This document shows positions 1 to 64,000 of a DNA stretch of 64,000 bases, in pieces; the first letter of the stretch is position 1, and each line of letters opens with the position of its first letter. Source of the DNA: Pseudomonadota bacterium (GTDB taxonomy: Bacteria; Pseudomonadota; Gammaproteobacteria; Burkholderiales; Burkholderiaceae_C); the NCBI GenBank assembly GCA_021799355.1, contig JAJZAQ010000004.1, forward strand, positions 1 through 64,000, written 5' to 3'. The notes under the pieces are model-generated. The model did not search any database and was not told the origin of the DNA. It saw nothing but the letters and a program-made list of their open reading frames with translations. The translations under genes were made by a program, and so were the position numbers.

Positions 1-1079
1 ATCTCCGTCTCCAGACCAGCCTGGTGAAAGACCAGGATGAACTCCTCGCCGCCGGAGCGGAAGACATAATCGCAGGGCCGGATGGCCTGGCGCAGCAGCG
101 TCGCCACCTGGTGCAGCACCTCATCGCCTTTGGCGTGGCCGAAACGGTCGTTGACCGCCTTGAACGCGTCGATGTCGAGCACGCCCACGCACACCGGCTG
201 ACCGGCGCGGCGCGCCAGTTCGATCTGCTGGTTCAGGTAGGCCATGCCGGCCCGGCGGTTGGGCAATTCGGTCAGGTCGTCGATGCTGGCGAGCTTCTCC
301 AGGCGCAGTTCCAGCAGTTTGCGGTCGGTGATGTTTTGCACCATGCCGACCACGCGCGTGGGTTGCCCGCTGCCGTCGCGCTCGCAGACCTTGCCGCGGT
401 CGTGCACCCAGACATCGTGCCCGTTGCGGTTGCGCAGACGGTACTCGGCCTCGTAACGCATGAGCCGGCCCCGCATGTGCTGCTCCAGCAGCGACAGCAC
501 CTGATCGCGGTCGTCGGGGTGGATGTTGCGCGTCCAGGTATCCAGACGCGGCGGCATTTCATCCGGGCCGTAACCGAGCATGCGCTTGAGCTGCGGGCTG
601 AAATACACCGTGCCGTGCACCACATCCCAGTCCCACAGCCCGTCCATCGCCTGATCCAGCGCGAAGCGCAGGCGCTCGTCGCGCGAGCTGTGCAGCGGAT
701 CGAGAGTTTCCCGCTGACTGATGTTGCGCGCCACCGAAAGAAAATACTCGCGCCCTGCGGCGGTAAACGCCGTGGTATGGACCTCCACGGCGATTTCTCC
801 GCCGTCTTTGTGCCGGTGACGGCCGACGAAGGTGTAGGAGTCCGACGCACGGATCACCTGCGCGATGTCTTTCCACTGCGGCAGGCCGGTGACGTCTTTC
901 TGCAGGCTCAACACCGAGTGGTCGAGCACTTCTTCCGCTTGCAAGCCGAGGTCGGCGTAGGCCGAGCGGTTGCACCAGAGGATGCGGGACGTTTCCGGGT
1001 CGAGCAGGTAGACGGCATCGGCCAGGTGCTCGAAAAGCAGAGCGTGCGACGGCAGTCCGTCGCGCAATGCAAGCGCCAT
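1..1079 (-). CDS. PAS/PAC sensor diguanylate cyclase (GGDEF), C-terminus truncated by window edge
   Basis: Reverse-strand reading from CAT at 1077-1079 gives MALALRDGLPSHALLFEHLADAVYLLD...; two PAS-like blocks, then DDLTELPNRRAG...VGVLDIDAFKAVNDRFGHAKGDEVL...FRSGGEEF, a GGDEF domain with GGEEF signature. Not in the ORF track because its stop is outside the window. Confidence 0.9.
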   Translation of the reverse strand, partial: MALALRDGLPSHALLFEHLADAVYLLDPETSRILWCNRSAYADLGLQAEEVLDHSVLSLQKDVTGLPQWKDIAQVIRASDSYTFVGRHRHKDGGEIAVEVHTTAFTAAGREYFLSVARNISQRETLDPLHSSRDERLRFALDQAMDGLWDWDVVHGTVYFSPQLKRMLGYGPDEMPPRLDTWTRNIHPDDRDQVLSLLEQHMRGRLMRYEAEYRLRNRNGHDVWVHDRGKVCERDGSGQPTRVVGMVQNITDRKLLELRLEKLASIDDLTELPNRRAGMAYLNQQIELARRAGQPVCVGVLDIDAFKAVNDRFGHAKGDEVLHQVATLLRQAIRPCDYVFRSGGEEFILVFHQAGLETE

Positions 1080-1161
1080 CGTGGCTCCTCGCAATCCATC
1101 CCGGCTCCCCCGCTGCGCCGGCCCGGGACCACCGTGCGCTGGCTGTTTGTCAAATCGACAC

Positions 1162-1189
1162 AGTATAACCACGACATAAAAATGGGCAA
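1162..1189 (-). promoter_or_regulatory. Putative sigma70 promoter for the GGDEF gene (TTGCCC-N16-TATACT)
   Basis: Reverse strand: TTGCCC (1184-1189), 16-nt spacer, TATACT (1162-1167), about 80 bp upstream of the start codon. Confidence 0.4.
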
Positions 1190-1344
1190 GAGTCGCGCAA
1201 GGCGCAGAGAAAAATCTTGCCAATTGCATCGCTGATCGCCGCTTGTAAATCCGGCTTGCCTGTTGCGGCGCAGCGATTAACCTTGTATCAGTCCATGCGC
1301 AAGCATGGAAGCTTTTTGTCCGTCAACCGCATTCGATCCCGATC

Positions 1345-1515
1345 ATGGCCACCAAGCTCTACATGACCCTCCTCGCCATCCTGTTCGTTTGCTGCCTGGG
1401 ATACGGCTTTTACCTCGGTTTTGCCCATGTGTTCGCGCCGCAGGCGTTCACCGTGCAGGGGCAGGACAGCGCCGCGACGGCGGCCACACCGCGCGCCAGC
1501 AATCCGGCACAGTGA
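1345..1515 (+). CDS. Small single-TM hypothetical protein (56 aa)
   Basis: ATG at 1345: MATKLYMTLLAILFVCCLGYGFYLGFAHVFAPQAFTVQGQDSAATAATPRASNPAQ*; one strong hydrophobic N-terminal segment. Confidence 0.5.
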   Translation: MATKLYMTLLAILFVCCLGYGFYLGFAHVFAPQAFTVQGQDSAATAATPRASNPAQ

Positions 1516-1521
1516 CCGCCC

Positions 1522-2424
1522 TCAGGCAGGGAACACCCCGGTGCTCAGATAGCGGTCGCCGCGGTCGCAGACGATGAACACGATGGTGGCGTTGTCCACC
1601 TCGCGGGCGATGCGCAGCGCCACTTCGCAGGCACCGGCCGCGCTGATGCCGCAAAACAGCCCTTCTTCGCGCGCCAGCCGCCGCGCCATTTGTTCGGCCG
1701 CGCTCTGGCTGACGTATTCCAGCCGGTCCACGCGCTGCGGCTCGTAGATTTTGGGCAGGTACTCCGGCGGCCATTTGCGGATGCCCGGGATGCGCGATCC
1801 CTCCTCCGGCTGCGCGCCGATGATCTGCACCGCCGGGTTCTGCTCCTTCAGGTAGCGCGACACCCCGGTGATGGTGCCGGTGGTGCCCATCGCGCTGACG
1901 AAGTGGGTCACGCGCCCGCCGGTGTCGCGCCAGATTTCCGGACCGGTGGTCTGATAGTGCGCACGGGGGTTGTCGGGGTTGGCGAACTGGTCGAGCACCA
2001 GACCCTTGCCTTCGCGCTGCATCTGCTCGGCCAGATCGCGGGCGTACTCCATGCCGCCGCTTTTGGGCGTGAGCAGCAGTTCGGCGCCAAACGCCTTCAT
2101 GGTCTGCGCGCGCTCGACACTCAGGTCTTCGGGCATGATGAGCACCATGCGGTAGCCGAGGATGGCCGCGGCCATCGCCAGCGCGATGCCGGTGTTGCCC
2201 GACGTGGCCTCGATCAGCGTGTCGCCGGGCTTGATCTGCCCGCGCTCCTGCGCGCCGCGGATCATCGCCAGCGCGGCACGGTCTTTGACCGACCCTGCGG
2301 GGTTGTTGCCCTCGAGCTTGCCGAGAATGACGTTGCCGCGCCGCGCGTTGTCCGCGCCGGGAATGCGCTGCAGCCGCACCAGCGGCGTGTTGCCGATCAC
2401 CTCGTCGATGGTGGAATAGGTCAT
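1522..2424 (-). CDS. cysM: Cysteine synthase B (O-acetylserine sulfhydrylase)
   Basis: IGNTPLVRLQRI, GKLEGNNPAGSVKDR (PLP lysine), EATSGNTGIALA; CysM-like length (300 aa). Confidence 0.95.
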   Translation of the reverse strand: MTYSTIDEVIGNTPLVRLQRIPGADNARRGNVILGKLEGNNPAGSVKDRAALAMIRGAQERGQIKPGDTLIEATSGNTGIALAMAAAILGYRMVLIMPEDLSVERAQTMKAFGAELLLTPKSGGMEYARDLAEQMQREGKGLVLDQFANPDNPRAHYQTTGPEIWRDTGGRVTHFVSAMGTTGTITGVSRYLKEQNPAVQIIGAQPEEGSRIPGIRKWPPEYLPKIYEPQRVDRLEYVSQSAAEQMARRLAREEGLFCGISAAGACEVALRIAREVDNATIVFIVCDRGDRYLSTGVFPA

Positions 2425-2451
2425 GCGGTTCTCCTGCGCACCGGGTGGCGT

Positions 2452-3666
2452 TCACGCCGGCCGCGTTGATGGATCGATCGCCGCCAGATCCATCGCCGCA
2501 GCACGCCAGTGGCGCTGCGCCTGGTCTTCGCGTTCGATGGTTTCGAGCAGCTGTGCCAGCGCCGCGTGGATTTGTCCGCGCAACCGCCGCTCGTCGTCGC
2601 TGCACGCGGCAATGGCTTTCTGCAGGTACTGCTGCGCCTTGCCCCAGAGCTGCAGTTCGGCGCAGGCTGCGGCAGCGAGAAACAGCGCCTGCGCCTCATG
2701 CGGCCAGCGCCCCAGCCACTGCTCGGTCTGGGCGACGAAACCGGCGTCGATCCCACGCAGCATGCCACGCAGCGCCGGCATGAACAGACCCGGCTCGGCC
2801 TGCGGCCGGTTGAGCGCGGCAACGAGCAAGTCGCGCGCCTCACTCAGCGCCGAGGCGGCGGCAAAGCCGCGCGCGGCGGCGACGATCAGCGTCGGGTCGG
2901 CGCGCTCCTGTGCCGAGAGCTGGTTCCAGGTGCGGCGCAACGCCTGCGGATCGTCTCCCGCCTGGCGCAGCAGTCCGGTGGCGGCGGTGTGCAACATGGC
3001 CTGCGCCGCCGCCGGGTGCAGCGCGCCGTGCTTGAGCAGCGTGCGCGCCAGCCGCAGCACGGCGGCATGGTCGTTGACCTTGCGCGCGGCCTGCAGCTCG
3101 ATGCGCAGGGCATGGGTGCGCCGCCTGACCCCCGCGGGCAGGGCGTGCAGCAGTTCGAGCGCCTCGCGTGGCTGCTTGGAATCGAGCTGCCATTGCGCCT
3201 GCAGCAGCACCGCGGCGTCGCGCGCCTGCTGCGGCAGTTGCGCCAGGTAGGCGTCACGCCGGTCGTAGGCCTGCAGCTGTTGCGCGGATTGCGCCGCGGT
3301 CAGCAGCGCCGCAGGGGCGAAATCGGCCCATTCCGCAGCCCGCACGGCCGCGCGCTCGGCACGGCGAAAGCGCCCGCCGAAATAGTCGAACATGCCGTTG
3401 TGCAAAGCCTGCGCCGCCAGCCGCATGCGCCGACGCGCGCGAAATTCGGCCGCCGCGCGTGGCATACCCAACAGCAGCGACAGCCCGCGCACCACCAGAT
3501 AGAACACGACGAACGCCAGCAGCGCCAGCAGCACGGCGAAGTTCAACGACACGTCCACCCGCCACGGCGGCAGCAGGACGGCGACATTGCCCGCGTTCAG
3601 CGTCGAACCCAGCGCCAGCAGCACGGCAGCCGCGGCCAGGACGAGCACCCAGACCAGCCAGCGCAT
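2452..3666 (-). CDS. hemY: HemY-like protein, heme biosynthesis-associated TPR membrane protein
   Basis: Starts MRWLVWVLVLAAAAVLLALGSTLNAGNVAVLLPPWRVDVSLNFAV; GMFDYFGGRFRRAERAA; overlaps upstream hemX by ATGA. Confidence 0.88.
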   Translation of the reverse strand: MRWLVWVLVLAAAAVLLALGSTLNAGNVAVLLPPWRVDVSLNFAVLLALLAFVVFYLVVRGLSLLLGMPRAAAEFRARRRMRLAAQALHNGMFDYFGGRFRRAERAAVRAAEWADFAPAALLTAAQSAQQLQAYDRRDAYLAQLPQQARDAAVLLQAQWQLDSKQPREALELLHALPAGVRRRTHALRIELQAARKVNDHAAVLRLARTLLKHGALHPAAAQAMLHTAATGLLRQAGDDPQALRRTWNQLSAQERADPTLIVAAARGFAAASALSEARDLLVAALNRPQAEPGLFMPALRGMLRGIDAGFVAQTEQWLGRWPHEAQALFLAAAACAELQLWGKAQQYLQKAIAACSDDERRLRGQIHAALAQLLETIEREDQAQRHWRAAAMDLAAIDPSTRPA

Positions 3667-4817
3667 CAGGGCGCTCCGGCATCGAGCGTGGACAGCACGG
3701 ACAGCGACTCTAGATTGGCCGCCGGGTTGGCCGACAGATCGAGCTGCTGCGCCTGCCGCGCCAGCGACAGCGCCTGCGCCATCCGCGGCTGCCGGCGGTC
3801 GAAATAGGTCTGCAGCGTATCGACGATGCCCTGCATGTCGCTGCGGTAGGCCACGGCGTTGCGCGACAACAGGTCCAGCCGCGCGTTGAGGATGCGCAGT
3901 TTGAGGTTTTCGCGCAAAAACTCGCCCTGCTGGGGAGACGCCAGCAGCGCATCGCGCGAACCGACGCGGGTGATGCCGAACAGCTGCACCAGCGACGCGC
4001 GCAAACGCTCGAACCAGTCGCCCAGCCACGGCGCCCAGCGCGGCGCGGCGGCAGACGCCGCGGCGTGCGAAGGCGGCGCGGCATGGGTGGGATGATGCGC
4101 CGGCGCCTCATGCCCGTGCGGCAGCGGCGCCGCCGAGGACACCAGGCGCAAATCGTCGACCAGCGCTGCCAGATCGTTGAGCTTGTGCGCCGCCGCGGCG
4201 ATGTCGGGCGTGACCGCGCTGCGCAACCGTGTCAGATCGGACTGCACGGCACGGCGCAGAATCTGCGCCTTGGGGTTGGGCGAGCGTGCCAGCCGCGCGT
4301 CCGCGCTCTGCAGAGTGGCGATGAGCGGCTGCACGTTGCCGATGAGCTGCGCCTGCTGCTGCGCCAGGGCGATGAGCTGCCCGGTTTCCGACAGCCGAGC
4401 CTGATCGCGGCTCTTGGCGAAATCCTCGTACAACGTTTCCAGCGCCTGCCGCTGCGCAGCAAAGTCCTGCTGGCGCGATTCGAGCACGGCGATGCGTGCG
4501 GTGAGGTCGCGCAAGGCGTCGCTGGACTGTTTGGCCAGGGTCTTGGCTTCGATCGAATTGGCCGTTGCCGCCTGCAGCCGCTGGGCGATTTCGGCCTGTG
4601 TCGCGTACAGCCGGTCGTTGAGCCACCACACCGCAGCCAGCAGCGCCACGGCCAGCGCCAGCAGCGCTGGCCAGACCCAACGTCCCGCCGCAGCCACGAC
4701 GGCCGCCTGCGCGGCGGAGTCCGTCTGCGGCGCAGACGCCGTGCCGGTGCCGGAATCCGCCGCGGGCTGCGCGCCGGCGGCAGGACTGGCGTCAGGTCGG
4801 GGGGTGAGCTCGGTCAT
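3666..4817 (-). CDS. hemX: HemX-like uroporphyrinogen-III C-methyltransferase family protein
   Basis: Low-complexity N-terminus, single TM (WVWPALLALAVALLAAVWWLNDRLYATQ), coiled-coil region; gene order hemC-hemD-hemX-hemY. Confidence 0.88.
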   Translation of the reverse strand: MTELTPRPDASPAAGAQPAADSGTGTASAPQTDSAAQAAVVAAAGRWVWPALLALAVALLAAVWWLNDRLYATQAEIAQRLQAATANSIEAKTLAKQSSDALRDLTARIAVLESRQQDFAAQRQALETLYEDFAKSRDQARLSETGQLIALAQQQAQLIGNVQPLIATLQSADARLARSPNPKAQILRRAVQSDLTRLRSAVTPDIAAAAHKLNDLAALVDDLRLVSSAAPLPHGHEAPAHHPTHAAPPSHAAASAAAPRWAPWLGDWFERLRASLVQLFGITRVGSRDALLASPQQGEFLRENLKLRILNARLDLLSRNAVAYRSDMQGIVDTLQTYFDRRQPRMAQALSLARQAQQLDLSANPAANLESLSVLSTLDAGAP

Positions 4818-4956
4818 GCCGGCATTCTAGGGTCTGCCCATGCCCTGTCCTCACCCGCGCTGCGGGGTTGGACTGCGGCAGCGCACGACACCGGCTGCGC
4901 CGTGGCCTGCGCGCCACACCCTGCCGCAGCACACCGGGCCCGCAGCACAGCGCCGC

Positions 4957-5790
4957 TCAGCCGCCTGCGCCCGCCAGCCGCTGCAATGTCGCCAGCACGG
5001 CTGCAGGCGAGGCCGCGGTGAGTTCGACCCGGCCAAACCCGGCATCGCCTGCCGCCTGCGCAATGCGCGGGTGGATCGCCAGCGCGCCCTGCGGCTGCAA
5101 CACGGCGTTGGAGCAGCCGGCGGCTTCGAGCAGGTGCAGCAGATTGCCGATGGCCTCGGTGGACGCCAGCAGCCACCAGCTGCTGCCGGCCAGCGCCGCA
5201 CGCAACTGGGCTGCGGTCTGCGCGTCATACTCTGGCGCCAGGCGGCTGTAGGCATCGACGATTTTGACCTTGGCCCCGGCCTGCTCCAGCTTGCGCACGA
5301 GAAACTCGCGCCCGGGGCCGCCGCGGAAGATCGACACCTTGCGCCCGGCCCAGGGAAACGCGGCCACCCCACCCCCCGGAAACGCCAGTTGCAACGCATG
5401 CCACAGCGCCTCGGAGTCGCTCTCGCCGCTCTGATCGTCGTGTGCGTCCGGCGCGATCAGCCGCGGCCAGGGAACGTCGGGCGGCTGCGCCTGCAGCGCG
5501 CGACGCACGGCGCGCAGACTGCCCGCGCCGACGACGCCGATGGCGCAATGCGCCGGCCACGGCCCGGGCAGCGCAGCGAACACCGCGGCCACCGCCGTCG
5601 GACTGACCGGCAGCGCCAGATCGGTCTGCGGCAGGGCCGCCAGCGCCGCGCGCAGCCGCAGCGGATCGGGCGCCGGACCGATGCGCTGCAGCGGCAGGTC
5701 GATCAGTCGCACCCCGGCGCCACCCAGAAGTTGCCGCATGTCCTCGGCCTGCGCACTGGCGCGGGTGAGAACCAGGGTGGTGCCGGTCAT
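4957..5790 (-). CDS. hemD: Uroporphyrinogen-III synthase
   Basis: [37 protein letters not shown]...; position between hemC and hemX; 4-bp overlap with hemC. Confidence 0.85.
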
Positions 5791-6752
5791 GGCGATGCGC
5801 GATGCCCGCCGAGTTGCGCCAGCAGGGCGTCGGCCCCCTGGTCACGCAGCCGTTGCGCCACCTGCTGCCCGAGTGCTTCGGCTTGCGCCGTCGTCGCCAC
5901 CTGCGCCTGCGCCTGCGCACGCAGCAGCCGGCTGCCGTCTGGCAGCGCGAGCACGGCGCGCAGCGTCATCTCCTGCCCCTGCAGCGTGGCATACGCCCCC
6001 ATCGGCGTGGTGCAACTGCCGCCCAGACCGCGCGACACCGCGCGCTCGGCCTGGGCGCACAACGCCGTGGGCAGATGGTTCAGCGGCGCCAGCGCCTGCG
6101 CCAGATCGACGCGGTCGGCACGGATTTCGATGCCCAGCGCGGCCTGGCCGACGGCGGGCAGGGACTCCTCCGGGTCGATGAACGCCCGCACGCGCTGCTC
6201 CAGGCCGAGGCGTTTGAGCCCGGCGGCGGCGAGCAGGATGCCGGCGTACTGCCCTTCGTCGAGCTTGCGCAGCCGGGTGTCGAGGTTGCCGCGCAACGGC
6301 TGCACCTGCAAGTGCGGGTAGCGGGCACGCAGCTGCGACTCGCGCCGCAGGCTGGACGTGCCGACCACGGCGCCGGCGGGCAGATCGGCCAGGCTGGCAT
6401 AGTGCGTGCTGACCCAGGCGTCGCGCGGGTCTTCACGCTGCATCACCGCGGTGAGCACGAATCCCGGCGGCAACTCCATCGGCACGTCTTTGAGCGAATG
6501 CACCGCCAGGTCGGCGCGGCGCTGTTGCATCGCCACTTCGAGTTCTTTGACGAACAGCCCCTTGCCGCCGATTTTCGCCAGTGACTTATCCAGAATCTGG
6601 TCTCCCTGCGTGGTCATGCCCAGGATGCGCACGTCGCAGCGCGGGTACAGCGCGCGCAGGCAGTCGCGCACGTGTTCGGCCTGCCACATCGCCAGACGGC
6701 TTTGTCGCGTGGCGATGACCAGAGATTCGGGAGAAGCGGGTGAGGAGCTCAT
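5787..6752 (-). CDS. hemC: Hydroxymethylbilane synthase (porphobilinogen deaminase)
   Basis: [72 protein letters not shown]. Confidence 0.96.
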
Positions 6753-6929
6753 CGCGCCGATTCTAGGGCCAGCCCGGTCACCGGCGCGGCACGGCCCGCC
6801 GGCGCGTCGCTGCGCTGCTGTGGCGCAATTCCGCAGTCGATGCTGGCGCAGCTTTTGCTTTGATTTCCCGCTGCGCTGCTAGCATTTTGCCGCACCTTTT
6901 CCAGCCCCGCACCGCCGACCGACCGCAAC

Positions 6930-9737
6930 ATGACCACACGCTCGCCTGCCCGTCCGCCCTCCGACCCCGATGCCGCGCTGTTCGACGACATTCGCCTGCT
7001 CGGCCGCCTGCTGGGAGACCTGATCCGCGAGCAGGAAGGGCAGGAGATGTTCGACATCGTCGAGACGGTGCGGCAGCTCTCGGTCAAATACCACCGCACC
7101 CGCGACGCCAAAGACCGCCGCGCGCTGGACAGGCTGCTCAGCAGCCTCAGCCGCGACCAGGCGGTCAGCGTGATCCGGGCGTTCAGCTATTTTTCCATTC
7201 TCGCCAACATCGCCGAAGACCACCACGTGCTGCGCCGCGCCGAGGCCGAGGCCGAGCGCGGCGCTCCGCCGCAGCGTGACAGCACGCGCGCCGCGCTCGA
7301 ACGCCTGAAGGCCGCTGGCGTGCAGCGGCGCGAGTTGATGCAGTTTTTCGACCAGGCGCTGATCTCCCCGGTGCTCACCGCCCACCCCACCGAAGTGCAG
7401 CGCAAAAGCGTGCTCGACGCCGAGCGCGCCATCGCCCGGCTGCTGGTCGAGCGCGACGCCACGCGCATTGCGCAAAAACGCGCCGACATCGAGGAGGCGA
7501 TGCGCGCGCGCGTGGTGCAGCTGTGGCAGACGCGACTGCTGCGCTACGTCAAGCTGCGTGTCACCGATGAAATCAAAAACGCCCTGTCGTTTTACGGTGC
7601 GACGTTTTTCTCCCAGCTCCCCACGCTGTACCGCAATCTGCAGCGCGACATCGACGAGCTGTTCCCGCCGCAGAGCCCGGAGGAGGCTGGCAGCGACCTG
7701 CCGGCGTTTTTCCGCATGGGGCACTGGATCGGCGGCGACCGCGACGGCAATCCCTACGTCACCGCCGACACGCTGAGTTACGCCCTGCGCATGCAGTCGC
7801 GCACGGCCATCGAGCATTACATGGCCGAAGTCCACGCCATCGGCAGCGAGCTGTCGATCTCGGCGCTGCTGGCCAGCGCCAGCCCAGAACTGCTCGCGCT
7901 GGCCGAACGGTCGCCCGACACCTCCGAACACCGCCGCGACGAGCCCTACCGCCGCGCGCTCATCGGCATGTACGCCCGGCTGGCGGCGAATCTGCGCAAG
8001 CTCGCCGGGGTGCAGGCCACGCTGCAGGAAGTCGGCAGCGCCGAGCCGTACGCCAACGCCGACGAATTCATCACCGATCTGAAAATCATCCGCGCCTCGC
8101 TGCAAAGCCACCACGCCGGGCCGCTGGCGCGCGCCCGGCTGGACCCGCTGATCCGCGCCGCCAGTGTGTTCGGCTTCCGCCTGGCGACCATCGATCTGCG
8201 GCAAAGCTCCGATCAGCACGAAGCCGTGCTGCGCGAGCTGCTGGCCGCCTGCGGCATCTGCCGCGACTACAGCGCGCTGGACGAAGAGGCCCGCCAGGCG
8301 CTGCTCATCCGCTGCCTGAACGACCCGCGTCCGCTGCGGCTGCCGCATCACGTGTATTCCGACTGGACGCGCAGCGAACTCGCCGTGTTCGACCGCGCCT
8401 ACACCGCGCGGCGCGATTTCGGTCCGCGCGCCATCCGGCAGTACATCATCTCCCACTCGGAGACGGTGAGCGACCTGCTCGAACTGCTGGTGCTGCAAAA
8501 AGAGGCCGGGCTGTTCCACGGCACGCTCAACAGCCATGACAGCCATGCCGAGCTGCTGGTCGTGCCGCTGTTCGAAACCATCGACGATCTGCGCAACGCG
8601 CCGGCGATCATGCGCGCGTTTTACGCCCTGCCGGGAATCGCCGCGCTGGTGCAGCGCTCCGGCGGCGAGCAGGAAATCATGCTCGGCTACTCCGACAGCA
8701 ACAAGGACGGCGGGTTTTTCACTTCCAACTGGGAGCTGTACTGCGCCGAAGTCGCGCTGGTCGAACTGTTCGCCCCGCTCAAGGCGGAATACGGCATCAC
8801 CCTGCGGCTGTTCCACGGCCGCGGCGGCACCGTCGGGCGCGGCGGCGGGCCGAGTTTCGATGCCATCCTGGCGCAGCCGCCGGGGACGGTCAACGGCCAG
8901 ATCCGCCTGACCGAGCAGGGGGAAGTCATCACCAGCAAGTACGGCAACCCGGAAATCGGCCTGCGCAACCTCGACACCCTGGTGGCGGCCACGCTGCAGG
9001 CCACGCTGCTGCCGCAAACGCGCACCGTCACCCCGCCGCCGGCGCGCTTTCTCGATGCCGCCCGCGCACTGTCGGAGGCGTCGATGGCGGCGTACCGCAA
9101 GCTGGTCTACGACACCGCCGGGTTCACCGACTACTTTTACGCCGCCACGCCGATTGCCGAAATCGCCGAGCTCAACATCGGCAGCCGGCCGTCGTCGCGC
9201 AAGGCCACCCGCGCCATCGCCGACCTGCGCGCCATCCCCTGGGGATTCTCGTGGGGGCAATGCCGCGTCGCGCTGCCCGGCTGGTACGGCTTTGGCAGCG
9301 GAGTGCAACATTTCCTCGACACCAACGCCGACGGTCTCAAACTGCTGCAGCGCATGGCGCGGCAGTGGCCGTTTTTCGCCACCCTGCTGTCGAACATCGA
9401 CATGGTGCTGGCCAAGACCGACATGGGCGTGGCGCAGCGTTACGCCGAGCTGGTGGCCGACGCCAAAGTGCGGCACAAGGTGCTCAAGGCCTTGCAGCGT
9501 GAGTGGCAGCTCACCACCGACATGCTCACCGCCATCACCGGCAACGCCGAACGTCTGGCCGACAACCCCACGCTCAAGCGCTCGATCCGCGCGCGCTTTC
9601 CGTACATCGATCCGCTCAACCACCTGCAGATCGAGCTGCTGCACCGTTTCCGCGAAGGCCAGACCGACGAGCGCACCAAGCGCGGCATTCACCTGAGCAT
9701 CAACGGCATCGCCGCCGGGCTGCGCAACACCGGCTGA
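6930..9737 (+). CDS. ppc: Phosphoenolpyruvate carboxylase
   Basis: [55 protein letters not shown]-terminal [13 protein letters not shown]. Confidence 0.97.
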
Positions 9738-9748
9738 CCCCCGCGGTT

Positions 9749-10720
9749 TCAGCGCCCCGCCGACTGCCAGCGCTGCAGCGCCTGGGCTGCGGCCTGGTAG
9801 CCGATGTCGATGGCTTCGGCGGCGCGACCGAACTGCAAAAACCGGATGTCCGCCAGCGGCGGGCGGATGAGCACGTCGGCCGGTTCGATCGCCAGACGGC
9901 TGCGCGTGAGGTGCATTTCCATCACGTTGACCGAGGCCAGCAGCACCTCGAAGACATTCGGTAGCGCATCGTCGCGCTCCACCCAGCGGGAAAACTGCTC
10001 GCCCCGGGTGTCGCCGCTGGCCAGCAGCCGCGCCTTGAGATCGGCCATGACGCGGTGGTAGTCGGCCGTCCAGCGCCGTTGCGCGCCGTGCGACTGCGGC
10101 TCGCCGCGCGGCGGGCGCAAACGCAGACGCGGCTGGCCATCGACCACGCCATGGTTGAGATCGACGGCAATGACCACGTCGGCACCCAGCGCACGCGCCA
10201 CGCTCACCGGCAGCGGGTTGCTCAGCCCGCCATCGACCAGCACGCGCCCCGCACGGCGTACCGGGGTGAAAATTCCCGGCACGGCAATGCTGGCGCGCAC
10301 CGCGTCGATGACGTCGCCGTCCTGCAGCACGACTTCGTCGCCGCTGAGCAGATCGGTCGCCACCGCGGCGAACTTCACCGGCAGCGCGGCAATCTGCGTC
10401 GCCGGTAGGTGCTCGCGCACCAGCGCGGTCACCCTGGCGCCGTCGATCAGGCCCGAGCGCGGGAACACCACGTCGAAAAACGACAGCGTTTTTCTCCAGT
10501 CGAAAGTTTTGAACGTCGCCTCCAGGCCGTCGGTCTGGCCCGATGCGGCGATGGCGCCGACCAGCGCGCCGATGCTGCACCCGGCGATGCAATGCGGCCG
10601 GATGCCCGCATCGGCCAGCGCGCGCAGCACACCCAGATGCGCCATGCCGCGCGCCGCGCCGCCACCCAGCGCCAGGCCGATGCGGGGGTGGGCGGAGGGA
10701 CGGGCACGACGCGGTTCCAT
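9749..10720 (-). CDS. Patatin-like phospholipase (RssA-like)
   Basis: RIGLALGGGAARGMAHLGVLRAL (oxyanion hole), GCSIGALVGA (GxSxG), VDGGLSNPLPV (DG/A dyad). Confidence 0.9.
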   Translation of the reverse strand: MEPRRARPSAHPRIGLALGGGAARGMAHLGVLRALADAGIRPHCIAGCSIGALVGAIAASGQTDGLEATFKTFDWRKTLSFFDVVFPRSGLIDGARVTALVREHLPATQIAALPVKFAAVATDLLSGDEVVLQDGDVIDAVRASIAVPGIFTPVRRAGRVLVDGGLSNPLPVSVARALGADVVIAVDLNHGVVDGQPRLRLRPPRGEPQSHGAQRRWTADYHRVMADLKARLLASGDTRGEQFSRWVERDDALPNVFEVLLASVNVMEMHLTRSRLAIEPADVLIRPPLADIRFLQFGRAAEAIDIGYQAAAQALQRWQSAGR

Positions 10721-10827
10721 GCCCCAAGCATACGGCCTGACGTCCTATGCGTCGGCTAAGACACGCTGCCTAGAGTTCACCTCACGCCAATCGGCGTTGT
10801 GTTCAACCGCTTTCAGGGAGTCTCATC

Positions 10828-11166
10828 ATGATCATGCGCAAATCCACCCTCGTCGTTGCCACCCTTGCTCTGGCTTCGGCTGCGGCCGGGGTCAGCGTCT
10901 ACGCCGCCGGGCAGCAGGGCAACGACGCCCGCGTCATCTCCGGCGCCAAGGTCAGCCTGGCGCAGGCCGTCACCGCCGCCGAGCAGCACATCGGCGGCAC
11001 CGCGTCCAAGGCCGAAGTCGAAGCGCACAACGGCAAGCTGGTGTACGACGTCGAGGTGGTCAAAGGCCCGCAGGTGTTCGACGTCAAGGTCAGCCCGGAT
11101 CAAGGCACGGTGATCGCCTCGGCTGAGGACAAGGCCGACCACGACGATCACGACCATCAGGACTGA
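10828..11166 (+). CDS. PepSY domain-containing periplasmic protein
   Basis: Signal peptide (MRKSTLVVATLALASAAAGVSVYA) then ISGAKVSLAQAVTAAEQHIGGTASKAEVEAHNGKLVYDVEVVKGPQVFDVKVSPDQGTVI, a PepSY pattern; His/Asp-rich tail. Confidence 0.85.
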   Translation: MIMRKSTLVVATLALASAAAGVSVYAAGQQGNDARVISGAKVSLAQAVTAAEQHIGGTASKAEVEAHNGKLVYDVEVVKGPQVFDVKVSPDQGTVIASAEDKADHDDHDHQD

Positions 11167-11180
11167 GCGTCCGCCCTGCC

Positions 11181-11201
11181 CCGCCCGCGTCGCGCGGGCG
11201 G
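11181..11201 (+). terminator. GC-rich hairpin downstream of pepSY (possible weak terminator; T-tract displaced)
   Basis: CCGCCCGCG-TCG-CGCGGGCGG perfect 9-bp stem; T6 only ~14 nt downstream. Confidence 0.35.
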
Positions 11202-11285
11202 CTCCCCCAACCCCTTTTTTCACCCCCTCGTGCGCTGCCGCGATGCGGCGCGCACGCGGCACGCCCTGACGCTTCGATCGAACCC

Positions 11286-11900
11286 ATGCTCACCCCGCCC
11301 GCCTCCTGGAACGCCGTCAACCTCGGTCTTTATCTGCACTGGGCCGCGTCCGGCTCGGCCGGTGCGGTGAGCATCGGCATCGCCCGCGTGCTGGCCGAAT
11401 ACGCCATCGCCGCCGTGCCGCTGCTGCTGGTGTGGGGCTGGCTGCGCCAGCCTGCCGGGCGCGCCGCGCTGCTGCAGGCCACCGCCGCCGCGCTGCTCGC
11501 CCTCGGCGTCAACCAGCTCATCGGCACGGTGTTTTTCGAGCCGCGGCCGTTTGCCATCGGCTTGGGGCCTGCGCTGCTCGCGCACGCGCCCGACAGCGGC
11601 TTCCCGAGCGACCACGTCACCGTGCTGGCGGCGGTGGCCGTGAGCCTGCTGCTGCACCCCGCCTGGCGCCGCACCGGCATGCTGCTGGCGGCGCTGGCTG
11701 CCGCGGTGGCGTGGGCGCGGGTGTATCTAGGCGTGCACTGGCCGCTGGACATGGTCGGTGCGGTGATCGTCGGCGGCGCGACGGCGCTCGCGCTGCACGC
11801 CGCGCGCCGCCTGCTCATCGCGCCGCTGCTGCCGCCGCTGCTGCGCCTGTACCGCTGGCTGTTTGCCCGCGGCATCCAACGCGGCTGGGCGCTGTTTTGA
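11286..11900 (+). CDS. PAP2-superfamily phosphatase (undecaprenyl-diphosphatase-like)
   Basis: VFFEPRPFAIG (KxxxxxxRP-like), DSGFPSDHVTVL (PSDH), ARVYLGVHWPLDMVGA (SRxxxxxHxxxD-like); several TMs. Confidence 0.88.
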   Translation: MLTPPASWNAVNLGLYLHWAASGSAGAVSIGIARVLAEYAIAAVPLLLVWGWLRQPAGRAALLQATAAALLALGVNQLIGTVFFEPRPFAIGLGPALLAHAPDSGFPSDHVTVLAAVAVSLLLHPAWRRTGMLLAALAAAVAWARVYLGVHWPLDMVGAVIVGGATALALHAARRLLIAPLLPPLLRLYRWLFARGIQRGWALF

Positions 11901-13312
11901 TGCTCTCCCGACGATCGACCATGTTCCCGTCCTCCGTCCCCCGTCTGCCGGCCGCGTTGCTCGCCGCGCTGCTGCTCGCCGGTTGCGCCAGCTATCGGCC
12001 CGAGCCGCTGCCGGCCTCTGCCGATCTGGCCGCCTCGACCACTCAACTGCGCGTGGCGCGTGGCGATCTGGCGCTGCCGGCGCTGGCGCACTACCGCTTC
12101 GACCCGGCAGCGCCGCTGGACGCCACCGGGCTGGCGATCCTCGCCGTGCTCAACAACCCGCAGCTCAAGGCCGAACGCGCCAAGGCCGGCGTGGCGCACG
12201 CGCAGGCGTTCGACGCCGGGCTGCTTCCCGATCCGCAACTGGGTTTTTCGCAGGACTTTCCGGGCAACAGCGCCGGGGCGACGACCTCGGCGTACAACCT
12301 CGGGCTGTCGTATGACTTCGCCGCGTTGATCACCCACTTCGCCGCGCAGCGCGCCGCCGGTCACGCCGCGCAGCAGGTCGATCTGCAGCTGCTGTGGGCC
12401 GAGTGGCAGACGGTGGCGCAGGCGCGACTGCTCTACACCCAGATCAGCGCCAACACCGCGCGGCTCGATCTGCTGCGGCAGGAGCGCGCGTTGTTCGAGC
12501 AGCGGCTGACGCGCGCGCAGGCGGCGCTGGCGCAAGGCAATCTCACCCGCATCGACGTCGATGCCCAGCTCGTGCCACTGCAGGCGCTGACCCAGACCAT
12601 CCAGTCGCTGCAGCGCCGCCAGCTCGCCTTGCAGGCGCAGCTGCACGCCCTGCTCGGGCTGCAGCCCGATGCGCCGCTGCAGCTGGCCGCGCCGGCGCCC
12701 GAACCCATCCCCGTCGCCGAGCAGATCGGCGCCGCGCTGCGTGAGCTGCCGCACCGCCGCCCCGATCTGCTGGCGCTGCAGGCCGGCTACCAGGCGCAGG
12801 AGCAAAAACTGCGGCAAGCGGTGCTGGCACAGTTTCCGGCGTTTCAACTCGGCTTCACGCGCGCGCGAGACACGGGCGGGGTCAACACCATCGGCTTTGG
12901 CGTGAGCATCAGCCTGCCGCTGTTCAACCGCAACCAGGGCACGATCGCCGTGCAGCGCGCCACCCGCGCGCAACTGCGCGCCGCCTACCAGGCGCGGCTC
13001 GATCAGGCGGTGGCCGACGTGCGCCAGGCGCAGGACGATCTGGCGCTGCTGCAGCGCCAGCGGCAGGCGCTGCAGTCGGCGCTGCCGGCGCTGCAGGCGG
13101 CCGACGCCGCCGCGCAGCAGGCGCTGCAACACGGCACGATCAGTCTGCTGGCGTTCATCGCCCAACGCAAGGCCCTACTCGACCAGCAGCTCGCGTTGCA
13201 AGCCAACGCCGAGCAGATCGCCGAGCAGACGCTGGCGCTGCAACTGCTCACCGGGCTTGGCCCGTACCGCCCTGCCGCTGCCCAACCCACCGCACTCGCT
13301 CACCAACCATGA
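11900..13312 (+). CDS. TolC-family outer-membrane efflux lipoprotein
   Basis: ATG at 11900 overlaps the PAP2 stop (alternative ATG 11921); lipobox LLAGCASYRPEP; coiled-coil OEP repeats, NNPQLKAERAKAGVAHAQ, RPDLLALQAGYQAQEQKLRQAVLAQFP. Confidence 0.88.
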   Translation: MLSRRSTMFPSSVPRLPAALLAALLLAGCASYRPEPLPASADLAASTTQLRVARGDLALPALAHYRFDPAAPLDATGLAILAVLNNPQLKAERAKAGVAHAQAFDAGLLPDPQLGFSQDFPGNSAGATTSAYNLGLSYDFAALITHFAAQRAAGHAAQQVDLQLLWAEWQTVAQARLLYTQISANTARLDLLRQERALFEQRLTRAQAALAQGNLTRIDVDAQLVPLQALTQTIQSLQRRQLALQAQLHALLGLQPDAPLQLAAPAPEPIPVAEQIGAALRELPHRRPDLLALQAGYQAQEQKLRQAVLAQFPAFQLGFTRARDTGGVNTIGFGVSISLPLFNRNQGTIAVQRATRAQLRAAYQARLDQAVADVRQAQDDLALLQRQRQALQSALPALQAADAAAQQALQHGTISLLAFIAQRKALLDQQLALQANAEQIAEQTLALQLLTGLGPYRPAAAQPTALAHQP

Positions 13313-14355
13313 CCCTGCTTCGCCTCCGCCCCCTGCTGCTCGCCGCCGCGTTGCTGCCTGCAGCCGTGCTGCCCGCCGTGCGCGCCGCCGAAGTGTCGGC
13401 GGCCGTGGTCACCGCGCCGCTGCAGCGCGGCGAGTTGCTGCACACCCTGCGCGCGTTCGCCACGGTGCAAGTGCCGACCAGCGCGACGCAGACCGTCACC
13501 TTTCCCCGACCGCTGCGGGTGCTGGCCGTGGACGTGCACCCCGGACAGGCGGTGCGCCGCGGGCAGACGCTGGCGCTGCTGGCCGCCGACGCCGCGAGCA
13601 GCCTGGCCTGGGCGCAGGCGCAAAACGCCGTGCGCTTTGCCCGCGACGAGCTCGACCGCCAGCTCGCGCTGCAGGCGCAGCAACTGGCGACGCAATCGCA
13701 GGTCGATGCCGCGCGCAAGGCGCTGGCCGACGCGCAGGCGCAACTGCAGGCGCTGCAGCAGCAAGGCGCCGGGCAGGCGCAGACCGCCGTCACCGCCCCG
13801 TTCGACGGCGTGGTGCTGGCCGTGTCGGCGGCGCCGGGCGATGTGCTCGCCGCCGGCAGTCCGCTGCTGCAGCTCGGCCGCGCCGGCAGCGTGCAGGCCG
13901 CAGCCAGCGTGCCGCCGGAAGACGCGGCGCGGCTGCAGCCGGGGCAGGCGGTGCGGCTGACCGCGGTGTTCGACCCGCAGCGGCAATGGCTGGGCACGCT
14001 GCGCAGCGTCGGTGCCGCGGTCGATGCCAAGACGCAGCGGCTGCCGCTGCTCATCGCGCTGCCGGCGCAGCCCGCGCCGCCGCCAGCAGGCACGGCGCTG
14101 CAGGCCGACATCGTGCTCGGCCGCTGGCGCGGCTGGGTGGTGCCGCGCGACGCCGTGCTGCAGGACGCGCACGGCGCCTACGTTTACCAGGACGACCACG
14201 GCAAGGCGCGCCGCGTGCCGGTGCACATCGCCCTCGACGCCGGGCTGCAGACCGGCATCACCGGGCCGGTCGACCCGGCGCTGCCGCTGGTGGTGCAAGG
14301 CAACGACGTGCTGCGCCCCGGCATGGCGCTGCGCGTGCAGGGGGGCGGCCGATGA
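13309..14355 (+). CDS. RND efflux periplasmic adaptor (HlyD/MFP family)
   Basis: Signal peptide, VLAVDVHPGQAVRRGQTLALLAADAASS lipoyl-like half, VTAPFDGVVLAVSAAPGDVLAAGSPLLQL; between TolC-like and RND genes. Confidence 0.9.
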   Translation: MTLLRLRPLLLAAALLPAAVLPAVRAAEVSAAVVTAPLQRGELLHTLRAFATVQVPTSATQTVTFPRPLRVLAVDVHPGQAVRRGQTLALLAADAASSLAWAQAQNAVRFARDELDRQLALQAQQLATQSQVDAARKALADAQAQLQALQQQGAGQAQTAVTAPFDGVVLAVSAAPGDVLAAGSPLLQLGRAGSVQAAASVPPEDAARLQPGQAVRLTAVFDPQRQWLGTLRSVGAAVDAKTQRLPLLIALPAQPAPPPAGTALQADIVLGRWRGWVVPRDAVLQDAHGAYVYQDDHGKARRVPVHIALDAGLQTGITGPVDPALPLVVQGNDVLRPGMALRVQGGGR

Positions 14356-17300
14356 GCGCGGCGTCGCTGTGGCTGCAGCGGCACCGCCGCTCGGTGCTGT
14401 TTTTGCTCGCGCTGCTGGCCGCAGGCGGGGTGTTTGCCGCGTTCAAACTGCCGGTCGGGCTGTTTCCCAACGTGGACTTTCCGCGCGTGGTGGTCAGCGC
14501 CGACGCCGGCGACCGCCCGGCCAGCCAGATGATGCTGCAGGTCACGCAGCCGCTGGAGCAGGCGGTGCGGCATGTGCCCGGCGTGGTCGATGTGCGCTCG
14601 ACCACCAGCCGCGGCAGCGCCGACATTTCGGTGAGCTTCGACTGGGGCACGCCGATGGCGCTGGCCGCGGTGCAGGTCAACGAGGCAGTGGCGCAAATGC
14701 TGCCGCAGCTGCCGCCGGGCACGCGCTTGAGCACCAAACGCATGGACCCGACGGTCGATCCGGTGATCGCCTACAGCCTGACGTCGGCGCAGCTGTCGCC
14801 GGTGCAGCTCTACGACTTGGCCGAGTTCCAGCTGCGGCCGCTGCTGTCCAGCATCCCCGGCGTGGCGCGGGTGCAGGTGCAGGGCGGCGCGCGCGAGGAA
14901 ATCCACGTCGTGCTCGACCCGCTCAAGCTGCAGGCGCTGGGGCTGGCGGTCACCGACGTCAGCCGCGCCATCGCTGCAGCTAATGGGGTGCAGGCCGTCG
15001 GCCATTTGCAGGATCGCTACAAACTGCTGCTGGCGCTGGCCGACTCGCGGCTGCACGACACCCGGCAGATTGGTGACATCGTGCTGCGCGCCAGCCCCGG
15101 CGACGTGGTGCGGCTGAAAGACGTCGCGCGCATTACCCGCAGCAGCGTGCCGCAGTGGGTGCGGATCACCGCGGACGGCAAGGATGCGGTGCTGCTCAAC
15201 ATCTACCAGCAGCCCGGCGGCAATACGGTGAAAATCGCCGGCGAGGTGCGCCACCTGCTGGCGCGCACGCCCTTGCCGCCCGGCGTGCATCTGGCCAATT
15301 GGTACGACCAGAGCACGCTGGTCGTCGACAGCGCAGCCAGCGTGCGCGACGCCATTCTCATCGGCGTGGTGCTCGCCGGCCTGGTGCTGCTGCTGTTTTT
15401 GCGCAGCCTGAAAATCACCCTGATTGCGATGATCACCGTGCCTGCGGTGCTCGCCGCCACCGTGGTGCTGCTGTACGCGCTGGGCATGAGTTTCAACATC
15501 ATGACCCTGGGCGGCATGGCCGCCGCGGTCGGCCTGGTGATCGACGACGCGATTGTGATGAGCGAGCACATCGTGCGCCGGCTGGCCGAATCGCCCTCTG
15601 GCGACGCCGCGCAGCGCCACGGCGGCATCCTGCACGCGGCGATGGAATACCTGCGGCCGCTGGCCGGGTCGAGCGCATCGACGGTGGTGATTTTTCTGCC
15701 GCTGGCGTTTCTCTCCGGCGTCACCGGGGCGTTTTTCAAGGCGCTGTCGCTGACCATGGCCGCGGCGCTGGTGATTTCGTTTTTCGTCGCCTGGCTGGCG
15801 GTGCCGCTGCTGGCCGACAGACTGCTCAAGCCCCGCGACATTGCGCGGCAGGCGCAGCGCGAGCATGGCCGCTGGCTGGCCGCGGTGCAGCGCGGGTATG
15901 CCCGGGTGCTCGGCGCCGTGCTGCGCCGGCCGGCGCTGGCCTTGCTGGGTCTTGCGCCGCTGCTGGTGGCCGGCTGGCTGGCGTACCAGCATGTGGGCAG
16001 CGGCTTCATGCCGCACATGGACGAAGGCGGCTTCATCCTCGACTACCGCACCCCGCCGGGCACCTCGCTGGCCGAGACCGATCGCATCCTGCGTCAGGTC
16101 GAGCACATCCTGCTCACCACCCCGGAGGTGCAGACCTTCTCGCGCCGCACCGGCGCGCAACTGGGTGGCGGCGTCACCGAGGCCAACGAGGGCGACTTTT
16201 TCGTGCGCCTAAAGCCGCCGCCGCGCAAATCGATCGACGCGGTGATGGAAGCCGTGCGCCAGCGCATCGAAACCCAGGTGCCCGGGGTGAAGATCGAGCT
16301 GGCGCAGCTGATGGAAGACCTGATCGGCGACCTCACTGCCGTGCCGCAACCGGTGGAAATCAAAATCTTCGACGACAACCCGCAGCAGCTCGCCGCGCTG
16401 GCGCACCGCACCGCGGCGGCCATCGCCCGCATTCCCGGCATTGTCGATGTGCGCAGCGGCATCAAGCCGGCCGGTGACGCGCTGGACATCCGCATCGACC
16501 CGACCCGCGCCGCGCTCGAAGGCGTGGACCCGCAGCAAGTCGAGCAACAGCTGCGCACCCTGGTCGGCGGCAGCGTGGTCACGCACATCGAACAGGGGCC
16601 GAAAATGGTCGGTGTGCGGCTGTGGACGCCCGGCAGCCTGCGCCAGACCACCGACGAGATCGCGCAGCTGCCGCTGCGCGCCCCCGACGGCCATGTGTTC
16701 ACGCTGCAGCGCGTCGCCAGCCTACGGGTCATCACCGGCCAGCCGGAAATCCACCGCGAAAACTTGAAGGCGATGGCCGCGGTGACCGCGCGCATCAGCG
16801 GCCGCGATCTGGGCTCGACCATCGCCGCGGTCAAGCGGGTGATCGACGCCCCCGGCGCCTTCCCGCCCGGCGTTTACGTGCAGCTCGGCGGGCTGTACAA
16901 GCAGCAGCAAATCGCCTTCCACGGCCTGGTGCAGGTGCTGGCCGCGGCGGTGCTGCTGGTGTTTTTGCTGCTGCTGTTCCTGTACGAGCGCTTCCGGGTG
17001 GCGATCACCATCCTGGCGATGCCGCTGCTGGCGCTGCCGGCGGTGTTCATCGGGCTGTGGGCCGCAGGCATCGAACTCAACATTTCGGCGATGATGGGCA
17101 TGACCATGATCGTCGGTATCGTCACCGAAGTCGCCATTTTTTACTTCAGCGAGGTGCAAACCTTGCTGCGGCAGCAGCCTGGGCAGCCGCTGGACGCGGC
17201 GCTGATCGCCGCCGGGCAGAACCGGCTGCGGCCGATCGCGATGACCACGCTGGCGGCCATCCTCACCCTGCTGCCGCTCGCCTTCGCCCTCGGCCAGGGC

Positions 17301-17459
17301 TCGGCGATGCAGCAGCCGCTGGCCGTGGCCATCATCGCCGGGCTGATGGTGCAGATGCCGCTGGTGCTGCTGCTCATGCCGGTGCTGTTCAAGCTGCTGC
17401 GCGGTCGCCTGCACGATGACACAGGCGACAATGCCAGCACACCCGCGACAACTGCCTGA
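14352..17459 (+). CDS. RND-family efflux transporter permease
   Basis: ATG 14352 overlaps adaptor stop; KLPVGLFPNVDFPRVVV, GGMAAAVGLVIDDAIVMSEHIVRR, 12-TM layout, ~1035 aa. Confidence 0.93.
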   Translation: MSAASLWLQRHRRSVLFLLALLAAGGVFAAFKLPVGLFPNVDFPRVVVSADAGDRPASQMMLQVTQPLEQAVRHVPGVVDVRSTTSRGSADISVSFDWGTPMALAAVQVNEAVAQMLPQLPPGTRLSTKRMDPTVDPVIAYSLTSAQLSPVQLYDLAEFQLRPLLSSIPGVARVQVQGGAREEIHVVLDPLKLQALGLAVTDVSRAIAAANGVQAVGHLQDRYKLLLALADSRLHDTRQIGDIVLRASPGDVVRLKDVARITRSSVPQWVRITADGKDAVLLNIYQQPGGNTVKIAGEVRHLLARTPLPPGVHLANWYDQSTLVVDSAASVRDAILIGVVLAGLVLLLFLRSLKITLIAMITVPAVLAATVVLLYALGMSFNIMTLGGMAAAVGLVIDDAIVMSEHIVRRLAESPSGDAAQRHGGILHAAMEYLRPLAGSSASTVVIFLPLAFLSGVTGAFFKALSLTMAAALVISFFVAWLAVPLLADRLLKPRDIARQAQREHGRWLAAVQRGYARVLGAVLRRPALALLGLAPLLVAGWLAYQHVGSGFMPHMDEGGFILDYRTPPGTSLAETDRILRQVEHILLTTPEVQTFSRRTGAQLGGGVTEANEGDFFVRLKPPPRKSIDAVMEAVRQRIETQVPGVKIELAQLMEDLIGDLTAVPQPVEIKIFDDNPQQLAALAHRTAAAIARIPGIVDVRSGIKPAGDALDIRIDPTRAALEGVDPQQVEQQLRTLVGGSVVTHIEQGPKMVGVRLWTPGSLRQTTDEIAQLPLRAPDGHVFTLQRVASLRVITGQPEIHRENLKAMAAVTARISGRDLGSTIAAVKRVIDAPGAFPPGVYVQLGGLYKQQQIAFHGLVQVLAAAVLLVFLLLLFLYERFRVAITILAMPLLALPAVFIGLWAAGIELNISAMMGMTMIVGIVTEVAIFYFSEVQTLLRQQPGQPLDAALIAAGQNRLRPIAMTTLAAILTLLPLAFALGQGSAMQQPLAVAIIAGLMVQMPLVLLLMPVLFKLLRGRLHDDTGDNASTPATTA

Positions 17460-17472
17460 CCGGGAGCTCCCC

Positions 17473-18168
17473 ATGCGCATCCTGCTCGTCGAAGATGACC
17501 ACATGCTCGGCAGCGCCACCCGTCAGGCGCTGCGCGACGCCGCGCACGCCGTCGATTGGGTGCTCGACGGCGCCTCGGCGCTGGCCGCGGCGCAAGGCGG
17601 CGAGTACGAGCTGATGCTGCTCGACCTCGGCCTGCCCAAGCGCGACGGCCTGTCGGTGCTGCAGGCGCTGCGTCAGGCCGGCAGCCGCCTGCCCATCCTC
17701 ATCCTCACCGCGCGTGACGCGCTGGAAGACCGGGTGCGCGGGCTGGACCTGGGCGCTGACGACTATCTGGTCAAACCGTTCGAGAGCGCCGAGCTGTTGG
17801 CACGCATCCGCGCCGTCGCCCGCCGCCAGGGCGGGCAGGCTGCGCCGGTGCTGAGCAACGGCGTGCTCGAACTCGACCCGGTGACGCGCGAGGTGCGCTA
17901 CCAGGGCCAGACGCAGCGGCTGACCGCACGCGAATACGCCCTGCTCCACGCTCTGCTGCTGCGCCCCGGGGCGATTCTGTCGCGCAGCGAACTCGAAGAC
18001 CGCATCTACGGCTGGAACGAGGAAGTGGAGAGCAACGCAGTGGAATTCCTCATCCACAGCCTGCGCAAAAAGCTCGCGCCCGAGGTCATCAAAAACGTGC
18101 GCGGCGTGGGCTGGCTGGTGCCGCGGGTCGAGCCGGGCAGCACGGCCGACGGGCCCGACGCGCAATGA
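17473..18168 (+). CDS. OmpR/PhoB-family response regulator
   Basis: MRILLVEDDHMLGSATRQAL; MLLDLGLPKRDGL phospho-acceptor; LTARDALEDRVRGLDLGADDYLVKPF; winged helix LTAREYALLHALL...NVRGVGWLV. Confidence 0.95.
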   Translation: MRILLVEDDHMLGSATRQALRDAAHAVDWVLDGASALAAAQGGEYELMLLDLGLPKRDGLSVLQALRQAGSRLPILILTARDALEDRVRGLDLGADDYLVKPFESAELLARIRAVARRQGGQAAPVLSNGVLELDPVTREVRYQGQTQRLTAREYALLHALLLRPGAILSRSELEDRIYGWNEEVESNAVEFLIHSLRKKLAPEVIKNVRGVGWLVPRVEPGSTADGPDAQ

Positions 18169-19520
18169 AGCCGATCGCCGCGTTGCGCCACTGGGCCGCG
18201 CAATCGCTGCTGCGGCGGTTGTGGCTGTGGATGACGGTCAGCGTGGTCGCCGTCGGCCTCGGCACCGCGGCGCTGTCGTACTTTTTCGCCTACGAAGAAG
18301 CCTACGAATTGCAGGACGCGCAACTGCGCCAGATCGCCAGCCTGGTGCACCGCTGGGGCGAGGTACCGGGCAACGCCTTGACACCGGCCGGCGCCGACGT
18401 GGACAAGGACGCGCGCATCATCGTCCAGCGCCTGGGCGCACCGCCCGGCCCGCAGGGGCTGAACCTTCCGCCCGATCTGCCTGACGGCATGCAGGTGGTG
18501 CACGCCGACGGCCACGACTGGCGGGTGTTCGTGCGACCGGGCCCGAGCGGGCGCATCGCCGTGGCGCAGCGCACCGACCTGCGCAGCGACGCCGCGATCG
18601 ACAGCGCCCAGCGCACGCTGTTCCCGCTGCTGGCGCTGGTGCCGCTGCTGGCGCTGCTCGCCGCAGTGGTAGTGCGGCGCGCGCTGCGGCCCCTGCGGCA
18701 ACTGGCGCACGGCGTGGACGCGCGCAACGAAGCCGACCTGCAGCCCCTGCCCGAAGCCGACGTACCGCACGAAATCCTGCCCTTCGTGCATTCCATCAAC
18801 CGTCTGCTGGCGCGGCTGGCGGCGGCGATGGAGCAGCAACGTCGCTTCGTCGCCGACGCCGCGCACGAACTGCGCACGCCGATTGCCGTGCTCAGCATGC
18901 AGGTGGACAACCTCAAGCCGCTGCAGCTGCCGCCCGCAGCACAGGAGCGCGTCAGCGCGCTGCAGCAAGGCCTACGCCGCGCCCGCGCCGTGGTCGAGCA
19001 GTTGCTCAGCCTGGCACGCTCACAGGGCGGGCAGGCCGTGCACTGGCAGCAGGTCGATGCCGTTGCCGTCCTGCGCGACGTCATCGCCGACCTGCTGCCG
19101 CTGGCCGAAAGCCGCGACATCGACCTCGGCCTGGACCACGCCGACGCGCTGCAACTGCGCACCGACCCCGCGCTGCTCTACACCCTGCTGCGCAACGCCA
19201 CCGACAACGCCGTGCGCTACACCCCGAGCGGCGGGCGGGTCGATCTGCGGCTGCGGCAGGACGGCAACACCGCAGTGTTCGAGGTGCAGGACACCGGCCC
19301 GGGCATCGCGCCCGAGGACATCGAGCGCGTGTTCTCCCCCTTCGTGCGCCTGCCCGGCGCAGCAGGCGAAGGCAGCGGCCTGGGCCTGTCCATCGCCCGC
19401 CAGATCGCTCTGCGGCTAGGCGGTGAGGTCACCCTGAGCAATGCCCCCGCTGGCGGCCTGATCCTGCGCTACCGCCAGCCGATCGAGCCTGTCAACGGAC
19501 CAAAATCCAATCCGAATTGA
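18165..19520 (+). CDS. Sensor histidine kinase (QseC-like)
   Basis: Two TMs, HAMP, FVADAAHELRTPIAVL H-box, LLRNATDNAVRYTPSGG N-box, DTGPGIAPEDIERVFSPFVR, GSGLGLSIARQIALRLGG. Confidence 0.95.
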   Translation: MKPIAALRHWAAQSLLRRLWLWMTVSVVAVGLGTAALSYFFAYEEAYELQDAQLRQIASLVHRWGEVPGNALTPAGADVDKDARIIVQRLGAPPGPQGLNLPPDLPDGMQVVHADGHDWRVFVRPGPSGRIAVAQRTDLRSDAAIDSAQRTLFPLLALVPLLALLAAVVVRRALRPLRQLAHGVDARNEADLQPLPEADVPHEILPFVHSINRLLARLAAAMEQQRRFVADAAHELRTPIAVLSMQVDNLKPLQLPPAAQERVSALQQGLRRARAVVEQLLSLARSQGGQAVHWQQVDAVAVLRDVIADLLPLAESRDIDLGLDHADALQLRTDPALLYTLLRNATDNAVRYTPSGGRVDLRLRQDGNTAVFEVQDTGPGIAPEDIERVFSPFVRLPGAAGEGSGLGLSIARQIALRLGGEVTLSNAPAGGLILRYRQPIEPVNGPKSNPN

Positions 19521-19636
19521 GGTCGGCAGGTTCCAGTGTGTTGCACTTGGTTTTGAAACTGCTGAGGCAAATGCTATCGGGCTAGACCTGATTCCAATAA
19601 GAATAAGCAGTTAACCCCAATAAGCAGCAAGCAGTG

Positions 19637-19713
19637 CATTTGTGTGTCATTTGTGTTGGATTACATTTACGTTGCATTTGTGTGACACCATTTGTGTTCT
19701 GTTTGTGTTCTGT
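19637..19713. repeat. Cluster of degenerate CATTTGTGT / TTTGTGTTCTG direct repeats
   Basis: CATTTGTGT occurs around 19637, 19649, 19674 and 19688, followed by TTTGTGTTCTG-TTTGTGTTCTG. Confidence 0.6.
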
Positions 19714-19944
19714 GAGACTGTATCGCTTTTAATTGAAACCAATGGATTAATGGATCGCTCCCAAATCGCCCCACCATCCAAAAACGCAGAACGCAACGAA
19801 AAAAATGAAATGACGCCAACAAAAAATATCGCCGCGATCCCAATAAAATATGGCATTGTCGACCACCAATATCTCAATGATCGGGGCGAGCCCATAACTA
19901 CATCCTTGAAGAATTTTCGTGCCTTGGCGTCGTCTTTTGATTCT

Positions 19945-20268
19945 CTACCCCCCCCTCTTAAAGAGTGGCAATCTTCTCCCGACCTCAGCCGATTTAAACA
20001 ATAGAATAATAAATGCGCCAATTGACATAAGCAGGGAAACGACGAACTTTTCACTCAGATAAACACTGTAAATTCCAACCGCAATACCAAAGCCAATTAT
20101 TCCAAAAATCTCATTTAAAGAAGAGTACCAACCCTGAATAGAGTTTAGCGAGCTTTGTGTTACATTAAGGTAACTTTCTAGCGATTTGGCATAACCCGCA
20201 TCCCCAGCCTTTTTTGCATCTTCAATTTTCTTTTTTATTAGATCAACTTTTTCATTAAGTTCATCCAT
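19945..20268 (-). CDS. Small coiled-coil plus two-TM hypothetical protein in AT-rich island; possibly frameshifted at G8 tract
   Basis: MDELNEKVDLIKKKIEDAKKAGDAGYAKSLESYLNVTQSSLNSIQGWYSSLNEIFGIIGFGIAVGIYSVYLSEKFVVSLLMSIGAFIILLFKSAEVGRRLPLFKRGG*; GGAG SD 5 nt upstream of the ATG. Confidence 0.6.
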   Translation of the reverse strand: MDELNEKVDLIKKKIEDAKKAGDAGYAKSLESYLNVTQSSLNSIQGWYSSLNEIFGIIGFGIAVGIYSVYLSEKFVVSLLMSIGAFIILLFKSAEVGRRLPLFKRGG

Positions 20269-20300
20269 ATCTACTCCATAATAAGACGGGCGCACCGCGG

Positions 20301-20353
20301 TTCAAAACGCACGAATTGGGGCCAAACGCACGAATTCACGAATTGGGGTCAGG
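20301..20353. repeat. Short direct repeats (AAACGCACGAATTGGGG / AAACGCACGAATT / CACGAATTGGGGTCAGG)
   Basis: Read directly from the sequence. Confidence 0.7.
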
Positions 20354-20469
20354 TCTATCTTCGTAGCATCGAAGTCCCCTCCTGAACATCGGGCTGGGCG
20401 CAATTCCATTCTGCGAACCTTCTTTCGCCAGTGCAGTGAGCTTACGCTACCGTCCCCGTTCCCAGCCGT

Positions 20470-21012
20470 TCACCGCAACCAGATCCGCCCGAAATCGAAG
20501 GCGATGCGACACTTGCCCAGATCGAACTCGACGGTTTCATCCGCCACATCGGCGAGCTTGACGTAGCGTCCTTCGCACAGATGAAACACCTTGGCGACGC
20601 GGTCTTCGACGTTGACCAGGACGTAGTAGCGCACGCCCTCGGCCTCGTAGATGGCGAACTTGGTGTGCTCGTCCTTGACCGCGGTGGACTTGGACAGAAT
20701 CTCGAACACCAGTTCCGGTGCACGGGTGATGTAGGCGCCGTCCACCGGATGGCAGACCACGAGATTGTCCGGCTGCACCACGGTGTCGTCGCTGATGCGC
20801 CAGTCCACCGGGAGCAAGGCGCGGCATTGTGGGCAATCGTCCAATGCCGCGTCGAGCAGGCGTGCGATCTTGTTGCTCACCGCCTGGTGCGCAACCGAAG
20901 GCGCGGGCGACATGGCGTAGGCGGTGCCGCCGATCAGTTCCCAGCGGCCTTCCCACAATTTGTAGTCGTCGTAGGTGTAGTGCGGCGGGTCGAATGCGTA
21001 GGCTCTGGACAT
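20470..21012 (-). CDS. Uma2 family (DUF820) putative restriction-endonuclease-fold protein
   Basis: YTYDDYKLWEGRWELIGGTAYAMSPAPSVAHQAVSNKIARLLD...VVQPDNLVVC...APELVFEILSKSTAVKDEHTKFAIYEAEGVRYYVLVNVEDRVAKVF. Confidence 0.9.
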   Translation of the reverse strand: MSRAYAFDPPHYTYDDYKLWEGRWELIGGTAYAMSPAPSVAHQAVSNKIARLLDAALDDCPQCRALLPVDWRISDDTVVQPDNLVVCHPVDGAYITRAPELVFEILSKSTAVKDEHTKFAIYEAEGVRYYVLVNVEDRVAKVFHLCEGRYVKLADVADETVEFDLGKCRIAFDFGRIWLR

Positions 21013-21048
21013 GCTCTGCTCCTGTCTGCGCCGATGGTAGCGCTCGGC

Positions 21049-22290
21049 TCACGCCGGCTGCAGGCGGTAAATCTTGGCCGAGGCGCCGTCTGAAATGAGA
21101 TACAGCGCCCCATCCGGCCCCTGCCGCACGTCGCGGATGCGCTCGCCCAGGTCGGTGAGCAGGGCTTCGCGCGCCACCACGCGGTTGCCGTCGAGCTGCA
21201 GACGCCACAGCGCCTGCCCGGCGAGCGCGCCGAGGAACAGGTTGCCGCGCCACCCGGGGAACAGCGCGCCGGTGTAGAACGCCATGCCGCAGGGGGCGAT
21301 GGAGACGGGGACCCACTCAGTCAGCGGCTGCTCCATGCCGGGGGCGCTGGTGGCGCCGCCCACCGGCGTGCAGTGGCCCACCGGGGCGCCGTATTCGCAA
21401 CCGTAGGAAATTTTCGGCCAGCCGTAGTTGCGCCCGGCGCGGGTGATGTTGACCTCGTCGCCGCCCTGCGGGCCATGCTCGTGCGTCCACAGTTCGCCCG
21501 TCACCGGGTGCAGGGCCGCGCCTTGCACGTTGCGGTGTCCGTAGCTCCAGATCTCCGGCCGCACGCCGGCGCGACCGACGAAAGGATTGTCCGCCGGCAC
21601 ACTGCCGTCGGTGTGGATGCGCACCACCTTGCCCAGAGTGTTGGACAAGTCCTGCGCCGCGTCGCGCTCGGTGTAGCGGTCGCCCAGGGTGACGAACAGC
21701 GTGCCGTCGCGGGCGAACACCAAGCGCGAGCCGAAGTGCGCGGTGCTGGCGATTTTGGGCGTCTGCCGGAAGATGACCTGCACCGCGCTCAGTTGCGTGC
21801 CGTCGGCCGAGAGCACGCCGCGCGCCACCGCCGTGCCGTTGCGCCCGGCATCGAGGCCGCTTCCGGCCTCGGCATAGCTGAGGTAGATGGTGCGGCTGCT
21901 GGGGAAGGCCGGGTCGAGCGCCACGTCGAGCAGGCCGCCCTGGCCGCGCGCGTCCACCGCGGGCACACCGGCGATGGGCGGCGACGCCTGGCCCTGCGGC
22001 GTCACGATGCGCAACGCCCCGGTGCGCTCGGTCACGAGCATGCGCCCGTCGGGCAGGAAGACCAGCGCCCACGGCCGCGACAAACCGTCGGCCACGATGC
22101 GGGTGCTGAACTTGACCGCGGGCTGGCTGTCCACCGGCAACACACCCGACGCCGCCGCGGCCGGGGTTTCGCCCCACACCAGCACGGCGCCGCCGCCACA
22201 GGCGGCCAGTGCGGTGCTGCCGACTCCGGCGCCGAGCCAGCGCAGGGCGCGGCGTCGCGGCAGGTTGGTGATGGGGCGCGTGGTCGGCAT
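21049..22290 (-). CDS. PQQ-dependent sugar dehydrogenase family protein (soluble GDH-like), predicted Tat lipoprotein
   Basis: LPRRRALRWLGAGVGSTALAACGGG signal; GLSRPWALVFLPDGRMLVTERTGALRIV; WTHEHGPQGGDEVNITRAGRNYGWPKISYGCEY. Confidence 0.92.
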   Translation of the reverse strand: MPTTRPITNLPRRRALRWLGAGVGSTALAACGGGAVLVWGETPAAAASGVLPVDSQPAVKFSTRIVADGLSRPWALVFLPDGRMLVTERTGALRIVTPQGQASPPIAGVPAVDARGQGGLLDVALDPAFPSSRTIYLSYAEAGSGLDAGRNGTAVARGVLSADGTQLSAVQVIFRQTPKIASTAHFGSRLVFARDGTLFVTLGDRYTERDAAQDLSNTLGKVVRIHTDGSVPADNPFVGRAGVRPEIWSYGHRNVQGAALHPVTGELWTHEHGPQGGDEVNITRAGRNYGWPKISYGCEYGAPVGHCTPVGGATSAPGMEQPLTEWVPVSIAPCGMAFYTGALFPGWRGNLFLGALAGQALWRLQLDGNRVVAREALLTDLGERIRDVRQGPDGALYLISDGASAKIYRLQPA

Positions 22291-22328
22291 GGTCGGCTCC
22301 TTGGCAAACGGCCGCCAGGCGGGCGGCT

Positions 22329-24473
<2,145 letters not shown>

Positions 24474-24562
24474 GATCTGACGCGGCGGCGTAAAATCGCC
24501 ACCTTTGCTGTGCGCATTGTGCTGCAATCCCCACCCCTTCGCCTGAGCATCGCCCATCTCCC

Positions 24563-25768
24563 ATGACCCAGTCTCTTTTTTCCCGCGTGGAAATGGCCCC
24601 GCGCGACCCCATCCTCGGCCTGAACGAGCAATTCGCCGCCGACCCCAACCCCAACAAAGTCAACCTGGGCATCGGCGTGTACACCGACGCCGAAGGCAAG
24701 CTGCCGCTGCTGGCGTGCGTCAAAGCCGCGGAGGCGCAGCTGGCGCAGGCCCCCAAGCCGCGCGGCTACCTGCCGATCGACGGCATCGCCGCCTATGACA
24801 AGGCGGTGCAGGGACTGGTGTTCGGCGCTGACAGCGAAGCCGTCACCTCCGGCCGCGTCGCCACGGTGCAGGCCTTGGGTGGCACCGGCGGACTCAAGGT
24901 CGGCGCCGATTTCCTCAAGCGCCTGAACCCGAACGCGCAGGTGCTGATTTCCGACCCGAGCTGGGAAAACCACCGCGCCCTGTTCGAGGCCGCCGGTTTC
25001 ACCGTCGGCACGTATCCGTATTACGACGCCGCGCAACGCGGGATCGCGCTGGACGCGATGCTGGCCGCGCTCGGTGCCGCTGCCGCGGGCACCATCGTGG
25101 TGCTGCACGCTTGCTGCCACAACCCCACAGGCTACGACCTCAGCCCGGCGCAGTGGGAACAGGTCATCGCCACGCTCAAGGCCCGTGGCCTCGTGCCCTT
25201 CCTCGACATGGCCTACCAGGGTTTTGGTGAAGGCATTGCCGAGGACGGCGCGGTCATCCGCCAGTTCCTCGCCTCGGGGATGGACTTTTTCGTCGCCACC
25301 TCGTTTTCGAAGAGCTTTTCGCTGTACGGCGAACGCGTGGGCGCGCTCAGCGTGGTCTGCGCCAGCAAGGAGGAGGCCGCTCGCGTGCTGTCGCAGCTCA
25401 AGCGGGTGATCCGCACCAATTACTCCAACCCGCCGACCCATGGCGCGCAGATCGTTGCCACCGTCCTCGCCTCGCCCGAGCTGCGCGCGCAGTGGGAGCA
25501 GGAACTCGCCGGCATGCGCGACCGCATCCGTGCCATGCGCGCTGCGCTGGTGGACAAACTCACCGCCGCCGGGGTCAAGGGCGACCTGTCGTACATCACC
25601 CGGCAGAAAGGCATGTTCAGCTACTCCGGCCTGTCGCCCGCGCAGATGGAGCGCCTGCGCACCGAATTCGGCATTTACGGTGTATCCACCGGCCGCATCT
25701 GCGTCGCCGCGATCAATCTGCACAATATCGACTACGTCGCCAAGGCGATCGCCACGGTCCTGCAGTAA
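24563..25768 (+). CDS. Aromatic-amino-acid / aspartate aminotransferase (class I)
   Basis: [11 protein letters not shown]-like start, [48 protein letters not shown] (PLP lysine). Confidence 0.94.
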
Positions 25769-25977
25769 GACGACCCTCCCGGCCCGTGGCAGCGCCTGCG
25801 CCCGGGCCAAGCGGCTGACGTGTTGCGCTTGCACGCACGTCGTTGCCCCAGGCTTGGCGGGGCGACGACGATTCAGCCGCCCGATCAAAGCGCACACGGC
25901 GCGCCTTGCATCGCGCAATCCAATCATTTCCTCAACCCCAGGGCGCTCCTGCGCGCCAAGCAAGCAAACCGGAAAAC

Positions 25978-26688
25978 ATGATTGCGGGCATCGTCGGCAT
26001 GCTGGCAGCCGTGGTGATCTTTATTTTGATCGCCGTGTTTTCTGCCCAAAAAGCCAATCCCACAATCGCCTTGCCACTTGGCAATTTTTTGACGAGCCAA
26101 GGATTTTCCCGGATCGATGCATCGACCCCGCTGTTCAAGGAAATTTCCAATATCTTGTCCTCGACCACTGACGACACATTCATTTCACAGATTTACCAAA
26201 AGAAAACCGAAAACATTCTCGTCTGCTGGTGTACCAATAGTGACGGCAGCGACAACGCCATTCTTGGCGTGCTCCCCCAGGATTTCAGCACCACGCCATG
26301 GATGCTGCTTTCCTTGCCGACCATTGGTGGACTCAGCGCTGCATTGATCCGCAAATCCTTCGCGGCATTGGGCAAGAAGTCGAAACGGTCATCTTTTTCA
26401 AAGGCTGAAGTCGGCCTTTACGGCGAATCTATCGATTTGTACCTTCCCGAAAACGGAAAAATCCCCGCATTTCCAGAACGATTCATCAACGCACTGCCAC
26501 AATTCGGCAACATCCTGTTGCGATCGATGGGGAAGCTGATTTTGGTTGAAAGACTGTCCGTCTCACGCAGCGACTCGTGGGAAGACGAAGCAAAACATAT
26601 CCTGCAACTCACCCAAAAAATCAAATTTTCTTTGAGCACATCGTCGAGCCCTGCTGTTCAATGCCTTGGCGGCGACCAAAATTCCTGA
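25978..26688 (+). CDS. Hypothetical membrane-anchored protein
   Basis: MIAGIVGMLAAVVIFILIAVFSAQKANPT N-terminal TM, second hydrophobic segment (PWMLLSLPTIGGLSAALI); lower GC than neighbours; no family recognised. Confidence 0.6.
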   Translation: MIAGIVGMLAAVVIFILIAVFSAQKANPTIALPLGNFLTSQGFSRIDASTPLFKEISNILSSTTDDTFISQIYQKKTENILVCWCTNSDGSDNAILGVLPQDFSTTPWMLLSLPTIGGLSAALIRKSFAALGKKSKRSSFSKAEVGLYGESIDLYLPENGKIPAFPERFINALPQFGNILLRSMGKLILVERLSVSRSDSWEDEAKHILQLTQKIKFSLSTSSSPAVQCLGGDQNS

Positions 26689-26775
26689 TTTGCACCAACA
26701 ACCGAGTGTCAGTCGATTTTCAACACCGCCCCGGTGCATCCCCCTACAGCGCAAAGCACTCAGGGCGGCTAAAAT

Positions 26776-26791
26776 TTGTGCATCGCAACAA
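26776..26791. promoter_or_regulatory. Putative PhaR-type operator dyad at phaZ promoter
   Basis: TTGTGCATCGCAACAA (reverse complement TTGTTGCGATGCACAA), immediately after a TAAAAT -10-like box (26770-26775); 14/16 match to a site upstream of the phasin gene. Confidence 0.45.
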
Positions 26792-26811
26792 TCACCAAGT
26801 CGGAGTCGATC

Positions 26812-28152
26812 ATGGTGTATGACCTGTTTGAAACCCAGCGCGCGCTGATGCGTCCGTTGGCCGACTTTGCCGAGGCCGCCGCCAGGTTCTACGCCAACCC
26901 CGTGTGGCCGGCGGTGCCCAACAGCATCACGCAACGTGTCTCGGCCAGCTATGACCTGATGCACCGGTTGATCAAGGACTACGAAAAACCGCAGTTCGGC
27001 ATCAACGCCGTGACCATCCAGGGCAAGACCGTCGCCGTCCAGGAGCGGGTGGTGATGGAAAAGCCGTTTTGCCGCCTGCTGCGCTTCAAGCGTTTTTCCG
27101 ACGACGTCAGCCTGCTGGGCAAGCTCAAGGACGACCCCACGGTGCTGATCGTCGCCCCGCTGTCGGGCCACCACGCCACGCTGTTGCGCGACACCGTGCG
27201 CACCATGCTGCAGGACCACAAGGTGTTCATCACCGACTGGACCGACGCGCGCATGGTGCCGACGGAAAAAGGCGTGTTCAGCCTCGACGATTACGTCGCC
27301 TACATCCGCGAATTCATCACCGCCATCGGCCCGGACGTGCATGTGATGTCGGTGTGCCAGCCCACGGTGCCGGTGCTCGGCGCCATTTCGCTCATGGCCA
27401 GCGCGGGCGAAATCGCGCCGCGCAGCATGATCATGATGGGCGGGCCGATCGACGCGCGCAAATCGCCCACCGCGGTCAACAACCTGGCGATGAACAAGAG
27501 CTACGAATGGTTCGAAAACAACGTCATCTACCGTGTTCCCGCCAACTACCCCGGGGCAGGCCGGCGGGTGTATCCCGGGTTTTTGCAGCATTCGGGCTTC
27601 GTCGCCATGAACCCCGACCGTCACCTGACGTCGCACTATGACTACTTTCTCAATCTGATCCGCGGCGACAACGACGACGCCGAAGCGCACCGCCGGTTTT
27701 ACGACGAATACAACGCCGTGCTCGACATGGACGCCGCGTACTACCTCGATACCATCCGCGTCGTGTTCCAGGACTTCGCCCTGGTCAACGGCACGTGGCG
27801 GGTGGGCGGCGAATTGGTCCGGCCGCAGGACATCCGCCGCACCGCCCTGCTGACCATCGAGGGCGAGCTCGACGACATTTCCGGTGCCGGTCAAACCGAA
27901 GCGGCGCACGGCCTGTGCAGCGGCATCGCAGCCGCCAGCCGCCAGCACTACGTCGCCCTGGGGGCGGGGCATTACGGCATTTTCTCTGGCCGTCGCTGGC
28001 GCGAAAAGGTCTATCCGGTGGTGCGCGATTTCATCGCTGCGCACCCGCGTGGCGCCGTCGGCACTACGTCACGCAAGACCACACGGCCGCAGGCCGGCTC
28101 CAGCCAGCCGGCGGACTACTCCAGTCCTGCCGAAAGCGACGCGGCGCGCTGA
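26812..28152 (+). CDS. phaZ: Intracellular polyhydroxyalkanoate depolymerase
   Basis: MVYDLFETQRALMRPLADFAEAAARFY...PAVPNSITQRVSASYDLMHRL...; C-terminal ISGAGQTEAAHGLCSGI; PhaZ/PHB depolymerase pattern. Confidence 0.9.
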   Translation: MVYDLFETQRALMRPLADFAEAAARFYANPVWPAVPNSITQRVSASYDLMHRLIKDYEKPQFGINAVTIQGKTVAVQERVVMEKPFCRLLRFKRFSDDVSLLGKLKDDPTVLIVAPLSGHHATLLRDTVRTMLQDHKVFITDWTDARMVPTEKGVFSLDDYVAYIREFITAIGPDVHVMSVCQPTVPVLGAISLMASAGEIAPRSMIMMGGPIDARKSPTAVNNLAMNKSYEWFENNVIYRVPANYPGAGRRVYPGFLQHSGFVAMNPDRHLTSHYDYFLNLIRGDNDDAEAHRRFYDEYNAVLDMDAAYYLDTIRVVFQDFALVNGTWRVGGELVRPQDIRRTALLTIEGELDDISGAGQTEAAHGLCSGIAAASRQHYVALGAGHYGIFSGRRWREKVYPVVRDFIAAHPRGAVGTTSRKTTRPQAGSSQPADYSSPAESDAAR

Positions 28153-28170
28153 CGTTCCGCCACGCTGCTC

Positions 28171-28899
28171 ATGTCGCTGCCCGCATCCCCCCCCTGCACG
28201 CCAGCACCCGCCGCGCCCACTGCCGACGGGTGCGGCGCGTCGCCGTCGTTGGCTGCGCAGATCGATGCATTGCTGCCACAAACCCAGTGCAAACGCTGCG
28301 GCTATGCCGACTGCGCGGCGTATGCCCAGGCCATTGCCAGCGGTCAGGCACAGATCAACCGCTGCCCGCCCGGCGGCGCGCAGGGGGTCGAACGTCTGGC
28401 CGCGCTGCTGCACCGCCCGGCGCTGCCGCTGGATCCACAGTGCGGCGCGGAAGGTCCGCGGCAGCTCGCCGTGATCGACCCCGGTCAATGCATCGGCTGT
28501 ACGCTGTGCATTCCGTCCTGCCCGGTGGACGCCATTGCCGGCGTCGCCAAGCGGATGCACACCGTCATCGGCACCTGGTGCACCGGCTGCGCGCTGTGTC
28601 TGCCCGTCTGCCCGGTCGACTGCATCCGCCTGAGCGCTTTGCCCGACCCTGCCGCGGCGGCGCGCACCGGCTGGGACGCCTGGAGCGCTGAACAGGCGGA
28701 CCAGGCGCGGCAGCGTTACGCGCGCCACCGCCAGCGGCAGACGGCGTCCGTCGCGCCAACCCCGGCCGCCGCCGCGGAGCCTACCGCCGCAGCGCTTGCC
28801 GCCGAACGCAAGGCTGCCGTGCTGCAAGCCGCCCGCGAGCGTGCGCGCTCGCGAGGGGCTGCCTCCGCCGGTGCACCACGTCCTCCCTCCACTGCGTAA
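28171..28899 (+). CDS. rnfB: RnfB-like ferredoxin: Fe-S domain plus two 4Fe-4S clusters
   Basis: [26 protein letters not shown]...[39 protein letters not shown]. Confidence 0.87.
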
Positions 28900-28906
28900 A
28901 CCCGAT

Positions 28907-29326
28907 ATGACGACCCAACCGAGCAAATCGCTGCAGACCTTCCCCAATCCGGCGGTCGAGCGCGACTACCACATCCACATGCAGGTACCCGAATTCACCT
29001 GCCTGTGCCCGCTGACGGGCCAACCGGACTTTGCCCGCTTCGACTTCGACATCATTCCCGACAAGCTCTGCGTCGAACTCAAAAGCCTCAAGCTCTACAT
29101 GTGGAGTTACCGCAATGAGGGAGCGTTTCACGAAAAAGTGACCAACACCATCGCCGACGATCTGGTGCAGGCGATCGCCCCGCGGTTCCTGCGCGTGACC
29201 GCGCGCTGGTATGTGCGCGGCGGGATTTACACCAACGTGGTCGTCGAGCACCGCCAGCCCGGCTGGACACCGGCGCCGCGCGTCGATCTGGCGCAGTTCG
29301 AAGCCGCTCAGCCAACGGCGGGCTGA
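28907..29326 (+). CDS. queF: NADPH-dependent 7-cyano-7-deazaguanine reductase
   Basis: [16 protein letters not shown] (active-site Cys), [22 protein letters not shown]; short (unimodular) QueF. Confidence 0.95.
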
Positions 29327-29334
29327 CCCCGGGT

Positions 29335-30432
29335 TCAGGCGGCAAGCGGCGTCTGCGGCTGGATGCGCAAGATGGCGTTCAGCCCGGTGACCAGCACGCC
29401 GCCGTCGGCCAGGGCGAGCACGCCGTACGGCTGATGCAACACTCCCGGCAGGGCGCCGGTGACCACGGTTTCTCCCTGGCCGTTACCCGCCAGGGTGGAA
29501 ACCGTGCCGTCGGGGGCGATCCGCCGCACCCGGTTGTTACCGCTGTCGGCGACGATCAGGCTGCCATCGGGCGCGAACGACAGCATCTGCGGGTGGAGAA
29601 ACAGCGCCGTGGCGGCGCTGCCGTCGGCAAACCCTCCCCTGCCCGGCTTGCCGGCGAAGGTGCTGACCGTTCCGTCGGGGGTGATGCGACGGATCACATT
29701 GTTGAAATATTCGCTGACGTAGACATTGCCGCGCCGGTCCAGCGCCACGCCGATGGGCGTATTGAACCGCGCCTGCGCGCCACGGCCATCGCGCCAGCCG
29801 GTCGCCCCCGGCGAGCCGGCGAGCGTGCTGACCACGCCATGCGGGCTGATGCGTCGCACCGTGGAGTTGTAGGCGTCGGCCACGTACACCACACCATCTG
29901 CTGCGACAGCCACTCCCACCGGGTGGTTGAACCGCGCCTTCACACCGGGGCCATCGGCGTACCCTTCGACATCGATTTTTCCCGCCCAGGTGCTCACCAG
30001 ACCATCGCGGCCGATGCGCCGCAGCGTGTTGCTGCCCGAGTCGGTGACGAACAGCGTGCCATCGGCCGCCACGGCGACGCACTCCGGCGAGTAAAAATGC
30101 GCCTGCAGCGCCGGGCCGTTACGCGCGTCACGCTGCTCCACCTGCCCAGCAACGATGCTGACCTGCCCATCCGTGCCCAACTTGCGCACGACGCTGTTGA
30201 CGTAGTCGGCAACGAAAACATTGCCCTGCGCGTCCTGCGCCATGCCGCGGGGGTCGTGAAACCGCGCCTGGGCGAAATCTCCGCCCTGATACTCCCCGGG
30301 CCCGATGGCACCGGCGTAGACCTCCATGGTGCCTGCGGTCTGCGCCGCGGCGGCGTTGGAAGCAAACGGCAGGAACAGACCGCCCGACATGGCAAATGCC
30401 GCTGCGGATTGGATGAATTGGCGTCGCTGCAT
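29335..30432 (-). CDS. NHL-repeat beta-propeller protein, exported
   Basis: Start MQRRQFIQSAAAFAMSGGLFLPF (Tat-like signal); repeats of FxxPxGVAVxxDGxVYVADxxNxxVRRIxPxGxVSTLAG. Confidence 0.9.
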   Translation of the reverse strand: MQRRQFIQSAAAFAMSGGLFLPFASNAAAAQTAGTMEVYAGAIGPGEYQGGDFAQARFHDPRGMAQDAQGNVFVADYVNSVVRKLGTDGQVSIVAGQVEQRDARNGPALQAHFYSPECVAVAADGTLFVTDSGSNTLRRIGRDGLVSTWAGKIDVEGYADGPGVKARFNHPVGVAVAADGVVYVADAYNSTVRRISPHGVVSTLAGSPGATGWRDGRGAQARFNTPIGVALDRRGNVYVSEYFNNVIRRITPDGTVSTFAGKPGRGGFADGSAATALFLHPQMLSFAPDGSLIVADSGNNRVRRIAPDGTVSTLAGNGQGETVVTGALPGVLHQPYGVLALADGGVLVTGLNAILRIQPQTPLAA

Positions 30433-30531
30433 GATGGTGCGGAAAATGGCGCCCGCGCGCAAAGGCCGGATTGGGCGGTCAAGGTCACACTGTATTGCAG
30501 CCACGCAGAACTTGCAGAGACTGCCGCGGCC

Positions 30532-31143
30532 TTACGTGCTGCGCCGGTCGACCAGCGCGCGGGCGATGGTGCCGAGATCGACGTATTCGAGCTCCGCCCC
30601 CGCCGGAACGCCGCGCGCCAGCCGGGTGACGCGCAGACCGCGCGGCCGCAGCATCTCGGCAATGACGTGCGCCGTGGCCTCGCCTTCGTTGGTGAAGTTG
30701 GTGGCGAGAATGACCTCCTGCACCACGCCGTCTGTGGCGCGCTCGATCAGCCGCTCCAGGCCGATTTCCTTCGGCCCCAGCCCGTCCAGCGGGCTGATGC
30801 GCCCCATCAGCACGAAATACAGACCGCGGTAAGTCAGCGTCTGCTCCAGCGCCGCCAGATCGGCCGGGCCTTCGACCACGCAGAGCTGGCGCGCATCGCG
30901 CTGCGCGTCGGCACAAATGCTGCACACCGCGTCTTCGGTCAGGGTATTGCAGCGCGCGCAGCGCCGTACGGCACCGAGCGCGGCGTCCAGCGCGCGGGCG
31001 ATGCGCGATGCCGCTTCGCGGTCATGCTCCAGCAGGTGGTACGCCATGCGCGCTGCCGATTTCGGCCCGACGCCGGGCAGTTGCCGCAGCGCCTCGACCA
31101 GCGCATCCAGCGCGGGGACGTGGCCGGGTGCGGCCTCGTGCAT
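30532..31143 (-). CDS. recR: Recombination mediator protein RecR
   Basis: [36 protein letters not shown] zinc motif, [14 protein letters not shown] Toprim. Confidence 0.97.
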
Positions 31144-31162
31144 GGTGAGCGTGCCCCGGGAT

Positions 31163-31492
31163 TCAGAACGGCAGTTTCATCCCGGGCGGCAGCGGCATGC
31201 CGGCGGTTGCCGCGGCCATTTTTTCCTGCGTCGTCGCCTCGGCGCGGCGTACCGCATCGTTGAACGCTGCGGCCACCAGATCTTCGAGCATGTCCCGGTC
31301 ATCGCCCACCAGGCTGGGATCGATGCTCACGCGCTTGACGGCGTACTTGCACGTCATCACCACCTTGACCAGTCCGGCTCCGGACTGACCTTCGACTTCG
31401 ATGCTGCCGAGTTCTTCCTGGATGCGGCGCAGGTTGTCCTGCATCTGCTGCGCCTGCTTCATCAGACCGGAGAGCTGTCCTTTGTTGAACAT
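31163..31492 (-). CDS. ybaB: YbaB/EbfC nucleoid-associated protein
   Basis: [61 protein letters not shown]...; between dnaX and recR. Confidence 0.97.
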
Positions 31493-31550
31493 GAGAAATC
31501 CTTTGAGCAAAACCTGAAATTGCCGACGGTATGTCGGCAGACATTGTCGT

Positions 31551-33266
31551 TCAAGCCGACGGCGGTGCCGGCTTGATGCTGCCGGCGACGATTTGCGCGC
31601 CCAACTCGTGCACGAGCTCTTGCACCAGAGGGTCCGTCTGGATGGCCGCCTCGGCCTGCGCCTGCGCCTGGGCACGCGCGCGCGCCTCGCGCTGCGCCGC
31701 GCTGTCGCTGACGTCCCCGGTTTCGACGCGCAGACTGACCTCCCGCTTCAGTGCCTCGCGCAGCGCCGCCTGGAGTTTGTCCACTGCGCCGGCGCGGGTG
31801 AGCTGCACGTTGGGCACGCGCAGCAGCCAGTCGTCTGCCTGCACGGCGACGAGTTCGCTTTGCTGCGCCAGCGCACGCGGCAGGCCCACGGGTAGCTCCA
31901 GGCGCTGCACCAGGCTGGGCCAGTCGATCGCCTCGACGCCGGCGTCGGCACGGCGCGGTGCATCGTTGCGATGCTGCTGCGAACTGCCGTCTGCCGGCGC
32001 CAGCGACGCCGCCACCGCGGAAACGGCCACGGTGTCTGCTTCCGTCTCCCCGGCGGGCACGGGCGGCTGCCCGGCAACAGCCGCGGGCAGCCGCGCCTCA
32101 GCGGGCGTCGGCGCCGTCGTTTGCGGTCGCGGCAACATCAGTCCGTCCGGCGGTACGTCGCCGCCGAGCAGCGGGGAAAACGCCAGCAGGCGCAACAAGG
32201 TCATGGTGAAACCCGTGCGGTCATCTGGCGCCAGCGACAGTTCGTTGCGGCCGTGCAGCACCGTGGTATAGGCCAGCTGCACGAGCTCCGGGCTGAGCTG
32301 CGCCGCCAGCGCGGTCAGCGCGGCGTGCTGCGGCTCGTCGGCATCGGCGGCCTGCGGGACCACTTGCCGCAGCGCGATGGCCTGCAGCATCCCGGCGAGT
32401 TCTTCCAGCGCGGCGCCGAACGACAGGCCACGCGCTTCGAGCTGGTCGATTTGCGCCACCAGCGCCGGCCCGTCCTGCGCCGCAAGTGCCTGCAGGATGG
32501 AAAGCACGTCCCCGCGGTCGACCGTGCCCAGCATCTGCTGCACCGCGGCAGCCTCCACCGCCCCGGCGCAATACGCCAGCGCCTGGTCGGTCAGCGACAG
32601 TGCGTCGCGCATCGAGCCGTGTGCGGCGCGGGCGATGAGCGCGAGCGCAGTGGTGTCCGCCGGCACGCCCTCGGCCTGCAGCACCCGCTGCAGATGGCTG
32701 ACGATGGCCGCCGGCGGCATGGGTTTGAGGTTGAACTGCAGGCAGCGCGACAGCACGGTCACCGGGACTTTTTGCGGATCGGTGGTGGCGAGGACGAATT
32801 TCACGTAGTCCGGCGGCTCCTCCAGCGTCTTGAGCATGGCGTTGAAGGCGTGGTTGGACAGCATGTGCACTTCGTCGATCATGTAGACCTTGAAGCGCCC
32901 GGCCGTGGGCTTGTACACCGCCTGTTCGAGCAGCGTGGTCATGTCTTCGACACCGCGGTTGGACGCAGCGTCGAGCTCGATGTAATCGACAAAGCGCCCG
33001 GCGTCGATTTCGGTGCATGCGCTGCACACGCCGCAGGGCTGGCTGGTGACGCCGCCCTTGCCGTCCGGCCCGGTGCAGTTGAGCGCCTTGGCGAGGATGC
33101 GCGAAATCGTGGTTTTGCCCACGCCGCGCGTGCCGGTGAACAGATACGCGTGGTGCAGGCGGTTGTGGTCGAGCGCATGGGTGAGCGCGCGCACCACATG
33201 GTCTTGTCCGACCAGGGTGGCAAACGATTTGGGGCGCCACTTTCGCGCCAGCGCGACGGAAGTCAT
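31551..33266 (-). CDS. dnaX: DNA polymerase III subunit gamma/tau
   Basis: [72 protein letters not shown]. Confidence 0.97.
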
Positions 33267-33416
33267 GCGCGCATTTTAGGATCAGGCCAACCGGTATTCG
33301 GGGGTGCCTTTGGCTGCCGGGCCTTGCCGGCGCACGGTCGTGGTCACCCCCATCTGCCGGCCACAGGCGTTTCGCAATAAGCTCCTGCCTGACGCAGTTG
33401 CCTCCTCCCACCGACC

Positions 33417-33959
33417 ATGCCAGCCTCTGCCATCCGCCATTGCACCGCCTGCGGCGCGCCGGTCGTCTACCGCGTGCCCGCGGGGGATACGCGCCCGCGC
33501 GCCGTCTGTCCGCATTGCGGTCACATCCAGTACGAAAATCCGCGCAACATCGTCGGCACCATTCCCGTGTGGGAGCAGCAGGTTCTGCTGTGCCGGCGGG
33601 CGATCGAGCCGCGTTACGGCCTGTGGACGCTGCCCGCCGGCTTCATGGAACTCGACGAAAGCACCGAAGGCGGCGCCCTGCGTGAAACACGCGAAGAGGC
33701 CGGCGCTGACGTGCGGCTCGACGGCCTCTATGCCGTGATCAACGTCCTGCCTGCGCATCAGGTGTATCTGTTTTATCGTGGGCAGCTGACCTCGCCACGG
33801 TGGCACCCCGGAGAGGAAAGCCTGGAAGTGCGCTTGTTCCACGAAGCCGAAATCCCCTGGGACGAGTTGGCGTTCCGCAGCGTGGCGCAAACCCTGAAGC
33901 GTTATTTCGCCGATCTGCGCACCGGGCATTTCCCGGTTCACACGTTCGACATCAGTTGA
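33417..33959 (+). CDS. NUDIX hydrolase with N-terminal zinc ribbon
   Basis: CTACG...CPHCGHIQYENPRNIVGTIP; GFMELDESTEGGALRETREEAGA Nudix box. Confidence 0.93.
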   Translation: MPASAIRHCTACGAPVVYRVPAGDTRPRAVCPHCGHIQYENPRNIVGTIPVWEQQVLLCRRAIEPRYGLWTLPAGFMELDESTEGGALRETREEAGADVRLDGLYAVINVLPAHQVYLFYRGQLTSPRWHPGEESLEVRLFHEAEIPWDELAFRSVAQTLKRYFADLRTGHFPVHTFDIS

Positions 33960-33994
33960 ATCGCCCCTGCCCGGCCGATGCACGGCAAGCCGGG

Positions 33995-34738
33995 TCAGAA
34001 CGCGCAACCGCCCACCGGCAACTGGGTGCTGGCGTGCAACAGTTTCCAGAAACCGTAAGCCGCAAAGCCGAGCAGAATCCCGCCGGCAGTCAGGTGAAAC
34101 CCGCGCTGATTGGTGCGCTGACTCACCCAGCGCAGGGTATGGCCGGCAAACAACATGTGCGGCAAGGTGCCCAAGCCGAAGGCCAGCATGGCCAGCGCGC
34201 CTTCCCAGGGCGTCGCGCTCAGAAAGGCCAGGGAGAGCGCGGAATACACCAGGCCGCATGGCAACAACCCCCACAGCAGGCCGGCGGCAAGCCGTTTGGG
34301 CAAGGTATTGAACGGCAGCAGCCGCGACAGCAGCGGTTGTGTCAGCCGCGTCAGGCCGCGCCCGATCCAGCCCCCTCCCAGCCATGCCTGCTGCCAGGCC
34401 AGCCAGCGCGGGGTCGTCATCTGTTGCAGCACCATCCACGCCCCGGCGCCGGCCAGCACCACGTTGCCAAGAGCGAACAACGCCAACTGCACCGGACGGG
34501 CGCTGGCCGACCAGACTCCGGCACCCACCAGGCCGGCTATCCCTCCCAGCAGGGTGTACGAGAGCACCCGCGCCCCCTGCAGCTGCAACTGCTGCCAAAA
34601 CAGCCGACGCGCAGGCAGCAGCACCTGCTCGGTTGCCGCCCGTTCCGCGGCAACGACCAGCCCACCGCACATCGCCGCACAGTGCAGCCCGCCTGTGAGC
34701 CCCATCAACAACAAAGTCAGTGGAATGGTTGTATTCAT
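33995..34738 (-). CDS. Sulfite exporter TauE/SafE (CcoH/UreH-like) family membrane protein
   Basis: LLMGLTGGLHCAAMCGGLV; LLPCGLVYSALSLAFLSATPWEGALAMLAFGLGTLPHMLFAG; adjacent to cbb3 cluster and fnr. Confidence 0.88.
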   Translation of the reverse strand: MNTTIPLTLLLMGLTGGLHCAAMCGGLVVAAERAATEQVLLPARRLFWQQLQLQGARVLSYTLLGGIAGLVGAGVWSASARPVQLALFALGNVVLAGAGAWMVLQQMTTPRWLAWQQAWLGGGWIGRGLTRLTQPLLSRLLPFNTLPKRLAAGLLWGLLPCGLVYSALSLAFLSATPWEGALAMLAFGLGTLPHMLFAGHTLRWVSQRTNQRGFHLTAGGILLGFAAYGFWKLLHASTQLPVGGCAF

Positions 34739-34796
34739 CGCATTCTGCTGTATCCTGTCACAACTGATTCAATCAAATATTGCAACATCTCGATCT

Positions 34797-35537
34797 ATGA
34801 AATCCACGCCGACGCCCACAGCCACGCAGATGGAAAAACCCCATCCCTGCGACGTGTGCTTCCAGAGCAAATTCTGCCTGCCCATCGCATTGCAGCAGTC
34901 AGAAATGGCGCGTATCCGCGATGTGATCCAGGCGACGGTACGGGTGCAAAAAGGCGAGGCGCTGTTCACTGCCGGGCAGTCGATGACCAAGGTGTATTCG
35001 GTGCACGCCGGGTCGTTCAAGTCGTACATCTCCAGTCCGGACGGCAGGGAACAGATCGTCGGCTTCCACATTCCCGGCGAGCTCATGGGGCTGGAAGGTT
35101 TGGGACAGCACACCTATTTCACCGATACGGTGGCGCTCGAAGACAGTGAGGCGTGTGAAATCGATTTGCGCGCATTGGAAACCACCACGCGCGACCTGCC
35201 ATCGCTGCAACATCAGTTGCACTGCATCGTCGGCAACAAACTGATTCGCGCGCAGCAGGATCAGTTTTCTCTCGGCAGCATGCACGCCGACGAACGCCTG
35301 GCCCGTTTTCTGCTGGATTTGTCCGAGCGGTTCAAAGCACGCGGGCTGTCGCCGGATGAATTCGTCCTGCGCATGAGCCGCGAGGAAATCGGCAGCTACC
35401 TCGGCCTGAAGTTGGAAACGGTCAGCCGCCTGATGTCCAAGTTCCATTCCGCCGGGCTGATTCATGTCGCCCAGCGCCAAATCCGCATCACCGACCGCCA
35501 CGGTCTGGCCGAACTGCTCATGCCGCAGAGCAATTGA
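34797..35537 (+). CDS. fnr: FNR-type Crp family transcriptional regulator
   Basis: Cys motif HPCDVCFQSKFCLPIAL (CX2CX5C) plus SEACEIDL; cNMP domain; HTH LRMSREEIGSYLGLKLETVSRLMSKFHSAGLI with E--SR specificity residues. Confidence 0.95.
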   Translation: MKSTPTPTATQMEKPHPCDVCFQSKFCLPIALQQSEMARIRDVIQATVRVQKGEALFTAGQSMTKVYSVHAGSFKSYISSPDGREQIVGFHIPGELMGLEGLGQHTYFTDTVALEDSEACEIDLRALETTTRDLPSLQHQLHCIVGNKLIRAQQDQFSLGSMHADERLARFLLDLSERFKARGLSPDEFVLRMSREEIGSYLGLKLETVSRLMSKFHSAGLIHVAQRQIRITDRHGLAELLMPQSN

Positions 35538-35674
35538 GGCGATCGGTCGAGGCTGGCGGCGGCAGTTTGACGGTCCCCAAACCGGCACCCGATCTCACCG
35601 CCTGACGCCACGCCAAACCGACGCTGTGCCAAACGCTGTAGCCCTCGCGCTGGCGTCTGGCGCGCCACGTGTCT

Positions 35675-36154
35675 TCAGACACCGGGTTCGAGCGTCACCG
35701 GAGAATGCGGCACCCACACCCCGGCCAGCCGCCAGTTGGCAGTTTCGGCGTGCACGCGGTAACGCACGGCGTCCAGCGGCGGCGCAAATGCGCTGTAGAC
35801 CCCGGCTGCCGTGCGGTGCAAATCGATCTGCACATCCTTCAGGTTCGACAAAGGATGACGCAACATCAACCGCAGATGCTCCTCGGCCACAGGCTGGTTG
35901 AATTTGAGTTCGATGCGCCCCGCTGCCTGCGACAGCACCCCGTTGAGGTGCATGGCCTGCGCGTGCTGCTCGCGATGAATATCGCCGCCAACCGCCAGGC
36001 CTTTTTTGTAATAGTGATCGGTGACCAGGCTGTCCGGCGCGCGGGTCGCCAGATAGATGGTGACAAAGCTGGCGACGACGACACTCAACGGCAGCGCCAT
36101 CAAAAACCAGGGCCAGGGTTCACGGTACCAAGGGCGCGGTGACAAGGTGGACAT
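35675..36154 (-). CDS. fixH: FixH family protein
   Basis: WYREPWPWFLMALPLSVVVASFVTIYLATRAPDSLVTDHYYKKGLAV. Confidence 0.92.
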   Translation of the reverse strand: MSTLSPRPWYREPWPWFLMALPLSVVVASFVTIYLATRAPDSLVTDHYYKKGLAVGGDIHREQHAQAMHLNGVLSQAAGRIELKFNQPVAEEHLRLMLRHPLSNLKDVQIDLHRTAAGVYSAFAPPLDAVRYRVHAETANWRLAGVWVPHSPVTLEPGV

Positions 36155-36199
36155 AGGAAAACTCCTGCAGGGCGTGGTGAAGTCAGAATCAAGGCACGA

Positions 36200-37618
36200 T
36201 CAAGGCACAATGAACGTCGTCTGGCCCGATGCGCTGATCGGCTTTGCATCCTCGGACACCGCCTTGATTTCGATTTTATAGATACCCTTTTTCGCCTGGT
36301 CGACGGGCAGGGTGACTTCAAGCGGCTCCAGAATGTTCGATGAGGCCGGCACCTCGTAGACGTTTCGCCGGTACACCGCCAGCCCGTCGAGCCCCTTGGC
36401 CTCGATACGGATCCTGCGCGGTTTTTCCGTGGTATTCATCAACTGGATTTGATAAACGTTCTCCACCAGCCCGCCGGGAATTTCGCGCGATAACACGCCA
36501 CGATCGCGCATCACGTTCATTTTGAGCGGGTCACGGGTTGCCAGGCCGCCGACGAACAAGCCGACCAGCACCAGCAGCAAGGCGGAGTAAATGAGAATAC
36601 GCGGACGCAGCAGGTGGGCCCATTGCTGGCGCTTGTTCCATTTGTTTTTCAGCGCATTTTCACTGGAGTAACGGATCAACCCCCGCGGGTACCCCATTTT
36701 GTCCATGACTTGGTCGCACGCATCGACACAGGCACCACAGCCGATGCACATGTATTGCAGACCATTGCGGATGTCGATCCCCGTTGGGCAAACCTGCACA
36801 CAAATACTGCAATCGACGCAGTCTCCCTTGCCCTCGCTGCGCGGATCGACCCCTTTGCTCCTCTTGCCCCGCGGCTCACCGCGCTCCGGGTCGTAAGTGA
36901 CGATCAGCGTGTCCTTGTCGAACATCACCGACTGAAAACGCGCGTAGGGGCACATGTACTTGCACACCTGCTCGCGCATGAAGCCGGCATTGCCATACGT
37001 GGCAAAGCCATAAAACAAAATCCAGAATGTCTGCCACGGCCCGAGACTCAAGCTCAACACCTGTCCCGCAAGGGTGTGAATCGGCGTGAAATAACCGACG
37101 AATGTAAATCCGGTCCACAACGCCAGAGCAATCCACAAACCGTGCTTGAGCACCTTTTTTGTAATCTTGTTGGCGTTCCATTCCGAGCTGTCCAGGCGGA
37201 TACGTGCCAGGCGGTCTCCCTCGACCTTGCGCTCGATCCACATGAAAATTTCGGTGTAGACGGTTTGTGGGCAGGCATAGCCACAAAACAGACGACCGGC
37301 AATCGCCGTGAATAAAAATAGGCTGTATGCCGAAATGATCAGCAGCAGGGCGAGAAAAATCACGTCCTGCGGCCATAGAATCATGCCAAAAAAATAAAAC
37401 TTGCGTGTCGTGAGATCAAGCAAAACCGCCTGCCGCCCATCCCACTGCAACCACGGCAGGCCATAAAAGATCGCCTGCGTCAAGAGCACCATGGCCACGC
37501 GCCAGTTATTGAACCAGCCTGTCACCGCTCGGGAGTAAATTTTTTTCCGCACCTCATAAAGCCACTCTTCTGTGGCGATCATTTCGGTGTCTTTCGGTTC
37601 TGGGGCCTGGGCGTTCAT
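36200..37618 (-). CDS. ccoG: Cytochrome c oxidase accessory protein CcoG (FixG/RdxA)
   Basis: RLFCGYACPQTVYTEIFMWIERKVEGDR; CVDCSICVQVCPTGIDIRNGLQYMCIGCGACVDACD. Confidence 0.96.
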   Translation of the reverse strand: MNAQAPEPKDTEMIATEEWLYEVRKKIYSRAVTGWFNNWRVAMVLLTQAIFYGLPWLQWDGRQAVLLDLTTRKFYFFGMILWPQDVIFLALLLIISAYSLFLFTAIAGRLFCGYACPQTVYTEIFMWIERKVEGDRLARIRLDSSEWNANKITKKVLKHGLWIALALWTGFTFVGYFTPIHTLAGQVLSLSLGPWQTFWILFYGFATYGNAGFMREQVCKYMCPYARFQSVMFDKDTLIVTYDPERGEPRGKRSKGVDPRSEGKGDCVDCSICVQVCPTGIDIRNGLQYMCIGCGACVDACDQVMDKMGYPRGLIRYSSENALKNKWNKRQQWAHLLRPRILIYSALLLVLVGLFVGGLATRDPLKMNVMRDRGVLSREIPGGLVENVYQIQLMNTTEKPRRIRIEAKGLDGLAVYRRNVYEVPASSNILEPLEVTLPVDQAKKGIYKIEIKAVSEDAKPISASGQTTFIVP

Positions 37619-37654
37619 TGCGCGTGGAAAATCAGAGCTGCGGGGAGGTCAAGA

Positions 37655-37680
37655 CAAAACGGGGCGCTTGGCAGCGCCCC
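37655..37680 (-). terminator. Intrinsic-terminator-like hairpin between ccoP and ccoG
   Basis: Reverse strand GGGGCGCT-GCCA-AGCGCCCC followed by GTTTTGTCTT; 8-bp perfect stem. Confidence 0.6.
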
Positions 37681-37713
37681 GGCGCAGGATGGATAACAAG
37701 CGGATCGAAACGT

Positions 37714-38658
37714 TTACTGGTTCGCCGCCGACCCGTGGCTGATGCTATAGATGTAAGCTGCGAGCAGATGGATTTTTTCCGGTGACAGAAAATCCTTTTG
37801 CGCCGGCATTTGCCCGGCCCGGCCTTTTTCGATGGTGTGCGAAATCGTTTCGATACTGGAGCCGAACAGCCATTGACGCTTCGGATCGGCCAAGTCGGGT
37901 GCGCCCAACGCCTTGTTGCCAGTACCGTCGGCACCATGGCAGGCGGCACAGGCTGCAGCGAACAGCGGTTTGCCCTGCGCCGCCAGTTTGGCGTCGTGGC
38001 TCAGGCCGCTGAGGCTGCGGACGTAATTGGCCACCGCCAGCACGCCCTGTTTGCCGCCCACTGCTGCCTCCATCGGCGGCATCATCCCCATGCGGCCATT
38101 GGTGATGGTTTCAACCAATGTTTCCGGGCTGTTGCCGTAGAGCCAGGCGTTGGCGTTGTGCTGGGTCAGATTGGGGAAACCTTTGGTTCCTCCGGCATCC
38201 GACCCGTGGCATTGCGAGCAGTAGGTCAAGAACATGCGCTGGCCGGTCGCCATCGCGGCCGGATTTTTTGCCAACTCCGGAATCGGGGTTTTCATATAGC
38301 CGGCGTACAGCGGTTCGATGCGCGCGTCGAACGCCGCCGACTCCTGCTGGTACATCTTGTCGCTGGAAAAACCCAAAACGCCCTTGTAGAAGGCCAGGCC
38401 GCCGTACAGCGTCAGGTATGCGACGGCAAAAACCAGCGTGAGGATGAACAGCCCCATCCACCAGCGCGGCAGGGGGTTGTTGAACTCCTGCAGATCGCCG
38501 TCCCACACATGGCCCGTGGTGGCGATGGGGTTGCCCGCCTTGTCGCGGAAAACCGTTTGTTTGGCCGTCAGCCGCAGGAACAAAAACAGCGAGACGATGG
38601 AAACGATGGTGACGCCGCCGATCCAGAAGGCCCACCCCGGGGAATAGAACTGGTTCAT
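37714..38658 (-). CDS. ccoP: cbb3-type cytochrome c oxidase subunit III
   Basis: Two CxxCH motifs (CSQCHG, CAACHG); N-terminal TMs; HVWDGDLQEFNNPLPRWWM. Confidence 0.96.
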   Translation of the reverse strand: MNQFYSPGWAFWIGGVTIVSIVSLFLFLRLTAKQTVFRDKAGNPIATTGHVWDGDLQEFNNPLPRWWMGLFILTLVFAVAYLTLYGGLAFYKGVLGFSSDKMYQQESAAFDARIEPLYAGYMKTPIPELAKNPAAMATGQRMFLTYCSQCHGSDAGGTKGFPNLTQHNANAWLYGNSPETLVETITNGRMGMMPPMEAAVGGKQGVLAVANYVRSLSGLSHDAKLAAQGKPLFAAACAACHGADGTGNKALGAPDLADPKRQWLFGSSIETISHTIEKGRAGQMPAQKDFLSPEKIHLLAAYIYSISHGSAANQ

Positions 38659-38861
38659 GATTTGGACTTCTCGGTGGTCTGCGAATCCCCGCCCTTGCCG
38701 CTGGTTTTGCTGAACGACTCGGGCGGATGGTTTTTGGAATCGAGGAAGGGGATCATTCCGTCTTTCTCATGCGTCTTTTTGAATCGCGGGGCGTACGCCC
38801 ACCAGACGATCGCGGCAAAGACGACGATGGACAGCAGCAGAACGATCGAGCCGAAGGACAT
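38655..38861 (-). CDS. ccoQ: cbb3-type cytochrome c oxidase subunit CcoQ
   Basis: Short single-TM protein FGSIVLLLSIVVFAAIVWWAYAPRFKKTHE, between ccoO and ccoP. Confidence 0.92.
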   Translation of the reverse strand: MSFGSIVLLLSIVVFAAIVWWAYAPRFKKTHEKDGMIPFLDSKNHPPESFSKTSGKGGDSQTTEKSKS

Positions 38862-38870
38862 GGCGATTCC

Positions 38871-39512
38871 TCAGTAATTGACGTAATTGGCCTTGGACTT
38901 GTAGCTGCTCAGCGCCGTCCCCAACCCTTGCAGGTAGGCGATCAATGCGTCTTCGCGCGTTTTGCCCTCCAGTTCTTTGGGAGCATTGGCGATTTGCTCG
39001 TCGGTGTACGGCACGCCCAGCATCCGCATTGCACGCATCTTGGCCTGGATCTTGTCGGCTTCGGCCGGCTGGTGTTGCAGCCAGGTATAAGCCGGCATGA
39101 TGCTTTCGGGCACGACGTCGCGCGGCTGGCGCAGGTGCAGGCGCTGCCATTCATCGGAGTATTTGCCGCCGACACGCGCCAGGTCCGGGCCCGTGCGTTT
39201 ACTGCCCCACTGGAAGGGGTGGTCGTACACCGATTCACCGGCCACCGAGTAATGGCCGTAACGCTCGACCTCGGCGCGCAGTGGGCGGATCATCTGCGAG
39301 TGGCAGAGGTAGCAGCCCTCGGCCAGATAGACGTCGCGGCCTTCGAGTTGCAGCGCGGTGTACGGCTTGACCCCGGGGATGGGCTGGGTGGTCGTCTTGT
39401 CGAAGAACAGCGGCACGAGCTGCACCAGCCCGGCGATGCTGACGACGATGGCCACCAGCACGATCATCAGGCCAACGTTTTTCTCAATGGTTTCGTGACT
39501 GAAAGTCGCCAT
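38871..39512 (-). CDS. ccoO: cbb3-type cytochrome c oxidase subunit II
   Basis: [66 protein letters not shown]. Confidence 0.96.
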
Positions 39513-39531
39513 GAATGTCTCCAGTTCAGGG

Positions 39532-40983
39532 TCAGGCGTGAGCTGCGCTGAGCGCAGGCACCGGTGCATCCACGGGCTTGCCCTGGCGGATGGTGCGGTA
39601 AGCGTTGTAGACCATCAGGCACATGCCGAACAGGTAGATCGAGCCACCAATGACACGGATGACGTACAGCGGAATCACGGCCTTGACGCTTTCGATGAAG
39701 CTATAGGTGAGCGAACCGTCCGGCTGCATCGCACGCCACATCAGGCCTTCGGTCACGCCGGCCACCCACAGCGAAGCGATGTACAGCACGACGCCGATGG
39801 TCGCCGTCCAGAAGTGCACCTCGATGAGCTTTTTGCTCCACATCTGCGTCTGGCCCCACAGCCGCGGAATCAGGTAGTACAGGCTGCCCATGGTGATCAT
39901 GCCCACCCAGCCCATGGCTCCGGAGTGCACGTGGCCGATGATCCAGTCGGTGTAGTGACCGAGCGCCGAGACGGTCTTGATCGACAGCATCGGACCTTCG
40001 AAAGTCGACATGCCGTAGAACGACAGCGCGGTGATCAGGAACTTGAGGATGGGATCCTCACGCAGCTTGTACCAGGCGCCCGACAGGGTCATGATGCCGT
40101 TGATCATCCCGCCCCAGGAGGGTGCGAGCAGGATGAGCGAGAACACCATGCCCAGCGACTGCGTCCAGTCGGGCAGCGCGGTGTAGAGCAGGTGGTGCGG
40201 GCCAGCCCACATGTAGGTAAAGATCAGCGCCCAGAAGTGGACGATGGACAGCCGGTATGAATACACCGGGCGCTCGGCCTGTTTCGGGATGAAGTAGTAC
40301 ATCATGCCGAGGAACGAGGTGGTGAGGAAAAAGCCCACCGCGTTGTGGCCGTACCACCACTGGATCATCGCGTCCTGCGCGCCGCCATAGACCGAGTAGC
40401 TCTTCCACGACAGCAGGCTGATCGGCAGCTTGATGTTGTTGACCACGTAGAGCAGCGCGATGGTGATGATGTAGGCGCCGAAGAACCAGTTGGCCACATA
40501 GATGTGCGGGGTCTTGCGCTTGAACACCGTGCCGAAGAACACGATGGCGTAGGCCACCCAGGTGACGACGATCAGCAGACTGATGGGCCATTCCTGCTCG
40601 GCGTATTCCTTGCCGCTGGTGATGCCCAACGGGTAGGTGATGGCGCAAAGCACGATCACCGCAGTCCACCCCCAGAAGGTGAACTCGGCGAGCTTGGGCG
40701 CGAACAGCGGCACCTGGCAGGTGCGCTGCACGACGTAATACGAGGTGGCGAACAGCGCCGTGCCGCCAAAGCCGAAGATCACCGCATTGGTATGCACCGG
40801 ACGCAGCCGCCCCCAGCTCAGCCATTCGATGCCATAGGTCATGTCCGGCCAGACGAGCTGGGCGGCGATGAACACGCCGACCAGCATGCCGACCACGGCC
40901 CAGACCAGGGTCAGCACGGTGAATTTGCGCACCAGTGCGTAGTTATATGTCTGCTTAAGCGTCAGATCGCTCATCTGCTCCAC
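39532..40983 (-). CDS. ccoN: cbb3-type cytochrome c oxidase subunit I
   Basis: [83 protein letters not shown]. Start may be 40974 (MSDLTLKQ). Confidence 0.97.
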
Positions 40984-41046
40984 CTGATGGAAAAAGAAAC
41001 GAGGAAGTAATGTAGAGCATCGTCATTTACTTATGGACACACTATG

Positions 41047-41060
41047 TTGACATGTATCAA
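41047..41060. promoter_or_regulatory. FNR box upstream of ccoN
   Basis: TTGACATGTATCAA (consensus TTGAT-N4-ATCAA), centre ~70-80 bp upstream of the ccoN start codon. Confidence 0.8.
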
Positions 41061-41134
41061 GACATTGCGATCCGTTAGGGTTAGCACTGATCTGGGGAAA
41101 GCGTCAATGCGACACCTCGCCGCATCGACTGCAG

Positions 41135-41344
41135 TCAGTGCCGGGACTCTGCGTCGGGTTGCACCGGCCCGGTAGCCGCCTTGGCGGCGTCGTCCTTCGG
41201 CCGATCGTCATCCATCAGGATGGCGTGCGCCGGGCCTTCGAGATCGTCGAACTGACCGCTGCGCGCCGCCCACCACAACACCCCGACGATGAGCAGCACC
41301 AGCAGCACGCTGATGGGGATGAGGATGAGCAAAGAGCCTTCCAT
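41135..41344 (-). CDS. ccoS: cbb3-type oxidase assembly protein CcoS
   Basis: MEGSLLILIPISVLLVLLIVGVLWWAARSGQFDDLEGPAHAILMDDD. Confidence 0.95.
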   Translation of the reverse strand: MEGSLLILIPISVLLVLLIVGVLWWAARSGQFDDLEGPAHAILMDDDRPKDDAAKAATGPVQPDAESRH

Positions 41345-41350
41345 CGCCGT

Positions 41351-43867
41351 TTACGCCGTTTGCACGGGCTGCTGACGCCGCGCCAGCCGGGCAGCGTTGA
41401 GCACGACGAGCAGCGACGATGAACTCATGCCGACTGCCGCCCACAGCGGGGTCACGAAGCCGGCGACGGCCAGGGGAATGGCGATCAGGTTGTACACCAC
41501 GGCCCAGGCCAGGTTCTGCCGCATCACCGCCACGGTCCGCCTGCCGGTTTGCACCAGCCGCGGCAATGCACGCATGTCGGGATGATGCAGGATGACGTCG
41601 GCCCCAGCGCGGGCGATCGGCGCCGCGCCGGCAAAACTCACCGACAGATCGGCTGCAGCGAGCACCGGCGCATCGTTGACCCCGTCTCCCACCATGGCCA
41701 CCACCCTGCCCTGCTCGCGCCAGCGGCGCACGCGGGCGAGCTTGTCCTCGGGGCTCAAACCGCCCTCGGCCTGCACGCCGCCAAGCTGCTTCGCCCAGGC
41801 GGCGACGGTGCGGGGCGCATCCCCGGAAATCACCGCGACGTCGGCGCCGCTATTGCGCAATGCGGTCAGCGCCTGCTGCACACCCGGGCGCAGGGTTTCG
41901 GCAATGTCGAAGACGGCCACTGCATGCCCGTCCACGCTCAGACCGATGCGGGTCAGCGCAATGTCGCCGTCCACCGGCGCGGCGGCTTGCTGCACCCCGG
42001 AAAATTCTGCAGTCCCCAGCCGGACCGTCCGCCCCTGCCACTGGGCCTCCATGCCGCCGTGCGCCACCGCCTGCAAATCCTGCACGCTCTCCACCGCGTC
42101 ACCCTCCTGCGCCGTGGCGGCAAACGCGCGGGCCAGCGGATGCTGCACCCCCTGCTCCAGCGCACGCGCCAGCGCGAGTGCGCGCGCCTGGCTCCACGCC
42201 GGGTCGAGCAGCCGCACCTGCGCAACGACGGGCTCGGCCGTGGTCAGCGTGCCGGTTTTGTCGAACAGCCACAAATCGACGCTGGGCGCGCGGTCCAGCG
42301 CGTGGCCGCGTGCCAGCAGCACTCCGTGGCGCGAGAGTTGCGCCGTCGACGCCGCCAGCGCCGCGGGAACGGCAAGCGACAGCGCGCACGGGCAGCTCAC
42401 GACCAGGACCGCAATCAGCGTGGGCACGATGCGTGCTGGGTCGAGCCACCACCACAGCAACACGGTCAGCAGCGCCACCAGCAACAGGCCGATGGTGAAC
42501 CATTGCGCGGCAATGTCCGCCAGTTGCGCCGAGCGCGGCTTGCTCGCCAGGGCGTGCTGCATCAGCTCGACCATTTGGCCGATGCGCGTGGCCGCTCCGG
42601 TCTGCGTCGCGCGCAACACCAGGGGGGACTGGCGGTTCATGCTCCCGGCCAGAACCCTGTCGCCGGGCTGCTTGCGCACCGGCCGGCTTTCACCGGTGAG
42701 CAGCGCCTCGTCCACTTGCGACTCCCCGGCGATCACCACACCATCGACCGCTGCAGCACTCCCGCTGGGCAGCTCGACCTCGTCGCCCGGGCGCACCTGA
42801 GTGATGGCCACGCTGCGCCAGTCGTCGCCGGCGTGAGCGCGCACCCGCACCGCGGCAGGCAATTGCTCCATCAGTTCCTCGGCGGCGTTGAGGCTGCGCT
42901 GACGCAGGCTGTCTTCGATCAACCGGGCCGTCAGCAGCAGCGCCAGAAACATCACCACCGAATCGAAGTACACATGACTCTGGCCGTGGGCGACGCTCCA
43001 GACGCTGGCGGCGAATGCGCTCCACAGCCCGAGGGTGACGGGTACGTCCATGCCCAGCCGGCCGGTGCGCACGTCACGCAGCGCGCCGAGGAGGAAAGGC
43101 CAGCCGGAAAACAACAGAGCCGGCAGCGTCAGCGCCAGGCTGCCCCACTGGAAAATGCCGCGTTCGGCGGTGTTCAGCCCATTCGGGTCGATATAGCCGG
43201 GCCAGGCGAACATCATCACCTGCATCATCGCCAGCCACGCCACCAGGGTGCGCAAAATCGCCAGACGCCGGGCACGGCGGTGCGCCAGTTCGCTTTGGTG
43301 CCGGGCGTTGGGCAAAGGCCGGTACCCCACTTCGGCCAGCGCCTGAAACACTTGCGGCAGTTGCACCTGCGCCGCGTCCCACTGCAGCGCCACGCGACGG
43401 GTGGAATAGTTGACCGTGGCTGCGAGCACGCCGGGGATGGCGCGTAACCGCTGCTCGATCAGCCAGACACAGGCGCCGCAGTGGATGCCCTCGACGGCGA
43501 TCTGTGTGCTCCATCTGCCGTCTCCCAGCGCCGTGGCGTAGGCTGACAAAAATCCGGGGTCGGCCAGCGCCATCCACTGCTGGTGCAGACGGCGGATTTC
43601 CTCTGGCGGCAGCGCAGCCAGCGCGCCCTCCCCCGCCGTGCGGCGCTCGTAGTAGGCGCACAACCCGCCCTGGACGATGATTTCCGCCGCGGCAGCGCAC
43701 CCCTGGCAGCAAAACTGCCGCCACTGACCGTCGAGCTCCATGCGCACCGACGAGTCGCCCAGCGGCAGGCTGCAGTGGTAGCAGTGCGTCTGGGCAAGGT
43801 GCGGCGACGCACTGTCTTCAGCCGCGGCAGACGACAGAGGGAAGGCGGAACTCGACATGTCGGGCAT
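41351..43867 (-). CDS. ccoI: Copper-type P1B ATPase for cbb3 assembly (CcoI/FixI)
   Basis: CYHC...CCQGC N-terminal domain, IHCGACVWLIEQRL HMA, SCPCALSLAVPAAL, FDKTGTLTTAEP, MVGDGVNDAPVLAAADLS. Start may be 43858 (MSSSAFPL). Confidence 0.95.
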   Translation of the reverse strand: MPDMSSSAFPLSSAAAEDSASPHLAQTHCYHCSLPLGDSSVRMELDGQWRQFCCQGCAAAAEIIVQGGLCAYYERRTAGEGALAALPPEEIRRLHQQWMALADPGFLSAYATALGDGRWSTQIAVEGIHCGACVWLIEQRLRAIPGVLAATVNYSTRRVALQWDAAQVQLPQVFQALAEVGYRPLPNARHQSELAHRRARRLAILRTLVAWLAMMQVMMFAWPGYIDPNGLNTAERGIFQWGSLALTLPALLFSGWPFLLGALRDVRTGRLGMDVPVTLGLWSAFAASVWSVAHGQSHVYFDSVVMFLALLLTARLIEDSLRQRSLNAAEELMEQLPAAVRVRAHAGDDWRSVAITQVRPGDEVELPSGSAAAVDGVVIAGESQVDEALLTGESRPVRKQPGDRVLAGSMNRQSPLVLRATQTGAATRIGQMVELMQHALASKPRSAQLADIAAQWFTIGLLLVALLTVLLWWWLDPARIVPTLIAVLVVSCPCALSLAVPAALAASTAQLSRHGVLLARGHALDRAPSVDLWLFDKTGTLTTAEPVVAQVRLLDPAWSQARALALARALEQGVQHPLARAFAATAQEGDAVESVQDLQAVAHGGMEAQWQGRTVRLGTAEFSGVQQAAAPVDGDIALTRIGLSVDGHAVAVFDIAETLRPGVQQALTALRNSGADVAVISGDAPRTVAAWAKQLGGVQAEGGLSPEDKLARVRRWREQGRVVAMVGDGVNDAPVLAAADLSVSFAGAAPIARAGADVILHHPDMRALPRLVQTGRRTVAVMRQNLAWAVVYNLIAIPLAVAGFVTPLWAAVGMSSSSLLVVLNAARLARRQQPVQTA

Positions 43868-43893
43868 CGTAAAAACCCCTGCGTCGCGGCGGA

Positions 43894-43907
43894 TTGAGAT
43901 GTATCAA
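43894..43907. promoter_or_regulatory. FNR box upstream of ccoI
   Basis: TTGAGATGTATCAA; 13/14 identical to the ccoN box, located between hrpA and ccoI. Confidence 0.75.
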
Positions 43908-43950
43908 GAAGTTTCTATCTATTCATCAGGGTGAACCCGCAGCGGTGCGA

Positions 43951-46900
43951 TCAACCCTGCCACTGCGCCCAGGCTTTTTCCAACCGTTTGATCGACACCG
44001 GGGTCGGGGTGCGCAGTTCCTGCGCGAACAGCGACACCCGCAGCTCCTCGATCATCCAGCGCAACTCCTGCAAGCGCGGCGGCAGCGCGCCGCGGTATTG
44101 CGCCGCCTCGCGCTGCCAGCGCGAAAGCCACGGCGCCAGTTGCGCCTGCAGCTGGGCGTCGCGCGCCGGGTCGGTGCGGAACTTGTCCAGCCGTCGCTGC
44201 ACCGCCTGCAAATAGCGCGGCAGATGCGCCAGCTGCCCCGCCGGGGTGTCGGCGATGAACCGCGGGCCGACCAGCGCCTGCAGCTGCGCCTGCACGTCGG
44301 CTTGCAACGCCGGCTGCTGCTTGAACGCGGCGAGCTTTTTCTGCGTCGCCGACCATTCGGTGAGAATCGCAGCAGCCAGCCGCATCACCTCGGCAGCGAG
44401 CAGCGCAAAGCGTGGCTTGCCCTCGGCCAGCCGCTGCGCAAACGACGCCGCGTCGGCGGGCAGCGGATCGGGCAGAAACGCGCGGTCGAGCGCGCTGGCG
44501 ATGATCTGCTCGCGCAGCTGCTCGGCGCTACCCAGCGGCAGGTAGAGCATCGCCGCGGTCTGCAGCCCGGGCAGGTTTTTTTCCGCGTGACGGATCTGCT
44601 CCTTGATCTGCAACGCAAACAGTCGGCACAGCCCGGCGCGGTGCGCCCGCGCGGCGTCTTCCGGGGTGTCGAACACCTCGACGTCGACGCAGGTGCCGCG
44701 ATCGACCAGCGCGGGAAAGCCGATCAGGGTGTGGCCGCCGCGGCGCAGTTCCAGCAGCTCCGGCAGGGTGCCGAAGGTCCACGCGGTCAGCCCTTGCAGC
44801 GCGTCGATCGGCACCTCGCCGGCGGGCGCGGCAGGCGACGACGGGGTCGCGCCCGCTTCGACCGCAGCCGCGTTGCTTTCCGCGGGTTCCGCGCCATCCC
44901 CCTTCTGCGCCGGCAGCTTGCCGCGCAGGCTGGCGAGTGCGGCAAACGCCGAACGCGACGCCTGCCCATGCTCGGCGCGCAGCTTGTCCAGATCGCGGCC
45001 GCCAGCGATGTGCCGGCCGTGGGCATCGACCACCTGCACATGCATGAACAGATGCGCGCCCAGGGTTTCGAGCTTGAAGTCCGCGCGGGCGATCGGCAGC
45101 CCGGTGACTTCGCGCACGCGGTCGCGCAGCACGTCGAGCAGATCGCCCTGCGCGAAGCGCTCGGGTGCGGTCAACTCAGCAGCCCAGCGCTCGGCGGTCT
45201 GCGGCAGCGGCACCAGCCGCGCGCGCGGGCGCTGCGGCAGGCTTTTGAGCAGCGCAAGGATTTTTTCTTTCAGCAATCCCGGCACCAGCCATTGCAGCCG
45301 CTGCGCCGGAATCTGGTTGAGCGCAGCCAGCGGCACGGTGACGCTGACCCCGTCGCGTGCGCCGCCGGGGTCGAAGTGGTAGTCCAGCGCCAGTTCCAGC
45401 GTGCCCAGCCGCAGGCGGTTAGGAAACGCCTCGGTGGTGATGCCCGCGGCCTCATGCCGCATCAGTTCCTCGCGCTGCAAAAACAGCAGCTTGGGGTTGG
45501 CGCGCACCGCGTCGCGGTACCAGCGGTCGAAGCTCGCGCCGCTGTGGACCTCGGGCGGGAGGTGCTGGTCGTAAAAGGCGTAGATCAGTTCGTCGTCGAC
45601 CAGCACGTCCTGCCGCCGCGCCTTGTGTTCGAGCTTTTCGATGTCGGCGATCAGCGCGCGGTTGTGGGCGAAAAACGGCCAGCGGCAGTCCCCGTCGCAT
45701 CCGACCCGCGCGGCGCGGATGAACAGCTCGCGCGCTTGCTGCGGCGCAAAGCGCCCAAAATCCACCCGGCGCTGGTTGTAGACCACCAAGCCGTAAAGCG
45801 TGCCGCGCTCGAACGCGACGACCTGCGCCGGGCGCTTTTCCCAATGCGGGTCATGCAACGACGTCTTGAGCAGATGCGCGCCGACCTGCTCCAGCCACTG
45901 CGGCTCGATGCGCGCCACACCGCGGGCGTACAGCCGGGTGGTTTCGACCAACTCGGCGGCCATTACCCAGCGCCCGGCCTTGCGGCCGAGCGGCGACGAG
46001 GGGTGGATCGCAAAGCGAATACCGCGCGCGCCCAGGTACGTCGGGTCGTCGTCGCCGCGGTAGCCGACGTTGCCCAGCAACCCGGCGAGCAGCGAGCAGT
46101 GAATCTGCTCGTAGGTCGCCGGCGCGGTGTTGAGCCGCCAGCCCTGCTCGGCCACCAGCGTATGAAGCTGGCTGTGCACGTCGTGCCATTCGCGCAGCCG
46201 CAGCGGCGAGAGATACTGCGCACGCAGCTCGGCCCACAGCTTGCGCTGCGATTTTTTGTGCGCCACTGCCTCGTGGTAATACGCCCACAGCTTGAGCCAG
46301 CCGAGGAATTCCGAGCGTTCGTCGCTGAAGAATTTGCGGTGCGCCTCGTCGGCCGCCTGCGGCGCGTCGCCCGGGCGTTCGCGCGGGTCCTGTACCGACA
46401 GCGCGGCGGCGATGATCAACACTTCAGCAAGCGCCTGACGGTTGCGCGCCTCCAGAATCATGCGGCCGATGCGCGGGTCCACCGGCAGACGCGCGAGCTC
46501 CCGCCCCAGCGGAGTGAGCTGGTTGCGCGCGTCGACCGCGCCGAGCTCGGCCAGGAGTTGATAACCGTCGGCAATCGCCCGCCCCGAAGGCGGCTCGATG
46601 AACGGGAAATGCTCGATGTCGTCCAGCCCCAGCGCCTTCATGCGCAGGATGACGGCCGCCAGTGACGAGCGCAGGATTTCTGGGGTGGTAAAGCGCGGGC
46701 GCGCGGCAAAGTCGGTCTCGTCGTACAGGCGGATGCACACGCCGTTGGCCACGCGGCCGCAGCGCCCGGCCCGCTGCTGCGCCGCGGCCTGGCTGATCGG
46801 CTCGACCTGCAGCATCTCGACCTTGTTGCGGTAGCTGTAGCGCTTCACCCGCGCCAGCCCGCTGTCGACCACGTAGCGGATGCCCGGCACGGTCAGCGAG

Positions 46901-47961
46901 GTCTCGGCCACATTCGTTGCCAGCACGATGCGCCGCGCCCCGCCGCCGCTGGCAAACACCCGGTCCTGCTCGGCCTGCGACAGCCGGGCGTACAGCGGCA
47001 GGATGTCCACCCCGGCGCGTCGCGTGTCGAGGTGGTGCTTGCGCAGCGCCGCTTCGGTCTCGCGGATTTCGCGCTCACCCGGCAGGAACACCAGCACATC
47101 GCCCGGGCCGAGGCGCCAGAGTTCGTCGACCGCGTCGCAGATCGCCTGCGGCAGGTCGCGGTCGTCGCCCTTGTCCACGCCGAACGGTCGCCAGCGGATT
47201 TCCACCGGATACAGCCGACCCGAGACTTCGATGATCGGCGCCGGCAGGGTCGGCCCCCACGCTTGCCGCTGCGCGTCTGCGCTGCCCCCCGAGGGGGCGC
47301 CGCCCGGCTTGGGGCGGCCCGGCGCCGGGCGGGCCGGCACTCGAAAGTGCTCGGCAAACCGCTCGGCGTCGATGGTCGCCGAGGTGACGATGACCTTCAG
47401 GTCAGGCCGCCGCGGCAGGATCTGCTTCAGATACCCGAGCAGCACGTCGATGTTCAGGCTGCGCTCGTGCGCCTCGTCGATGATGAGGGTGTCGTAAGCG
47501 CGCAGCAGCGGGTCGCTTTGCGTTTCGGCCAGCAAAATGCCGTCGGTCATCAGCTTGACCGACGCGCCGGGCTGCAGCCGGTCGCCGAACCGCACCTTGT
47601 AGCCAGCGACCTGTCCGAGCTCGCTGCCCAGCTCCTGCGCGATGCGGCGGGCGATGCTCACCGCCGCCAGCCGCCGCGGCTGGGTGTGGCCGATCAGCCC
47701 GGTGCCCCCTGCGCCCAGCCCGCGGCCGACCGACAGCGCGATCTTGGGCAGCTGTGTGGTCTTGCCCGAGCCGGTTTCGCCGCAGACGATGACCACCGGG
47801 TGCTCGCGCAGCGCCGCGGCAATGTCCTCGCGCCGCGCCGACACCGGCAGCTCGGGCGGAAAGTCGATACGGCCGACCGGATGGGCCTGAACCCGCCGCG
47901 GCGAGGCAGGCGCGCCGCGCCGTGCGGCCCCGGGCGGACGGGGAAGGTCAGATGCTGGCAT
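43951..47961 (-). CDS. hrpA: ATP-dependent RNA helicase HrpA
   Basis: VIVCGETGSGKTTQLPKIAL, DTLIIDEAHERSLNIDVLLGYLK, VTSATIDAERFAEHF, RIVLATNVAETSLTVPGIRYVVD, QRAGRCGR; 1336 aa. Confidence 0.97.
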   Translation of the reverse strand: MPASDLPRPPGAARRGAPASPRRVQAHPVGRIDFPPELPVSARREDIAAALREHPVVIVCGETGSGKTTQLPKIALSVGRGLGAGGTGLIGHTQPRRLAAVSIARRIAQELGSELGQVAGYKVRFGDRLQPGASVKLMTDGILLAETQSDPLLRAYDTLIIDEAHERSLNIDVLLGYLKQILPRRPDLKVIVTSATIDAERFAEHFRVPARPAPGRPKPGGAPSGGSADAQRQAWGPTLPAPIIEVSGRLYPVEIRWRPFGVDKGDDRDLPQAICDAVDELWRLGPGDVLVFLPGEREIRETEAALRKHHLDTRRAGVDILPLYARLSQAEQDRVFASGGGARRIVLATNVAETSLTVPGIRYVVDSGLARVKRYSYRNKVEMLQVEPISQAAAQQRAGRCGRVANGVCIRLYDETDFAARPRFTTPEILRSSLAAVILRMKALGLDDIEHFPFIEPPSGRAIADGYQLLAELGAVDARNQLTPLGRELARLPVDPRIGRMILEARNRQALAEVLIIAAALSVQDPRERPGDAPQAADEAHRKFFSDERSEFLGWLKLWAYYHEAVAHKKSQRKLWAELRAQYLSPLRLREWHDVHSQLHTLVAEQGWRLNTAPATYEQIHCSLLAGLLGNVGYRGDDDPTYLGARGIRFAIHPSSPLGRKAGRWVMAAELVETTRLYARGVARIEPQWLEQVGAHLLKTSLHDPHWEKRPAQVVAFERGTLYGLVVYNQRRVDFGRFAPQQARELFIRAARVGCDGDCRWPFFAHNRALIADIEKLEHKARRQDVLVDDELIYAFYDQHLPPEVHSGASFDRWYRDAVRANPKLLFLQREELMRHEAAGITTEAFPNRLRLGTLELALDYHFDPGGARDGVSVTVPLAALNQIPAQRLQWLVPGLLKEKILALLKSLPQRPRARLVPLPQTAERWAAELTAPERFAQGDLLDVLRDRVREVTGLPIARADFKLETLGAHLFMHVQVVDAHGRHIAGGRDLDKLRAEHGQASRSAFAALASLRGKLPAQKGDGAEPAESNAAAVEAGATPSSPAAPAGEVPIDALQGLTAWTFGTLPELLELRRGGHTLIGFPALVDRGTCVDVEVFDTPEDAARAHRAGLCRLFALQIKEQIRHAEKNLPGLQTAAMLYLPLGSAEQLREQIIASALDRAFLPDPLPADAASFAQRLAEGKPRFALLAAEVMRLAAAILTEWSATQKKLAAFKQQPALQADVQAQLQALVGPRFIADTPAGQLAHLPRYLQAVQRRLDKFRTDPARDAQLQAQLAPWLSRWQREAAQYRGALPPRLQELRWMIEELRVSLFAQELRTPTPVSIKRLEKAWAQWQG
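47252..47335 (-). repeat. Palindromic repeat-like insertion within hrpA coding sequence
   Basis: Reverse strand GGCCCGCCCGGCGCCGGGCCGCCCCAAGCCGGGCGGCGCCCCCTCGGGGGGCAGCGCAGACGCGCAGCGGCAAGCGTGGGGGCC; encodes a Pro/Gly/Ala-rich stretch between HF and PIIEVSGR. Confidence 0.6.
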
Positions 47962-48008
47962 GAAAACGCAATGTCAAACGCAACCCGACATTCTCGGATA
48001 ATCGCGGC

Positions 48009-49334
48009 ATGATCGCCGAGCAGGAACAATTCGTCGCATGGCTGCGCTCGGTCGCGCCATACATTCACGCGCACCGCGGCAAGACGTTCGTCGTCGCCAT
48101 CGCCGGGGAGCTCATCGCCGCCGGCGGGCTGAACGCGCTGGTGCAGGACGTCGCCCTGCTCACGGCAATGGGCGTGCGCATCGTCCTGGTCCACGGCTTT
48201 CGCCCGCAAATCGAGGCGCAGCTACGCGAAAAAGGCGTCGGCTCGCGCTATTCGCACGGCATGCGCGTGACCGACGAAGTCGCCCTCGACGCGGCACAGG
48301 AGGCCGCCGGGCAACTGCGCTTCGAAATCGAAGCCACGTTTTCCCAGGGACTGCCGAACACGCCGATGGCCGGGGCGACGGTGCGTGTGGTGTCGGGCAA
48401 CTTCATCATCGCCCGCCCGGTGGGCATCATCGACGGCTTGGATTTTCAGCATACCGGGCTGGTGCGCAAGGTCGATGCCGCCACCATCCAGCGCGCGCTC
48501 GAATACGGCGCCGTGGTGCTGATTTCGCCGTTCGGCTATTCGCCCACCGGCGAGGCCTTCAACCTGAGCATGGAGGACGTCGCCAGCAGCGTCGGCGCGG
48601 CGGTGAAAGCGGAAAAACTCGTGCTCATCACCGAGGTGGACGGGGTGATCGACGAACAGCACAACCTCGTGCCCGAACTCACCGTCGAACAGGCCGAAGC
48701 CCTGCTCGCCCGCCTGCCCGACCCGCAACAGCCGACCGACACGGCGTTTTACCTGCGCCACGCCGTGCGCGCCGTGCGCGGCGGGGTGGCGCGCGCGCAC
48801 ATCATTCCCTACGCACTCGACGGCTCCCTGCTGCTCGAACTGTTCACCCATGACGGTGTGGGCACGATGATCGCCGACGAACATCTGGAACATTTGCGCC
48901 AGGCCACTGCGGACGACGTCGGCGGCATCCTGCAGCTCATCGAACCGCTGGAAGAACAGGGCGTGCTGGTCAAACGCAGCCGCACCGAAATCGAGCGCGA
49001 CATCGGCAACTACACCGTGCTCGAACACGACGGCATCATTTTCGGCTGCGCCGCGCTCTACCCCTACCCCGAACAGAAAACCGGCGAAATGGCCGCGCTG
49101 ACCGTGCACCCTTCGGCGCAGGGCCAGGGCGACGGCGAGCGCATCCTCAAACGCATCGAGCAGCGCGCCCGCGCCCTGGGTCTGCAGAGCATTTTCGTGC
49201 TCACCACCCGCACCATGCACTGGTTTCTCAAACGCGGCTTCGTCCTCGTCGAACGTGACTGGCTGCCACCCGAACGCCGGCTGCGCTACGACGACCAGCG
49301 GCGTTCGCGGGTGCTGGTCAAATATCTCAACTGA
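48009..49334 (+). CDS. argA: Amino-acid N-acetyltransferase (N-acetylglutamate synthase)
   Basis: FVAWLRSVAPYIHAHRGKTFVVAIAGE, VRIVLVHGFRPQIEAQL kinase-like domain, then GNAT domain GEMAALTVHPSAQGQGDGERIL. Confidence 0.95.
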   Translation: MIAEQEQFVAWLRSVAPYIHAHRGKTFVVAIAGELIAAGGLNALVQDVALLTAMGVRIVLVHGFRPQIEAQLREKGVGSRYSHGMRVTDEVALDAAQEAAGQLRFEIEATFSQGLPNTPMAGATVRVVSGNFIIARPVGIIDGLDFQHTGLVRKVDAATIQRALEYGAVVLISPFGYSPTGEAFNLSMEDVASSVGAAVKAEKLVLITEVDGVIDEQHNLVPELTVEQAEALLARLPDPQQPTDTAFYLRHAVRAVRGGVARAHIIPYALDGSLLLELFTHDGVGTMIADEHLEHLRQATADDVGGILQLIEPLEEQGVLVKRSRTEIERDIGNYTVLEHDGIIFGCAALYPYPEQKTGEMAALTVHPSAQGQGDGERILKRIEQRARALGLQSIFVLTTRTMHWFLKRGFVLVERDWLPPERRLRYDDQRRSRVLVKYLN

Positions 49335-49385
49335 ACGTCGCCGGAAGCGGCGGATCTGTCGTTTTCACCACACAAGGATACCCCT

Positions 49386-49658
49386 ATGACCCGCATGGTT
49401 CACTGCATCAAACTCGGTCGCGAGGCCGAAGGGCTGGACTTTCCCCCTTACCCGGGCGAGCTTGGCAAGCGCATCTACGACAACGTGTCGAAGGAAGCCT
49501 GGCAGGGCTGGCTGCGCCATCAGACCATGCTGGTCAACGAAAACCGGCTCAACCTGGCCGACGCCCGCGCGCGGCAATACCTGGCGCGGCAGATGGAACG
49601 GTATTTTTTTGGCGAAGGTGCCGAAATGCCGCAGGGCTATGTGCCGCCCACTGCCTGA
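49386..49658 (+). CDS. yggX: Oxidative damage protection protein / Fe(II)-trafficking protein
   Basis: [78 protein letters not shown]. Confidence 0.97.
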
Positions 49659-49700
49659 AACGTCACGCCTCCCGCATACTCCGCGCAGTATTTCGTGCGA

Positions 49701-49715
49701 AGAATTTGAAATTCT
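49701..49715. promoter_or_regulatory. Perfect 15-bp dyad AGAATTTGAAATTCT upstream of fadL-like gene
   Basis: Perfect inverted repeat with one central base in an AT-rich intergenic region. Confidence 0.35.
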
Positions 49716-49899
49716 TACAACAAATTTCTCCAGTGCGCAATCAACACTAAACACAATGTGGTGTATGCGCACGTACTCCTACCATCCCATCAGTCTCGAA
49801 TACTCATTTCAGTATGTCGGGCCGTGCCGCAATGCCGCGGCGCAATCCAGATGAACCATCGATGGAGGTCGGGCCGCCGGCCCGGTAGGAGATTCAACA

Positions 49900-51150
49900 A
49901 TGCGATTGAAAAAACTTGCGCTCGCTTTGGCCGTGGGGGGCATCGGCTTCATCCCCGTGGCACACGCCACCAACGGCTACTTTCAACCCGGTTTCAGCGT
50001 CAAGTCCATGGGCATGGGCGGCGTGGGCATTGCCTTCCCGCAGGACGCGCTGGCGGCGGCGATCAACCCGGCCGGTATGGTCGATCTGGGCAACCGGCTG
50101 GATTTCGGCGTCAGCGCGTTCGAGCCCAAGCGCAACGTCAGCACCAGTTCGGATGCGACCTTCATGGGTAACGGCATTAGCGGTAGTTACGGCGGGAACG
50201 ACACCAAGACGTTCATCATCCCGGAATTCGGCGTCAACTACATGCTCAACCCGACGATGTCCGTCGGCGTCAGCGTGTACGGCAACGGCGGGCTCAACAC
50301 GGGATATTCAAAAATTTTCCCGCCTTTCGCGCCTGGCACGGGGGTCGACCTCCAGCAGTTGTTCATTGCTCCGACGTTCGCGATGAAAATCAATCCGTCG
50401 AACTCGATCGGTGTCAGCCTGAACATCGTGCACCAGTCGTTCCGCGCCAACGGCCTTGGAGCACTGTGCAACATGCTGTCGGCCAACCCCTCGGCCTGTA
50501 CCGACAATGGACATGCTGACTCCAACGGAGTCGGTGTGCGCATCGGCTGGATCGGGCAGCTCACCCCGACGCTGTCGGTCGGCGCTACCTACCAGTCCGA
50601 AACCCACATGCAGGGCTTCGACAAGTACAGCGGCCTGTTCGCCAACGCCGGTCAGTTCAACATCCCGGCAAACTACGGCGTGGGCGTGGCGTGGAAAGCC
50701 ACTCCGGCGCTGACCGTTGCTGCCGATGTGGTGCGCATCGACTACGGCAGCATCCCGGCGATCGCCAATGGTCCAAACCCCGGTGGACCGCTTGGCGGCA
50801 ACCCGAATGGTCCCGGCTTTTCGTGGAAGAGCATCAATGTGTACAAGGTCGGCGTGGCTTACCAGTACAACGATGCCCTCACCCTGCGCGCCGGCTGGAA
50901 CCACGGCGACAACCCGATCGACTCGTCGAACATTCTGTTCAACACCCTCGCCCCGGGCGTGGTCAAGGATCACCTGACGCTGGGTGCGACCTACGCCATC
51001 GCGAAGAACATGGAACTCTCGTTCGACTACGTCCATGCCTTTGGCCATTCGGTCAGCGGGCCTCTGCCTGGAGCTTTCGGCTTCACCGGCACGGAAACGC
51101 TGACCATGAGCCAGAACGTGCTGGGCGTGTCGCTCGGCTGGAAGTATTGA
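49900..51150 (+). CDS. OmpP1/FadL-family outer-membrane transport protein
   Basis: ATNGYFQPGFSVKSMGMGGVGIAFPQDALAAAINPAGM; ends with aromatic residue (LGVSLGWKY). Confidence 0.93.
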   Translation: MRLKKLALALAVGGIGFIPVAHATNGYFQPGFSVKSMGMGGVGIAFPQDALAAAINPAGMVDLGNRLDFGVSAFEPKRNVSTSSDATFMGNGISGSYGGNDTKTFIIPEFGVNYMLNPTMSVGVSVYGNGGLNTGYSKIFPPFAPGTGVDLQQLFIAPTFAMKINPSNSIGVSLNIVHQSFRANGLGALCNMLSANPSACTDNGHADSNGVGVRIGWIGQLTPTLSVGATYQSETHMQGFDKYSGLFANAGQFNIPANYGVGVAWKATPALTVAADVVRIDYGSIPAIANGPNPGGPLGGNPNGPGFSWKSINVYKVGVAYQYNDALTLRAGWNHGDNPIDSSNILFNTLAPGVVKDHLTLGATYAIAKNMELSFDYVHAFGHSVSGPLPGAFGFTGTETLTMSQNVLGVSLGWKY

Positions 51151-51198
51151 GCGCTTCAGGGCGTCTGGCCTTGGCCGGGCGCTTGCATCAGCAATCCA

Positions 51199-51224
51199 CC
51201 GCGGCTTCGGCCGCGGTTTTTTTT
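51199..51224 (+). terminator. Rho-independent terminator downstream of the fadL-like gene
   Basis: CCGCGGC-TTCG-GCCGCGG followed by T8. Confidence 0.93.
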
Positions 51225-51245
51225 CTGTGCAGGCACAATCACGGC

Positions 51246-52667
51246 ATGCTGCCACGCTACGTCGTTCTCGACCTGGAGACCACGGGAACCGACCCGGTTC
51301 ACGACCGCATCACCGAAATCGCCGCAATGCGGATCGAGGACGGCCGGGTGACGGCGACGTGGAGTCAGCTGATCAACCCGCAGCAGCGCATCCCGCCGTT
51401 CATCCAGCAGCTCACGGGCATCGACGATGCCATGGTCGCCGACGCACCGCGCTTCGGCGAGGTCCTTCCCCGCCTGCTCGAACTGCTCGACGGTGCCGTG
51501 CTCGTGGCGCATAACGTGCGCTTCGACCACGGCTTTCTCAAACAGTCCGCAGCACGCGAAGGCGTCGATCTGCGCGTCAAAACGCTGTGCACCGTGCGGC
51601 TGTCACGCAAGCTGTACCCGCAGCAGCGCAGCCACGGGCTCGACGCCATCATGCGCCGCCACGGCCTGCAGACCACCGCCCGCCACCGCGCCCTGGGCGA
51701 TGTGCAGCTCCTGCACGCCTGGCTGGGCGTCGCCCAGGCCGAGCACGGTGCCGACATCGTGGCGCAGGCGGCACGCGAGCTGATGCAGGGCAGCGCGAGC
51801 ACGCCGTCGCAGCTCGATACGCCGCTGGACTCCATCCCCGACACCCCGGGCGTGTACCTGTTCTATGGCGAACAGGACGCCGTTCTATATATCGGCAAAA
51901 GCGTGCGCCTGCGCAGCCGGGTGCTGTCGCACTTTCAGGCCGATTCCCGCAGCGCGCGCGAACTGCGCATCGCGCAGCAGGTGCGGCGCATCGACTGGAT
52001 CGAGACCGCCGGTGAGTTCGGCGCTCTGCTGCTCGAAGCGCGGCTGGTCAAGGCGCAGCAACCGCTGCACAACCGCCAGTTGCGCCGTGAACGCGGGCTC
52101 TGCGCCTGGCTCCTGGCGGAAGATCCCGCGGCCCGCCCGCTGTTGTCGCTCGCCCGCGCCGAGGCCTTCGAGCCGGCGCTGCTGCCGCGGCTGTTTGGCG
52201 TCTACCGCAGCCGGCGGCAGGCCGTCGAACACCTGCGGGAGCTGGCGCAGCGCCATGCCCTGTGTCCGCAGGCTTTGGGTCTGGAAGCCGGCAAGGGCCG
52301 CTGCTTCGCGCAGCAGATCGGGCGCTGCAACGGCGTGTGCTGCGGACTGGAAACGCCGCAACAGCACGCCGCCCGGCTGCAGCTGGCACTGGCAGCGCAT
52401 CGCCTGCGCATCTGGCCTTACCCCGGCCCGGTCGGCGTGCGCGAGCACGACGCGCGACGCGACCGCACCGACATCCACGTGTTCGACCACTGGCGGCATC
52501 TGGGCACGGCACGTTGCGACAGCGACGTCGACCAACTGCTCGATCAGGCGCGATCCGCCCCGGCGCAGGCCTTCGATCTCGACACCTACCGGCTGCTGCT
52601 GTCCGCGCTGATCGACGGCCGGCGCCCAGGGCTGGAGCTGATCCACTTCCCCCCGTCCCGGCGCTAG
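51246..52667 (+). CDS. DnaQ-like 3'-5' exonuclease fused to GIY-YIG (UvrC/Cho-like) nuclease
   Basis: YVVLDLETTGTDPVHDRITEIAAMRIEDG ... VAHNVRFDHGFL ... [17 protein letters not shown] (DEDDh Exo); then DSIPDTPGVYLFYGEQDAVLYIGKSVRLRSRVLSHF (GIY-YIG). Confidence 0.9.
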   Translation: MLPRYVVLDLETTGTDPVHDRITEIAAMRIEDGRVTATWSQLINPQQRIPPFIQQLTGIDDAMVADAPRFGEVLPRLLELLDGAVLVAHNVRFDHGFLKQSAAREGVDLRVKTLCTVRLSRKLYPQQRSHGLDAIMRRHGLQTTARHRALGDVQLLHAWLGVAQAEHGADIVAQAARELMQGSASTPSQLDTPLDSIPDTPGVYLFYGEQDAVLYIGKSVRLRSRVLSHFQADSRSARELRIAQQVRRIDWIETAGEFGALLLEARLVKAQQPLHNRQLRRERGLCAWLLAEDPAARPLLSLARAEAFEPALLPRLFGVYRSRRQAVEHLRELAQRHALCPQALGLEAGKGRCFAQQIGRCNGVCCGLETPQQHAARLQLALAAHRLRIWPYPGPVGVREHDARRDRTDIHVFDHWRHLGTARCDSDVDQLLDQARSAPAQAFDLDTYRLLLSALIDGRRPGLELIHFPPSRR

Positions 52668-52689
52668 ACGGGAGTGTCTCGCGGCGGGC

Positions 52690-53457
52690 TCACTCGACCA
52701 GTTTTTCCAGCCCGGTTTTGTCGAAATGCTCGGTGCGCAACGCCTCGGCGGGGCAGGCATCGGGCGGGCAGACGCCATGCTGCTCCAGCGCCCGCCATAG
52801 CAGCGCCACCTGGTGTTCGAGCTGCGCCGCGTGATCGATCAGGCCGAGAATGGCGCGCGACTGCGGATCGTCGCCGGTCTGCGTCACGGCATACGCCGAA
52901 AACCCCATGCGCGCCGCCGCCGCTTCGCGCTGCTGTTCGCTGTCCTTTTGGATGATGCGCGCCGGATTGCCCACCGCCGTCGCCCCGGCCGGAACGGCCT
53001 TGACCACCACGGCGTTCGAGCCGATGCGCGCGCCCTCGCCCACTGTAAACCCGCCCAGCACCTGCGCACCCGCGCCCACCACCACGCCGGCTTCCAGCGT
53101 CGGATGGCGCTTGGTGCCCTTGTAGAGCGACGTCCCGCCCAGCGTCACGCCCTGATAGATGGTGCAATCGTCGCCGATGACCGCGGTTTCGCCGATCACC
53201 ACCCCCATGCCGTGGTCGATGAACACCCGCCTGCCGATGGTCGCACCCGGGTGGATTTCGATCCCGGTGAGCCAGCGCCCCCAGTGCGAAATCCAGCGAC
53301 CCAGCCAATGCCAGCCCCGCGTCCAGCAGGCATGCGCCACACTGTGGAACAACAGCGCATGCAGGCCCGGGTAACAGGTGAGCACCTCCCAGGTCGAGCG
53401 CGCGGCGGGGTCGCGCTCCAAAATGATCTGGATGGTTTCTCGCAGGCGTTGCAGCAT
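52690..53457 (-). CDS. cysE: Serine O-acetyltransferase
   Basis: [77 protein letters not shown] hexapeptide repeats. Confidence 0.95.
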
Positions 53458-53530
53458 GGATCGAAGCAGCGAAAACGGGATGGGCAGTCCAGTGTATTCA
53501 AGCGCCGTGGTCTTTGCCGGGCGCACGGCA

Positions 53531-54313
53531 TCAGCGCGGCGGCACCTTGCGCAAAATCGCTGCACACACCCCGCGCAGAATCTGCACCTCTTCGCGGGTC
53601 AACGCGGCACGCGACGCCAGGCGGTGCAGGCGCGGCAACAGTTTGCGCGGTGCCTGCGGATCGAGCACCTCCAGCGCCAGCAAGGCCTGCTGCACATGGT
53701 CGATCAACCCCTGCACCTCGGCGGCCGTGGCTGCCGCCGGCAGTGGCGATGTCGCCGCCAGCGGGTGCAGACCGAGGGCCTTGCGCCATTCCCAGGCGAT
53801 GACCTGCACCGCCTGCGCCAGGTTCAGCGAGGTGTAGGCCGGATTGGCCGGGATGCTGAGCAACGCATCGCAGCGGTAGACGTCGGCATTGCTCAAGCCA
53901 TAGCGCTCGCTGCCGAACACGAAGGCCACGCGCCATTGCTGCTGCGCGCTGTGCTGCGCCAGTTCGGGCAGCCACTGCGGTGTGTGCAACGGCGGGCCGA
54001 AGTCGCGCACCCGTGCGGACAGGGCGATCACCCGGGAGCAGTCGCCCACCGCCTCGGGCAGGGTGTCGAACACCCGGGCAGCCCGCAGGACGTCTTCGGC
54101 ACCGCTGGCAAACGCCACGGTTTCCGGCTGGGCGAGCACGTCCGCGTGCCGCGGTGCGACCAGCCGCAACTGGCTGAACCCCATGTTTTTCATGGCCCGC
54201 GCCGCTGCGCCGACGTTGCCCGGATGGCTGGTTTGCACCAGCACGAACACCGTGTCGTCGGGCAGGGGCGACGGCGTCTGCGGCGCTGCGCCGATAAAAT
54301 CGGTCTGTTTCAT
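53531..54313 (-). CDS. trmJ: tRNA (cytidine/uridine-2'-O-)-methyltransferase, SpoU family
   Basis: [77 protein letters not shown]. Confidence 0.94.
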
Positions 54314-54372
54314 GTGTTCTTTGTCATTTTCCGCTCTTCCTGCGCCATTGTCGTTGCCGGCGCCCTGACACC

Positions 54373-55401
54373 ATGCACCCCATGCTCAACGTGGCCGTTC
54401 GCGCAGCGCGCGAAGCCGGCAAGATCATCAACCGCGCCAGTCTGGACATCGATCTGCTGCGGGTGGCGCAAAAAGCCGCCAACGACTTCGTCACCGAAGT
54501 CGATCGCGCCGCCGAGCAGGCCATCATCGACGTGCTGCTCAAGGCTTACCCGCAGCACGGCATCCTGGGCGAGGAAACGGGCAGCACCTTCGGACACACC
54601 GGTTCGGACTACCAGTGGATCATCGATCCGCTGGACGGCACGACCAATTTCATCCACGGCATGCCGGTCTATGCCGTGTCCATCGCCCTGGCGCACCGCG
54701 GCGTGGTGCAGCAGGCGGTGGTTTACGACCCGACGCGCGACGAGCTGTTCACCGCCAGCCGCGGCGCCGGCGCGTTTCTCAACAGCCGGCGTATCCGCGT
54801 GTCCAGCCGCATCCGGCTGGAAGACAGCCTGATCGGCACGGGATTTCCGTTTCGCCAGCACGATGATTTCGATACCTACCTGGAGATGTTCAAACGCGTC
54901 GCGCAGCGCTGTGTCGGCCTGCGTCGGCCGGGAGCTGCGGCCATCGACCTGGCCTACGTCGCCGCCGGGCGGTACGACGGCTTTTTTGAAACCGGCCTCA
55001 AACCCTGGGACATGTCTGCAGGCAGCCTGCTCATCACCGAGGCCGGCGGTCTGGTCGGCAATTTCGCCGGAGACGACGACTATCTGCGCAGCGGTGAAAT
55101 TCTCGCTGCCACGCCGCGGGTCTACGGCCAGCTCGTGGCCTTGTTGCAATCGTTTTCCACCAGCGCCAGCCGTACACAGGAGCACGACCCCGCCCCTGCC
55201 GCGGCGACAGCGGCCGAGCCACCGGCGCGCATCCTTCAGCCGGGCGTTGGCGAGCCGCATCCCGCGACCACGGTCCCGGCCGGGCGGCCCCACCCCAAAC
55301 CCGTGATGCGACGCATCAAGGCGAGCGACGTGGCCAAACCGCGGCAGCAGGCCAAATCGCTCCCACCAACGGTCTATAAACCCAGAAAACCCAAGGGTTG
55401 A
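54373..55401 (+). CDS. suhB: Inositol-1-monophosphatase family protein with low-complexity C-terminal extension
   Basis: [68 protein letters not shown]. Confidence 0.94.
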
Positions 55402-55445
55402 TCAGTCAACGTATTGATTCCAAATGATTTTCTCCTGACACGGGC

Positions 55446-55469
55446 AAATTTGCTGCGACGCACAAATTT
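55446..55469. promoter_or_regulatory. Imperfect dyad upstream of the phasin promoter (AAATTTGCTGCGACGCACAAATTT)
   Basis: Inverted repeat; core TTGCTGCGACGCACAA matches the phaZ-upstream motif TTGTTGCGATGCACAA at 14/16 positions. Confidence 0.5.
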
Positions 55470-55472
55470 TTC

Positions 55473-55500
55473 TTGCAATTCGGCGGAGCGGCTCTACAAT
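55473..55500 (+). promoter_or_regulatory. sigma70 promoter for phasin gene (TTGCAA-N16-TACAAT)
   Basis: TTGCAA 55473-55478, TACAAT 55495-55500. Confidence 0.6.
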
Positions 55501-55505
55501 ATGTT

Positions 55506-55520
55506 TTGTGCAATGCACAA
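55506..55520. promoter_or_regulatory. Perfect dyad operator TTGTGCA-A-TGCACAA just downstream of phasin -10
   Basis: 7-bp perfect inverted repeat with one central base, 5 bp after the -10. Confidence 0.6.
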
Positions 55521-55618
55521 CGAACCTGTGCAGAGCGTCATCGGCATGACACCGTTGCGGGTTCACAATGCGTAGGCTGCCGCCGGCAGCCGCCCCCTTC
55601 CCCTTCAGGAGAGACATC

Positions 55619-56179
55619 ATGATGACCCCCGAGCAAATCGCCGCCGCACAGAAGGCCCAACTCGAAACACTGTTCAGCCTGGCCAGCAAGTCCATGGACA
55701 ACATGGAAAAACTCATCGACCTGAACCTGCAGGCGATGAAGACTTCGCTGCAGGAAAGCGCCGATCACACCATGGCGCTGATGTCCGTCAAGGATCTGCA
55801 GGAACTGACCAGCCTGCAATCGGGCTGGATGCAGCCGATGGCGGAAAAAATGCTGTCGTACTCGCGCCACGCCTACGAAATCCTGTCCGGCGCGCAGGCC
55901 GAACTGGCCAAGACGGCAGAAAGCCAGATCGCCGAAACCCACAAAAAATTCATGGACATGGCAGAGACCGCGGCGAAAAACGCCCCCGCCGGCACGGAAA
56001 CTGCCGTGGCGATGATGAAAAGCGCGATGAACGCCGCCAACAACGCCTACGACTCGGTGCAAAAAGTGACCAAGCAGGCGGCTGAAGCGGTCGAAGCCAA
56101 TCTGAACGCGGTGACCAGCACGGCGCTCAAAGCCGCGCAGTCCACTCGCAGCACCGCCACCAAGCGCGCCGCAGCCTGA
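55619..56179 (+). CDS. phaP: Phasin family protein
   Basis: MMTPEQIAAAQKAQLETLFSLASKSMDNMEKLIDLNLQAMKTSLQESADHTMALMSVKDLQELTSLQ; alanine-rich C-terminus. Confidence 0.94.
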   Translation: MMTPEQIAAAQKAQLETLFSLASKSMDNMEKLIDLNLQAMKTSLQESADHTMALMSVKDLQELTSLQSGWMQPMAEKMLSYSRHAYEILSGAQAELAKTAESQIAETHKKFMDMAETAAKNAPAGTETAVAMMKSAMNAANNAYDSVQKVTKQAAEAVEANLNAVTSTALKAAQSTRSTATKRAAA

Positions 56180-56329
56180 TCCTCTCCCCCGCGCTGCTGC
56201 GGCCTGCTGCCGCTGGATCAACGGTCTGTCAACAAACACGCGGCAGCAGCGTTGAATGGCTACAGGCCTGCGCCATGTGGCGCAATCGGCCTTCCAGTTG
56301 TCTCCTCGGTACCCCAAAGGTACCTTTCC

Positions 56330-56355
56330 AGCCGGTCAGCGACCGGCTTTTTTTT
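56330..56355 (+). terminator. Rho-independent terminator downstream of the phasin gene
   Basis: AGCCGGTC-AGC-GACCGGCT followed by a long T-run. Confidence 0.93.
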
Positions 56356-56361
56356 GCCCGT

Positions 56362-57375
56362 TCACTGCGCCTGCAGGCGCATCTGGCGATCGAGTTCGCC
56401 GAGCAGCGCACCCAGCAGCTCAATGGTCGGCATGGGCAGCCGGGCGCGGCGTGCCAGTTCCAGCGGGGCGTGCAGCAGCGCGCCGATTTCCAGTGGTCTG
56501 CCCCGCTCCAGGTCCTGCAACGTGGAAATCTTCACCGCGCCGATGCCGCGGGCGATGTCCAGCCGCTGTTCGATACTCACCAGCGGGTCGCAGTCGTAGG
56601 CGCGCGCCAGTTGCATGATTTCGGCCATGCCGGCGCGGATCAGGGCGATCAGCTCGGGATTGGCGCAGATCGCATCCATGCGCGCCCGGGTCAGCGCGGC
56701 CACCGGGTTGAACGTGGCGTTGCCCACGAGTTTCATCCAGATGGCATCGCGGATGCGCGCAGTGGCCTGCGGCTCGCAGCCCGCCTGGCTGAACAGCTCG
56801 ACCAGCGCCTGCACTCGCTGGCTGACGGTGTGCGACGGCTCACCCAGCACATAGCGGTACTGGCCGTTGCCGCGGATCAGCCCTGGTTCGACGACCTCGG
56901 CACTGGCATGGACCACGCAACCGACGAGATGCGACGGATCGACCGCGGCGAGCAAGCGCCCCGCGGGGTCGACGCTGTCCACGTGCATCCAGCCTCCCGC
57001 GGCGTCCTGCGCATAGGGGGTCGAATCGCCGTAGAAATACCACCACGGAATGCCGTTGAGCGCGGCCAGCACCACCGTGTCGGGGCGCAAGACGGCGTCC
57101 AGCCGGGGCAGCACCGTATCGAGCTGATGAGCCTTGACGGCGAGGATGACCACGTCCTGCGGGCCGAAATCGGCGGGATCGTCGCCGGCGCGAACCTGCA
57201 CGCACAGCCGCTCGGCAGGATCGTCCAGACAAAGCCCGCGCTGGCCGATGGCGTGCAGATGCGCGCCGCGCGCCACGACAGCGACCTCATGCCCGGCCGC
57301 GGCCAGTTTCACCGCCATGCTGCCACCGACCGCGCCGGCGCCAACCACCAGAATCTTGCCCCGCTGCCACGACAT
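56362..57375 (-). CDS. 2-dehydropantoate 2-reductase (ApbA/PanE family)
   Basis: ILVVGAGAVGGSMAVKLAAAGHEVAVVARG; LAVKAHQLDTVL-like block; KLVGNATFNPVAALTRA. Confidence 0.92.
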   Translation of the reverse strand: MSWQRGKILVVGAGAVGGSMAVKLAAAGHEVAVVARGAHLHAIGQRGLCLDDPAERLCVQVRAGDDPADFGPQDVVILAVKAHQLDTVLPRLDAVLRPDTVVLAALNGIPWWYFYGDSTPYAQDAAGGWMHVDSVDPAGRLLAAVDPSHLVGCVVHASAEVVEPGLIRGNGQYRYVLGEPSHTVSQRVQALVELFSQAGCEPQATARIRDAIWMKLVGNATFNPVAALTRARMDAICANPELIALIRAGMAEIMQLARAYDCDPLVSIEQRLDIARGIGAVKISTLQDLERGRPLEIGALLHAPLELARRARLPMPTIELLGALLGELDRQMRLQAQ

Positions 57376-57423
57376 TCCCGTCCTCTCCCCTCACCGCCGC
57401 GCCACACCGACAAGCACAATACC

Positions 57424-59520
57424 ATGCCCATGCTCGCTCCGCGCCAGATCCTCGTCGTCGTGCACAGCCGCTACTTCACCAGCGGCCTGGTGTCAGCCAT
57501 CGGCGTGGCGCTGCTGGCGCTGGGCACGGCGGCGCTGGCTGGGCTGGGTGCGGCGATCGCTCTGGGCAGCGGCGCTTTGACGGTCTGTTTTGCCGACAAC
57601 CCGGCACCCACCCGGGTCAAGCGCGTCGAACTGCTGTTCACCAGTGCCGCCAGCACGGCGGCGTTCGCCTTGGTCAGCGCCAGCCAGTGGTGGCCGCCGG
57701 TGCAGATCGTGCTCATTCCCCTGCTGGGGTTTTGCAGCGGCCTCATCGCCGTCTGGGGCAAGCGCGCCCAGGCGATGAGCTTCAGCGTGCTGTTCATTTC
57801 GGTCATCACGCTGGGTGCCCCTGCCCCACCCGGGCTCTGGCCGCTTGTCGCCACCGTCGCCCAGTTTTTACTCGGCGCCTTGCTCTACACCGCATACGCG
57901 CTGCTCCTTGCGCACTGGCTGCGGCGGCGCACCAAGCGCCAGGCATTGGCCGAGTTGCTGATGCAGCTCGGCGAATTCGCCCACGGACTGGCGGCCAACC
58001 TGACGGCGCAGCACGGCACGATGGATGGCACCGTGGCGCAGATCACCGCCCTCAACGACACGCTGCAAAACACCCGCGACATCGTGCTGCGCGACGTACA
58101 CGACAATGCCGACCGCGCACTGGCGGCACGTCTGCTGCTGTTGCTGGAGGTCAACGAGGCGCTGCTCGCCAGCCAGACCGACGCCGACCTGATCCTGCAG
58201 CAATTCGACGCCACCCCCGTGCCCGACGCCCTGCGGCAGTGGTTGCAGCGCATCGCCGCGGCACTCGACCAGCGTGCCGATGCCCTGCTGCGCGGTACGG
58301 CGGCACAAACCCTGCCCGCGCGCCTGCCCTGCGCCGAGGTCATCGACCATGCCCTGCAGACGTTGCGCCCCAGCCAGCACAGCACGGCATTCGACCAGGC
58401 ACGCATGGCGCTGCGCGCCAGCGCCGACAAACTCCAGCGCATCACCACCCTGCTGGCGCAGCTGCCACAGTCCGCGGCGACCGGGCAGCCCGACGTGCTG
58501 CGCGGCATCGACCTGCACGCCTTCCTCAGTCCGTTGCGCTACGACCCCCGGTTGCTGTGGCACTCGCTGCGCTGGGAATCACCGATCTTGCGCTACGCCA
58601 TCCGCCTGGCCCTAGCCATGCTGGCGGCGGAATTGCTGCTGCGCGTGTTGCCCTACCATCCGCACGACGACTGGGTGCTGCTGACCATTGGCGTGATCTT
58701 GCGCCCGAATTACAGCGTCACCCGCCAGCGCATCAAAGACCGCGTGCTGGGCACGCTGCTGGGCTGCGTACTGGTGGCCGCGCTGCTGTCGGCACACCCG
58801 CCGCTGGCGGTCATCACCGCAGCAGTGTTCGTCTCGCTGGCGCTGGCGCGGACCTTCATCACCCTCAATTACCGCTTCACCGCGCTGTTTGCCAGCGTCA
58901 ACGCCCTGTTGTTGGTGTCGCTGCTCGAACCCGGCAGCTCGTTCCTCGTCACCCTGCGGTTGCAGGACACCCTGCTCGGCGCGGCGCTGGCCTGGGTGTT
59001 CAGCTTCGTCCTGCCGCGTTGGGAAGCCGACGACCTGCGCCGTCAGGTGCAGGCGCTGCTGCACGCCCTGCTCGGCTACGCCCAGGCCGTGCTCGAACCG
59101 CAGCGGGTGAGCGACCTGAACTACCGGCGCGAGCGCAAACGCATCCAGGATGCGCTGGCCGCGGCAGCCGGGCTGTATGCGCGCATGCGCGAGGAGCCGC
59201 GCCAGCACCAGCGCATGACTGCCGAGCTCGCCGCCTGCATAGCCCACAGCGACATCCTCAGCGCCCATCTGGCGACGCTGCGCGTGCTGCGCGCGCAGCA
59301 CGGCGACCGCCCGCCAGACCCGGTGCAACAGCAACGGCTGCGTCGCTGCCTGGACGTGCTGCAGACCTGCCTGTCGCCGCAGGCCGCCGCGCCCTGCACC
59401 GCCCCGGCCGCGCAGGACGCAGCCGACACCGCGACCGAGCGCCGGCTGCAGGAGATCGAGACCGAGGCCCGCGCCATCGCCCGCCTGTCGCGGCAGATCC
59501 TTTCTCCCCCGCCCACCTAA
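57424..59520 (+). CDS. FUSC/YccS-family membrane protein (putative efflux)
   Basis: Two sets of TM bundles; [61 protein letters not shown]; ~698 aa. Confidence 0.9.
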
Positions 59521-59590
59521 AATGGCGGTTTGCCTGGCCGCAGCCGCTAGTTTGCCGCAGCGGGCGGGCCGTCTGTTCCCTGCACCGACC

Positions 59591-61729
59591 ATGACTTCCA
59601 AGCGCCGCCTGTTCGTCACCACCGCCCTGCCTTACGCCAACGGTCCGTTTCACATCGGCCACATCATGGAATACATCCAGGCCGACACCTGGGTGCGGTA
59701 CCAGCGCATGCAGGGCAACGAGGTGCATTTCGTCGGCGCCGACGATGCGCACGGCGCACCGATCATGATCGCCGCCGAGAAGGCCGGCAAGACGCCGCAG
59801 CAGTTCGTCGCCGACATCGCCGCAGGTCGCGCGCAGTACTTCGACGGCTTTCACATCCGCTTCGACAACTGGCACAACACCGACGGCCCGGAGAACCACC
59901 AGCTGGCGCAGGACATTTACCGCGCGCTGCGCAAAAACGGCCTGATCGCGGTCCGCGACATCGAGCAGTTCTTCGACCCGGTCAAGGGCATGTTCCTGCC
60001 GGACCGCTACATCAAAGGCCAATGCCCGAAATGCGGCGCTGCCGACCAGTACGGCGACGCCTGCGAGGTCTGCGGCGCGGTGTATTCCCCCACCGAACTC
60101 AAGCAGCCGTATTCGGCGCTGTCCGGCGCCACACCCGAACTGCGCAAAAGCGAGCACTATTTTTTCCAGCTGTCTTCGCCGCGCTGCGCGCAGTTCCTGC
60201 GCGACTGGACCGCCGGGGTCAACGCCCGCGGTGTGCCCCGGCTGCAAACCGAAGTGCTCAACAAGGTGCGCGAGTGGCTGGCCACCGACGACAGCGGCAG
60301 CGGCGGGCTGGCCGACTGGGATATTTCGCGTGATGCACCGTACTTCGGCATCGAAATTCCCGACGCTCCCGGCAAGTATTTCTACGTCTGGCTCGACGCG
60401 CCCATCGGCTATCTTGCCAGCCTGAAAAACCACTTCGACAAAGGCCAGGCGGCGCAGCACTGGCACCTGCCGTCGCGCACGACGCAGAGCTTCGACGAAT
60501 TCGTCGCCGACCCCGCGGTCGAACAGGTGCATTTCATCGGCAAGGACATCGTCTATTTCCACACCCTGTTCTGGCCGGCCACGCTGCATTTTTCCGGACG
60601 CAAAACGCCCAGCCAGATCAACGTCCACGGCTTCGTCACCGTCGGCGGCGAAAAAATGAGCAAAAGCCGCGGTACCGGCATCTCCCCGCTGAAATACCTC
60701 GACCTCGGTCTCAACCCGGAATGGCTGCGTTACTACCTTGCCGCCAAGCTGACCGCCCGCGTCGAGGATGTGGACTTCACCCCGGAGGACTTCGTCGCCC
60801 GGGTCAACGCCGATCTCATCGGCAAATACGTCAACATCGCCAGCCGGGCGGCCAAATTCATCAGCCAGTTTTTCGACGGCAGGCTGGGCTACGCCGCGCC
60901 GACCACCGATCTGTACGATGCCGCGCGCGCGCTGGCCGACGACGTGGCCGCCGCCTACGAGGGCCGCGAGTATGCCCGCGCGCTGCGCGACATCATGGCG
61001 CATGCCGACCGCATCAACACCGCGTTCGACGCCGCCCAGCCCTGGGTGCTGGCCAAGGACGACGCCCGCCGCGCCGAACTGCAGGACGTCTGCTCGCGCG
61101 CGCTGGCCGGCTTCTGGCTGCTGTCCGTCATGCTCTGCCCGGTGCTGCCGGCGCTGACCACGCGCGTGGCGCGCGAACTGTTCGGTCTGGAGCGCGATTT
61201 CGTCTGGAGCGACGCCACCGAGCTGCCCCAACACGTCGCGCCGTATCGACACCTGATGCAGCGCATCGACCCCAAACAGCTCGACAAACTTTTCGAACCC
61301 GACGCCACGGCCCCCACCGCCGACGCCCAAGCCATGACCAGCCCCGCAGCCGGCCCCGCCTCCTCCTCAGACTTCATCAGCATCGACGACTTTGCCAAAA
61401 TCGACCTGCGCGTTGCCCGCATCGCCCACGCCGAGGCCGTCGCCGGATCGACCAAGCTGCTGCGCCTGACGCTGGACGTGGGAGAAACCACCGCCGACGG
61501 CGTTCCCCGGCTGCGCAATGTGTTTTCCGGCATCGCCAGCGCCTACCGCCCGGAAGACCTCGTCGGCAAGCTCACCGTGATGGTAGCCAATCTGGCACCG
61601 CGCAAAATGAAATTCGGCCTCAGCGAAGGTATGGTGCTGGCCGCCAGCAGCGCCGACGAGCAGGCCGAACCGGGCTTGTACCTTCTCGAACCGCACACCG
61701 GAGCGAAACCCGGGATGCGGGTGCGCTGA
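59591..61729 (+). CDS. metG: Methionyl-tRNA synthetase with C-terminal tRNA-binding (EMAP/Trbp111) domain
   Basis: [28 protein letters not shown] (HIGH), [18 protein letters not shown] zinc, [13 protein letters not shown] (KMSKS), [15 protein letters not shown]-domain. Confidence 0.97.
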
Positions 61730-61757
61730 GCCGTCACCTCCTCGTCGATCAAACCGC

Positions 61758-62273
61758 ATGAAACGTCTCGAACACGGTCTGGAAACGCTCATTTTCAGCA
61801 GCCGCTGGCTGCTCGCCCCGTTTTACCTCGGACTGGTCCTGGGCATCGTGCTGTTGCTGGTGAAATTCGTCAAAACCTTCATCAGCGCGGTCTCGGTGGT
61901 GTTTTCCGGCAGCGGCGGCGAAGCCATGCTCGCGATTTTGTCGCTGGTGGACATCGCGCTCGTGGCCAACCTGCTGCTCATCATCATTTTTGCCGGGTAC
62001 GAAAACTTCGTGTCCAAAATCGACACTGCCGACCACGAAGACCGCCCGGGCTGGATGGGGCACGTCACCTTCTCCGACCTCAAGCTCAAACTCATCGGCT
62101 CCATCGTCGCCATTTCCGCCATCGAACTGCTCAAATACTTCGTCGATGTGCGCGTGGCCAACCGTGACGACATGCTCTGGGCGATCATCATCCACGTCGT
62201 GCTGGTGTTTTCCGGCGTGATGTTCGCCTTGATGGACCGGCTCTCCGGCATCAAGGCCGATAGTCACGAATAG
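61758..62273 (+). CDS. YqhA family (TIGR00645) inner-membrane protein
   Basis: LETLIFSSRWLLAPFYLGLVLGIVLLLVKFVKTF ... VALVANLLLIIIFAGYENFVSKID-like block ... DRPGWMGHVTFSDLKLKLIGSIVAISAIELLK. Confidence 0.93.
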   Translation: MKRLEHGLETLIFSSRWLLAPFYLGLVLGIVLLLVKFVKTFISAVSVVFSGSGGEAMLAILSLVDIALVANLLLIIIFAGYENFVSKIDTADHEDRPGWMGHVTFSDLKLKLIGSIVAISAIELLKYFVDVRVANRDDMLWAIIIHVVLVFSGVMFALMDRLSGIKADSHE

Positions 62274-62304
62274 GCCGGCGCCGCGCGTATTTTCAGGAGG
62301 CAAC

Positions 62305-63204
62305 ATGGCCGCGCTCGACGACATCGTCCGCACCTTCCCCGACAGCGCATGGGACGCCGCGCCGAGCGAACGCGCCCCCACCACCGGGGTCGAACACCTG
62401 CTCGAAGCCGGACATGTGCTGTGCTTCCCCCAGCTCGCTTTCGTCCTGAGCGAGCGCGAGCGCCGCTTTCTCACCCCGGCGGTCAGCGACGGCAAGGCGA
62501 AAAACATCAGCCTGCGCGACGACGGCAGCCTGCGCGGCGCCAGCGGCAACGCCCAAGACCAGAACGAGCTGCGCGACATGATCGCGCGCTTTTCGCGGCA
62601 GGCGCAAACCCTGGTCGACCGGCTGTTTCCGCATTACCGCGGCCGGCTGCGCGCGGCCAAGGCGTCTTACCGGCCGATGCAGGTCGAAGGCCGGCAGAGC
62701 AGCTGGCGTAAAGACGACACCCGGCTGCACGTCGACGCCTTTCCCTCCAACCCGGTGCACGGCGTGCGCCTGCTGCGTGTGTTCACCAACATCAACCCCG
62801 CAGGCCGGCCGCGGCAATGGCGCGTGGGCGAGCCGTTTCCCGAATTCCTGCAGCGCTTCGCCCCCCGGCTGACGCCCCCCGTGCCCGGCTCCGCCGCGGT
62901 GCTGCGCGCCTTGCGCATCACCAAATCGCAGCGCACCGCCTACGACCACTACATGCTGCAGCTGCACGACAAAATGAAGGCCGACCTGGCCTACCAGCGC
63001 ACGGCGCCGCAGCGCGACGTGGACTTCGCCCCCGGCACCACCTGGGTGGTGTTTTCCGACCAGGTGCTTCACGCCGTCATGGGCGGCCAGTACATGATGG
63101 AGCAGACGTTCTACCTCGAACCGCGCCACCAGCTCTACCCCCACACCGCGCCGCTCAAACTCCTCGAAGACCTGCTCGGCAAAGCCCTGCTGCCCGCCGC
63201 ATGA
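62305..63204 (+). CDS. Fe(II)/2-oxoglutarate-dependent Kdo 3-hydroxylase-like protein (KdoO)
   Basis: KNISLRDDGSLRGASG, SYRPMQVEGRQSSWRKDDTRLHVDAFPSNPVHGVRLLRVFTNINP (HxD), VVFSDQVLHAVMGGQYMMEQTFYL; ATGA overlap with heptosyltransferase. Confidence 0.85.
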   Translation: MAALDDIVRTFPDSAWDAAPSERAPTTGVEHLLEAGHVLCFPQLAFVLSERERRFLTPAVSDGKAKNISLRDDGSLRGASGNAQDQNELRDMIARFSRQAQTLVDRLFPHYRGRLRAAKASYRPMQVEGRQSSWRKDDTRLHVDAFPSNPVHGVRLLRVFTNINPAGRPRQWRVGEPFPEFLQRFAPRLTPPVPGSAAVLRALRITKSQRTAYDHYMLQLHDKMKADLAYQRTAPQRDVDFAPGTTWVVFSDQVLHAVMGGQYMMEQTFYLEPRHQLYPHTAPLKLLEDLLGKALLPAA

Positions 63205-64000
63205 CCGCGCTGCGTCTGCCGCTGCGCTGGGGACGCGACGGCCTGCCGGCAGCGCCGCGCAGCGTCCTGCTGGTGCAGATTTCCGCCATGGGCGATCAGG
63301 TGCAGACCCTGCCCGCCGTCTCCGACATTGCCGCGCGCTGGCCGGGCATTGCCATCGACTGGGTGGTCGATGCGCGCTTTGCCGACATTCCTCGCCTGCA
63401 TCCGGCCGTGCGCCGGGTGTTCGCCCTGCCGCTCAAGGCCGTGCAGCAGCAGCGCAGTCTGCGCGCGCTGCGCGACTTGCTGGCGAGTTTGCGCGAACTG
63501 CGCACCCAGACCTACGACCTGGTGTGGGATCCGCACAGCGTGCTCAAAAGCGCGATCATTTCGCGGCTGGCGCGCAGCCCGTTGCGCGTGGGCTACCGCG
63601 CCCAGGACTGCGGCGGCGAGCCGCTGTCTGCGCGCGCCTACACCCTGCACTTCACCCGTCCGGCTGGCGTGCACGGCACCTGGGGCCGGCGGGTGTTCGC
63701 CCAGGCCGTGCTCGACACCGACCCGGCCCGCGCCGTGGACTACGCCATCGACCAGCGTTTTCCCCCGCCGGCTGCGTACCACGCTGCGCCCGCGGTGTTT
63801 CTGGCTCACGGCGCATCCAAACCCGAAAAACTCTGGCCGCTCGACCGCTGGCAGCGTCTGGCCCGCTGGCTGACGCAGCGTGGCCTGCGGTTGCAACTCA
63901 CCTGGGGCAATGCCGAAGAGCACGCGCGGGCGCTGGCCATCGTGCGCGATCTGCCCGCCGGCAGCAGCGACATCCTCGACCGCCGCGGCCTCACCGACAT
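63201..64000 (+). CDS. waaC: Lipopolysaccharide heptosyltransferase I (GT9), C-terminus truncated by window edge
   Basis: SVLLVQISAMGDQVQTLPAVSDIAARWPGIAIDWVVDARFADIPRLHPAVRRVF; DLVWDPHSVLKSAIISRLA; FLAHGASKPEKLWPLDRWQRLARWL. Confidence 0.88.
   Translation, partial: MTALRLPLRWGRDGLPAAPRSVLLVQISAMGDQVQTLPAVSDIAARWPGIAIDWVVDARFADIPRLHPAVRRVFALPLKAVQQQRSLRALRDLLASLRELRTQTYDLVWDPHSVLKSAIISRLARSPLRVGYRAQDCGGEPLSARAYTLHFTRPAGVHGTWGRRVFAQAVLDTDPARAVDYAIDQRFPPPAAYHAAPAVFLAHGASKPEKLWPLDRWQRLARWLTQRGLRLQLTWGNAEEHARALAIVRDLPAGSSDILDRRGLTD

Follow-up and report, generated by a model that had tools for sequence, protein, structure and literature searches.

The window, i.e., the whole stretch of 64 kb that was analyzed, comes from a Thiomonas-like genome of 2.89 Mb, to which Thiomonas provides the closest named relatives, and it carries two genes of polyhydroxybutyrate (PHB) granule metabolism, phaZ and phaP (Table 1). 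Their products, an intracellular depolymerase recognized through PF06850 and TIGR01849 and a phasin recognized through PF09361, are those named in the original prediction. The product of the gene directly after phaZ (28171-28899) is an Fe-S protein in which FeS (PF04060) and 4Fe-4S domains were recognized, and the 281-aa frame that precedes phaZ (25843-26688) is without a Pfam match.

Upstream of phaZ, positions 26770-26791 read TAAAAT-TTGTGCATCGCAACAA, followed by a gap of 20 bp to the ATG at 26812; the sequence, the coordinates, the TAAAAT box and the gap reported earlier all agreed upon rechecking, as did the identity of 14 of 16 bases between this site and one upstream of the phasin gene. 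The assignment of the phaZ site to the reverse strand, however, is without meaning, because the site is a degenerate palindrome. A good match to a −35 box was looked for at phaZ, and none was recognized.

In the phasin promoter, TTGCAA-16-TACAAT sits between two predicted operators, BS1 and BS2, the latter enclosing the exact palindrome TTGTGCAATGCACAA (at 55506), which occurs only once in the genome. Two operators are likewise found in 29 of 30 phasin promoters of the host's family, with a BS1-BS2 spacing of 55-60 bp. Separately, a second, diverged phasin gene (Phasin_2, E 9e-9) is preceded at about 50 bp by a PhaR-like site that carries a single mismatch (G000:C37:129287-129303; L006).

Table 1. 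Genes, promoter elements and predicted PhaR operators; positions refer to the window unless a prefix is given.
Feature	Position	Strand	Remarks
phaZ, intracellular PHB/PHA depolymerase, 446 aa	26812-28152	+	PF06850 E 2.9e-94; TIGR01849 E 1.6e-178
phaP, phasin, 186 aa	55619-56179	+	PF09361 E 2.4e-28; TIGR01841
phaZ −10-like box, TAAAAT	26770-26775	+	from sequence
Predicted PhaR operator of phaZ, TTTGTGCATCGCAACAA	26775-26791	.	0 mismatches to YTKNTGCRNYGCANMAR
Palindromic core, TGCATCGCA	26779-26787		inside the phaZ operator
Predicted phasin operator BS1, TTGCTGCGACGCACAAA	55450-55466	.	immediately 5' of the −35 box; 0 mismatches to PhaR consensus
Phasin −35 box, TTGCAA	55473-55478	+	
Phasin −10 box, TACAAT	55495-55500	+	
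Predicted phasin operator BS2, TTTGTGCAATGCACAAC	55505-55521	.	spans the expected transcription start; holds TTGTGCAATGCACAA
phaR	G000 C75:8372-8911	-	TIGR01848 equivalog, above cut-off

Consensus matches and conservation of the phaZ site

The pattern derived from the two promoters, TTGYTGCGAYGCACAA, has just two exact matches in the 2.89 Mb, at the phaZ and phasin sites, a rarity that is partly circular because the pattern was built from these very sites. When up to three mismatches are allowed, the earlier pattern occurs 5 times in the window versus a chance mean of 3.3, that is, without enrichment; taken by itself, the 14/16 match is therefore weak evidence. An independent test pattern is provided by the published PhaR consensus of R. 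eutropha, YTKNTGCRNYGCANMAR, which describes the operators at phaP1 and phaP3 (PMC12849132) and was used through its first 16 positions, YTKNTGCRNYGCANMA. This pattern occurs in the 64-kb window only at 26775, 55450 and 55505, where 0.017 matches are expected under a first-order Markov model, and all three matches sit in PHA promoters, once at phaZ and twice at the phasin gene; the source genome holds many other consensus matches, inside or overlapping reading frames. At phaZ, the palindromic TGC-R-N-Y-GCA core is flanked by a T four positions and an A one position beyond it, and the site has a TAAAAT box directly 5' and a PHB-granule gene downstream.

Across the host's family, 83 of 90 phaZ orthologues carry the core no more than 150 bp upstream of the start, whereas 63 other inverted repeats of the same shape, taken as control cores, reach at most 13/90 (mean 4%), so that the conservation exceeds chance. 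Moreover, at the columns that played no part in finding the sites, namely T(-3), R, Y and A(+11), the bases called for by the PhaR consensus are conserved at 99-100%, with flanks that are near random. Measured to the ATG, the core lies anywhere between -21 and -134. Relative to a TANNNT box, by contrast, two spacings account for 63 of 83 family members: the box ends 2-3 nt 5' of the core in 33/83 and overlaps it by 1 nt in 30/83. Loci from named genomes with enough upstream sequence carry the core in 68 of 78 cases, and those of Thiomonas and Thiomonas-like genomes (L303-L305) have it at -32, behind a TAAAAT box. Seven orthologues are without the standard core: in G054, G082 and G091, another reading frame closely precedes phaZ, suggesting an operon; in G053, G095 and G109, the core is changed by one base or in the spacer; and in the sequence upstream of phaZ in G079, the core was not found.

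Two forms of the phaZ promoter are seen in the family (e.g., G137, G106 and G043), about 30 bp before the ATG. The first has a TAGAAT/TAAAAT-like box 2-3 nt ahead of the core, and the second a TATATT that overlaps the core, with TG one base upstream, resembling an extended −10 element.

PhaR and the predicted repression of phaZ

The TGC-R-N-Y-GCA core of the phaZ site fits the published operator of PhaR, a repressor that binds PHB granules and whose core has been defined by footprints or binding assays in R. eutropha (PMC12849132), H. seropedicae (PMC3206438), B. diazoefficiens (PMC6201568) and S. meliloti (PMC12542648). The genome encodes a single PhaR, a TIGR01848 equivalog with DNA-binding and PHB-accumulation domains (PF07879 and PF05233), on C75 downstream of phaC-phaA-phaB, and PhaR is present in 90 of 91 genomes of the host's family. 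Judged by sequence, the phaZ promoter almost certainly holds a PhaR docking site, and the 17-bp palindrome can with high confidence be regarded as a PhaR operator that would repress phaZ until PHB granules titrate PhaR. The original prediction had a single, unnamed regulator controlling both the granule coat protein and the depolymerase; this proposal gains from the identity of the motif with the PhaR operator, from the fact that the genome encodes phaR and from the strong conservation of the site at both promoters across the family, owing to which PhaR is very probably that regulator of both phaZ and the phasin gene.

In the absence of PHB, free PhaR would bind the phaZ palindrome, cover the −10 box and the transcription start and thereby block RNA polymerase, and the same blockade would apply at both phasin operators. 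Once PHB granules form, PhaR would be sequestered, and phasin and depolymerase would be de-repressed together, with the result that depolymerase would be produced only when the polymer is available. Binding, repression and release of PhaR by PHB are here proposed by analogy with studied relatives, and repression as the sign of control is suggested by the operator position, PhaR being able to activate as well. As for the co-timing of granule formation and breakdown that had been envisaged, the part that ties coat and depolymerase expression to the presence of granules is supported, whereas the part on breakdown timing is to be softened, since in S. meliloti the PhaZ level does not track phaZ promoter activity (PMC12542648); the timing of breakdown is probably set after transcription as well.

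That PhaR binds the phaZ site yet activates transcription, which is its reported effect on phaP3 in R. eutropha, would accord with its dual role in that organism (PMC12849132) and with consensus sites at some PhaR-activated genes of B. diazoefficiens (PMC6201568); activation is nevertheless unlikely, as the site overlaps the −10-like box or comes immediately after it, where a bound protein normally blocks RNA polymerase, and as PhaR represses the phaZ promoters that it binds in vitro in both B. diazoefficiens (PMC6201568) and S. meliloti (PMC12542648). It is highly improbable that another regulator sharing the PhaR consensus binds the palindrome, given that the consensus is that of PhaR, that the site lies within the gene set known for PhaR and that PhaR is nearly universal in the family. 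Chance similarity between the phaZ and phasin promoters, with which the missing enrichment of the earlier pattern at three mismatches would agree, is rejected as having a negligible probability by the three consensus matches, the family-wide conservation and the core-control and column tests. An mRNA leader hairpin that controls phaZ translation, to which the nearness of the repeat to the start codon in Thiomonas might point, is dismissed on geometry as scarcely conceivable, because the distance to the ATG ranges from 21 to 134 bp while the spacing from the −10-like box takes set values in most genomes, and because in many members the repeat overlaps the −10 box and would thus not be fully transcribed.

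The phaZ link in other families of the order

Among phaZ orthologues from outside the family but within the same order, the core is found in 6 of 32, a share that equals the best control core, versus 83 of 90 within the family (Fisher p=1e-14, uncorrected for shared ancestry). The looser consensus fit (at most 2 mismatches, within 150 bp) is seen at phaZ in 9/32 outside the family, and one genome of 6.8 Mb has a good phaZ site at -173; therefore, the presence of the site there is patchy rather than zero. Absence of PhaR is rejected as the cause of the missing sites, since all 35 outside-family genomes searched carry it, and a different operator sequence is likewise rejected, since 28 of 29 genomes there carry the core at their best phasin match. 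Consequently, PhaR and its operator are common to the order, with the phaZ link mostly confined to the family. On balance, PhaR control of phaZ may be read as a lineage-specific rewiring in the host's betaproteobacterial family, to which the Thiomonas clade may add the glyoxylate shunt via isocitrate lyase. The comparison of phasin and phaZ offers a clean case in which a regulator keeps one target and gains or loses another. Eight distant PhaZ paralogues that were examined held four cores, none of them near the consensus except perhaps one.

Known systems and further candidate targets

The phasin promoter of the window resembles phaP1 and phaP3 of R. eutropha, where BS1 likewise precedes the −35 box and BS2 spans the transcription start (PMC12849132), and its BS1 is identical to the phaP1 footprint sequence of B. 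diazoefficiens, TGCGACGCACAA (PMC6201568). The PhaR systems of S. meliloti and B. diazoefficiens, in the latter of which the phaZ1 site is given as CGCATCGCAGCA (PMC6201568), share the TGC-N3-GCA core found here but belong to alphaproteobacteria; PhaR control of phaZ in R. sphaeroides is known as cited in PMC6201568. Closer at hand, PhbF (PhaR) of H. seropedicae is betaproteobacterial and, according to the text of PMC3206438, recognizes the motif TG[N]TGC[N]3GCAA and represses its own gene as well as phaP1; its in vitro targets comprised eleven PHB-related promoters, and phaZ/phbZ is unnamed in the main text of that paper.

PhaR control of phaZ is thus proven in alphaproteobacteria and only speculated for Ralstonia, the control of depolymerases being called a "tempting speculation" for R. 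eutropha (PMC12849132). A search of open-access papers found no report of a PhaR-phaZ link in the host's family, and within those papers the novelty lies in the lineage-restricted wiring of phaZ, the operator type being already known. A sequence-level answer is given on PhaR control of betaproteobacterial PHB depolymerases, a matter of speculation in the 2025 Ralstonia work, and it predicts the lineages in which deletion of phaR should raise depolymerase expression, which is relevant to bioplastic strain design.

With regard to further targets, the predicted regulon does not seem to include phaC-A-B, as the 1.2 kb that precede the phaC start lack the TGC-N3-GCA core, the nearest one being at C75:14040. 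At phaR itself, a core that departs from the full consensus is located 39 bp upstream of the gene. By core count, autoregulation of phaR does not stand out, since 15 of 30 genomes have a core upstream of it, the same as for the best control core, although in roughly ten genomes the core stands immediately 3' of a TAGAAT-like box. A full PhaR consensus site is located about 60 bp before the isocitrate lyase gene (G000:C74:5640-5656; L062; L232-L234), and its core is kept in position by the two nearest genomes and not by 27 other family members; a family-wide site at this gene is consequently rejected (3/30, nearest genomes only). Similarly, a PhaR-like site occurs about 30 bp upstream of a GNAT acetyltransferase gene (G000:C10:4181-4197; L066). 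In the relative G033, where the DNA between the same two conserved stretches is not alignable, a consensus site lies between them (C4:1062111-1062127; L222).
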